From NCBI GenBank assembly GCA_947168815.1, contig CAMVNG010000004.1:1-64000 (forward strand): a DNA stretch of 64,000 nucleotides, read 5' to 3'. The notes under the pieces are model-generated. The model ran no database searches. It was not told where the DNA came from and was given only the letters and a program-made list of their open reading frames with translations. Of this stretch, positions 1 to 64,000 are shown one piece after another (position 1 is the stretch's first letter; every line of letters starts with the position of its first letter). Position numbers and translations under genes: made by a program. The stretch comes from an uncultured bacterium (lineage in GTDB: Bacteria > Patescibacteriota > Gracilibacteria > Absconditabacterales > Absconditicoccaceae).

Positions 1-106
1 AACATTCTTACATCATAACTCTTTAATTTTATTCTCAACTTTGGAGTCTGATCTTTTTTTACAGCTGACATATATCTCTATATAGCAAAATATAAATATA
101 AGAAAA

Positions 107-146
107 CAGACCTCAGAACAATAAACTTCACCTTTTCCAAGGTCTG
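107..146 (-). terminator. Candidate intrinsic terminator downstream of tuf
   Basis: Inverted repeat CAGACCT...AGGTCTG; on the minus strand followed by a T-rich run. Confidence 0.5.
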
Positions 147-161
147 CCTTTCTATGTTTTA

Positions 162-1334
162 TTACTCGATTACTTTTGTAACAACTCCAGCACCAACAGT
201 TCTACCTCATTCTCTAATAGCGAATCTCAAACCTTCTTCCATAGCAACTGGATAAATTAATTCAACAATAATCTTAGCGTTGTCACCAGGCATAATCATT
301 TCAACTCCTGGAGCTAATTCAATATTTCCTGTAACATCAGTAGTTCTCAAGAAGAATTGAGGTCTATAACCACTCATGAATGGAGTGTGTCTTCCTCCTT
401 CTTCCTTTTTAAGTACGTATACTTCAGCTTCAAATTTCTTGAAAGTCTTAACTGTTCCAGGAACACAAAGTACTTGTCCTCTTTCAATAGAATCTTTATC
501 TACACCTCTAAGAAGAAGTCCAACATTCATTCCAGATTCAGCTTCTGGGAATTGTTTATGGAACATTTCGATACCTGTAACTACAGTCTTCAAAGGATCA
601 GCACCTAGACCAAGAAGTTCAAGCTCGTCATTCATTTTAACAATACCTCTTTCAATTCTACCTGTTGCAACAGTTCCTCTACCTTTAATAGAGAATACAT
701 CTTCAACTGGCATCAAGAAAGGTTTTGCGTTATCTCTTTCTGGAAGAGGAATATAAGTATCCAAAGCATTAAACAAATCCCAAATAGGTTTTGCAGCAGC
801 TTCATCAGTTGGGTTTTCAACAGCCTTAAGAGCAGAACCTCTGATGATTGGACAATCTCTATCATATCCTTCTTTTCAAAGAAGATCTCTAATTTCTTCT
901 TCAACTAGGTCGATCATTTCAGGATCATCAACCATATCACACTTGTTTAAGAAAACAAGAATCTTTGGTACATTTACTTGTCTTGCAAGAAGAACATGTT
1001 CTCTAGTTTGAGGCATAGGTCCATCTGTAGCAGCAACAAGAAGAATAGCACCATCCATTTGAGCAGCACCAACAATCATGTTCTTTACATAATCGGCGTG
1101 TCCTGGACAATCGATATGTGCGTAGTGTCTGTTTTCAGTTTCATATTCTACATGTCTTGTAGCAATAGTAATACCTCTTGCTTTTTCTTCTGGAGCGTTA
1201 TCAATTTGATCGTACGCTGTGAATTCTGCAAACCCTTTAGTAGCTGCAACAGCTGTAAGAGCAGCAGTCAATGTTGTCTTACCGTGATCAACGTGACCAA
1301 TAGTTCCAACGTTTACGTGTGGTTTAGTAGCCAT
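162..1334 (-). CDS. tuf: Elongation factor Tu (two in-frame TGA read as Gly)
   Basis: [22 protein letters not shown]... N-terminus; C-terminus FAIRE-(TGA)[17 protein letters not shown]; a second TGA in EEIRDLL-(TGA)[16 protein letters not shown]. The length is an exact multiple of 3. Confidence 0.98.
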
Positions 1335-1576
1335 AGTAATTGTGTTTTAATAAACTAAAAGTTAAACATAGCTAATGTATATAAGAATTTGCTATACAAA
1401 TACAAGAGGTTTTTTCGAAAAAAAAGCTGATTTTGATCATTTGGCAGATCTCACCGCGTAGATAAGCCACCAACTCTTTTTCAAAACCCCCCTCCAGATA
1501 TTAACCAAATCTACGTAAGGCAATATATCCAGAGAACATTAATATATTTTATTTTTCTTATTATATCTATTCAAAT

Positions 1577-1649
1577 CGGGAACGCGGGACTCGAACTCGC
1601 GACCTCTTGGTCCCAAACCAAGCGCTCTAGCCATCTGAGCTAGTTCCCG
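1577..1649 (-). tRNA. tRNA-Pro(TGG)
   Basis: Cloverleaf CGGGAAC...GTTCCCG, anticodon loop TTTGGGA, T-arm GAGTTCGAGTC. Confidence 0.95.
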
Positions 1650-1659
1650 TTAGAATGGT

Positions 1660-1732
1660 GGGCGTGGGTGGACTCGAACCACCGACCTCACCCTTATCAG
1701 AGGTGCGCTCTAACCGCCTGAGCTACACGCCC
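1660..1732 (-). tRNA. tRNA-Ile(GAT)
   Basis: Acceptor GGGCGTG/CACGCCC, anticodon loop CTGATAA. Confidence 0.95.
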
Positions 1733-1754
1733 ATTCTAACAAACTTTCAAGTGG

Positions 1755-1827
1755 TGCCAAGAGGCAGAATCGAACTGCCGACACAAGGCTTTTCAGGCCT
1801 CTGCTCTACCACTGAGCTACCTTGGCA
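1755..1827 (-). tRNA. tRNA-Phe(GAA)
   Basis: Acceptor TGCCAAG/CTTGGCA, anticodon loop CTGAAAA. Confidence 0.94.
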
Positions 1828-1889
1828 TCAAACGATAGCAAGAAAGTTTATACAAAAATGAAAACCAAATTCAAGAGCAATTAATAAAA

Positions 1890-1921
1890 AAAACACCCCC
1901 TATTTTATTAAGGGTGTTTAA
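1890..1921. terminator. Bidirectional intrinsic terminator
   Basis: AAACACCC...GGGTGTTT hairpin flanked by A and T runs. Confidence 0.7.
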
Positions 1922-1951
1922 TATAATGAATCTTTAAATCTTACAAGCAAA

Positions 1952-4900
1952 TTAATCCTTAAAACAACGTACCGCGAACAAACTTCAACAATCTCAAGAA
2001 TTACTACAACCTTCGGTATCAAGTCTTATAAAATTATCATTATACGTATGTTCTCTATCCATGAAAGCCAATATAGGCATATAAGTATTATATATTGGGT
2101 GCTTGTAAAAACTAGACGTCATATAGTATGCTTTTGTTTCTCAAAAAGTAATATTTGAAATATCTCATTGTCAATCAACCGTTTTTTCATATACGGATGG
2201 CAATAAGAAATCATCCATAAACGTATGTTTAGCAAGATATTCAGAACTACTACTATTATGCATTTTAAATTCCGCCATATTATACCAAAGACGTTGTAAA
2301 TTATCCCACTCTTCTTTGCTTGGAACATGGTATCAAGAAGGGCATGGTTCTACCCTTTTCACCCCATTTATTTCCCAATACAAAAGATTATAATTATTCC
2401 GATAATCTAGATAATCTTGCACTTCTGTCGAATACCTAGAAGCCTTACAACTAAATCATATATTATTTCACCATCTATAATATTTTCCGAATGTAGCTGG
2501 ACATGATCATCATAAATAAACTCATGTTCAAGCAGCTGTTGCTCAAAGATTCCTATCTTGAATAGTAATTGATGTACTTCCATCAGTAATAGTAATTGTT
2601 TTAGCGGTTGAATTATGAGTTACACCTGCACAATGATTATTATAAGAGAATCCATTTGTACACGCTCCACAATAATTATCCTCACACTTCCATGTATATA
2701 ATGCTCAATTTTCTGATTGATTGGTTGGAGTTATTCAAGCAGAACACAACAAATTATTAGCCGGTTTTCAATTATACGATTTTTCATTTGCTGTTCAGCA
2801 TCATTTTTTAGTCCATTCAGCATAAAGATCTATTGTAATTCCACACCTATTATCAATAAAATCTTCAAAATCCTCTAACATATCACCTGAAACATAATGT
2901 TCATCGTTTAGATCCATCAAAAAATTATCTTCATCTCTATCAACGGCATTCCAATCCAATAATAGATATCAATCCTTTGTAAATTGATTCTTATTAATCT
3001 TAAACGATTTACCACATTCAATAACCTGGTCTGACATAGTTCCATTTCATTGAAGTGTATTATCAAAATATCAATATGGAATAAAATGTAATGTGTTTGT
3101 TGTAGGAGCTGTAGCATCTACTGCACATGCACAAATTAGTTCTTGTTCTGTTGGTCATCCTTCATTATAACAACATAGTTCATGAAAATTTGTACATTTA
3201 TTTGCTGAATGACTATATCATAAATGACTAATATCAACACCTGAACAAGGATTTCATTTTGAATTAGATGTACACTTTTGTCAACCATAACTACTCCATG
3301 CATATTCTGTACATGATGGAGTTGTTTTTGCTTTAAAAATAGCATACAATGTCATATTTGAGACAACTGTTGGGTTGCTTATTGCTGTTGTAGCTCAACT
3401 ATTAGTATTCCATCATACAAAATCATGTCAAGATTTCGATCCTGTATAATTCTTAAGATTAAGTACCGTATCTTTTTGTACAGATACAGAACCTGTCGTT
3501 ATCCATGATCATCAATTAGCTTTAAATGTTACTGTATACATAACTATATCACTTTCACATTTTTTACTTTCTACATTATATGTCTTACCAGTTGGACACC
3601 ACGTACATAAATCCGATTTAAAAGCAGCCTCATCTCACGCATTTTCTCATTTACAATACCATGCATATGACTGAGTACTGCTATTCTCTGTAACAACTTC
3701 GACACTTCAAACTTTACACCATGTATTCTTATTATTAGAAGCAAATTGTGCTTTTTCCCCACACTGTCATTTCTTTTTCAAAACACATTTATTTGTTGTT
3801 CATCAAGACCAAACATAATTTGCAGAAGCATTACATGTATGACAGAATTTCTCTCATAAAGATCCTGTTGGACTTTCACAATTCCATGTTTTATTTCAAT
3901 TAGCATCAGTCGATGTAGATTTAGCAACTCCTCAAGATGTACATCAATCATTCCAATCCGTAGTAATAGTTACATCGTTTCTACAAGAAGTACCTTCAAT
4001 CTTAAAACATTTAATACTTCAATCACTGTCTTTTATCCGATTACCAGATGCATCCTTTAAATTTTTATATCCATCCTCACAAAGAGAACAAATTTGCTTT
4101 GTATTTGTTTCTCATCAACCTTCTACCCAATAAACAGGATATCACACAGGTAAACATTCCCATATATTTTTATGATTAACAAATCTAATTGAAGTTGTAT
4201 CTAATACTCATTCTCACGCACATGAATTCAATGTAGATCAACATCTACCCTTTACAAGTTTTCTTTTTGTACTACAAGAAACAGTATCACCTCATAATGA
4301 ATCTTCACATGTCCATTGCCAACCAGAAACATAGTCTTCTCAAAAATAAGAAGATGTCACTTCTTGAATATCTGAAGAATTTCAAGCCTCACACGCTTCT
4401 GCTTTTGTTAAAGAATCTCTTTCATCATACTCAGAATATTTACATAATGCACCATCCCATGAGAATCCATCAATCGTTGGACAAAGATTTCTACATTTTT
4501 GTGTAGGAGTCATTGAAACCCAACCAGTTCCATTACAGCCACAGAAACATCCAAATGCTCATCATGTATATTGAATAGCTCCTTGAATTGCTGGTCAACA
4601 ATGAACAGCTTCTCACGATATTTGCATAATTCAATCAGCAACATTCAACGCTCACGTAGAATTATTTTTAGTAACAGTTATATTTGAAGCATCCTTTATA
4701 ATTAGTCAGTTTTTTGCATACATAACAAAAGTATTCTCTCTTGATGCAGATTCTTTATTTGTTGTTCCATTCCACATAAACACATTATCTTTTTCAATTT
4801 CAATATTTTTTCAAAAAGCAACAGAATTGTTCGCATTAATCTTTACTCCTGTAAATCCAAAAATATAAGAATTATTTCATTCAATTTTATTATTAACACC

Positions 4901-5392
4901 ACCTATAATAAAGCTATTATCTCCACTAATTGTGTTCTTATTTCCTCAAAGAATATATGAAGCAATTCCCTTTATTATTTTATTACTCGTTCCTCAAAGA
5001 ATAGCACTTCATGAAGCATCTTGTTCTATTGTGTTTCATGATCATCAAACAAGAAATGAATTTGCTCAAGAAATAGTATTATTTCTACCTTGAAACAAAG
5101 AAGATCATGTAGAAAGCTTGCCCATACGATCATTGGCTCATGAAATAGCCATCATCATTCTACCTCACATATGAACAGATCCATTCTGCAAATTCATAAG
5201 TATTTCTGTTTCAGGATGTGCTGGATCCCTTACTGCTCATGAAGAAAAATAAATTTTTTGTATATCTTGAATTGCAGTACCCAATATAGATTGAACTTTC
5301 AAAACATCATTAGAAGCCCATGTTGCTGTAGCTCACAATACCAAGAAAACAAAAGATAACATTAACATTCTTTTTTTTGTTTTTTTATTCAT
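1952..5392 (-). CDS. Secreted ~1146 aa surface protein: YadA-head-like GGxxNTISGxNS repeats at the N-terminus, Cys-rich middle, InlB/Flg_new-like repeat, C-terminal FISUMP domain
   Basis: Signal peptide MNKKTKKRMLMLSFVFLVLGATATWAS; NTISGANSFLVGGGGNTI-type repeats; ITIQDRNLGATAAGTG...YYRWGNNIGF...PCPSGYHVPSKEEWDNL...LFAVRCFKD-TAA. TGA read as Gly; length divisible by 3. Confidence 0.88.
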
Positions 5393-5620
5393 TTCTTTAT
5401 TTGAATAATAAAAGGAAAAGTTTTTCTCCCTTTAAGGATAATCAAATATCCAAAATATACAAATTTTTTAACATTTTTACACAATTCTCTAAAAAAATCC
5501 TTTGACTTTATAAGAAAAAGAGTTTTTATAAGAAAAACACCAATAAAAAGCAGAATACATAATCCTTTGACTTTAACGAAGGAATCTCTAAAACAAAGCC
5601 GAAATAAAAAGACGATAAAA

Positions 5621-5875
5621 ATGAAAAGAAAAATCAAAAATCAGATTCTTTCATTCCTAAATATACTACTGTTTCTTTATTGCTGCATCTCATCATTCCA
5701 AATATTAAATTTCTGGAGACTAGCAATCAAAAATAATTTTTTCTCAAGGGATCCATTCCCTTTAATAGAATGTGTAGTATTAATAGGAACGACTATTGTT
5801 ATGGTTTGTCTTTGGGTTATTCAAGGTCTATTAACTCAACACCTTGAAAATAAAAAAAAGAAAAACACCTTCTAA
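5621..5875 (+). CDS. Small predicted membrane protein
   Basis: 84 aa, two hydrophobic segments, followed by a hairpin terminator; an upstream start at 5567 is also possible. Confidence 0.45.
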   Translation: MKRKIKNQILSFLNILLFLYCCISSFQILNFWRLAIKNNFFSRDPFPLIECVVLIGTTIVMVCLWVIQGLLTQHLENKKKKNTF

Positions 5876-5897
5876 GGATCTTATGAGGTGTTTTTTA
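5864..5897. terminator. Intrinsic terminator between convergent genes
   Basis: AACACCT...AGGTGTTTTTT hairpin. Confidence 0.6.
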
Positions 5898-5912
5898 TAT
5901 AATTAATACATA

Positions 5913-6974
5913 TTACATATTCTGTAATTCTTTCCATAATTTTTCTTGATCTTTACTTAATTTTTTAGGAACTGCTACTTGCAATTCAACAATTAGATCC
6001 CCCCTCTTTCCAAAAAGAGATTTCTCTCCAAATCATTTTCCTCCTACACGAATTTTTTGACCAATCTGAGTTCCTTTTGGAATTTTTACTTTCAATTTTC
6101 ATTCTGGATGAGCAACCTCAACTTCGCCTCAAAGTACAAGATCAAACAAGGTTGCCTCTGCCTTTACATATAAGTCATCCTGTCTTCTTTCATATTTAGA
6201 AGATTCCTCAACATCAATTCTTATATAAAGATCTCATGCTGGAACTCATCAAATTCCTTCATCACCTCTACCTGCATATTTAAGAAAACTTCATGACTTA
6301 ATTCCTGCAGGAATATCTAAATCTAAAGTCTCTTTTTTTCATTGTAAGCCTCAATTTTTTAATATTTTTCCATCTTTTTTATAAAGAGTTCAAACTCATC
6401 AACATTCAGGACAAGCTGATTGTGTTTGAAATACTCAAAAAGGCGTCTGTGTCTGCTGAGAAACTCTACCAGTTCAATTACAATGAGTACATTTTTCCTC
6501 TACGGCTCATTCAACTTTCACATTTCTTGTATAGGCAATTTTCTTTTTAACTCACAAATAAGCCTCTTCAAAAGTAATAGAAATGTGTTTTTCCAAGGTC
6601 TCTCACTGAGAAGGCTTTCTAGATCTTCCTCATCAAAAACCAGCTCAACCAAACATTCATCAAAGCAAATCTCAAATATCTCAAAAATCAAAACTTGCTC
6701 ATCCTCAATTAAAACCTCAAAAATCAAATCCACCACCTCAAAATCATCAAGCACCAAATCATCATTTTCTATAAAGATCATATTGCTGTTTCTTTTTTTC
6801 ATCAGAAAGAACTTGATATGCTTCATTAATTTCTTGAAATTTCTCCTTAGATCATCAACGATCAGGATGATATTTTACAGCTCACTTTCTAAAGGCTTTT
6901 TTTATTTCATCTTGAGATGCATCTTCTCACACTCAAAGTATTTCATAATAATTCTTCTTAGGATCAAAATCCAT
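5913..6974 (-). CDS. dnaJ: Chaperone DnaJ
   Basis: [41 protein letters not shown]...; J-domain HPD; Cys-rich zinc-finger motifs; C-terminal DnaJ domain. TGA=Gly. Confidence 0.93.
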
Positions 6975-7096
6975 AACAACTAAACATAATAAGATAAATA
7001 TAGCACCAAAATAGCAAAGGTGATTTTATTCTTTTTTTTATAAAATACAAGTATTAATGTTCTAAACGTTTTTACAAAAAAATATGAAACAAAAAA

Positions 7097-7125
7097 ATCC
7101 AACAATCTAAATTGTTAGATTTTTT
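7097..7125 (-). terminator. Intrinsic terminator
   Basis: AATCCAACAATCTAAATTGTTAGATTTTTT hairpin. Confidence 0.5.
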
Positions 7126-7140
7126 AATACAAAGAAAAAA

Positions 7141-7482
7141 TTATCTACTTCTAACCATTTTTCTCATTTTTGTTCTTGTCCATCCTGAAGCTGGAGCTAA
7201 TACCATTTCTGATCCACCAGCTGGAGTTCTAATATATCTATATCCATCAGGATCTGTTCTCAATCTTGTTTCCCAACAAACCTTTCTTCCTCTCAAAAAC
7301 CAATTATAGGTTGATCATCTTGGATTTGTATACACTCATACTACTCCCAACTCCTTTGCTTCTTCAAGCTCCAATTTTCTTTTTGGATAATCAAACCTCC
7401 TACTTCCTCTAATTCTACTAGCTTGCTTAGCTTGTTGAGCTTTTTTCTTTGCAATACCTTGTTTATTTGTTCTACTTGCCAT
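7141..7482 (-). CDS. Small basic hypothetical protein (113 aa)
   Basis: MASRTNKQGIAKKKAQQAKQASRIRGSRR...; two in-frame TGA; stop TAA. Confidence 0.75.
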
Positions 7483-7506
7483 GGTATAAAAAACATAACA
7501 TATAAA

Positions 7507-8313
7507 TTATTTACTTTCAACAACAACTGGTTTATTTTTATTAAATAACAAATTCCATTTTGCTTTTAATAACACACGATACTGTATTAAATATTGTATA
7601 ACACTAAAGAGTGATGTTGTAGCTAAATAAAGTCCTACTCAAGACTGAATTGACCAAACAACAGAAGCCATCATTATTGTCATCATAATATTCATACCTC
7701 ACATCATCTTAGACATATCTGGCATAGCAACACCTCCTGGCATAGCAGCAGGTTTTGGCGCCTTCTGAGTTAAACTAGTCAACCAAAATTGAATAAAATT
7801 TAAACAAGCAACAACAATAGTTAATACTAAACTATTTTTCTCAAACAAATCTATTCCCAAGAACATAGAATTAACATTCTGTGCATCAAGATATTTGTTA
7901 CCAAAATTAAAGAAAAAACTATATAACCACTCATTTGGTACTTCTCAAATAGCAAACTTTCTTACAACAAAATAAAGACCAATAAATACAGGCAACTGAA
8001 TAAGCATAGAAAGACATCCCTTTAATGGTGCAGAACCTTCTTTTTTTAACAATTTCATTGTTTCCTCAGAAAGTTTCTGTGGGTTGTCCTTATATTTATC
8101 TTGAATCTCCTGCATTTTTGGCTGAATATTAGACATTCCTTTACTCATTTTAGCTCAAGCAAGTGTATTTCTTAACAAAAGAAGTCTAACTCAAACCGTT
8201 AAAAGAACAATAGCAATTCACAAATTACCTCAAAATATTGCCAAAAAGATAATTAGGAGATTAAAGACTGGACGATACAAAAACTCCGCCCATAATATAT
8301 TCAACCAATTCAT
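7507..8313 (-). CDS. yidC: YidC/Oxa1-family membrane insertase
   Basis: MNWLNILWAEFLYRPVFNLL...; MSNIQPKMQEIQDKYKDNPQKLSEETMKLLKKEGSAPLKGCLSMLIQLPVFIGLYFV. Confidence 0.92.
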
Positions 8314-8341
8314 GAATCTAAAAAGAAGTTAAAAGATAAAA

Positions 8342-8890
8342 CTATAATTTCATAAGTTCTTCTGTTTTTAATTTAACCAAAGTATCTACTTTTGCAGATT
8401 GTGCCTTCGTTAATTCTTCAACATTTTTTTCGTTAGCTTTGTGCTCATCTTCAGAAATTTCTTTAGCTGCAAGTTGTTTTTTTGTGTCATTCATCGCATC
8501 TTGCCTTACCTGTCTAATTTGAGTTTTTGTGTCTTCACCCATTGATTTAACCTGCTTTGCAATTTGATCTCTTCTCTCTTGTGTTAATGCTGGAATTTTT
8601 ACCAAAATATGAGATCATTGATTATCAACACCAACCCCCATATCAGCTTCATAAATAGCATTAGCAATACCCTTAGAGCTAGATTTATCCCATGGTTCAA
8701 TTTTCAAAGTAGTATTATCCATAACAGTAACATGAGCTAATGCATTTAATTTCATCACTCAATAATCTGTTGTCACATTTAAATTATCAACCAATCATGT
8801 GGTTGCTCTTCATACTTGTAACCCTGCAAATTCTTGTTCTAAATAAGCAATAGCCTTTTTCATTTGTTGTTCATAGATTGCAAGCTCCAT
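8342..8890 (-). CDS. frr: Ribosome recycling factor
   Basis: Typical RRF: LQVGRATTGLVDNL...; C-terminal VKIPALTQERRDQIAKQVK...; stop TAG. Confidence 0.93.
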
Positions 8891-9015
8891 AAGAATAATT
8901 TTACTTGATAAAAAATCTAAATTTAGTATATAAAGAAAAATCCCTTTTTTGCAAGGAGAAAAAATAGTACAATACACAAATTAAAAAAGAGAACCGTTTA
9001 CCTAATTCTTCATCT

Positions 9016-10602
9016 ATGAAAAAAACGCTTTCAAAAATACTCATATTCTTACTCTGTTTTCAACTGATAACTCCAAATTTTCTTATCAATAAAACTTATG
9101 CTGAGAATAGTCCAAAGAAATGTGAAAACAACGAACCTGTCTGTTCTGCAACCCCTGATTCTCTTTCAATATATCTTGAATTTCAAAAAGAGATGGCAAA
9201 TCTCTTAAGTAAAAATGGGTTTAAAACAGCAACAGAAACAATGGAAGACGGTTGAGCAGGACTCTTTACCTCTAAAATGCTGCAACTAACAGGACTCCAA
9301 ACATTTAATAATTCACTTGCAGGACAATCTTTAAGAATCTTTGATATAACTGTAACAAGATCAGCAACAGCTATAATAACAGCCACCTTCCTTTTTGAAT
9401 TAGCTGCTGTTGGTGCATTAGCAGACAATACAATAGGACTCTCTGTTCTTTTTCAAGAAAGACCAATAGTAAGAGACCGAATGAAGCTTCTCGATGTAGA
9501 ACGAAGATTAAACACTGCTGCATATGAATTATGACGTGCTTGAGAAATAGCAAAAACCGTAGTAGAAATGGAAAAGATTAATGCAATTATTAAAAAATAC
9601 GTAGATAAAGGACTATTTACTGAAGGAAGTCAATTCAAAAGTTGAAGATATATGGATATAATCATGGAACTAGTTGAACTCAATGCAACAATGAAACGAT
9701 TCTTAATATACGATGACAGCAACCCAATAAAAGAGTATAAAGACAATTGACATACCATTTGAATAGAAGAAGAATGGTATACCAAAATTGAAGATGATTA
9801 TAAATGTACAAGACCAAAATACTGATTAAAATGTAACACATCACGAGCTGCATTAAAAAATAATCTAAAAATACTTACCAACAACACTAAGAAACAAGGA
9901 CAATGAAGTATCAAACAAATAAAAAAAGCTTATCAAGACCTCATGGAATCTGTTGGTCATTGGTGAGCACTAAAAAGTAATATTCAATGAAAAGCTAATA
10001 AATCACAACTCAGTGAAAGAGAAATTCTGCTTCTTAAAGGAAGATATGGTCTTAATACTAATAGAATTACTGAACAGGATTGAACATCAATTCTTTCAAT
10101 AAATTCAAATATTAAAGAACAATGGAAAAAATTAACTAAAACAGTAAATGCAACAGTGAAATCAGTAAAAGGAACTATTTCAAATTTAAAACGCAACAAT
10201 AAAAAATGTTATGATTTGTGTTGAGACGATTTAAAAAATGAAAAATGTCAGAAATATATCAAAAACAACTCTCGATGTAAAGAAGGACTAGAAAAAAAAG
10301 ATCCTGACATCTTAAAATACTCAATAACAGCAAAAACTAATCAATATAGTTGAACAAACTTAGCTCGAAGACTTTCTGATGCATATGACAATCTGGAAAA
10401 ATCTAAAGAAAATGCAAATAAAATAGCCGCTATAACAATGAGCGCCCCTCTTACTAAAGACTTCCGAATATATTCCAAAAAAATTGATAAAATCTGAGAA
10501 CAAACAATAGGAGATGCAAAAAAAGGACTTAGACAAGCTATGAAAGAAGTTTGCGAAAAACAATGTACTAATAAAGATAGCGAATGTTGTTATATGCCAT
10601 AA
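9016..10602 (+). CDS. Secreted/exported hypothetical protein (528 aa), Cys-containing
   Basis: Signal peptide MKKTLSKILIFLLCFQLITPNFLINKTYAE; multiple TGA read as Gly; ends ECCYMP-TAA. Confidence 0.8.
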
Positions 10603-10624
10603 GCTTTAATACAATAATTAAATT

Positions 10625-11758
10625 ATGAAGAATTCAAAAAAAATTTTCATTATGCCATTATATCTATTACTTTGTGGATTCTTTTTCTTGAACACGCAAA
10701 CATATGCTGAAGAAAACTTTTTCGCATATTTAAATTGATTTCAAAACGAAAACTTTGATGGTTCTCAAAGCAAAGAAAAAATCGTAAAAACATTTTGTGA
10801 TGCAGTTACAGCATGACTCAACGAATGACTAAAATTTTCATGAATTGATCCAGGCAAAGCAAAACAATCTCTATTTATGACCACTCTTTGTACCAGTAAT
10901 GGTTTTGAAAAACAACAAAATTTCATAAAATTTTTTAATGATACAAAAGAGCAGTATCAAAAAGCTGGATATAGCTATAAAAAATCCTGATTTTCTTCAA
11001 AATGTACCAGTGAATATAAGGATAAATGTAACATTGCAGAGCTTACAGACAATATCTTAACACAAATCCTTTCAGATTACTTTACAGTTAAAGAAGCATC
11101 AATATTCTGAGTAAGATGAACGTGATTTGCTTCAAATACAAATATAACAGACCGGCAAAATATTTTTGCAAGAAAAATCTTATGACTCCAAGAAGATGAA
11201 AAACTATGCTGACAAGACTCCCATTACCCACAAACATGTAAAATGCTTTCATCACAAATCAAAAGTTTCAAAAAAGCATTAAATAATCTAGAAATACTAA
11301 GAGTGTGAACAATATATTGAATAGCTGAAGAAGATACTAATTCCTCCAAAAAAAAATGTGCTGACGAAAATCGAAAAAAAGAAAAACTTATCTACTGTGG
11401 ACTTCTCTGAGACACAGATACAGAAATGACCGATTTTGTAGATCTTGTTTACAATGAACTAGAACGATATACTATATTCTCAGTCTATTATTGAGACACC
11501 ATTTCACAACGGAATGATCTTACTAAAAAAATTAAAAGTGAATATGAAGATAGTCTTTATGGACCAGAAAAATTTGAAACAATCACATACCAAACGCTAG
11601 AAGATTTATCAAACATAAAATCTACGTATCCTCTTCATGTTCTTTTAATTGCATATCAAGAAAAATTACTCTATTTAAGAGATAATTATATTAGTAAAAT
11701 TCCAACACCTCTTTATTGTCTTTATTATAAATTTAGGAATGTTCAAAGAAAACAATAA
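10625..11758 (+). CDS. Secreted hypothetical protein (377 aa), Cys-containing
   Basis: Signal peptide MKNSKKIFIMPLYLLLCGFFFLNTQTYAE; length divisible by 3 with TGA=Gly. Confidence 0.8.
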
Positions 11759-13760
11759 AAGAAAAAATACCAGCTTCTATAAAGGGATCATCATTATGTG
11801 AGGATTGCTTATTTTCTCTTGTACTGCATGTTTTGCTATACAAAAAGATCCAAGCAAACAACGGAAACCTATTAATACAAATAATGTTGCCAATCTTCTT
11901 ACTCAATTAACAAAATCAGTTACTACATATAATGATTCAAAATATGATCTATCAGCACACAAGCTTTCAACAAACCTATTTTGAGATAATGCATCGAATT
12001 ATAGAATAAGAAAACGAGGAAAATTGCTAAAAGGACTTGATTCTGTTAAAGGAGCATTACAAACAACATATCCAAATTGCCAACTCAAAGACAAAGAAAT
12101 TCTTGGAATTTTATTCTATTCAAATTGAAAATTGGATATTACAGATGAAATAATGAATTCACTTCCTGAAAGTCAATGGCCAAAACAAAAAGACCAAACA
12201 GAAGGATGTTTAAAATTAACGAAATGTATTGCTGGAAAATCAGAAAGCAACATGAACTGGTCCTGTGATGAAATAATTAGAAATGCATATATTCAATGAT
12301 ATAACAAACAAGCTAGAGAATTTATCCTAGAAGAAAGTAATCTTTGAAGTGAAAAATATTATAATGGAACTCTCGATGATTCAACATACGACATCTTATA
12401 TGATATGCAACAAATAACAAAAACCATATATGATGATCCAAAGACCGTCACAAGTGTTGTGTTCTATAAAAATCCAAATTTTATGTGAAACATAAAACGG
12501 TCTGAAGAGACAACAACAATTCCATGAACCACAACACCAGATACCCCAGGAAAACCAGGAACACCATGAGGAGAGAACACACCCGAACAGCCATGAACAA
12601 CGCCAGAATGAGATACTCCTTGAAATCAAAACAACCCAGGAAACCCAAATAATGAACCATGATGAACTATTTGATGACAGCAAAACGTCACAGAAGATGA
12701 TGAAATTAACAGTTTCATAAACGATGACGAACCTACAAAAACAGTTACAAGCGAATGAAATACTGCATATATTAACAACTGTGTTACTATTTGAAGCAAA
12801 AAACTTGACGAATTCTATCTAGAAGCTGAAGAAGAAGCCAAAGAAGAAAATAATGGTGATCCAACACAAATTACAGAGGAAGAAATCGATGAAATTTACG
12901 ACGAAATTATGAAAGGAGAAACAGAATTAAGAAATACACCTAATCAACCACTCCCCCAATGAAATCAAAAAAAATCAGATGATGTTCCTGCAACAAAAGG
13001 AGCATCTTCAGATCCAAAAACCATCACAAAACTTAGACAAGAACTCCAATCTTGTGTTGATAAATGTGATGGACTTAGGGTTGATGAAAAAGCTGTTTGT
13101 AAAGCTCAATGTCTTTGTACAGAATACAGCTCAAAAGCACTATTTGACGAAGAAGATGCTACCTTCAGATTTTTAGAAGAAGGTGCTTTAAGAATTAGAA
13201 TATGTACAATTCCAAGTAAAACAAAAATAATATCAACAACAACCAGAAATATATACTCAATTGAATGAATTATTGCTACAATACACGATACAATAAAAGC
13301 TCTCTTTGAAAGTTGAGAATTAACACCAAAAGTTCAAAAAGAAGAAATGTTGGATACTAGCCTCAGCGATATAAAACTAAAGGATATGATCAGTTTAACA
13401 CTCGGAATGAAATTTCAAAAACCTGTCGTTGAAAGAGAAAGAAAAGAATCAGACGCTGCTGCTATAAAAAGCTGACTAGACTTAAATCTTTGAATAAAAG
13501 AAAATCCAAATTTCTTTAATGTTCTTGCAGATAATTCTGCATCAGTTTCTCATGAAACAACAACTGCTTCAAAAGCATGAACCGCTCCTGAAAATCCGAA
13601 CCCAACTATAGATAGAACAGATATCAAACTTAATCAATACGCAGGAATATATGATAGTGTTAGTAAATTCTTAGAAACAAACAATACTTTCCTTGAAGCA
13701 TTAGATACAAACTTCCAATCAATGACAGAAATATTTAATTCATTGCCTGAAGCAGAATAA
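11739..13760 (+). CDS. Exported hypothetical protein (673 aa) with Pro/Gly/Thr-rich linker
   Basis: MFKENNKRKNTSFYKGIIIMGGLLIFSCTACFA...; overlaps the previous gene by 20 nt; collagen-like PG-rich linker largely encoded with TGA Gly. Confidence 0.78.
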
Positions 13761-13779
13761 CAAGTAAATTAAAAAAACT

Positions 13780-13814
13780 TTCAGATGCTATGTAACACTG
13801 AAAGTTTTTTATTT
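13780..13814. terminator. Intrinsic terminator
   Basis: AAACTTTCAG...CTGAAAGTTTTTT hairpin. Confidence 0.65.
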
Positions 13815-13827
13815 AGTGTTTTATTTT

Positions 13828-16032
13828 TTACTTCTTAGCAAAATACTTATTCACAAGAGCTGGGTTAATCTTCTTTAAGTACTCTTTTGCATCAGATTTT
13901 ACTTCATTTAATTGCTCTAGATGCGCTTCATCTAATGTTAAAGTAAATCATTGAACTGTAACAGGACGACGCACTCCCTTAAAATCAAGAGCGATTGGAT
14001 TTAATTCATGAGTTAACATATCATATGTTCCTATAAAGTTAACACCTCATATAGAGAAATCAACCTTAATCTCTCCGTTTTCTGTTGTAATAGGAACATC
14101 TCATAAATACTTATTAATAACTTCAGAAACAGCTAAATAATCCTTCAATCAGAAGTTGGTTTCTTTTGTTGCAACTTTATATTTAAGAATCTTTTCTATC
14201 ATAAAATACGTAGAAGCTGCATCAATATTAGAAAGATCAAGTTCATTTAATAACTGAGCTTCCAATAATTCATTATTAACCTTTATATCTGTCAAAACAC
14301 CATCTTTTATTAAGAAAGTATATACAATAGAACCTTCTTCATCTTGTGCCATTGGAATCATTTCAATAATTGAATCCTCACAACTTACTAATTGATCAGG
14401 ATATCTTTCTTCTAATTGATCACAAAGATTAACAACTTCTGTTGGTGTTTCTGTAAACTCTTTATATTGATCCATCAATAATAATATTTGACTTAATGAA
14501 TAATTTGTATCCGTGTTTTCAATAAGACTATTGATATAACTCGTCAATCATTCGTTTGGTTCATTTGCAGTCTTATCAATTTTAACATTAACTACAGACA
14601 ATTGTAAATTCTCATATCTTAATAAAGCCTCTAAAATAAATTGAGTAGCACCATCTTGCCCTCTAACCTTTAAAAGGTTTTGATCATCTCACGTCTCAAT
14701 AGCAAACAGACTAAAATTAGGAGGCATATAATTTTGAATAAAGACTTCTCTTAAAGATTGACCATTAAATATTTCATCAGGTTCATCAATTTCTTCAACA
14801 GAAATAACATAACGAGATTGTTCTTGAAGTCCCTTAAAGTTCGCAACTTGATCTCAATAATTTAACGATAAAATAGTACTATTAAATGTAGTTCTATCTT
14901 CCTTATCCATCTTTGAATTCTCGTCTTTAAAATAAGGAGCAAGAATTGTCATATTATACCAATAAGTAAACGACTTAGCAAAAGGAGACAGAAGTTCTTC
15001 TTTTCTACTACCTTCTTTAATCAACACCTCACGAACAAATTCCAAATACGATTGCACCGTACTCTTTACATCAGCAGCGTTAGATAATTCCCAATAAAGC
15101 ATCTGTTGTAAAGAATATAGTTTATATTCATTAATATTAGGATCTGTATATGCCTGAGATTCTACATAACCAACAGAAAATGGTTTAGCTAAAGCTAAGA
15201 AATCTCTTAACAAAATAAATTCACTATAATTATCTCATCAACAACTACGGAAAAGCTCTGAAAGACGATTATCCATAGTTTCACTATATTTTCCATACAT
15301 TATTAACCCTTCACACATTTTATCCTTATCAGAATAATCAGACCTTAACGCCCCATAATATTGATTAACCTCATCAATAGCATTACTCAAATCATAAAAA
15401 TAGAAACGATTTAAGAAACTCTTTACATATGATTTACAAACAAAAGAATCCTTACTTGCTGTAACTGTACAACCAAGTCAAAACAAATCCTTTAAAGAAG
15501 TATTCATAGGAAAAAGAGCTGGATTTCATTCTCAAAAATAACTTGTAAACATAGGTTTCATAAGTACGGTATGGAAAAAACTTGCCATATAATCACTAGA
15601 AAAATGCTCCTGGTCTACTCATTTAGCAAAAAACTCCAAATCAGTTAATGAAACATCTGTCATCCTTGGCAAAGTTAAACCACTACTTTTTTCATTAAAC
15701 TTACTTACTAACAGCATATCCTGAGCTAATAAATTTCACGAATTAACCGTAATTCTTCAATTTAAAACCTTTCATTCTAATCATGTTATTGATGTAACTA
15801 ATGCTGCCTTTTCATCATAATGAACTTTAGCAGCAGAAACAGTTCATTCATCTTGTTTCTCAAGAAGATAGATTCAAGAAAAATACCCTGATGTAAAAAT
15901 TCACCAAGAGGCTAACAAGGAAAGAATTCAAGCAGCAATTTCAACTCAATATTTAAATACTCATTGATAAATTATATTATACCAACGAATGATTTTTAAC
16001 TGTTCACTATTAAAAAATATTGATTCCTTCAT
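13828..16032 (-). CDS. Membrane-anchored hypothetical protein (734 aa)
   Basis: MKESIFFNSEQLKIIRWYNIIYQGVFKYGVEIAAGILSLLASWGIF..., an N-terminal TM segment and large external region. Confidence 0.78.
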
Positions 16033-16186
16033 TTCACAATAACAGAGTAAAGTCACTTTATTATACCTAGAAATGAAGAAAAATGCAAAAAATAGAACAA
16101 AAATATTCATTTTTCAGATAATTCATTTCAACTTGCTTTTAATCTAAACAATCCTAAAAGTACAAGTAATATTTATTTCCTATTCA

Positions 16187-17206
16187 ATGCAGATGTATAG
16201 AAATTTTCAACACAGACATCATAAAACAAATAAACTAAGCTGGTCTAACACAAGAATATCACTTCTTGAATTCTGTGAAAAAAAATATTTTCTTAATTAC
16301 TATACCTTCGCATTAAAAAAGATTGATCAAAAACTTCGAGAAACCGGAATAATAAATAAAAAATTAAAAACATTAGAAATGTGGATAGGAGAAAAAACAC
16401 ACTATCTTATTTCAGATTACCTCAACCTTCTAAAAGATAAAGAAGATACAGACGAAAACATCAATAAAATCAAAGAAGGAATTGCTGAAGAAATGCGCTA
16501 TGAGTTTGAAAACTCTAAAAATAAAAACTATGAAGAAGCTAATTTCTGAGAATGGTGAGGACTTTGCGAACATTATTATTGAGAAAATGTTGATGACCAG
16601 TTAGAAGAAACAATAAATAAAGTACTTACAAATCTTGATAATTTCATTAATTCACCGTGGATAGAAAAAATCAAAAACTTTGTTGATTTAAAATATCCTA
16701 TCTATGTAGAAAACCCTAAAAATCCAGACTTTGAAAGTATGAAAGTATATACTCGCAATATTCCAGAACTTAGAGATGTTTCTATTATGGCATGACCTGA
16801 TTTCTGAATAAGATTTAGTGATTCAAAATTCCTTATTCTAGACTGGAAATCTTGAAAAGAACCAGAACATACTCTCTGAATTCCAGAACAATTGAAAGTG
16901 TATGCTTTAAAACTACTTCTAAAAAGAAACAAAACTCCTGAGTTAGGAAATATTGAAATAGAAGCTCATGAATTATATGTTCCTTCTAGAAACACATACG
17001 GATGAAAAATACAACAAGAAGATATTGATGATATTCTAAATCTCATCATTCAAGACGTTAATTTTCAAAAAACATTTCTTGTTGACCAAGATACTTTTAA
17101 AAATCAACCACTTTCTTCTACTGCATTCTCACGTACTTCTGATGAAGAAAAATGTCAAAACTGTCCTTTCAGAAAAGTATGTGAAGATTTAAAAGCATTT
17201 GAATAA
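16187..17206 (+). CDS. PD-(D/E)XK (RecB/Cas4-like) nuclease with C-terminal Cys cluster
   Basis: KLSWSNTRISLLEFCEKKYFLNYY...; SKFLILDWKSGK catalytic-type motif; CQNCPFRKVCEDL at the C-terminus. Confidence 0.75.
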
Positions 17207-17239
17207 AATCCTTTATATATTTTAAAATCATTATCTAAA

Positions 17240-17270
17240 AATCACGGTATTTGAACCGTGATTTTTATCA
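17240..17270. terminator. Intrinsic terminator
   Basis: AAAAATCACGG...CCGTGATTTTTAT hairpin. Confidence 0.7.
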
Positions 17271-17290
17271 AAAAAACATCAATACAAATT

Positions 17291-17809
17291 CTATTTCTTT
17301 GATTCTCTTATTAATTTATCTGTGAATAATATTCCATTTAAATGATCAACTTCATGCTGAATAATACATGCATTAAATCAAGAGTATTTCTGCTGTTTTT
17401 TCTTTCCCTTTAAGTCTTGATATTCAACAACAACCCATTGATGTCTTTCAACATAACCTTGTCTATCTGGTAAAGACAAACAAGCTTCTTCAGATTCTTG
17501 CATCTCTTCAGATTTTTCCAAAATTTTAGGATTTACCAATACTGTTTCTCATAAAAAATCTTTATCGATATTCTTACCTTTTGGCATCTTTTTCCATTGT
17601 GTAGTTCAAATAACAGCAATATTTCTTCAAATTTGTGGTGCTGCTAATCAAACCCCATCATATTCCCATAATAAATCCATTAATATTTCAGCAAATTCCT
17701 CTAATTCATCATCAAATTCAGTTACTTCTTCTCATCAAGCTCTTAAAACTTTATTATCACTCCCTATCTCTAAAGGATAAAAAGCTTTTATTTTATCAAT
17801 ATAACGCAT
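17291..17809 (-). CDS. def: Peptide deformylase
   Basis: GVGLAAPQIG and HEVDHLNGILFTDKL motifs; stop TAG. Confidence 0.93.
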
Positions 17810-18002
17810 ATAACAAACACTATATAATATAAAGACGTATCTCTCTTTATTAACTTTTATAACTAAATCATAAAAATCATAATAGTAAAGTACTAAAAAT
17901 CTATATATTGCTTTTCTCTTGAAAATCAAGATAAATTCTTTACAATAAAAGTTGTAAGTTCATTCAACCCGACAGTTTTGAAACGGTGAAATGTTGTATA
18001 GT

Positions 18003-18092
18003 GGAGGGATGGCAGAGCGGTTGAATGCGGCAGTCTTGAAAACTGTTAACCGATCACTCGGTTCGTGGGTTCAAATCCCACTCCCTCCGCCA
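18003..18092 (+). tRNA. tRNA-Ser(TGA), CCA encoded
   Basis: GGAGGGA...TCCCTCC acceptor, long variable arm, anticodon loop CTTGAAA. Confidence 0.95.
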
Positions 18093-18110
18093 TTTATGAT
18101 ATACTAGTTA

Positions 18111-19211
18111 ATGACAAGAAATTCGTACGTAAGTAAAAAGAAAGTTTTATTTACAACAATCCTATTTATTCTCTTTTCAGTTCTAGTAGTAAAAGCGGAT
18201 GCTTTCTCAAACTCAGAAGAGAATCAAAAAATCGCAGTTAATCCTAATTTCATTTGAAGTGAGGATTCAATAGTTGGAATTAATCCAGATAACATAAATA
18301 TTACAACAGATGACGAAGGAGACACTCCAGTCATTCATTATATAGTTCAAGAAGGAGATACTCTTGAAAAAATTTCTAAAGAATTCTGAGTTCCTGAAAA
18401 GAAATTAAAAGAACTCAATAAACTCTGAGATTCTGTACAAGTTGGACAAAAACTTATCGTAAGTGATAACGAAGAAGGTATTCTTTATGTAGTTAAAAAA
18501 GAATGGAGTCTTAAGTTATTCTCTGAATTCTACAGATTAAATATCGAAGACTTAATGACGTTAAACTACATCTCTGATGATAGTGAAATGTTATATCCAG
18601 GACAAGAACTTTTCATTAACGTAACTGAAGCAAGAGCTTATGATATTGGACTTCTTGAAAAAGCACAACCTGTTCTTCCTAAAGATGAAGTTATAAAACC
18701 TAAAACAACTAAAAAAACAACTACTACTAAGAAAACAACTACAACAAACACAAATACTTCTAATAACAACAATAATAATTGAGGAGCTGTAACTTCAGAA
18801 GTTACTACATACTCAAGCTGAAGAATACTAAAACAATGGTATTATAATCCAAAAATCTCTAATGGATTTGCTGTTGGTTATTGTACTTGGTATGCAGCTA
18901 TTAAATCTCCTAATATCTTCAAATACACTAGTGCAACAAAACAAGATAGACCATTTGGAGGTAATGCTGTAAATTGGTATGCAAACGCTAAGGCTGCTGG
19001 ATTCAGTGTTGGACAATCTCCAAGAGCATGAGCCATTGTTGTATATAAACAACTTAGAAGCTCTGCATGACACGTTGGTATTGTTCTCTCAGTAAATTCA
19101 GCTAATGGTGAAATGACTATCGAAGATATGAACTATAAAGGAAGATTTATTGTAACACAAAGAATAGATAGTATTAATAATCCTAAGATTATTGGATATA
19201 TCTACCAATAA
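18111..19211 (+). CDS. Secreted LysM + CHAP-domain cell-wall hydrolase
   Basis: HYIVQEGDTLEKISKEFGVPEKKLKELN (LysM); Lys/Thr-rich linker; GYCTWYAA...GGNAVNWYANA...HVGIVLSVN (CHAP). Confidence 0.88.
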
Positions 19212-19228
19212 AAATACTTCCTCTAAAA

Positions 19229-19260
19229 TAAAAAAGCCTTCATAAAAGAAGGCTTTTTCT
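19229..19260 (+). terminator. Intrinsic terminator
   Basis: AAAAAAGCCTTCATAAAAGAAGGCTTTTTC. Confidence 0.75.
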
Positions 19261-19346
19261 TTAAATCCAAATAATAGTTTTACTTGTTTTCATATATCAA
19301 ATAGCTATAAAATACTTAATCGAATTTAACTTCTTAAATATTTTTC

Positions 19347-22300
19347 ATGCAAAGAAATCCATTGTATGCTTATACACCAAAAAATTTTAAAACAAGAACA
19401 TTTCATGCACCAGAGAAAAAGAAAACAAATCGAAAAAAATGGATTCGATGATCTTTATTCACTTTAGTGTTTCTTGGTATTGTATGAGCTTTCACTTATC
19501 TACAAGTAAGAATTCTAAAAGACCTACCTGATGTAAGTGAAGTAAAAAATATGACTATGTCTCAATCTACAATCATTACAGATAGAAATTGAGAAATTCT
19601 TTATAAAATATTTGATGAAAACAGAGAATTTGTTAATCTTTCTGATATTAATCAACATATGATAGATGCTATTGTTGCAATCGAAGATCAAAATTTTTGG
19701 AATAATGAAGGTTTAGATCCTATGGGAATTTTCAGAGCCGGATTTAAAACAATGATTGGACAAAATGGTTGAGGTGGATCTACCATTACACAGCAGCTTA
19801 TTACAAACGTTATGAATCTAAAAAGACCTTTCTGAGGAAGTTTTTTGCAAAAAGTAGATTATAAATTAAAACAGATGATTCTTGCTAAAAGACTTAATAA
19901 TGTACTTCAAAAACAAATAAAAGCAGAAAATAAACACCTCAGCAATGCTGAAGTTAAGGAAAAAATGAAAGAAAAAATTCTTGAATTATATCTAAATTAT
20001 GTTTTCTTAGGAAATAATGCGTATGGAGTTGAAGCTGCAAGTAAAACTTATTTTGCAAAATCAGCAAAAGACTTAAGTATACTTGAATCAGCTATACTTG
20101 CATCAATTCCTAAAGCTCCAACAACTTATGATCCTTATAAATCAAAATCACTTATGGGATATTTTAAAATTACTGACAATAATGGTAAAGAATATCCTTT
20201 TGAAGGAAATTTAAAATCATCTATTCTTCTTCAATTTAGAGACAATATCAACAACGCAGATTTCTCTAATAAAAAAACAAGTGAAGCCTTTATAAAATTT
20301 ATTATTTCTCTTTGTCCTAGTAGCGTTGCTATTGAAGGAAAAGATTATAAAGTTGAATACTACAACGGTAGAGCTGAATTTGCTATAGGAAGACTTTATG
20401 AAGATAAAAAAATTACTGAAGATGAAGCAAAAAAAGCTTTTATAGAATCATTAACAATTAAATTTGAAAAAAGTGCTTTTGATATAAAAGCTCCACACTT
20501 TGTATTTTGGATAAAAGATCTTCTAGATAAAGAATATTGAAGTTGAGTAATTAAAGAATGAGGATTAGTTGTAAAAACAACACTAGATTACAATATCCAA
20601 AAAATGGCAGAAAGCGCTTTAGTTAACAACGGTAGTTCTTTCTTCGAAAATGGAGCAACTGATTGATCTATGCTCTACACAGATACAACAAACTGAGATG
20701 TTTTAGCTTATGTTGGTTCTCTCGATTATTTCAACGAGGAAATTAAAGGACAAAACGATATGGTAAGAAATCCAAGACAATCTGGATCTTCTATAAAACC
20801 ATTAATCTATGCTCTATGATTTGAAAAACTTCCTTTAACTCTTGATACACCAATATACGATATTCCATTTAAAGCAGGTAATGATACTCCAAGTAATGCA
20901 GATGGTGGTTTTGAAGGAATGATACCATTAAAAAGAGCATTATGATATAGTAGAAATATTCCAGCTGTTAAACTCTTTCTAGCTTTAGGTTGAGAAGATG
21001 TTGCTAAACCTTTCTTACAAAGTCTATGACTTTCAGGAATAAAAAATAACATAGAATATGGTTATCCATTAGCCCTTTGAGCAGGAGAAGTTAGTATGTT
21101 AGAAATGGCTGAAGCTTATTCAAATCTTTCTACAGAAAACCCAGCAAGATTAAATCCTATACTTGAAATAAAAAACAGTAATGGAGAAATTCTCTATAAA
21201 AAAGAAGTAGAAAAGAAAGAAAATATTATAAAACCAGGTATTATTACCTTAATGTGGAAGATTCTTTCAGATCCTTCAAATAGAATTGGAGCTTGGTCAA
21301 CTAAATTTAACGTTAAATGATTAACATATGCTCTAAAAACATGAACTTCAAATGTTAAAACCGATAAAGGATCTCGCCCTAGAGATGGTTGGTTAGCTGC
21401 ATATACACCTTCAAAAGTTATTCTAATGTGGGCATGAAATGCAGATGCTGCTCCAATGAATAGAAATGCTTATTGAGGAACAATCCATGCAAATTCTATT
21501 AAAGCTTTCTTAACAAATCTCTTAGATAACAACTATTTAACTAATGAAGAAATGCCTGTTAGAGACGTTGTTTCATTAAGAATATCTACAGTTTCAGGAA
21601 AGCTTCCATGAGAAACAACACCTGCAGAATTAATAAAAGAAACAATGTGACTTAATGGTCATGCACCAGCTACCACAGAATGAACTATCACAGAAATGGA
21701 AATAGATTCTTCTTGTTATGGAAAAGTCTCACCTCTTACACCTTACGAACAAATTAAAAGAGGTTACTTAATAGAAGCTTATACTTTCATGCCTGGTAAA
21801 AATGATCTCGAAGATATTAAAAAATATTTAAAAGAACAAGCTATAAGTTGATCTACAAATATATTCATTGAAGAACCTAAAAATTATTGTGAGGAAAGAG
21901 AACCTGCCGTAAATGATTCAATAGAAATTACATTCTTAAAACCTCAAAATAAACAGAATTTTGCTAAAAAGAATACTGTAGTATATTCTATAAAATCACC
22001 TGTTGCTATCAAAAAAATTAATATTACTGTCGATGAAAATACAGTAAAATCATTCATAGATAATTCAACAGAGATTTATTGAACAAAAGAAATAGATCTT
22101 TCTAGTTATGAGGATTGAACTCATACTTTATGAATAACTGCAATTGATGGAAATAATGCTGCAAAAACAGCAACACTAAGTATTAATATTGTTTCTGAAG
22201 ACACAACAGTTCCTTATTTCAATAAAGACTGAAGTAAAATAACAAGAAATGAAGATGGTTCTTTTAATGTAACACTCCTTTTTGATGATGCAACTTCATG

Positions 22301-22463
22301 AGTAAAATCAGGTAAAATATTTAATACAGAATGAGCATCTATAAATACTTTCAACTGACAAGCAACAACTTTCACAACACAAAGTACTACAATAAAAGCA
22401 GAAGTTGAAGATTTATACTGAAACAAATTAGAACAACAAATAAACTTAGAAGAATTATTATAA
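19347..22463 (+). CDS. Class A penicillin-binding protein (PBP1A-like)
   Basis: IVAIEDQNFWNNEGLDPMGIFRAG...GGSTITQQL transglycosylase motifs; RQSGSSIKPLIYALGFE transpeptidase region; TGA=Gly throughout. Confidence 0.92.
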
Positions 22464-22483
22464 AAGTGTTCTTTCTATTAATA

Positions 22484-22514
22484 AAAATCAGTTCATAAAG
22501 AACTGATTTTTTAA
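22484..22514. terminator. Intrinsic terminator
   Basis: AATCAGTTCATAAAGAACTGATTTTTTAAT. Confidence 0.75.
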
Positions 22515-22531
22515 TATAATCAATTATTATT

Positions 22532-23476
22532 TTACTTCTTAATTTTCATCCAAGGATAATTTTTTTCAATTGTTTTTCTAATATCTCTTGGTTTAATAAT
22601 ACCAAATTCAGTAATAATACCTCTAATAAATTTAGGAGGTATTTTATCAAAAGCAAAATTTAAAAATTTTAATCCATCTGGAGAATCTTCCCAAACTTCA
22701 TGAGATTCTCTTCTTTCAATTTGAATCTTATCATGAACATCTACTTTTAATAAATTACCTGCAATATATACTGGAATGTTTGCATAAAGAGCAGATAATC
22801 AAACACTATAACTTCAAACTTTATTAATCACTCCTCCATCTAACTTAATAGCATCACATCAAATAATAACACAATCCATCATCAAATCAGTTCCTGACGA
22901 TTCATCCATTAAAAATGGAGCTACTCCATCAACCACCATAGTAGTATCAATTCAAGCTGCGATTAAATCAGCTGAAGTTTTTCTTCCTTGATATAATGGT
23001 CTAGTCTCTGTGTTATAAACTTTAAAATTAATACCTTTAATTTTATGTAATTTTAATGTTTTAATAGCTGATGAACTATGACAATGAGTTAAAACATTAT
23101 CTCAATCATTTACAATACCTAAACCATTTAATACAGCTCTTTCAGCTGTTTCATTAATCAAATTTAAATAAAATTGAGCAGCATTACTTACTTTTTCTAT
23201 AGCTAATTTAAGATCATCTCACTCAATTTTTCTAATTTCTGAAGATATATAATCCATACCATTAAATAACATTGGTTCTGTAGGTCTTGCTGCAATCAAA
23301 ATATCCATAGACTTTTCAATAAATTCAATATATTCCTTTTTATTCTCAAAATGTTGTTCTCTAGATTGAGAAATCAGAATTTCAAAAGCAGCTTTAGCAA
23401 TATTAGTTGCTCATTGAATTTTTATATCTTTAATATCTTGAACAACTTGTTCTACTTTTTTTAATTTTTCTTTCAT
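22532..23476 (-). CDS. eIF-2B alpha/beta/delta-like sugar-phosphate isomerase, possibly ribose-1,5-bisphosphate isomerase
   Basis: VLTHCHSSSAIKTLK...YNTETRPLYQGRKTSADLIAAGIDTTMVVDGVAPFL...GCDAIKLDGGVINKVGSYSVGLSALYANIPVYIAG. Confidence 0.8.
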
Positions 23477-23602
23477 AAAAAATGAATTAATAAAATAAAT
23501 TCTATATCTAGTATATCTAAAATTTTTAATCTCGCAAATTTCTTTGATTAAAGAAATAAAATAAATATAGATAAAATGTTTAAATAATCTTTATGTTTAT
23601 AT

Positions 23603-24667
23603 ATGAAACTACTCGATTTATCATCTTTATATAAATATACTCCTGAACTTCTTGAATATTATCATATTCTTTCTCCTGAAATTCCAGAATTTATCCTTGA
23701 ATATTCAAATACTCAAGAAATGTTAAAACAACAATACATAAGTGTTTCTTGTGGTACAATTTATTCTAAGCTTTATGATTTAGGTCGATTTTCTTCACTT
23801 GAACATAGTATTTGAGTTGCTCTCATAATTCGAAATTTTACAAAAGACAAAAAACAATCTCTTGCATGACTTTTTCATGATATTGCAACTCCTGTCTTTA
23901 AACACAGTATTGACTACATGCATTGAGATTATCATAATCAAGAATCAACAGAAGACCTTACGACAGAAATATTAAAAAATTCGAAAGAAATTAATAATCT
24001 TTTAGAAAGAGATAATATTAAAATAAATGAAATAAATGATTATAAAATATATACAATTGCAGATAATAAAACTCCTCAACTTTCAGCCGACAGATTAGAA
24101 TATACGTTATCAAATAATCTCTTTGTATATAAAAATCCATCTCCTATAGAAGAAATAAAAAAAATATATAATAATATAATAATTTTAGAAAATGAAAAAT
24201 GAGAAAAAGAATTATGATTTAATAATACAAAACAAGCAGAAAAATTTACTAAAATTATGAGTGAACTTTCAATACTCTATATGATAGATAAAACAAGATT
24301 TTCTATGCAATTTCTTGCAGATCTTCTTAAAACAATGTATGAAAATAATGAAATAAAAATAGAAGATTTATATTCTCTCAAAGAATCAGAAATAATAGAA
24401 AAAATAAAAACTTCTAAAACATGAAATGTTAGTAAATGTTATAATATTCGAGAAAATGCTAAAAATATAACAATACTTAATGAAGAACCTAAAAATACCT
24501 ATTTTGTTCATCACTGAACAAAAATTAGATATATAGATCCATTAGTAAAAGAAGAAAATAAAAGAATTTCTAACATTTCATCAACATCAAAAGAAAATAT
24601 TAACAAATGTCTAAATTTTAATATGGATAATTATATGACATTAAATTTTAAAATTTTTAAAGAATAA
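23603..24667 (+). CDS. HD-superfamily phosphohydrolase
   Basis: RFSSLEHSIGVALIIRNFTKDKKQSLAGLFHDIATPVFKHSIDYMHGDYHNQE. Confidence 0.8.
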
Positions 24668-24738
24668 TAAGATAATTTTTGTTTTTTTAAGTATTTTAAA
24701 TACAATTAATAAAGAATACTATTTATTTTTCTTTATTA

Positions 24739-25869
24739 ATGAAATCTCAATATAAACCATTTTTTATAACAATTATATGTGAATTATTACTCGCACTCTT
24801 TTTTTATTCAACAAATGGTTTAGGATATGAAACAGATGTATTATTTTGAAATCATATCTATGAACGAGTTTTTATTGCTATTATTTGACCATTTATTGCT
24901 CTCATTCGAAATACTAAAGAAAAAAATACAAAATATTTAAAAATAGCTCTTATAATTATAGAAATATATTTGTTTCTTCTTATCTTTGTACAAGATTGAT
25001 CTAATTTAAATAAACGAGAATTTTTCGTATTATACCTCTGTATTTTATGATTAATAAAAGAAACAATATATAAAAGATATAAAAAACGACAAAAAAATTT
25101 TTTTATATCAATCTATTGAATAGTTGCTATTTTTATAGTAAGTATTGGATGTTTAATGCGATATAGACAACCTATAGACATACAAAAAATTATAAATAAT
25201 AAAGACTATATATTTATAACACACTTTAATTGATCAATTAATAAAGATTACACAAATATAACCCTTACAGATTGAAATATAACTGAATATATTAATCCAG
25301 ATGATTGAAGCACTTCTTATCCTATAAGCAAAAATAAGGAATATAATTTTTCTTTTTCAACACAATCAAAAGATAAAAATAATTATATTATAATACAAGA
25401 TCCTTTAGGAAATATTCTTCAAATTTTTCCACAAACATTAATAGATTTTTCAACATATGAAAACCAAATACAATTTAAAGATTTTGGAAAAGAAACAAAA
25501 TACTACTCTAGTATATCAACATTTCCAGATGAATTAATAATTTATAAAACAAATTATGAAAATACAATAAAAAATAATGTGCTTTCAAATCTTCCACCAA
25601 TGTTAAGATCTAATCAAAAATTACAAAAATTATCATATAAATTTACAAAATTTTTATCAAAATTATTACCATTTTGGTATAATGAAAATTGAAAAATAGC
25701 AGATAATTATCTTCCATATTTTAGCTTTCCAGAAGAAAAAGGATATAAATGAGTTTCCAACAAATATGAATTAATAAAAAGTAATTGAAATATATGAATT
25801 AATAACACAAATTGATGGAATAAATACTCTGAATATCTTAAAAAAGTTTTTCACGATACAAAAGAATAA
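24739..25869 (+). CDS. Membrane protein of unknown function (DUF4153-like topology not verified)
   Basis: 376 aa; several hydrophobic segments at the N-terminus, soluble C-terminal half; TGA=Gly. Confidence 0.7.
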
Positions 25870-26211
25870 TTATTATATAAAAATGTTAAAAACTAGTATA
25901 AAATGTTAAAAACATTAAAGATAGTAAAAATAAAAAGTTACTATTTTTTAATAAATTAACATTTTTTTAACATGACTACATATGTCTATATTTTCAATAA
26001 ATAAAACAGTAAATTTATTTTTAATAAATTATTAACTTTTTAACAATATTACTACTATTAATTTTTTTAATTTATTTAGAATATATTTAAATAAACAAAA
26101 ATTTTTTCACATTAAATGTTGAAAAATATATTAAACTCTTAATTTAAGTTGAAAAATATAAGCATTTTTATATTCTACATATAATATTTATCTTTTGAAA
26201 AATAATATAAA

Positions 26212-26622
26212 ATGAAAGATTATATTAAAAGAATATTAGTACTCATTATTTTTTGAATTTTTGCATGATATCTACTATATTGTTTAGTTATTTGAAAACC
26301 TATTGTTGAATCACAATATTCAAACATGAATCTTTTATTTTATATAATATTAATAGCTATATCTATGTATATAGCAATTTTTTACTGAATATATCCAATT
26401 CACATTAGTTTTAGTAGATCAACTTTATTTGTTCTAGGTCTTTCAGCTATAATTATGTGAAAAACAGTATTTATAGATGATCCAATGAATAATATATATT
26501 TTTGAGATTTAAGTTGTGTATTATGAGTATTAATACTTATTATATGACCTACAAATATTATAACAACTTCTTCAGTAAAGAAGAAAAAAGAGGATAAAAA
26601 TTTGGAAATAATTGAAGTGTAG
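26212..26622 (+). CDS. Small multi-pass membrane protein (136 aa)
   Basis: MKDYIKRILVLIIFGIFAGYLLYCLVIW...; stop TAG. Confidence 0.7.
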
Positions 26623-26764
26623 TTAACAAACTAATAGTATATAAGAAGATTAAGAAGACATAAAGTCTTCTTTTTCTTTAAATAACAAAATGTTAAAAAA
26701 GTGTTAAATAAAGATAAATACTTGATTTTATTGGTAAAATATTTATAAGCTAAACATATGGAAT

Positions 26765-26848
26765 GCCCGGGTGATGGAACTGGTAGACATGCTAGACTCA
26801 AAATCTGGTGGCTGCAAGGCCGTATGGGTTCAAGTCCCATTCCGGGTA
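26765..26848 (+). tRNA. tRNA-Leu(CAA)
   Basis: GCCCGGG...TCCGGGT acceptor, long variable arm, anticodon loop CTCAAAA, T-arm GGGTTCAAGTCCC. Confidence 0.93.
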
Positions 26849-28501
26849 ACAAAGGGTACTTTTTTCTAACAAATCCCTTAAAACATTGTAGAGAATTGTT
26901 GTATCGCTGGTTTGAAGTCAATTTGTTTTTGAATAAATTAAAGAGTCTCAAAATCGAACTTCTAGGATTTGTTTTCTTAATCATATATCTCATTGTTCCC
27001 AAAAAGATAAAGGGTTTCAAATAAATTCCTTTATTTTTTTTAATGATTTATTTCTGTCTATAGTCATAACTTCATTATTTTCTAATTGATTCTGAATGTC
27101 TTTATATTCGGCATCTAATTCAAATCGTTCATCATCTAATTTTTTTAAAAGACTATCATTAATAGAATCTTTTAACATAAGATTTTCTATTTTTTTCTTT
27201 CTCTCTTCTATTTGAGAAATTCTATGTTTTTTGCTAATTATTATTTTATCCCAATCTTTTTCTTTTATATTCCAAAGTCTTTCTATTATAGATTCAAATA
27301 AATCTAAAAGAGGTTTTGGAAATTTAACAGATTTAATCATTTCTAAAGCAGTATTTTCTAATTTATCTTGAGGAATATGATCTCTTTCAGGACATCATTC
27401 AAATTGACATCAATAATAAGGATAAGATTTACCCGTTTTTTGTTTAACGGTAACCCATCATGTGAGTTTTCTTCAACATCATGTACAGGTAACCATATGT
27501 TTTAAAATAAAAGCATCTCATTCCTTTTCTCTAACTCTTTTTTTGTTTTTAGATTGTAATTTATCTCTAATTTTATTAGCTGTATCTAATGATATAATTC
27601 ATTCATGTTGTCATTCAATAAGTTCATTAATATCCCAATCAGGATAAATACAGTATCATGCATAAAAATATAATCTGTGAACCTGTAACATTTTTTCAAT
27701 ATAGGTTTTCCACATTTTACCTCATTTAAATCATTTTAATCATTTTTCTTGAAAAAATTTATATAACTCCATCTGCCCCATATTAGGATCATTAGCAAAT
27801 AATTCTAATCATTCTTTTAATATAGGAGCAACATCCCAATCAATTTCATCAACATAAGAAGATTTTCATCATGATCTAATTCTTTTGTATCAATATGGAA
27901 CAAATGTAAAAGGTCGATATCATTGAAGTAATCTTCATCTTCTACCTGTAAGGCATAGTTTTTTAATTTTATTTCTTTGATATCATGCATATGCATAAGT
28001 AATAGCTTTAACTAATTTATCTTCATCTGTTATATCCTTAGTGTTTCATTCAATATCAATAATAGTTACTCAATACGCCTTTATTTTAGCTTCCATCTCA
28101 AAAGCTACTCAAATATTATCTAAGTCAGGTCTAGATATTCTGGTTAAATCCCTACAAACAAAATGAGTAATATTAATAAATTTATTATTTCTTTCTTTTA
28201 TATAATTAATACATTCATCAAAAGCCTTACGATGTTCCTCTTTTCATGAAATTCATTCTTCTCTAAAAACCTTTTCAACTTCAATATTATTTTTTTTACA
28301 CCATTCTCTTGCTATTTCTTCTTGTGTTTCTAATCAAAATCATTCTCTAACTTGTTTATCACTAGACACCCTACAATAAATGACAGCTAAAGGTTTAATA
28401 TTGTTTTTTAATTCCCTTTTAACAATTTTATTACCATCAAACTTATAATTCTTAATAGAATGTTTAGTTTGTAAATGTTCTGTTTTTTTACTTCAAACCA
28501 T
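26792..28501 (-). CDS. Large serine recombinase (569 aa); reading frame ends inside the antisense of tRNA-Leu
   Basis: AVIYCRVSSDKQVREGFGLETQEEIAREWCKKNNIEVEKVFREEGISGKEEHRKAFDECINYI...THFVCRDLTRISRPDLDNIGVAF; C-terminal SFWEQGDIGLRKQILEVRFGDSLIYSKTNGLQTSDTT. Start-stop distance divisible by 3; stop TAG at 26792-26794. Confidence 0.88.
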
Positions 28502-28611
28502 TTTGATAAGAAATTAATAATAAATAACAATATATTTAATAAATAATAAGTTTGAGTTTTTTATTTATAATAAATAAAAAGATAAAATAATCAATATAAA
28601 AAAAGACAGTC

Positions 28612-28755
28612 TTAGTGACTGTCTTCTTCCTTATACTTTTCTATAAGAATATAACCAATAGAAACGAAAAGATCTATAATTTTTTGAATTTGTTCATCAC
28701 TCAAACAATCATAATCCCTTCACAAGATTTTTCTTGCTTCTTCTATAGATATCAT
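28612..28755 (-). CDS. Small hypothetical protein (47 aa)
   Basis: MISIEEARKILGRDYDCLSDEQIQKIIDLFVSIGYILIEKYKEEDSH-TAA. Confidence 0.55.
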
Positions 28756-28872
28756 TCTATATTATAGACACTATTGCCCATTTTGGCGGGTATTATTATA
28801 GTGCCGTGCTAGTAGAAAGCCTCTTTTGTGAGGTATCTGTATAATATAAATATATCTAAAAAAATCAATAAA

Positions 28873-30090
28873 TTAAAATTGGCTTATGATTGGATTTATT
28901 TTTGAAATAATTTTATTTCTTTTTTCTTCACATAAAAATCATAGGGCGTATTCAGAAACGTTGCTCATTTTTTCAAAGTCTATTAAACTAAGCACTTTTT
29001 GAATTAATTTATAATGTCTAAAATGAACAAGAAGTCATAAATAAGAATCTAAAGATGGTAAATTAGGACAAAAATGAGTAGCTTTTAATTTTTTATTAAA
29101 ATTAGAAATACTCCTTTTAGAACGTTTAATATGAAAAGGTTTTATTACTGCTCATAAGAATTGTACACCATGGGAAATAGGTTGAAGATAAAGTTTATTG
29201 GGATGTAATGTTAATTTTTCTTTTTCAAGGAGATAATCACGTATAATAGGTATTAAACTTTTAAGATATTCTTTATCTTGATGAATTAGAATAAAATCAT
29301 CTACATATCTTCAATAATACTGTATATGTAAATTATCTTTAATAAAATGATCAAAATCATTCAGATAAATATTAGAAAAAAGCTGAGAAGTTAAATTTCA
29401 GATAGGTAATCAACACCTTTCTCAAGCAAAAAATAAAGATTTTGTTTTAGGTAATCAATTATAATCCGATGGATTACCTTTAAATATTCAATTTTCTGTT
29501 GGATTATTATAGATAATATCATGAATTATTTTAATAAGATAGTCTGGAAAATCTCATGTAATAGGTGAAAGTTTATATAATGAATTTTTAGGATGTATTC
29601 ATGGTAAAATATTCCAATTTCTAAGAATACAATAATTTTTTTCTCGTAATAAATCTCTATTGATAGACATAAAATATCATTGAATATCTAACTTTAATAT
29701 CCATCATTCTTTTGTATAACAATTAGAACAACTTCTCATAAATTTAGATATCCTTTCTATTCATTTACTTGTTCATTTTCATTTACGGCAAGAATATGAA
29801 TCATAGATAAATTGTTTTTCCCAATAAGGAGATATACAATCATAAATAAGATGATGAACAATTCTATCACGAAAATTTCATGCAAATACTTCACGTTGGA
29901 TAGGTTCTTTTTGTATAAAATAAATGCTAGGAGATATTTCATAACATCAATTATAAATATCATCACAAAGTTTATCTAAATTATATTCTAAATTTTCGTA
30001 AAATCTTAAATGGCTTTTTGATTTAGTTTTATGTTTTCTAGCTTCAAGATAAGAATAATATAAATATCTACGTAAAGTTTCTTTATCCAT
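28873..30090 (-). CDS. DGR-type reverse transcriptase (405 aa)
   Basis: GLPIGNLTSQLFSNIYLNDFDHFIK (IGxxxSQ signature of DGR RTs) and IQYYGRYVDDFILIHQD (YxDD). Many TGA=Gly, so the ORF track missed it. A TR and Avd are adjacent. Confidence 0.95.
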
Positions 30091-30097
30091 GATATTA

Positions 30098-30475
30098 TTA
30101 TTTTAGTAAATTATTTTGTTCTTTTAATTTATTATTACAAAAAGTTTCTCGTTTAATTAATTGATTTGAAATTTCTCTTATTTTAACACTATTTTCCTTA
30201 TATTCATTATGAGAAATATCTCAAATATCATTACACAAACGCAAAGCAATTAGAGTTAGTTCAATATCTTTTTTAGCTTGTTTAAGATGATTAATTTTTT
30301 CTTCAAATCAGAAAGCTTTTGTAGTTAATGATATTTCAGCAACAGCATCAAATGAATACTCTTTTATCTTTTCTCAAAGAGAATATTTGGAAGATTTAGG
30401 AAGTTTAGAGACTAATTTGCAGAGTTGAATTAAAGTAGTATAACCTTCTTTTAAAACAATTGGAGTCTCAGTCAT
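30098..30475 (-). CDS. avd: Accessory variability determinant (Avd)-like four-helix protein (125 aa)
   Basis: MTETPIVLKEGYTTLIQLCKLVSKLPKSSKYSLGEKIKEYSFDAVAEISLTTKAF...LRLCNDIGDISHNEYKENSVKIREISNQLIK; position between TR and RT; size and helical pattern typical of Avd/S23-like. Confidence 0.88.
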
Positions 30476-30620
30476 ATAGTAGGATAATTATAAACATAAA
30501 AAACTCCTTTTTAGTATGGATTGTGAATTGTTTTGAATACTATAAATCCAATAGCGTTATAGATTCATATCTATCAATTATCAAATCTATCATAATCTAA
30601 AAAGGAGATAAAAAACCGCA

Positions 30621-30820
30621 ATGAATGCTTGAAACAGCGGACAGAGAGCCCGTTAGCACGGTTGTTGTTGTTATTCGCGTTCACGTTAGACGAATTCAGG
30701 TTGAGGTTACGGGCGTTATTAGAACCAGCAGAGTTAGGAGAAGACGACCAATAGTTACCGTTGGAACCCTGATTCTTGAGGTCAGCAGTAGAGTAATTAC
30801 GGTTACCTGCGAACGATAGG
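30621..30820 (-). repeat. DGR template repeat (TR)
   Basis: Minus-strand sequence GGTAACCGTAATTACTCTACTGCTGACCTCAAGAATCAGGGTTCCAACGGTAACTATTGG...AATAACAACAACAACCGTGCTAACGGGCTCTCTGTCCGCTGTTTCAAG; ~200 bp matching VR1 and VR2 except mainly at A positions. Confidence 0.96.
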
Positions 30821-31027
30821 TGATGACTCATTTGTGAATTAACTATCCCTAGTTAAACATCTGTTAAAACTATCATATCTTTAATATGACAGTGCATCAC
30901 GGGATTCATATGTGGCTTTTAACAAAAACCTGTCTTCCACTCCCTAAAATTCCATTGAAAATTTAGGCTCTCAAAAGACAAGCAACGTACTTATAATAAA
31001 ATGGAAACTATTCGCGAGAGAAAGTTT

Positions 31028-31630
31028 TTAGTTATTATTAGAAATATTTTGAAAGTCTAATGGATCATCATCTACCAAGTTTTCAATGTCGGTGTTTACA
31101 TCAGAAAAATCTAAACTAGGAATCTTTTCTCCAATAATTTGTGGTGTTATAATATTTGGTATAAGTTTATATTTTTTAATTATTTCTTCTATCTCATTAA
31201 GCTTTTCATAGAATTCTTTGAATGGTATTTCTTGTGCTGAGATTTCATTATATTGTTTATTTGTGATACTGTTTAATTCACGAATAAATTCATTCACAGT
31301 AGCTGTTGATATTTTAATATCTAAAGATTTTTGTCAGTCGTTTTTAACAATAGGTTTCCAACTTCAATTTCATTCTTTATCTTGAACCACAATAAACGAA
31401 TATCATGCATCTTTTAAAAGTGAAAAATATTTCTTTCAAGATTCTCTAGGGAATCAAGCATATCTTGTTGTTCATTGAGCAACAATTTTAAATCAAAGAA
31501 TATAAGATAAAGCTTCAGCATCAGTTTCATATGCTCTGTAAAAAGGTTGACGAGGTGGTAAAAAGAAAATGATGTAATTTTTAAGATTTGAATCAACTTT
31601 CCAAGCTCTCCAAATTTCTTCTATTTTCAT
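31028..31630 (-). CDS. MutS N-terminal (domain I)-like small protein (200 aa), DGR-adjacent
   Basis: PFYRAYETDAEALSYILGFKIVAQGTTRYAGFPRESGKKYFSLLKDAGYSFIVVQDKEG resembles the MutS domain I pattern FYELFxxDAxxASxxLxIxLTxR...AGxPxHxxxxYLxxLVxxGYxVAIxEQ. Confidence 0.72.
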
Positions 31631-31865
31631 GTTAAAACCTTTTATTTAAAACGGTAAAAAAGATATATCGATTTTAGGTAACAATTCAATATTACGAAGA
31701 ATAGAATCGTTATTTATATCATGATATCAAAATAAGTCAATTGAAAAAAAAGATTATTAAAAAATTGTTTAAAAATAATCTAAAAATATCGCTAATTTAT
31801 ACATATATTTCAATATTCGAATATAATAATGTGATACAATATTGGTTTATTCTTGTATATTAAAG

Positions 31866-34800
31866 ATGAAAAAAGCTATGAGATTTATGAGTCTATTGGT
31901 ATTAATAGTATTCCTTGGTTCTAATTTCTTAACACCAATTAGTTATGCTATGGATGAAAGTTGAAATACCATAGATGCTTCTTCAGAGGATAGTAGTACA
32001 GAAGAATCTGGAAGTAATTCTGAAGATTCAGTGGTATCTGAAGAAGAGAATACTAATCCAGAAAGTATTACAGATACAGAAGAAGATAGTGATGAAAATA
32101 GTAATGAAGATAATAATGATGAAAATATAGTTATGGTTGAAGATTATACACCAAATCAATCAGTAATTTCTGGTGATGTAACAGAAGAAATAACAGAAGA
32201 TATTGATTCAAATATACAAGAAGAAACACAAGAAACACAAGAAATACAAGAAGAAATCAATTATAATAAATATTGATTAGCATCTTTAGCAAATAAACTT
32301 TGAATAGATTGGGATAATGAAAAAGAAATTTATGCCAAATTAGCTGGTATAGAAGATAATTATCAATGAACAAGAGAACAAAATGAAAAAATTAGAGAAT
32401 GGTTAATAGATAATTCTGAAAAAATAAAAGAATATAATGCTATTAAAGCTAAAACAGATTCTAATAATACTGTTTTAGATGCCGCAAAATTTTTTCATAA
32501 AAGGGATAATGAAGAAGGAGTTTTAACCGACGCTCCTTCTTCTTTTTTTAGAGAAAATAATGAGGTTCTAGAACAAAGTCTTACATGAGAAGTTGAAGAA
32601 ACAGAGATAGATATTGCATGGAAGACGTTAAATAAAGATTCTATTATAGAATCAAAGAATTTTAGAAGTTTATGAATTAAAGTAAAAGTAGAAGCATTAT
32701 CATGAACTTTTCCTGAGTGAACCTATGCTGAAATATCTTCTGTTTATTGAGAAGAATATGAGAACGCTAAACAAAAGATTATAGATGATCCAGAAAATAA
32801 TGTTACAGAAGAAGATGAAATGTTTACTTTTGATATTAAATTTTTGTATAAATTAAGTAGTTGAGATGTTATAGAAGTACAACCAAAAGAAAATAAAGTA
32901 CAAGTAACATTTGATTATGATAAAAATGATGAGTTAAAACAAGCAGATACAACAGAAGAACAAGAAATTCAAATCTATCATATCAATGATAAAGATGAAA
33001 AATGAGAAAAAGTAGAAGAATGAGAAGAAGTAGTAGAGAAAATAGAAATTAATGAAGGAAAGAGTGAAGATATTAATAATGGAGTAGTAATTGATGCAGA
33101 AAGTTTTTCATATTATACTATAGTAGTACAGAGAAGAGAAGAAACTCTAGAATCTACCCCTACACAGACATGGCAATATGGAGAAGATTATTTTACAATT
33201 AGTATAGCTAGACCAAGTAGTTTGGATAATGATGAAAATTATGCAAATCATCCATGAATTACTATCATGGATCGTAATCTATGAGCAACAGCTACATGAT
33301 ATGGTGATAGTAATACAGCATCTACAGATTCATATGGATATCTATATCAATGGTGAAATAACTACTGATTCCCATATTCAGCAGCATCAGGTGACATACT
33401 TACAGGTGTGGGACTACAATGGAATGATAGTTATAATGATATGTGATATGTTAGTAAAAAATTTGTAAATTGAAAAAGTTTTAATAATGATGTTTGGAAC
33501 AATAGTGGCCATTATGATGATGTATGGTGATGAACAGGCGATAATTCAACTAACTGGTGGTGAGCAAAATTAACAAATTATGAAGAAAGACAATGACCAT
33601 GTCCTGAATGATGGCATGTACCAAGTGTGTGAGAATGGTGACTTTTGATTAAATATTGGGATGTTTTATCGGGTAATAATAGCACTTGATGAAGCAATTG
33701 ATTGTTCTATTTAAATAGCAATTATTCTGCCTTCCAAGAGTATTTCAAGCTTCCGTTTGCTGGTAGCCGTAATTACTCTACTGCTGGCCTCAAGGATCAG
33801 GGTTCCTACGGTTACTATTGGTCGTCTTCTCCTTACTCTGCTGGTTCTACTCACGCCCGTCTCCTCGACCTGAGTTCGTCTCACGTGCGCGCGAGTAGCT
33901 ACGGCAAACGTGCTACTGGGCTCTCTGTCCGCTGTTTCAGGGACTCATATGTGGCTTCTCCTGAAACCTCTAATCTAGTAGATACACAAGCCTGGGTGAA
34001 AGGTAAAGATTTCGAGACTATCACAATTTCAAATCCAGAAAATAGTAATGAGTGATTTACAATCATGGATCGTAACTTGTGAGCATCAATCTCGTGAACT
34101 GTATGTGATAAAACTAATGATACATGAGCATGTGGATTCTTATATCAATGGTGAAATAACTACTGATTTCCAATCACAGAAACTGTAACTCCAGTAACTA
34201 CATGACTGACATGGAATAATGTATATAACAACCATGGATATTTTAGTACGAATTTTATAAATTGAAGTAGTCATGATTATGATGTTTGGGATGGTACTAA
34301 TCCAACAGCAAACGATAAAGAACATCATGATTGAGTATGGTGATGAGCTAATGATGATCAATCAGCAAATAATTGGTGATTAGATTCAAATAATCCAACA
34401 GATAGACAATGACCGTGTCCTGTATGATACCATATACCTAGTGCATGAGAATGGAGTAAAATATTCGAATATTGGTGTAAAAAAAATCCTAGTAAATGTG
34501 ATATGGATAATATGCATGAAGAAGTATGATTATATTATAACTACAATGACCAAGATATAGGAACAAATTTTGCTGGAGACCTTAAGCTTCCGTTCGCAGG
34601 TCGCCGTAATTACTCTACTGCTGACCTCAAGTTTCAGGGTTCCAGCGGTCTCTATTGGTCGTCTTCTCCTTACTCTGCTGGTTCTAATATCGCCCGTAAT
34701 CTCTACCTGGATTCGTCTTACGTGAACGCGGATGACAGCCGCTACCGTGCTTACGGGCTCTCTGTCCGCTGTTTCAAGGATTCATATGTGGCTCCTAAAA

Positions 34801-37800
34801 CCTATACCTTAACCTTTGATTCTCAAGGCGGTAGCGAAGTAACAAGCCAGACAGTTGTAGAAGGACAAACTCGAAGCAGACCAGCTCAAAATCCAACAAA
34901 AACTAACTGGACGTTTGATAATTGGTATACTTCGACATGATATACAGCACCTTTTGATTTTTCAGCTCCAGCATATGCAAATACAACAGCATATGCAAAA
35001 TGGAATGATGGTAAAGCTCCATCAAATGTAAGTGTTACAACTACAAGCAATGAAAAAGCTACAAGTCAAACAGCTACCTTGAGCTGTACAGATGAAATCT
35101 GAGTAACAAAATATTATTGGTGAACGAGTAGTTCTCCAAATGATAGTGCATATACACCAGTGACAAGCACAACAAATTTTTCTACAACACAACCAGTGAG
35201 TTCAGCGTGAACATACTACTTACTATGTAAAGATGCTGCATGAAATACTGGTGCTAGTGTAAGTAAAGCATATTATACATATAGCGTGCAAAATATGCTA
35301 GATAAAGTAGCATGAACACAGTGAACCCATAATACAACAAACTATGAAACAAATGGAAACTCAATGTGAACATATATAATTCCAAGTGGGACTACAATCA
35401 CATTGAATAGCGCATCATTATATTGAGATCCAATAAGTAGTCATGATACCTATGCATGATACACTACATCAAATAGTGGTACACCAACAACTTCTAATCC
35501 AACAATAACTTTGAATACAACATATTATAGATGGTATAATAGAGATTCTCATACCCTTACATTGAATAAATGAACATGAATTTCTTCTGTAAGTGGTGCA
35601 TGAACAATTAAACACTGAGCTACTGCAAATATTGATGCAACAGTTACAAATGGATATACATGGGTAAATTGGACAAAAACATCATGAGATACACCAGCAA
35701 GTGCTACTAATAAAGCAACGACAGTAGTAATTACTCAAGATACGGTATTAACTGCAAATGCTAGTGATCAAACAGCTCCTGTATGTACTATTACTGCTCA
35801 GCCAACAAGAACATCAATGTCATTAGTAGCTGGATATAATCAATGAACAGTTACTTTTACATGTACAGACTCAGTAGGAGTAGCAACTAGTAATTTATCA
35901 GCAAGTAATATTACCTATAATAGTGATATTGTAACATTAAGTAACTTTACAGCATGATGAACAGCTACATCCAAAACATTCACATTTACTTATTCAGCTT
36001 CAGCAGCAGGTTCTACTACATTTACTCTAAAGGCCTGAGCCGTATCAGATGCAGAATGAAATCCAAATGCAGTTACAAGTGCGACTAATACTGTAACGGT
36101 AGATACTACAGCTCCTACAATTACTATTACAGAGCCAAATGCATGAACATGGACTCAATCAAAGTCAGTGACTGCATCAGTAAATGATGGAACGTTAACT
36201 ATGAAAGAATCAACGAGTTCAACATGTAATTCTTCAGTTGAAGGTTTTGTAAGTTATGCAGATAAGAATTATATTTCAGAATCAGATAACTGAAAATACA
36301 TCTGTTATAAAGCAGTAGATAATGTATGAAATACAAGTTATCTTTCTTCTGCTAAAGTAGAAAAAATCGATAGAACAGCACCTATATTAAGTGAAAAAAC
36401 AACATATAATACTTCATGGTATACATCTAATCAAACCTCTACATTTACCTATACTGATGCATGAGCAGGAATTAATGAATGATATAATACAGATGAATGT
36501 ACAATTTCTACCGAATGAACAGCTAGTACATGTCAAATCACTCCTAATATTTGTGATAAGGTAGGAAACTGTAATACAACAAAACAAACATCTAATTCAA
36601 TCAAATTAGATAAAACAGCTCCTACATTTAAAGAAAAAACAACATATAATACTTCATGGTATAATACACCACAACAATCTATATTTACGTATGAAGATAC
36701 TGTTTCATGAATAGATGGAACTACTACTACATCGTGTACAATTAATGAAGAATGAACGACAGCTACATGTACAGTAGCTAATACAAATATCTGTAATAAT
36801 GCATGATTATGTAATACTACAAATTTGACTTCAAATAGTATTAAATTAGATACAACAAAACCAACATGTAAAATCGAATGAAATCCATCTACTCCAACTA
36901 ATCAAAATGTTAATTTAAGAGTAGTTTACTTATCAGAAGTTAATCAGATAACAGATGGATATTCATGGGATAATGAAACATATTCTAATACTCAAATACG
37001 TAATGTAAGTGCTAATGGTACTTATACAGCATATGTAAAAGATGCTGCATGAAATACATGAAGTTGTAGTGTTACTGTTGATAAGATAGATAAAGTATTA
37101 CCAATAATTACTATCAATAATCCAACTACTACTCCAGCACAATCTAAAACAATTACAGCGAGTACAAATGAATGAACATTATATATGGCACAAACAAACA
37201 ACAACACCGATTGTAAAGTAGGTTCATCATTAGAATTCGGAGATTATGCATCTCTCACATTTGGTTTAGAAGCTAATAATGGAACATATGTATGTTATAA
37301 GGCAATAGATGCTGCATGAAACGTAAAATATGAACTTTCAGATCTAATAGCATGAATTGATACTACATGACCAATATTAGGATTTAGTGCTAATGTTTTA
37401 GCATGACCAGTTAAGAGTAATACAGTAACTGCTACATGGTGAGATGCTACAGTGAAGAAATGGATGTATTCAAATACTTCAACATGTTCTAATACAGAAT
37501 CTGATTATAACAAAACAGATTCTGATAGTATGAATCAGACTACACAAGCTAATAATGGAAAATATATCTGTTTATATGCTAAAGATTCAGCATGAAATGT
37601 AAGTAAATTAGCATCAGCAAATCCAATCAATATCGATATAACTGATCCTACATGTTCAATTTCATGAAATCCAGAAAATTATACAAATCAGAATGTTACT
37701 TTAACAGTAACAATGACAGATACAAATATTGATAATAATGGATATACATGGAATGATGGATTATATTCAGATAACAAAAATCTTACTGTAAGTTCTAACG

Positions 37801-40800
37801 GAACCTATACAGCACATGTAAGAGATTTAGCAGGAAATACATGAAGTTGTAGTGTTACTGTAACTAAAATCGATAAAACAAATCCCGTAGCAAGTATTGA
37901 TACAACAGCTACTCTTAAATCAGCTTCTCAGACTGCTACATTGTCTTGTACAGATTCAGTAGGAATAGCAAAATATTATCGATGAATAACATCCAATCCA
38001 GAAGATTCTGAATTTATAATATTAACAGAATCAACTACAGAATTTTCTACAACTAAGACAGTAAATGAAGCTGGAACATATTATCTCTTATGTAAAGATA
38101 CAGCATGAAATATAAGTAATTCAGCATCAAAGACATATCATAGTTATGAAGTTCATAATATGTTAAATGCAGTAGATAAAGCTGAATGAACATATAATAC
38201 AACCAATTATCCACAAAACAGTGTTGCAACTTATCTAGCACCAGCATGAACTACGATTACGTTCGCAAAGGTTTATTCTCTACCAACTTATTCAACAGGT
38301 GATCAATATGTATGATATACAACATCAGCGAGTTGAACTCCATCAAATGATGCTAATGTCTTATTAAATGATAATTCAACATATTATTTCTGGTTTAATA
38401 GAGTTAAACATGCTTTAACCTTACAGATGAGTACGGGTATAGAACATATTTATTATAAGATAAATAGTGGAAGTGAATATGTGGTATCAGAAACAACATC
38501 AGTACAAATGAAAGAATGATCTGATGCTTATGCTTATGCAACTGCATCTGCTGGATATCAATTAACATCAGCATTTGAAAATTATAATACAGATACTCCT
38601 AAAACATGGAATACTATTACAGCTCAGCAGGTATTTGCACCATTAGCAACAAAGAGAACAGATTTAAGTTATAGAATTAAATATCAAAATTCTGCATGAA
38701 CATCAATTTCATGAGATGTATTAGTTGAAAATCAAACTTTTGGAGATGAAGTAACAGTGTTACCATGAGAAATAGCATGATATATTACACCATTATCAAA
38801 AGATATTACAATAGCAGTAACAAATCCTGATGTAATATTTGTTTATACTCCAAAAGAAGATATCGTATATACTGTTACTTATAAAGATACTAATGGAAAT
38901 TCATTATTAACAACAAAAACGGTTAATACATGAGTAATGGATACAGAAGTAACAGAAAATGCACCAGAAATTGATTGATATACGGCACAAACAGGTACAC
39001 TCAGTATTACATTAAAAGCAACGAACAACCATATCGATTTTGTATACAATCCAAATAATAATATCACTTATACAGTAAAATATATGTCATGAGCGGTATC
39101 AATAACAGGGGATAAAGTTGTTGAAAATCAAACAATGGCGACAACAGTAAGTGAAGATGCTGAAGTAATTCCATGATATACAGTAATAACATGATCAAAA
39201 GAATTGAAATTAGCAGCAAATAATAATGTTATTACATTTGATTATACACCAAATGAATATGTAATAAGATTTGTTGATTGAAGTGGAAGTTATACACCAG
39301 TGATTCGTTCATGAGATTATTTGTCTGTTGTTAATCAGAATCCTCCAACATGGACAAAAGCATGATATACAATTCATTGGGATAAATCTATTCCAGAAAC
39401 AATGCCACTAAATGGAGAAACAATAACAGCTACATGGACGGCTAATACCTATACAACATATAAAGTAAAACATTGGAAACAGAATATAGAAGATGATGAA
39501 TATACAGAAATAATAGCAGATGAAGAACATCCAACATGAACAACAGCACAACAAACAGCTGCAGTTGCAAAGCCATATGTATGATTTACAGCCAAAGCAT
39601 TTAATCAGGAAACAATAGCATGAGATGAAAGTACAGTAGTAAATATCTACTATGATAGAATTAAATCAAATGTAAGTTATAACTATACAAATGATCCAGC
39701 AATAGAATGAGCTCCAGCATTACCAGCAACAGCTGAATATAAATATGGAGCAGAGGTAGACGTTGCAGTATTACCATCACTAGCCGGATACACCTTCTCT
39801 AATTCATGGAATGCAGAATGAATAGTAGTAAATGAATGAAAATTCGTAATGCCAGCAAATGAGGTAGAATTTACAGGAACATGGACAGCAAACAATTATA
39901 CAATAACCTTTAATGCAAATGGACATTGAACAGCTCCAGAAGCAATAACACAAGCTTATAAAACAACTGTTACAGTTCCAGCAGAACCAGAAGTTGCAGG
40001 ATATACATTTGGAGGATGGTATACAGAAGCAGAATGTGAGAATGAATATGAATTTACAACAATGCCATTAAACGGAAAGGTATTGTATGCAAAATGGACA
40101 GCAAATACGAATACAGTATATAAAGTAGAATATTATCAACAAAATATAGAAAATGATGAATATAGTTTTGTAGAAACATGAATCCAATATGGTACGAGTG
40201 ATACAAAATGAATAGCTATTGAAAAATCTTATGTTGGTTTCACATTTAGTTGAGAAAATGAAAATACAGTAACAAGTTGAAATATTGCATGAAATTGAAG
40301 CTTAGTACTAAAGATGTATTATGATAGAAATAGTTATGATGTAAGTTACAGTTATACAAATAATCAAACAATAGCTGATGCTCCATCACTACCATCTACA
40401 GTAAGTTATAAGTATGGAGCAGAGGTAGATGTAGCAGTATTACCATCATTAGTAGGATACACCTTCTCTAATTCATGGAATGCAGAATGAATAGTAGTAA
40501 ATGAATGAAAATTCATAATGCCAGCAAATGAGGTAGAATTTACAGGAACATGGACAGCAAATACGAATACAGCATATAAAATAGAACATTATAAAGAGAA
40601 ATTAGATTGAACATATGAAAAGGTAGAAACAGAAGAAAAAACAGGAAAAACAGATACTACAGCAACAGCAACTCCAAAAACAGATTATGAAGGATTTACA
40701 TATAATTGAGATGTAGAATGAACAAAAGTAAGTGGAAATATCGCATGAAATGGAAGTCTTGTCTTGAAGTTATTCTATACAAGAAATAGCTATGATGTAG

Positions 40801-43800
40801 AATATCAATTTGCAAATACACCTAACGGTCATTCAACATTACCAGCTACAGTAAGTCATAAATATTGAGCAACAGTTGATATAGCAGCAAATGCAACAGC
40901 ACCATGATATTCTTTTGCATGGAATAGAACAGAAAGCTTCGAAATGCCAGCTGAAGATGTAGTAATTACAGGAATATTTACAGCTAATACAACAACTCCA
41001 TATAAAGTAGAATATTATTATCAACAAGCTAATGGAGAATATCCAACAACAGCAACTAGTACAGATACTACAAGAAAATGAACAACGGATCAAACAGCTA
41101 GTGTTACAAATGAAGATAAAACTCCAACAGAAAGCTGATATGCTTTTGATGATGCAAATACTAACAATGTATTAGAATGAACAATAGCATGAAATGAAAG
41201 CTTAGTACTTAAAGTATATTTCAAAAAACAATTTACAGTAAGATATTTAACAGGAGAAAGATGAACATTCGAAATTCAAACAACAAATAATATAGATTAT
41301 GGTACATTTACACCAAATTTTGAATGAAGTACAGATAATCATGAAGATTGATATATGTTTGCAGGATGGGCCCCAAACAAAGCAGCTACTGTAACAGAAA
41401 GTGTTGATTATGTTGCACAATGGTATGAAGACTTTAATCATAATAATCAAAACGATGCTTATGAAGATAAATATACAGTAATTATTACTTATGTTTACTC
41501 TAGATGAGGAATAGCAGCTCAAACATATAGTGTATCTAATCAATTAAGTTGATTCACATATAATGTAGATTCTCCAGATATACCAAATTATCATGCAGAT
41601 AAAACAAATGTAAGTGGAACAATTACAGGGGATGTAAATGTAACTATAACCTATACACCAAACAACGATACCAATGGAAATGAAATAGCAGATGAAGATG
41701 AGACAAAACATAAAATAACAGTATATTATAATTACAGTAGATGAGGTATTGCTTCAGAAACTCAAAGCTGAGAATATTTAAGTTGAATTAATTATTCATT
41801 TACATCACCAGATATTGACTACTATACACCAAACACAATAGAAATTAGTGGAACAACAACATGAACAGTAAGTTTTACAGTAATCTATTCTCCATTACAT
41901 GATGTGAATAATAATAAAATAGCAGATGAACAAGAAACACCATTTACGGTTACATTCTTACCATGAGAACATGGAACGCTATGAGGAACAACAGAATATT
42001 CAGTGTTTTCATGATTAAAACTTTCAGATATTGAATGATATCAAACACCAACAACAACAGCAAATACACATTATGTATTTAGCTGATGGAGTCCTAGTTT
42101 AAATACTAATTCAAAAGTTTTATCTGATGTTACTTATACAGCGATTTGGTGAGAAGATAATAACAATGATGGACAAAACGATGAATTTGAAACAAAGTAT
42201 ACAGTAACTTATAGGGATTGAGTAGATGGATCAGTATTTGAAGAAGATATTCATACTAATATTCTATCATGAACAACTACTCCAACACATACTAATCCAA
42301 CAAGATTGAATTATGTCTTCTCAGGATGGACACCAAGTATAGCAGAAAAAGTAACCGCTAATGCTATTTATACAGCCACATGGAAAGTTGATTCTAATAA
42401 TAACTGAGTGGCAGATGAAGATGAGACTTATATATTAACAATTAATTATGTATACAGTAAATGATGAGAAGCAGCTGCTACACATTCAGAAAGTATATTA
42501 CAAGGAGCTCAATATTCTGTAGTATCTCCAAATATAGCAAATTATCAAACTACAGATACAACAGTTAGTTGAACAATGCCATGAGAACATACAACAATTA
42601 CTGTTATCTATACTCCTATAACAGATGTTAATCATAATGATATTGCCGATGAAGAAGAAGCTAAATATACACTTACTATCCAATATCAGGATACAAAATG
42701 AAATACAGTTTATGATGATTATACAGCACAATATGTATCATGAGCTAGTTATGAAAAAGCATCACAAACAAAAGAACATTATACAATTATTTCATGAGAA
42801 AATGTTTCATGAGTAATGCCTGCAGATAATCTTACATTAACAGTTATTTACAGTGCAAACTTAGATGCAAATGATAATGGAATCGCAGATCAGAATGAAA
42901 CACATTATACATTAACAATCCATTATGTTAATGCACAGAATGGAACATTATATCCAGATTATTCATGAAGTTATGTAGCTTGAGCAGAGTATATTATAGC
43001 TTCTAATACTTCAGATACAAATTATACAATAGAGAGTTGAAAAGAAATAGTTAACTGAATAATGCCTGTACAAAATACAGCTATTACAGTAACATATACA
43101 GCAAAAAATGATGCTAATGGAAATGGTGTAGCAGATGAAGATGAACCTCATCATACTTTAACAATCCATTATAAAAATAGTAAATGATCAACAGTATTCC
43201 CAGACCATACAGAAAGTGTTGTAGAATGAGCAAGTTATATAGTAAATTCACCAGAAAAAACACATTATACTATCGATAAGCCAATAGTATCATGAACAAT
43301 GGGTGAAGAAAATATTACAGTAACAGTGACTTATAACACAACAACAGCAGATACGAATAATAACTGAGTAGCAGATGAAGACGAAACAGCTCATCAATTA
43401 ACAATTAATTATAACTATTCTAGAGGAGGACAAGCTAGTGAAACAGTTACTGCAAATTATCTAAGTTGAATAAATTATAGTGTTATCTCTCCAATAATTG
43501 CTAATTATACAGCAAATATAGCAACAGTAGAATGAATAATGTGAGATGCAGATAAAACAATTAATGTTATTTATACACCAGATGTTGATAATAACAACAA
43601 TGGAATAGCAGATGCTTTAGATTCAAAATATACAGCAACTGTTCACTATGTATATTCTAGAGGTTGAGTTGCTCATGCAGATAAAACACAACAAGATATC
43701 CTAAGTGGATTGAATTATAGTATTACTTCACCAACAATTGCTCATTATACACCAAATAGACAAACAGTATCGTGAACAATAACAGGTGATAATGTAGAAG

Positions 43801-45050
43801 TAACGGTTACCTATACACCAGTAACTGATGTAAATGGAGATGGTTATGCAGATGAAGATGAAACAAAATACACAGTTATCTATACTGATTGAGTAGTGGA
43901 TGTTGTTGTATTTGCAGATAAGGTATTCTCAAATATCCTATCATGAACAATAACTCCTACGTATAATGGATCGTTGATAAGAACAGATTATTTATTCTCA
44001 TGATGGACACCAAGTGTTGCAACAAAGGTAATATGAAATGCTACTTATACTGCACAATGGAAAGAAGATATGAATAATAATGGAATTGATGATGATACAG
44101 AAGACAAATATACTATTACAATCAAAGATTGAGAAACAATTATTTCTACACAAGAAATAGTATCTTGAGCAAAGATTAATTTACCAGCTATACCAACAAA
44201 GGATGGATATGTCTTTGATGGTTGGGATTGATTACCAGATGATGGAAAAGCTACAAACGAGAATCTAACAATTACTGTAAAGTGGAAGAAGGTAGAAATA
44301 CTACCAGTAGATAACACACCAAGAGCATGAGGAGGTGGTGGAAGAATAATTTCAAATAATACAAGTTCTTCTAACACTACAACAAATGAACATGGATCAG
44401 CAGAAGAAAAGACATGAGCTGTAAATACCTGAGATGTAAAGAATACAGACGATAAAAACATATCAGATATTCTAAATACTCATACAGATTCAGAGAATAC
44501 TGGACAAACAAATACTACATCACCAGTTGATTCAAACATTGAATCAAATGAAGTTACAGATGCATATACATGGGCACATAATAATAGAATTACCACAATG
44601 CCTTCAATTGAAGAAGCAACGCCAGATGGATATGTTAAGAGGTGACATTTAGCAAAAATGCTAGTAAACTATTCAGTAAATGTTCTTTGAAAGAAGATTC
44701 CTGCAATACCAAAAGAATGTAAGAATTGGAGTGATGATAAAGATTTTGAATCTGATGAAATAAGAGATTATGCAGAAAAAGCATGTGCATTATGATTAAT
44801 GTGAGTAGATACAGAGAATCATAAATTTAATCCTAATCAGGAAGTAACAAGAGCACAATTGGGTACAACAATCTCAAGAATGCTTTATGGAGATAAATTT
44901 CAATGAGGATTCCCATATTATGAAAAACATCTTAAAATATTAAATCAAAAGAATATTATGAAGAATGTTGAAAATCCACAAGATAGAATTGAGCTAAGAA
45001 AATGGGTATGGATAATGTTAATGAGAGTAAAAGACTTAGAAAAAAACTAA
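31866..45050 (+). CDS. Giant DGR-diversified surface protein (~4394 aa): signal peptide, two FISUMP modules with VRs, InlB/Flg_new and MucBP-like repeats, D-x-N-x-N-G-x-ADEDE repeats, C-terminal SLH-like region
   Basis: MKKAMRFMSLLVLIVFLGSNFLTPISYAM signal; ITIMDRNLGAT...YQWGNNYGFP...GPCPEGWHVPSVGEWG modules; continuous frame with very many TGA (Gly); length 13185 nt divisible by 3; terminal TAA. Confidence 0.9.
33750..33950 (+). repeat. DGR variable repeat 1 (VR1) in FISUMP module 1
   Basis: LPFAGSRNYSTAGLKDQGSYGYYWSSSPYSAGSTHARLLDLSSSHVRASSYGKRATGLSVRCFRDSY; hand alignment to TR gives ~22 substitutions at TR adenines and 2 at non-adenines in the core. Confidence 0.95.
33934..33967 (+). repeat. 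8-bp inverted repeat just 3' of VR1
   Basis: GTTTCAGG (33934-33941) ... CCTGAAAC (33960-33967), perfect 8-bp stem, 18-nt spacer. Confidence 0.6.
34587..34786 (+). repeat. DGR variable repeat 2 (VR2) in FISUMP module 2
   Basis: LPFAGRRNYSTADLKFQGSSGLYWSSSPYSAGSNIARNLYLDSSYVNADDSRYRAYGLSVRCFKDSY; hand alignment to TR gives ~19 substitutions at TR adenines and 1 at a non-adenine. Confidence 0.95.
39749..39893 (+). repeat. Near-identical internal repeat copy A in giant gene
   Basis: GAGCAGAGGTAGACGTTGCAGTATTACCATCACTAGCCGG...ACATGGACAGCAAA; matches copy B at 40417. Confidence 0.85.
40417..40561 (+). repeat. Near-identical internal repeat copy B in giant gene
   Basis: Same 145-nt length as copy A, differing at only a few positions. 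Confidence 0.85.
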
Positions 45051-45077
45051 GATAAACAAAAAAGTAAACAAAAAGAT

Positions 45078-45112
45078 TTAGAGCCTGTCGTAGTTAAAAC
45101 AGGCTCTTTCGC
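45078..45112 (+). terminator. Intrinsic terminator of giant gene
   Basis: AGAGCCTGTCGTAGTTAAAACAGGCTCTTTC. Confidence 0.75.
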
Positions 45113-45136
45113 TTTAGAATTTTATTAGGCATAAAA

Positions 45137-46366
45137 ATGACGCAAATTGGTTTTAATGACAGGAAAAAGGAAATAAGAGTAAAAACAGAAGCAAAACTCT
45201 ATTTTGCTGATGATTGAAAAAAACATATAGATTTAAAATTTTTAAAGAAAAATAAAGAATTTTTCTCTTTTTTTGATAATATGCGAATTTCGAGGAAAAT
45301 AGATGATGAAATATCGTTAAAACAAGAATTGGATTACTATAAATACCTAATTGATAGTTATATAACAGAAAGTAAAAGAGTTGATTATAAAAAGAAAATT
45401 CTTTGTAAGAATGGGGTTATGATGATACCAATAGCTCTTTATTTGATTATAATGATACGTAGTAATCTAATAACTAATTTAGATAGTTTATGATACTATG
45501 TAAATCTAGATGCTAAAAATATGAAAAGTGATTTTATGAAAGGGCAGAACAGGCTTTTGAATTTATCTACACTTATATTTTCACAAATAGTATGTAGATG
45601 ATCATACGTGAAAGATTATGTATTTGATAAAATAATATATAAGAAATTAAAGGAGTTATTAAAAGATTTTACGAGCATAGATAATAAAAATTCTGATGTT
45701 TTGTTATTGAGAGATGTATTAACATGTGTAGATTTTGATGAAGAAGATAGAATTTTCCCACTAAGATTGTCAAAAGAAGAGATAGAAGAAATCAAAGGTG
45801 GTTTAAAAAGTAAAGAATATTATATACGAGAAGAGTCTCCCAACACGTTAGATTATATGTTGTTTAAACTATTGTTTTTAGAAGAATGTCCTATTATTGT
45901 AATAACAAAATGAGTATGAAATGTTGAGATAGATGTATGATATAATATTTTTATTACAGATGAAGATTGAGTGAAAGATTTGGTTAGAAAATGAGAATCT
46001 TTTATAACAATAAATCCATTTTCTCAATTTAAAGAAATGATGAGTAAATGATTTTTAGGAGATGTTTGAGATCATATTATTACTCTAAAAGAAAAAATTA
46101 AAAAGAATTTATGAGATTTAAGTGCACCGATAGAGAAGGTAGCAGAAGATATGGAAAACTTCAGAAAGACTGCTAAAAATGGAAGTCTCATTGTAGATAT
46201 ACATAACGAAGAATATCTTACAATGGTATGAAACTTTGCCTCTACAGATTTTGAAAGATATGAAGAATTAGATAATTATGTTTGAGATTATTGATTTATA
46301 ACAACGAAGAGAAACGGAAGCCGTCCAAAAACAATAGTATGAGAGAAACAGTATAAATATAAATAA
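45137..46366 (+). CDS. Hypothetical protein (409 aa)
   Basis: MTQIGFNDRKKEIRVKTEAKLYFADDGKKHIDLKFLKKNKEFFSFF...; frame closed with TGA=Gly; stop TAA. Confidence 0.75.
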
Positions 46367-46389
46367 TAAATATTCAGAAAAAATAAAAA

Positions 46390-46495
46390 AAGCCCTTCAA
46401 TCCTTGCGGATAAGGGACGACGCCTACCTCCAAGTAAATGGAGAGCTACCTTAAAGGCAACTATAGAATACAGCTCTTTTTAATGATTCAAGATA
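46390..46495. other. Structured non-coding region; candidate rolling-circle double-strand origin or small RNA
   Basis: Hairpins CCCTT...AAGGG, CTCCA-AGTAAA-TGGAG and AGAGCT...AGCTCTTTTT in a GC-richer patch next to a Rep-like gene. Confidence 0.4.
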
Positions 46496-46505
46496 ATTAT
46501 TTAAT

Positions 46506-46542
46506 GGGGTTATGTTGGGGTTTCTTAGGGGTGGCCTTGGGG
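46506..46542 (+). repeat. Four GGGG tracts with exact 11-bp period (iteron / G-quadruplex motif)
   Basis: GGGGTTATGTT GGGGTTTCTTA GGGGTGGCCTT GGGG; three 7-nt loops. Confidence 0.85.
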
Positions 46543-46568
46543 TTTTTATGAGATAATTTAGTTAAGAA

Positions 46569-47582
46569 TTATTTCTTTTTTGATTCATCTCATGATGCTC
46601 CCAAATTTTTCTTTACTTTCTTTTCAATATCTTTGATAGAATCTAGGTATTCAATCTCAACAGGAGAAAGTGTTTTAGCTTGATAAATACGATATTCTTT
46701 TTCTGCTTTTTCCATAGCTTCTTCATGTGATATTTTTCATGCATCTGGTAATACTCATTTTCAGTAAGCCTGAGTAAATTTATCTAATTCATTTACCCAA
46801 TCCTGCATCGTCATTTTTTCATGTTCTTGAGCTTTAATTTCTGCTAAATCAAAGAATGCCGATACCATACGATTTAAACGGAATAACTCATCTTTTGTAA
46901 GATAATTTTTTGCTATCTTTACATCAGCAAGAGTTGGCATTGCTCAAGCAAATGTAGTTAATCCCATAAAATCTTTATTAGAATCTGCACGTTCATAAAT
47001 TGTTTCAGCTGCAGTATGTTGATTTGTTGCATAATGAAGCTTGTTTTGAACAATCTTGAAAAATTGGATAGAAATCGGACTTTTAGGATCATAATCAATA
47101 CTCGTAGCATAAAGGTCTAATACCTGACGATAAAGAGCTTTTTCGCTACTGCGGATATCACGAATACGATCTAATAACTCTTTCCAATAATTTCATCATC
47201 AATTTCACTTTAACCTCTCATCATCTAAGGTAAATCATTTAATGATATACTCTTTCAATCTTGCTGTAGCCCATTGTCTAAATTGGATTCATTGTTTTGA
47301 ATTCACTCTATATCATACAGATATAATCATATCTAAGTTATAGAAATTAATGGGTTTTGTAGAAAAATCGGAATTTCCGATTTTCTTCAATGTGTCGCTT
47401 TCCAAAAGCTCTTTTTCTTCGTATATATTGAGAATATGTTCATTTATAGTTGAACGAGATTTTCAAAAAAGTTGAGCCATTTGATCTATCGACAGCCAAA
47501 CAGTTTCATTTTGAAGGCGAACCTCTATATTTAATTCTCAATTGGCTCATTCATATAGAATAATTTCTCCGTTTTTTTCCAT
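46569..47582 (-). CDS. RhuM-family (virulence RhuM-like) protein
   Basis: IILYEGANGELNIEVRLQNETVWLSIDQMAQLFGKSRSTINEHILNIYEEKEL...FYNLDMIISVGYRVNSKQGIQFRQWATARLKEYIIKGFTLDDERLK. Confidence 0.9.
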
Positions 47583-47659
47583 TGGTTCCTTGTAAAAAAC
47601 AACTAAAATTTATTCTGAATTGTTTACTATGTTTACAAATAATGATAGTAATAAATACC

Positions 47660-48640
47660 TTAAATACAATCATATTTGTAATTTGCTAGATGGTTGGATT
47701 TTAGATTTTGTACCATCTCATAATCTTTCTTAGATTCATCATACAAGAATAATCATTCACTCCAATCTCAATCATATTTACATCATTCTGCTAATTTCCA
47801 TCATCTAAAGATTCAATACGTTTCAAAGAATCTGTATTGATGTTTATGCTGAGCCACCATAACTTCTGCTAATTGCTCAACGGTTAAATCTGAGAACTTA
47901 ATGGCGTATTTAAATACTTCTCATATTCAGCTCCTTGAAAAGTGGTCTCTTTTTACTTCTATTTTACGGATGTTATGAATATAGCTTGTACCGTCTGTCA
48001 TTTTTTTCCATTCTTCTAACAAATCTGGATTGGTCGTTCAATGATGATATTTAGATTCTATAGGGATATTAGTATCACTACATGCTAAGATATTGATATG
48101 AGGATGCCATCAGAAGTTTCACTTATGAGCTATTTCAATTGATATAACCATACCATCAAATTGAGCGAAGAAGCTCTTTGTTTTTTGAGAAGCTCTTTTA
48201 CTATTTCTGTATGCTTTAGCTAATCTCTCTTTATATTTTTGTAATCTTGCGAGTAAGTCTTCTAATTCATCTCACTGCTTATGAGAAATGGTTAATACGA
48301 TATAATACCATTGTTTATTGTAGAGGTTATGAGACTCAATTCATTCTTTAAACTTTTTAATCATTCTCATAGCTCTTTTAGTTGCACATGCTATACAGAT
48401 ACGATCGTATTTACAGAAGTTGGCTGATACTAATTGAACGTCTCATGTTTCCAAATATCTACGGAATGCTACAAGATTGCAACATTTTGTAATTCTTTGT
48501 TTTCTGTGAGGATTGGATAAAAGAGAAGGATATTTCTCTTGCAGATAGGGTAATAGTCTTTCTTTTAAAGTCTGACTTTTTTTTAATTTATCCATGGTAG
48601 AGAAGAAAACTTTCTTTTGTCCATTTGATGGTTGTTTCAT
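47660..48640 (-). CDS. Rolling-circle plasmid replication protein (Rep_1-like)
   Basis: CKYDRICIACATKRAMRMIKKF...YIVLTISHKQGDELEDLL...GMVISIEIAHKGNFGWHPHINILACSD (HUH-type HPHINIL); C-terminal cell-like KYAIKFSDLT. Confidence 0.82.
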
Positions 48641-48702
48641 GATGTAATATTATAGATTAAAACTATTTGAGCTAATTATTCATTATATATTGAATTGTTT
48701 GA

Positions 48703-48906
48703 TTATTCATTTGTAATAAGATTGGCTTTTAAAAATCTTTCCCTTAATTCTTCGGAATTTTTTATATAGTCAAAAATTGAGTCTATTTTTGTCGACTCTC
48801 TCTTATAACAATCTAATAAATCTGAGAATAAGGAATATCCGTTAGTTTGAGTTAAGACCCCGTTGTGGTACTTTCAAAATATATAATAAAATAAGGTATA
48901 AAAATC
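48703..48906 (-). pseudogene. Possible truncated/start-less coding remnant
   Basis: DFYTLFYYIFGKYHNGVLTQTNGYSLFSDLLDCYKRESTKIDSIFDYIKNSEELRERFLKANLITNE-TAA; open frame of 68 codons including the stop, without ATG/GTG/TTG. Confidence 0.35.
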
Positions 48907-49009
48907 TTATTTTTTTGTATTATTAAATTAAAAAATCATTTGCTTTTTTAAATTATATGTATACATATTAAATGATTATAAATCAGTTTTTTACTTATTT
49001 TTCTAGAAA

Positions 49010-49405
49010 ATGGATTTAAATAAAGTAATGCTTATTTGAAGATCTACAAATACTCTTCAAGTAAAAACAATTGAAAGTACTCAAAGTGCTGTTGTAAACT
49101 TCACAATTGCTACAAACAGAAGATATAAGAATAAAGATGGAAATATATTAGAAGATGCTGAATATCATAGATGCGTTGCTTATGGAAATTCTGCAGAAAT
49201 TTTAGGTAAATATTTAACAAAAGGAAAGAGAATTTATATTGAAGGAAGATTGAGAACAAGAAAATGGCAAGATGCAGAAGGTCATGATAGATTTTCTACA
49301 GAAATTATTGTTGATACATTTATATTCTTAGATTCTAAAGCTCCAGAATCTGAAGAACTAGAAGAATCTCCAATTGCTAGTTTTGATGAAGAAATTCCAT
49401 TCTAG
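49010..49405 (+). CDS. ssb: Single-stranded DNA-binding protein
   Basis: MDLNKVMLIGRSTNTLQVKTIESTQSAVVNFTIATNRRYKNKDGN...YHRCVAYGNSAEILGKYLTKGKRIYIEGRLRTRKW. Confidence 0.92.
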
Positions 49406-49445
49406 ATAAATATAAAATTTTAAATAAACTAAATATATACGAAGA

Positions 49446-50051
49446 ATGTTAAAAGAGAAACTTCTAAAATTTTCCTTAGACACATTTGATTTAATAGTAT
49501 TTTTGGTGTTAGTATTTTGAATAATTCTATTTATAAGACTTTTTATATGAACACCATATACTGTAGTTGGTGTAAGTATGATGCCAACTTTTGAATCTAA
49601 TGATTGGATTATTGTAGAAAAAATAACACAAAGATTTTGAAATCTAGATAGATGAGATGTCATTGTTTTTGTACCTCAAGGAAAAGATATTCCATACATA
49701 AAAAGAATTATAGGACTACCATGAGAAACAGTAAAATTTGTGGATAATAAAACATATATTTGTAATGATGAAACACCAGAAAATGAAATTAGGGCTGAAA
49801 ATGGTCAATATTGTTTCAAATTACAAGAAGATTATACTTATCCTGATGTAGATACCATTCCACAGTGAGATAAAACTGAATTTGAAGTAACTAACGGATA
49901 TTTTGTGATGTGAGATAATAGATGACATACTTCTGATTCGTTATCATGTTTTTCAAGACAATGTTATCAATGAGCTAATTATTTAGTATCAGATCAATAT
50001 ATGATAGGAAAAGTAATGGTAAGATTATTCCCTAAATTTACAGTATTTTAG
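49446..50051 (+). CDS. lepB: Signal peptidase I
   Basis: VVGVSMMPTFESNDWIIVEK...RGDVIVFVPQGKDIPYIKRIIGLPGETV...GYFVMGDNRGHTSDS. Confidence 0.92.
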
Positions 50052-50071
50052 TTGAATAAACTACAGTACGA

Positions 50072-50662
50072 ATGAAAATATTCTCAAATTTCGACACACA
50101 ATGGAAAAAAGACGCCTATCAAGAAATGGTGGAAAAGTATTGAAAGGAGAATGTTCTCGTATTAAATAAAAGTTTCCTTTTCCTTTTTGTGAAAGTATTA
50201 TTTCCTGTTATTTGATGATTTATTATATTGTCTGCTTTATGGGCTACAATATTTTTTAGTATGGGAGATGATATGTTTGAAGCTAAAATTCTTTTTACAA
50301 TTTTTATGATATTATTATATGTATTTATAATAGCTGTATGTAATGTAGTAAAATATTATATAGATTATAGAATGGATTTTTCTTTAGTAACACCAGAATA
50401 TTTAACAAGATATAATCAAAGTTGATTATTTAAAAGAGATATAAGATCTTCTTATGTGAGAAATATAAAAACAATTTCTATCGTAAAAAATGATCCACTT
50501 TATAATATATTTAATAATGGAAATTTAATCTTTCTTTCAGAAGGAGATAGAGGTTTAACAAGTGAAAAAGGTGACTGAGAAATTGTTCTTCATTATATCC
50601 AAAATCCAGAATGAAAGAAAAAAGATATTACAAGAATAATGAAAATTTTAACTCAATATTAA
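50072..50662 (+). CDS. Membrane protein, possible PH-like domain
   Basis: 196 aa, two TM segments then soluble C-terminus; stop TAA. Confidence 0.65.
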
Positions 50663-50665
50663 ACC

Positions 50666-51010
50666 ATGCAATTAGATTCAATGCCTTATATTCCTTATGA
50701 CATGTATGAATCAGCACAAGAAATTGTTATCATTATGCCATTATGAGGAGTTAAAAAGGAAACATTAAATTTAAAAATAGAAGATTATAAACTTTATATA
50801 AAAGGAGAAAGAGTTTTTATTGAACTTAAAGATAATCTATCGTCTATTAAGGAAGAATGTTATTGGTGAAAACTTGAACAAAGAATAGATTTACCGGCAC
50901 AAATATATTTTGACAAAATTCATAGTAGATTGACACCAGAAAATATATTAGAAATAATAATTCCTAAAGCATTAATTCCAGAAAAAATTAACGTAGAAAT
51001 TGAAAATTAA
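50666..51010 (+). CDS. Hsp20/alpha-crystallin-like small protein
   Basis: ESAQEIVIIMPLGGVKKETLNLKIEDYKLYIKGER...RIDLPAQIYFDKIHSRLTPENILEIIIPK. Confidence 0.7.
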
Positions 51011-51035
51011 GAGTCTAAAATAAGACTCTTTTTTG
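51009..51035 (+). terminator. Intrinsic terminator
   Basis: AAGAGTCTAAAATAAGACTCTTTTTT. Confidence 0.7.
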
Positions 51036-51349
51036 TCTAGTTTAAAATGTCAAAAACTTGTCAATATTGTCATGTCTAGACGCTGAATATATAGACATAA
51101 AAAGGTATGTCTACAAATACAATCATTTTAAAATTTTGTCAAATTTATAAGAATAATGACAATTTTATAAAGAAAAAAAATAATATAAAGAATAAGATAT
51201 AAAATAATCACACAATTATAAAATATATATCAAATAAATTGTTAAAAAAAAGTAAAGGATATTACTCTATTTTTTTTAATTAATAATTAATTTATATTAA
51301 TATTTTATGTATAATTAAATAAGCTTTTATATGCTATATCTGCGAAAAT

Positions 51350-53650
51350 ATGACAAAAAGTAATCAAGATCAACAGCAACAACAGATAGAACAACAATGA
51401 GCGTTAGGAACAGCAGAACAATCTGAAATACAAAGGGCTAAAGAAACTCAAGATAATATTCGTCAACAAACTGCAGAACAACAATTAACACAAGTAGATT
51501 CTAAAGTTGATGCCAGTACTTTAGCTGTTGAAGTTCAAGAAACACAAAGATATAATAATAAGCTTCATACACTAGAAATGTTAGAATGAACAAATTTAAA
51601 AACAACGATGTTAAAAGTATTATCACATCCTGATTTTAATAATTACACAGATTTAAAAGATAAGTCCCCAGAACAAAGATTAGAAGTTATTTTTAGAAAA
51701 ATTAATATAGTTTTAACAAAATTTTTAGAAAGAAAATTTAATATAGATTCTAAAGAACCAATACCAGATCATCTTAAAAATGTTGTAATACCTGCAATGG
51801 AACGATATTTAATGGATATATTAAAAGAGTCTGGACATGATACAAATGTTAATTTTTTGTGAGAAATTTCTTCATTAAATATGGATAGTATTTCTTCATT
51901 ATTCCAATGAGTAAATAATTTTTCTAAAAAATTTACAGTTCCATTTAGACGTTGAAAATCTTTATTAAATGCTGTAGATTTCTTATCTTTACCTAAAAAC
52001 CAAGAACAAACAAAAAAATTAAAGAATCCATATGAATTATATGAAAAAGTTTTAAATAATCCTATATTTCAGAATACTTTTATTACAGAGGGAGATAATG
52101 CTCAATGAATTGTTAATATAAATACTATTACATGGGAACAATTCTGATTATCTGATATTCAATGAAATCTTTCAGAAGATGAATTAAATAAAAAACTTCA
52201 AGAATGAAAGCAGAAAATTCAATCAGAAATAGGCTCAATACAGATGGTAGAAAGTCCAGATACAGTAAAAAAATTACTTTGAGTCTTAAATAACGCAGAT
52301 ACCTTTCTCACTTCAACAAAAAAAATGTGAGATTCTATGATAGATAGTATTGATTCTTTGTGAAACACAGCACAAGCAATAGATCATGCATTTTGATTTA
52401 ATGCACGAGAAATGCTTAAAAATTTAGAAAAATATCCTGTTATAGGTGGAGTAATAACACTAGTATTAAGTCTTCTTTGATTTTCATGAGGAGTAGGAGG
52501 TATTGAAAAAACACGAAAAAAGAGACAATTAGATAAAGAAATGACAGATGAAAAGAAAAATTATATAACAGAGGTTTATGATTATTATATGAAAAATAAA
52601 CAAACAGATTCTATAAATGTAAACCAGTTTTTGTTAGAGAAAAAACTAAACATTCCGGAACAACAAAAGGATAAATTTAAGATAGATATTAATTTAATAG
52701 AAAGTCAAATATCAAAAAAAATAGAAGAAAATGGTGAAATTATTAATCCGTCTACACTTTTAGCTATTCAAACAAATACATTTAATTGAAAAGATTTTGT
52801 TCAAGAAGTTACAGAAAATAATAAAAAAATATTAAAATTAAAGAAAACAACATTTACAGAGGAAGAAAGAAGAGGTTTTATTAGTTGATATGTAGATTCT
52901 ATACTTCAATATTATAGTAATGTAGACCACTTAAATAAATTAAAAGATGCTGATTCTTTAGCTTTCTCTATGATAGCATGAATAACACTTAATAAAGATA
53001 ATGTAATTGATGGTTTAGAAGCAGAGGTGTTTTTACCTTCTCAGTTTTATGAAACATCAAATAATCCAGCTTCAGTAGAAGAATCAGAAAACCCTGAAAA
53101 TCAAACAGTAAAATATTGAGAAGAATTAAATTATGTAAAAGATAATTTTCCTGAAAGTAAAAAACAAAAAATAGAGACAGAATTAGTTAATTCACCAATA
53201 TCAGCAACAGAAATCTTATCAATTTGTAAGACAGAAAATATTCCAGTTGAATATATTCTGGCAATATTCAAACAAAGATGTGATTATTGAAAAGTATCAT
53301 GAGCAAACGAAAAAAAGAATCCAGGGAATCTTTTAGATTCAGATCAAACAGTAAAAAAGTTTGATAGCTGGAATGATTGAATCACAGCACTTGCAAAAGA
53401 TATAAAGAAAAGGATAGATAATTATGAAACGGTTTATTGAAAAAAAACAGATAAAACACCTTGGATATGATATTTGTTAGAAAATAAATGACCTGATAAT
53501 AAATGATTTATAAATGGAGTTGATAATTATAAACAATCAAATGAATATCAGGGAACAACACCTCCTAAATGAGCATTTATAGAAAAAAAAGAAGAACTAA
53601 CAGAAATAGAAAATAAAGTAAATAATTTAAAACAAACTCTAAACCAATAA
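51350..53650 (+). CDS. Large hypothetical protein (766 aa) with one TM segment
   Basis: MTKSNQDQQQQQIEQQGALGTAEQSEIQ...; FSGGVGGIEKTRKKRQLDKEMTDEKKN; frame verified codon by codon in the C-terminal half with TGA=Gly. Confidence 0.75.
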
Positions 53651-53653
53651 AAA

Positions 53654-53685
53654 AAATCAGCTAGATGGCTGATTTTTTTATAAAT
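53654..53685 (+). terminator. Intrinsic terminator
   Basis: AAAAAATCAGCTAGATGGCTGATTTTTTTA. Confidence 0.7.
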
Positions 53686-53697
53686 AGAGAATTATTT

Positions 53698-54096
53698 TTA
53701 AGGATTAAGATTTGCTAATAAAGTAACAATAGTGTATGATAACATCGCTATAACAATACCAACGGCACTTCAGATTAAAGCCCAAATTCACTGTTTTAAA
53801 GCTTTTTTATCTCCTTGAGATGTAATTAAACGGAATCAACCAAAAATAACAGCTCAAGTACAAATAACAGCAAAAGACCACCAAAGGTAAGAATTAAAAA
53901 AACTTACAGTATTATAAAGTCATTGTTCTGCTTGATCACTATCATTATAATCAATTTGAGTTTTTCATTGTTGTATATTAAGATCAGACTTATCACTATT
54001 ATAAGTAGCAGTTCCAGGTAATTGAATACTAACTCCAAAAATTGGCATAAATAAAGATGCTCAAAGAATTATAAGAGTAAATATTTTTTTAACCAT
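53698..54096 (-). CDS. VirB2/T4SS-pilin-like small membrane protein
   Basis: MVKKIFTLIILGASLFMPIFGVSIQLPG...GAVIFGGFRLITSQGDKKALKQGIWALIGSAVGIVIAMLSYTIVTLLANLNP; signal + two TM. Confidence 0.65.
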
Positions 54097-54143
54097 TTTT
54101 TTGAAGGAGTTATTATAAAATAAATGTAATCAAAGAGAGATAA

Positions 54144-54683
54144 TTATTTAGTCTCTTTTACTAATTCAACATTACCAAGAGCTGTATTTGTTCATTCATC
54201 CATTTCAAATAATGTTGTTCAAACAGAATTTGCAAGATTAATAATGGTTATACTAGCTAAGGCAATAAGAATTCATAAAGCAATATATGCAATACTTTTT
54301 AAAGTATCCTTTGACATTTCACCCTTGGTTGATCTAATAACAAAGAGAATACCATTATAAATTATCATAGTAATTGCTAGAATAAGGGTAAATCTTACTA
54401 AAAATTGAGTAGCAACAACAACTAAAGAACTTTTAGTAGATCAACTACATTTAAAACCCTTACATTTTACCTCAAAACCTCAATTTAAAACGTAATTTCA
54501 AACAGACAGTTTTGTCGTTCCTATTCTTTCTCATCATACAACAGTTTTTCATTGAATTGCAGGATCATAAACTTGTTGTAAAAAATCTAATTGATTAGAT
54601 CACTCTTTTGCAAAAACAAAACCTCCTCCAAAAAATGGAAGAGTTAATAGAAATAAAAATAAAAACTTTTTAAATAATTTCAT
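54144..54683 (-). CDS. Exported membrane protein, T4SS-pilin-like topology
   Basis: MKLFKKFLFLFLLTLPFFGGGFVFAKEG...VIRSTKGEMSKDTLKSIAYIALGILIALASITIINL. Confidence 0.65.
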
Positions 54684-54688
54684 AATAA

Positions 54689-55093
54689 TTACATTTGAGC
54701 AAGTAAATTATCTGCTTCAACGAGATCTTGTTCTCTTGTTTTATTTTCTTCTGCTTTAATTTTAGCTTGGCTTTGATAATATGTTTCAGGATTATAACTT
54801 TGTTGATATTTTTGATTAATTTCTTCCTGTTTTTTAGCATACTTTTGATTAATTTCTTCAAGTTTTTGTTTTTCTCTGGTAAGAATATCATCCAATTTAT
54901 TTACTTGTTCTTCTGACATAATAGGAAGAAGATTAAACCAATTTTGTTTTTCAGTATGTTCAGAAAGAGATTTAGATTCCAAAATAAGTTGAATTAATCA
55001 AGCACGAGCAACTAGATAATTTTCAGGGATTGTAAACTCCTCTGCTAATTTCCATAAATGTTCTGGAAGATACTGTTGAATTGCACTTGTCAT
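54689..55093 (-). CDS. Hypothetical coiled-coil protein (134 aa)
   Basis: MTSAIQQYLPEHLWKLAEEFTIPENYLVARAWLIQLILESKSLSEHTEKQ...; stop TAA. Confidence 0.7.
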
Positions 55094-55102
55094 GAGATAA
55101 TA

Positions 55103-55366
55103 TTATCTAAATAAATAGTTTTTTATTCTTTCAAAGAATCATATTTTCTTTTTTAATTCTTTTTGTTCTTCTATTTCCTTACTTGAATGAGCTTCTTGAA
55201 TAATATCACTTAATAATTCTTCAGCTTTTTCTTCTTCAATACGATGATAGTTGTTAGATTTTTCTTGAATTAAAGGTGTTTTTTGCATATTTTCTTTCAT
55301 TTTTCTAATTTCTGCTCTTGAAAGCCTTTTTACTCATCAACTTCATCAATAATAATGTTCATTCAT
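55103..55366 (-). CDS. Small hypothetical protein (87 aa)
   Basis: MNEHYYGGSGGVKRLSRAEIRKMKENMQKTPLIQEK...FFERIKNYLFR; four TGA Gly codons near the N-terminus. Confidence 0.6.
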
Positions 55367-55377
55367 TAATAGTCATA

Positions 55378-56505
55378 TTAATGTAAAGGTATTTGTGGCT
55401 TTTGTTGTTGCTGATTATCACGAGATTTAAATAAATGTTCAACATCTCTTGGATTAATTAAGTTTTTAGCTAATAGTTTTTTAGCATATTGTTGCATAGA
55501 TATCATTCCAATACTAGTTGAAGCTTCTATTGTTGAATCAACTTGGCTGAAGTCCATTTTCTTAAGATTATTTTTAACGGCAGTAGTATTTAATAAGAAT
55601 TCATAAATACCAATTCTAGCATTAACATCAGCTCTTTTTACTAATAATTGAGATTGAATACCCAAGAGACTATCAGCAAGTCTATCTGAAACATTTTCTT
55701 GCATATTAGTAGGAAAGAATGATAAGAATCTACTTAATGTATGAGCAGCTGAACCTGTATGGAGAGTACTGAAAACAAGGTGTCAACTTTCTGCTAATGA
55801 AAGTACGGTTTCTGCTGTTTCAGTATCACGAATTTCTCACACGAATACGATATCTGGATCTTCTCTCATAACAGCTCTTAATGCGTTTTTAAAAGACCAA
55901 GTATCATGACCAACCTCTCTTTGAGAAATAATACATTTATCTGATCTAAAGAGGTATTCGATAGGATCTTCAATAGTAAAAATATTTTCTGTTCTATTTT
56001 TATTTATGTGTTCAAGCATAGTTACAATAGAGGTTGATTTTCCACTTCCTGTAGGTCAAGTAACAAGGAATAATCATTTTTTTGCAGATAAGACATGTTT
56101 TTTTATACTGTCAGCGAGGTTTGAAAACATCATTTCTTCCAATGTTTTAATATTTGGAGAAATTTTTCTAATAACAATTCCAATTTTTCATCTTTCGAAA
56201 AAAGCATTAACTCTATATGAAATTCAATTCTTTCATTCATAAGAGAAGTCGCTTTCTTTATCACAGATAAATTTATCCATACTCTGGACATTATTTTGAA
56301 AAAGTTGTTTTAAGACGGTTTCCATATTTTCATTTGAAAGCAATGGAATTTTTTCGTCTTTTACAATATCCCCATTAAGTCTATATGAGCTTTTCCCTGA
56401 AGACGTAAGATGAATATCAGAAATATTCGGATCTTGGAGTCCTGCTAGAATAGCATCAATATCAACTCTTACTGGGCTGTTGACAGCTTCCATGGTCTTA
56501 TACAT
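55378..56505 (-). CDS. pilT: Type IV pilus retraction/twitching ATPase PilT-like
   Basis: ISDIHLTSSGKSSYRLNGDIV...GLFLVTGPTGSGKSTSIVTMLEHINKNRTENIFTIEDPIEYLFRSDKCIISQREVGHDTWSFKNALRAVMREDPDIVFVGEIRDTETAETVLSLAESGHLVFSTLHT. Confidence 0.93.
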
Positions 56506-56702
56506 CTAAAAGTAAAATCACCTCATTCTCAATTATACGAACAAAAAAATAAAAAGTCAAAAAAACAAGAAGTTTTTTTAAGAAAAAATTAACAAAAAGA
56601 ATAAATTGATAGAAAAATAAGAAAAAAGAACTTTACAAAGTGTTTAGAATTAGTATAAACTAAGGGAAAACTTAATAAAATTTTATATTTTTTAATCAAC
56701 AG

Positions 56703-58091
56703 ATGAATTTAAAAAAAATCTGATTACTAAGTTTTGCAATGATGTGAGCAATACTTATTGCATGATGTAATCAAAGTACTCCAGAACTTTCTTTTGAAGA
56801 CACACTAAAAGTATATGGAGAACAAAAATCAATGCTTTCAGAAGTCTCTTCTTTTATGAACGATAAAGAAAGTCAAATTAAAGATACTTTTGAATTAACA
56901 ACAAAATATGCAACAGAAAATTCAAACTGAAAGGTTGTTGCAAAAACACTTATTATTAATGATAATACAACAAAAGACTCAAAAGCAGAAATATCACTTT
57001 TGTTAGATACAGATGCTGACATTACAAAGACAGAAGGTTTTCTTGTAAAAAGTGCAAAAATAGATTTAGATACTCTTGTAAAAGATTTCAAAATTTATTT
57101 TAAACTTGTAGATATTTCTGCAGAAGCTAATCAAAAAGAATATGTATGAACAATGTTAGCACTTATCGATTGATTTAAGGATAGGTGGTTTACTCTTAAT
57201 AACCCAGAAATCACTGAATTATTAAAAGCTTCTAATTCAAAAGAGTTTGATCTTACGGAATATATTGAAAATCAAGAAAATTTAGAAAAATTCTTTAGCA
57301 AGAAAGAGTCAACAAAATATGATGGAGATCCTGCATGGAAAGTTGACTTTAATATGGATGAAGTAAAATCCTTTATAAAAGAAGTGTATAGACTTTCTCA
57401 AGGAGACTTAACAACTCTTAGTGAAGAAAATCCATTGTTAATAGAACAACAACAAGAAAATATAGAAGAATTTAATGAATTAATCGATAATGTACAAGTA
57501 AGTAATGTGGAAGCTTATTTTGTAATTCGTTCAGAAAATAAAGTAGATTTTGTTATTGAAAATATCGATATACAATGGGATACAGCACTTCTAAACATAA
57601 AAGAGACAATTAATAAAAAAATGATTTGAGATGATTCATTAACATATACTATTCTTCTTTCACAAGCAACTTCTGAAGAAGATGAAGATATTGATAATAT
57701 CCAAATGAGAGCAGTAATAGATCTTGTGCCAAGTTTACTAACATACGGAATTAACTTAAAAGTTGAATCCATCATCAACGATGAAATTGAAGAAATATTT
57801 AATGCAAAATGAAATATAACAGCATCTATTTCTGATAAAAATGTAGAATTATCACCAACATTTAATGTTAATTTTAGTAATATAACAGCAAATGTTGAAG
57901 CTAAATTAAAGTCAGAGAAAATAAATGATTATGTATTTGAATCACCAGAAAATGCTGAAGATATAGAAGAAATTATAGGAAGCCTTATTTGAGGGCAAGA
58001 ATATGAAAACCAAACTTCTGATGAAGATTTTATTGATGATGAATGAGAAATAAATCTTGATGAAGAATCAGATGATGCGGAAATTGAATAA
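56703..58091 (+). CDS. Lipoprotein (462 aa), hypothetical
   Basis: MNLKKIGLLSFAMMGAILIAGCNQ lipobox (the Gly before Cys is a TGA codon); stop TAA. Confidence 0.82.
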
Positions 58092-58118
58092 TTAATTTAG
58101 TATTTAGTATATACAAAA

Positions 58119-58150
58119 AAAGATGTCTTTAATGGACATCTTTTTTTATT
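58119..58150 (+). terminator. Intrinsic terminator
   Basis: AAAAAAGATGTCTTTAATGGACATCTTTTTTT. Confidence 0.75.
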
Positions 58151-58390
58151 TTATAAGAACTGAAGTTTTGAAGAAAAAAAAAGACTTGTAAAAAAAAATC
58201 AGTTCAATAATATAAAAAGCACCCGTTTATAAAAAAGTAAAAAATAAAACTCATATATTTTCAAAAAGACAATATAAAAATAAAAATTTCTTATAAAAAA
58301 GTATTCTTTCTGATACGGTAGGTATTTCCTAATTTGAAAAAAAGAACTATTCACAATAAAATAACTATATTTAGTTTTAATAATTTTTTT

Positions 58391-59767
58391 ATGGAAATGA
58401 AAAATGTTATTTTTAGGAAAATAGGTAATTTTGTATTTTTATCGTTTTTCTTAAGTTGAACTATTATTATATCACAACCAGTTTATTCAACAAATTTGAA
58501 TACAGATGATAATTTTGAGGTAAAAACAACAGTTAATCAAGATGTTAAAAAAGTTGCTAAGAAAGATCCCGTAGTTGTAGATAAAAAGTCATTAAAAGGA
58601 AAGGTTCCAGCTCAAGTAGTAAAGAGATTTTGATGAGACTGGGACTCAGAAAAAAACTTATATGCAGAATATTTAGGAATTGAAAACTATAAAGGAACAG
58701 TGGAACAAAATATGAAGATTATGCAATATATAATGGATAATATGAGATTACCACTACCTTCAGAAGATGATGATTTTGTAGAAGAAGAAACAAAGATAGA
58801 AGAAGAGGAGACGGTAGTAGAAGAAAAATGTGCTGAGATAGAACAAAAAAATGAAGAAAAAGAAGAGATTAAGACAGAAGATGTTAAAGAAGAAAAAAAT
58901 GAATCAGAAGATAAAATAAAAGAAGTTGTTGAAGAAGAAAGTGTAAATGTTGAGCAAGAAAAAGAAACAACTCAAGAAGAACAATTTAAAAGTGTTGATA
59001 CTAATAACGAGGAAGAGAATAAAGAAGTAGAAGAAAAGAAAGAAATTGAATATGCCCCTGTAAAGAATTATTATACACAAGAAGAATTAGATGCATATAG
59101 ATGGGCTTACGACTGGTGATTATTATCATTAAAAGATATTGAAAATAGTGGTTTATATAAAGAAGTAACAACAGAAGATCGGAATAGGATGATATCAAGT
59201 TTTACAGGAAATTTATTTGGAAATACAGAAAAACTTTTGAATGATGTATCATTACATCAAGAAACAAGAAAAGATACATTATTATTATTTCATAAATGGT
59301 ATTCAATTATTGAAGAAGGAGAAAAACAATTAAGAGAAGCTGTTGTGGAAGAACCAGTTAAAGAAGAAAAAGTTGAAGAAGTAGAACTTTGAAAAGAATG
59401 AGAATTCAAATGGAATTATAAAGGAGTTTTGTTTCATGCAGGATTTAACGAAGCAGATTATAAACAAAAACTTATTCAATATGCATATAAATTAGGGGGT
59501 ATGGATTTTGTATACATGCTAGAATGTGAAAACGGAAATCGAGACATTCATGCGATTGGTGATGGATGACATGCATATGGTCTTTGTCAAATGAATGATA
59601 GATTTCATAAAGATATTCCTTCTAATTATTTTGATGATTGAATTGTTCAAATCGAATATTGTTATCAAAAATGGAAATCAGGAACTGTGTTCTATTGACC
59701 ATCAAGAATGATTAAGTGAAAGAAATGTTATAAGTATGTTGAAGATAGATTTACAATATTAGGATAG
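58391..59767 (+). CDS. Secreted Glu/Lys-rich protein with C-terminal lysozyme/transglycosylase-like domain
   Basis: Signal peptide; EEETKIEEEETVVEEK low-complexity; FVYMLECENGNRDIHAIGDGGHAYGLCQMNDRFHKD; stop TAG. Confidence 0.75.
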
Positions 59768-59897
59768 TATCACAACCGTGGTACTTTTTTCTTTTTTATA
59801 AAAAAAGCAAGAGAAAAATTCACCTTATGGGTGGATTTTTTTAATTATATTACTATACTCTGAAGGCAAATATTTAGAATATAATGTTTAGTGGGAA

Positions 59898-61424
59898 ATG
59901 CAGAAAAGAAGAGTTGGAGAATTAAAAGCAAAGAAAGCTCCACAAAATGAAGAACAAAAAAAATCAAATAAAATATTTAAAATAGTTCTTGTTCTTTTTT
60001 CTTTAGTTCTTATTTTATTTCTAATTCAACCCTTTGCTGAAGGGATGAAAACTTTTTTTAAAAATACAGCAAAATCAACAGTTAAAGTATTGAGTAGAAC
60101 TGTAGGAACACCAATGGTAAAAGATACTTTTTGAAATATAAATATGCTCCTCGTTTGATATGGATGAGATGGTCATGGAGGAGGATATCTTGCAGATACA
60201 ACAATTGTAGCATCTTGGGACCCAGAATTGTGAACAATAAGTATGCTTTCTATACCAAGAGATCTTTATATAAACAATCCTCTTTGAGGAACATCAAGAA
60301 TTAATTCGGTATTTACACAGTATTATTGACGTACAAAAGATCTTCATGAAGCAGCTTCTTGATATGTACAACTAGTTGAAAAAGTAACAGGATTAACAAT
60401 ACCTTATTATGCAACAATAGATTTTTCTTGATTTAAAAAATTAGTAGATGATATATGAGGAATTGATATAGATGTGCCTTATGCACTTCATGATTATCAG
60501 TATCCTGATGATCGTCTTAAGTGATATGATCCTCTCCATATAGAAGAAGGATGGCAACATATGGATGGTAAATTAGCTCTTAAATATGCAAGATCAAGAC
60601 ATGCAGCATGACACGCTTCTGATTTTGATCGTTCTTTTAGGCAACAATTAGTTATAAATGCTATAAAAGATAAGCTTCTTTCTGGGGATAATTTATCACT
60701 TTCAAATGCAAAGAATCTCTATGAAAACTATATTGAAATGGTAAATACAAATGTTTCTTTGAATGAAATGCTTTGGGGTGTTCAATTCTTAGAAAATACA
60801 AAGATGTTTACGTTCTGACTAAATGTATCGTTTGTTACAGATAGTTTGGCAACACAAAAAGGTTCATTTTTGTATACACCACAAAGAGAACTTTTTAATT
60901 GAGCATCAGTTCTTCTTCCAATAGGTTCTTATGCTTGAAAATTAGATAATTTTGATGCAATTCACCAATATACTGATTTTGTTACTCATAATCAGAAATT
61001 CTCATTAGAAGGCGCAACAATAGAAATAGATAATGGTATTACAAAAGAAACTTTACGTGAATATGGTCTTTCAAATGTAAGGGTTGCTGGAAGGTTGGCA
61101 GCAAAAATGAAAAGATTCTGACTTAATGTTGTAGATACAGAAAACGTTGATCCTCAGGATTGGACAACTGTAATAATAAACACAGAGAGTGATGATGAAG
61201 AATGATATGAAGGAACAGTTAATGCTTTAAGAAACTTCTTACCTATAGATCAGGTGATTTACAATACTGGAACAGTAAAGGTAATTATTGATGATTATGG
61301 AAATTCAGTAGAGGTGTTTACGTGAAAAGATGTTCAAGTAGTTTTATGAACAACATATCTTCAAGAACTTCAAAATACAAAGTTTAGGTCTGATGAGTTA
61401 ATAATCCAATATCGTGATGAATAG
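59898..61424 (+). CDS. LytR-CpsA-Psr (LCP) family protein
   Basis: ADTTIVASWDPELGTISMLSIPRDLYINNP...RINSVFTQYYG...IDFSGFKKLVDDIGGIDIDVPYALHD...LKYARSRHAAGHASDFDRSFRQQ. Confidence 0.92.
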
Positions 61425-61430
61425 TTTATT

Positions 61431-62201
61431 TTGAAAATAGAGAATATGGCATTAAGAATCCCTGACGAAGTACGTAAAAAGTTTCCCGCACTCAAAGAAT
61501 ATGCGAAAAAAATAGGAATTAGTGTGGAAAAAATTAAGGATGAAGATTTATTTCTTTGTGCTTTTGTTCATAAATCATATGCATCAGATTTCAAAGAAGA
61601 ATATAGTCATAATGAGAGATTGGAGTTTGTATGAGATTCAATCTTAGGTTCTATCATAGCAAAAAAACTTTTCATTACATTTCCTGAAATGACAGAAGCT
61701 CATATGACTCTTTATAAAATAGCTTTGGTAAGGGAAGAGACATTAAGTATTGTTGCAAAAAAAATTGGATTAAATAAAGAAATATTTATCAGTAAATGAG
61801 AAGAAAAAAACGATGGACGTAATAAGGCTTCTATAACATCAGATGCCCTAGAATCATTGATAGGTTATATTGCGTTAGATATTTGATATCCGGAGGCAGA
61901 AGAATTTGTCCTAAATTATATTTATTCTGAGATAGATGAACTATCAATATCTGTAAAATCTTATAAAACAAGAGCACAAGAGTATATCCAAAAAATGTAT
62001 AAAAAAATCCCTATATATGTTGATAGTGAGGAAAAGACAGATAATAAACATAATGTATTGGTGTTTCGTTCAGAAATTAGGGTTAATAACGAATGTATTG
62101 CTGTATGATATGGAACAAATAAAAAGAAAGCTCAAGAAGATGCTGCAAAAAATTATTGCGAAAGCTTGACTTCTGCTTGAAAATCAGATTGAAAAGAATA
62201 G
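61431..62201 (+). CDS. rnc: Ribonuclease III
   Basis: LFLCAFVHKSYASDFKEEYSHNERLEFVGDSILG...ASITSDALESLIGYIALDIGY...; TTG start or internal ATG at 61446; stop TAG. Confidence 0.92.
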
Positions 62202-62239
62202 TATCTCAAATGGACTATTTTAAATTTTTTATACTCTAG

Positions 62240-63190
62240 ATGAAAAAGTATTTTAGTATTGTAAAAAGAGGGTATCTTTGGCTTAGTATTGCATTAGCTG
62301 TAGCGGTTGCCTCTTGGGTGTTATTTATATTCAATGCAGAATTTTCTGAAGAATTTACATGAGGAGTAAGTATTGAATTTAATGGTGAAATAAGTGATGC
62401 TGATTTTTCTGAAAATCTTGTTCAAAATCTTCAATGACAAGGATTTCCAAAATTACAAGTTAATGTAGATACTGAAGGAGAAAATGTAAAATTAAAAATT
62501 AATTGAAAGTTAGATTCTGATGAGAAAGTTAATGAACTTTCAGCAGCAATTCCTACATATCTAATAGAAAATAAGGTAATATCATCTGCTGATCAAATTA
62601 TTTCACAGGCGGTTGTTGGACCAAGTGTTTGAGATTATATGCGTTCAACAGCAGTTAAAGCGTTAATTTTTGGTCTAATTGCAATGATGATTTATATGAT
62701 TTTCTCATTTGGAACTGTTAGAAAATATATTGCACCTTGAATATTAGCAAGTGTTGTATTATTAAGTTCAGTATTGAGTATTTCTTGACCAGCTGGTGCG
62801 TATGGATTGTGGATGGGTATAGATTCAACAATTCAAATCGATACAGTGTTTATTATTGCAATCTTAACTATTATCGGTTATTGAATTAACGATGTTATTA
62901 TTATTTTTGATAGAGTAAGAGAAAATATTGTAAAATACTCAAAAAAGGATTTCTCTTATGAAGAGGTTTTTGAAGAAAGTATTTGGCAAACACTTAAAAG
63001 ATCAATAGGAACATCTATATCAACATTGTTAGTATTGTGTGGTATGTTTATTTTTGGAACAGGTGTTGTACAAAGATTTGCTTTTACTGTTTGAGTAGGT
63101 GTTATTTCTTCATTTTTAAGTAGTGTGTTTGTTGCTATTCCAACAGCTTATATCTTGCTTAAATTACTTTGATGAAAAAAAATTAAATAG
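62240..63190 (+). CDS. secF: Protein translocase subunit SecF
   Basis: FSEEFTGGVSIEF...VVGPSVGDYMRSTAVKALIFGLIAMMIYMIF...ILTIIGYGINDVIIIFDRVREN...RSIGTSISTLLVLCGMFIFG. Confidence 0.92.
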
Positions 63191-63207
63191 AATATTTATA
63201 TATCTAA

Positions 63208-63247
63208 ATAAAAAAGGCTTAAGGTTTGTATCTTAAGCTTTTTTTCT
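63208..63247 (+). terminator. Intrinsic terminator
   Basis: AAAAAAGGCTTAAGGTTTGTATCTTAAGCTTTTTTTC. Confidence 0.7.
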
Positions 63248-63302
63248 TGCTTTCTAAAAAATAAAAAATATAAGAAAAACATATAAATTGTAATGAAATA
63301 AT

Positions 63303-63950
63303 ATGAATATAGTGTATTATGAAGATGAATATTGTTTTTATGTTCGAAAGCCTGCGGGAATTCCAACAACTTATGGGAAAGAAAAATCTTTTCTAGAATA
63401 TTTAATAGATGAAGATCATTATATTATAAAAGTACTTAAGTCTGAATTTGATCAAGAGGAAGAATATGGGCTGTTAAATAGATTGGATAATGCAACATCT
63501 TGATTGCTATATTTTGCAAAATCAAAAAAAATAAAGGATGAGTATAAGAAGCTACAACAAGAGGGCTTTGTGAAAAAATTTTACCTTTTAGAGGTATATT
63601 GAGATATTCAATATTGGATAAGAGAGAATGGAAGATGTATTGATTATCCAATTGCTCATCATAAGTACGAAAAAGATCGTATGGTGGTGATAAAAACAGA
63701 ACAGGATAAGGAAAAATGAGAGCTCAGGTTACACCATCTAAAAACAGAAATTCTGGAGAGTTTTTGGTGTGGGGATAGACAAACTACCATCTTGTTGGTT
63801 TTTATTCAGAAATGAATTCGTCATCAAATAAGAAGCCACTTTTCTTCTATAGGATATCCTATTGTGTGAGATGATATATATTGAAAGAAAAAAGATCCTC
63901 AAAAGTGAAATCTTCAACTGTTTAGCGTTGGTTTGTTGGTTAAAAAATAA
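63303..63950 (+). CDS. RluA-family RNA pseudouridine synthase
   Basis: FYVRKPAGIPTTYGKEKS...EEEYGLLNRLDNATSGLLYFAKSK...GIRHQIRSHFSSIGYPIVGDDIYG. Confidence 0.88.
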
Positions 63951-63978
63951 AATTCACTAATTTAGTGAATTTTATTTT
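63951..63978 (+). terminator. Intrinsic terminator
   Basis: AAAATTCACTAATTTAGTGAATTTTATTTTTTT. Confidence 0.7.
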
Positions 63979-64000
63979 TTTATTTAATATAAAGTTCACT

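Follow-up and report, generated by a model that had tools for sequence, protein, structure and literature searches.

Adenine avoidance and a deficit of TGA glycine in the template of a diversity-generating retroelement resident in a code-25 genome

Diversity-generating retroelements (DGRs) rely on a reverse transcriptase (RT) which copies a template repeat (TR) with random errors at adenines, the cDNA then overwriting the variable repeats (VRs). Their RTs carry an IGxxxSQ-type motif in the place where those of group II introns have QGxxxSP. In the templates, AAC and AAT codons allow wide sampling without stops and, in the BPP-1 system, the adenines of AAC have a higher mutation rate and a distinct error profile (PMC12875486). 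This published rule concerns stop avoidance, whereas the present analysis deals with a Gly codon containing a mutable adenine, a situation which arises under genetic code 25 only. In the literature searched, there was no paper in which the terms DGR, genetic code, TGA and glycine occur together.

We have analyzed a stretch of 64,000 nucleotides (hereafter, the window; GC 28.9%) belonging to a 1.29-Mb Absconditicoccaceae genome in which TGA encodes Gly (genetic code 25). Between 28.9 and 34.8 kb, the window contains a DGR composed of an RT, an Avd-like gene, a TR and two VRs (Table 1). As in BPP-1-type and cellular DGRs (Patescibacteria, Bacteroidota etc.), the RT has IGNLTSQ and YVDD motifs, a candidate Avd-like gene is present, the TR is intergenic, the TR/VR differences are directed to adenines, the variable codons are AAC/AAT, in compliance with the published rule (PMC12875486), and the VR ends a FISUMP domain. 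Unlike the known DGRs, on the other hand, this one resides in a host that reads TGA as Gly, has two VRs within a single gene of about 4,400 codons whose strand is opposite to that of RT and TR, and harbors a MutS-domain-I-like gene between TR and target.

Layout of the DGR and code of its host

Table 1. Features of the DGR and of its target gene in the window
Feature	Position	Strand	Description
DGR-type RT	28873..30090	-	405 aa; IGNLTSQ and YVDD motifs; RVT_1 3e-15
Avd-like accessory protein	30098..30475	-	profile bAvd
TR	30621..30815	-	intergenic, 47% GC; Gly GGT/GGG only; variable codons nearly all AAC/AAT
MutS-domain-I-like gene	31028..31630	-	PF01624 4.7e-6; between TR and target
Target gene	31866..45050	+	about 4,400 aa; 184 TGA-Gly; two VR-bearing Fib_succ_major domains followed by repeat domains
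VR1	33754..33948	+	C-terminal end of first Fib_succ_major domain
VR2	34591..34785	+	C-terminal end of second Fib_succ_major domain

The code assignment rests on TGA codons found in frame where many genes have a conserved Gly, open frames of the window having up to 184 of them; in the RT, 18 of the 20 glycines are TGA and two are GGT, with no GGA. IGNLTSQ, which is of the IGxxxSQ type, and YVDD are found both in the RT of the window and in its aligned relatives, and identify a DGR-type RT. The Avd-like gene matches bAvd at 4.1e-9 with 37.3 bits, the Pfam cut-off being 40. The TR is non-coding and close to the RT, as expected of a template, and is flanked by the Avd-like and the MutS_I-like genes. 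PF09603 (Fib_succ_major, FISUMP) spans both VRs, which form the C-terminal part of the fold. Comparison with the TR reveals 28 mismatches in VR1 and 21 in VR2, of which 23 and 19, respectively, fall at TR adenines (82–90%, where at least 75% is taken to define a DGR). On the sequence record, these two differently mutated VRs show past DGR activity, and from the adenine-biased mismatches we infer that copying and overwriting have probably taken place here. A search of the whole genome yielded no further TR/VR copies. Overall, what the window holds is an ordinary DGR residing in a code-25 genome, with a codon pattern that is real and mostly generic.

As for the surroundings, a large serine recombinase (26792–28501, minus strand; Resolvase domain 3e-20) overlaps with its 3′ end a tRNA-Leu(CAA) (26764–26850, plus strand), and this arrangement resembles one boundary of an integrated element beside the DGR. 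Homologues of the MutS-domain-I-like gene also neighbor the DGR RT, at a distance of 1.3 kb or less, in loci L061 (PF01624, 6e-8), L042 and L040, and it is a candidate accessory gene for DGRs of this group.

Adenine avoidance in the repeats and in other templates

According to the sequence-only reading of this locus, TR and VRs lack TGA glycine and have only GGT, GGG or GGC while TGA is common around them, they form GC-rich islands in an AT-rich gene, and nearly all variable TR codons are AAC or AAT. Our counts bear out each of these observations. The Gly codons are four GGT and one GGG in both TR and VR2, and four GGT, two GGC and one GGG in VR1, the two GGC being products of mutagenesis (GAC>GGC and AAC>GGC). 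Outside the repeats, the 318 Gly codons of the target gene consist of 184 TGA (58%), 85 GGA, 40 GGT, 5 GGC and 4 GGG. A-ending Gly codons therefore number 0/5 in the TR versus 269/318 in the rest of the gene (Fisher P=1.1e-4), the independent sample being limited to five codons because the VRs are copied from the TR. The GC content is 0.47 in the TR and 0.52–0.55 in the VRs, as compared with 0.31 for the target gene outside the repeats, and the jump takes place at the repeat edges, with 0–1 A-ending codons per 10 inside and 1–6 per 10 outside. The codons changed by adenine mutagenesis are AAC or AAT in 17 cases out of 20 for VR1 and in 15 out of 15 for VR2.

What the first reading overlooked is that, beside TGA, GGA and nearly all other silent A-ending codons are missing from the TR. 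Indeed, only 2 of its 34 codons in four-fold boxes end in A, as against 63% in the gene, and these two (GCA and TCA) sit at the very ends of the repeat. Since Gly is conserved in the Fib_succ_major fold, the fold itself or the local base composition, instead of the DGR, might be considered the cause. This explanation, to which we give a negligible chance, is refuted by six VR-less homologous C-terminal segments of the same genome, whose GC is 0.28–0.35 and whose 37 Gly codons comprise 25 TGA, 9 GGT, 2 GGA and 1 GGG; thus, a low TGA usage is not a trait of FISUMP domains without VR. As to a drift of the VRs toward AT between rewriting events, the non-adenine mismatches are too few to tell.

For comparison, RT relatives were taken from 357 genomes of the class, named genomes and viral contigs, and TR/VR pairs were extracted by their adenine-biased mismatches. 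The resulting set comprises 15 distinct TRs of code 25 and 133 of the standard code; the genus is represented in the survey of the class by three genomes, including the present one. The core analysis was done on the mutagenized cores of 14 code-25 TRs, i.e., 12 local pairs plus those of G117 and G083, which came from whole-genome searches. A relaxed TR/VR search at 11 further RT-bearing loci found no local pair, a whole-genome search in G007, G044, G017 and G034 found no pair, and scanning the viral contigs with the code-25 RTs as single queries found no relatives. The code-25 DGRs L041, L042, L043, L045, G117 and G083, from other genomes of the class, likewise have a FISUMP-type TR with GGN glycines amid TGA-rich genes in AT-rich genomes; the GC of the first four TRs (0.35–0.42) is below that of the window TR. 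In G083, one RT copy is accompanied by a TR (C27:1986-2174) that pairs with a VR on another contig (C82:1528-1716), where a second RT copy resides; this reflects either cross-feeding between DGR copies or a fragmented assembly. The same genome contains two FISUMP C-termini (L286 and L302) which are 62–68% identical to known TRs, one of them at GC 0.26; by sequence, they look like old VRs in which rewriting has ceased and which are drifting AT-ward.

Under both codes, A-ending codons of all four-fold boxes are depleted in TRs as compared with the remainder of the target gene. For instance, the odds ratios (ORs) of GCA, GTA, CCA and TCA are 0.12–0.19 in code-25 and 0.14–0.45 in standard-code TRs, and the summary OR of the silent A-ending codons is 0.15–0.18 and 0.34, respectively. 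In the TR cores this depletion (OR 0.15–0.43 under both codes) concerns codons whose mutation leaves the protein unchanged. Furthermore, AAC is favored over AAT in all sets (OR 2.5–18), which agrees with the published behavior of AAC adenines (PMC12875486), and TRs in general prefer C in two-fold Y codons, AAY included. TGA, GGA, TCA and the like are thus missing from the window TR mostly as they would be from any DGR in an AT-rich genome, and the GC-rich island is largely a consequence of general adenine avoidance. The sequence-only reading had seen here an unusual coupling of code reassignment and DGR design; because the bulk of the pattern is generic and also present in standard-code TRs, the pattern per se is not such a coupling, and what survives of the claim is the TGA-specific excess described below.

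Two other proposals concerning adenine usage were discarded. A model of "adenine burn-off", which assumes that C, G and T take the place of silent A in equal shares, was not adopted: it fits the window and the low-GC standard-code sets better than simple renormalization, and is far inferior for the other code-25 TRs (lnL -169.1 vs -153.4). AGA, as a codon newly permitted to mutate under code 25, is rare in both sets (0.8% vs 1.1% of the A-bearing TR codons), with no sign of use. Among the standard-code DGRs, the TR of L086 (7329–7447, minus strand) has an apparent in-frame TGA which is TGC in the VR; it appears that a standard-code template, being untranslated, can hold a stop which becomes a sense codon through mutagenesis.

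TGA in code-25 templates

Generic avoidance is insufficient for the whole pattern. In the cores of the 14 code-25 TRs, TGA accounts for 3 of the 44 codons that are TGA or GGT/C/G, as compared with 514 of 628 in the flanks. Because the flanks favor TGA so strongly, general adenine avoidance would still leave room for many TGA: from the generic OR (0.16) one would predict 21.5 of them in the cores (sd 2.8), or 14.5 when the lower confidence limit of this OR is used, against the 3 observed. In these DGRs, TGA is depleted about 14-fold beyond the silent A-ending codons (OR ratio 0.07 [0.03–0.17]), and also relative to GGA (OR ratio 0.12 [0.05–0.43]). The TGA:GGA ratio is 3:5 in the cores versus 514:171 in the flanks, where stratification by locus leads to an expectation of 6.8 TGA out of 8 (P=0.002); this contrast is based on few events, namely the 8 A-bearing Gly codons of all TR cores, and was borderline with the first 12 loci alone (OR ratio 0.19 [0.07–0.99]), the inclusion of G117 and G083 bringing it to P=0.002. 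Of the other codons with a non-silent A, AGR-Arg is also depleted beyond silent codons, much as TGA is (OR 0.05), and AGY and TTA are depleted no more strongly than silent codons. Finally, in code-25 genomes, the conserved glycines of the fold are encoded by TGA in 0/21 cases in VR-type segments versus 5/9 in VR-less ones (P=9e-4).

The TGA-specific excess favors the idea that glycine is being protected, because TGA>TGN changes Gly into Cys or Trp while GGA>GGN is silent. The proposal of the first reading, selection protecting structural Gly, thus gains from the 14 code-25 DGRs, although most of the signal it was built on is generic adenine avoidance. We lean slightly toward the view that reassigned TGA is under purifying selection in code-25 DGR templates, being the sole Gly codon with a non-silent mutable adenine. 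The new part, as far as the literature searched goes, would be quantitative in nature, in that code-25 templates purge TGA beyond the general rule, and to this we attach the same guarded preference.

The exclusion is not absolute, as TGA occurs in the TRs of L042, L045 and L061; these cases weigh weakly against it, none of them involving the conserved glycines scored above. L042 has one core TGA, located outside the conserved-Gly motifs scored and retained in the VR, and its TR is apparently intact. The single TGA of L045 is at the 5′ edge of the TR, ahead of the first mutated A. The TR of L061 contains two TGA, i.e., two of the three core TGAs, and one of them reads TGT in the VR, which is the Gly-to-Cys change foreseen by the first reading for TGA as a mutable codon. 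No YVDD or IGNxTS motif was found in any frame of the L061 contig; its RT appears broken and the DGR inactive, and a template no longer writing would be free to accumulate TGA. Alternatively, the loss of the motifs may be an assembly fault.

Possible causes of the TGA deficit

In our account, to which we assign a probability of about 0.68, this is an ordinary DGR, selection confines A to the sites where it is wanted, and code-25 TRs keep or regain GGN glycine. Each TR adenine would be a mutable position, and the wording of the TR would be stamped onto the VRs; selection would retain A in AAC/AAT where diversity is useful and strip it elsewhere, so that in a 29%-GC genome the removal of A would leave a GC-richer island of T/C/G-ending codons having exactly the length of the repeat. 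Under the standard code no Gly codon is harmed by adenine mutagenesis, the A of GGA being silent. With code 25, the Gly codon preferred by the host, TGA, is vulnerable, any change of its A giving Cys (TGC, TGT) or Trp (TGG), and for this reason code-25 TRs would retain or recover GGN glycine in spite of what the genome prefers. The DGR, the adenine avoidance and the TGA excess are observed, and protein-level selection as the cause of this excess is what we infer. Several points count against this account: the TGA-versus-GGA contrast is built on few events, silent A-ending codons are also depleted, for which protein protection alone is no explanation, AGY and TTA are not depleted beyond silent codons, L042 retains its core TGA, and GGT>TGA takes two steps via GGA, so that the deficit could be partly kinetic.

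The last point leads to the main rival, which is mutational inertia along the path GGT-GGA-TGA. Given generic adenine avoidance, glycines of GGN origin would rarely pass through GGA intermediates, and the way to TGA would be barely travelled, which would require no selection directed at TGA itself. In line with this, A-ending codons are depleted in every box under both codes, GGT is forced to reach TGA through GGA or through TGT, a Cys codon, and the events that distinguish TGA from GGA are few. However, TGA:GGA at equilibrium should equal that of the flanks, and it does not; moreover, the non-A third bases of the other code-25 TRs are equilibrated with the host, so time for change existed. 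We consider inertia a serious but doubtful explanation. It is also conceivable that TRs are poor in A and rich in C for reasons pertaining to the nucleic acid (cDNA synthesis, VR pairing or retrohoming efficiency), with the loss of TGA as a by-product. The depletion of silent A, the preference for AAC over AAT in all sets and the effects that the AAC context has in BPP-1 on mutation rate and error profile (PMC12875486) agree with such a cause, which nevertheless predicts neither that TGA is rarer than GGA nor that AGR is rarer than silent A-ending codons, and which we hold to be unlikely.

The sequence-only reading had offered, as an alternative to selection, the recent acquisition of the repeats from a standard-code donor, which in its broader form would apply to the entire DGR, newly arrived from a GC-richer genome and not yet adapted. 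Even with AAY set aside, C-ending codons are overrepresented in the window TR (11/33 Y-ending codons vs 199/1604, i.e., 12%, in the gene; P=0.0018), its best match in the comparison is a standard-code Patescibacteria MAG (L068, 126/174 nt), and the RT clade is present across many standard-code phyla. Yet code-25 L042 matches the TR about equally well (122/173), and no close donor of the window TR was found in the comparison set. The cassette as a whole speaks for long residence: the RT with its TGA glycines, the Avd-like gene, the MutS_I-like gene and both target flanks are equally code-25 and AT-rich (23–31% GC for the last three), the GC island stops at the repeat edges, and the nearest RT relatives, code-25 ones included, are at most 50–57% identical. 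Because the window RT forms a long branch of unsure placement in the RT tree, no donor can be named. As for the excess of C, the preference for this base in AAY and two-fold Y codons is common to TRs generally, and the other code-25 TRs have an equal TGA deficit without GC excess in four-fold codons: their non-A third bases are 0.17/0.12/0.71 (C/G/T) as compared with a host expectation of 0.16/0.11/0.73. These texts are therefore old in their hosts, yet without TGA. Recent acquisition is accordingly disfavored for the cassette and, all in all, quite improbable; a GC-richer past is possible for the window TR alone, whose C-ending excess is modest and unexplained.

The data call for caution before a GC-rich TR/VR is taken as a sign of horizontal transfer, and they reveal an avoidance of silent adenines under both codes which goes beyond what protein protection can explain. 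Code-25 DGRs represent a natural experiment, in which a mutagenesis-proof codon (GGA) and a mutagenesis-sensitive one (TGA) specify the same amino acid in the same template. Their TGA:GGA ratio gauges how strongly selection shields the structural residues of a hypermutated domain, which codon bias usually makes hard to see. If our account is true, a change of genetic code has subjected a hypermutation system already in place to an additional design constraint.
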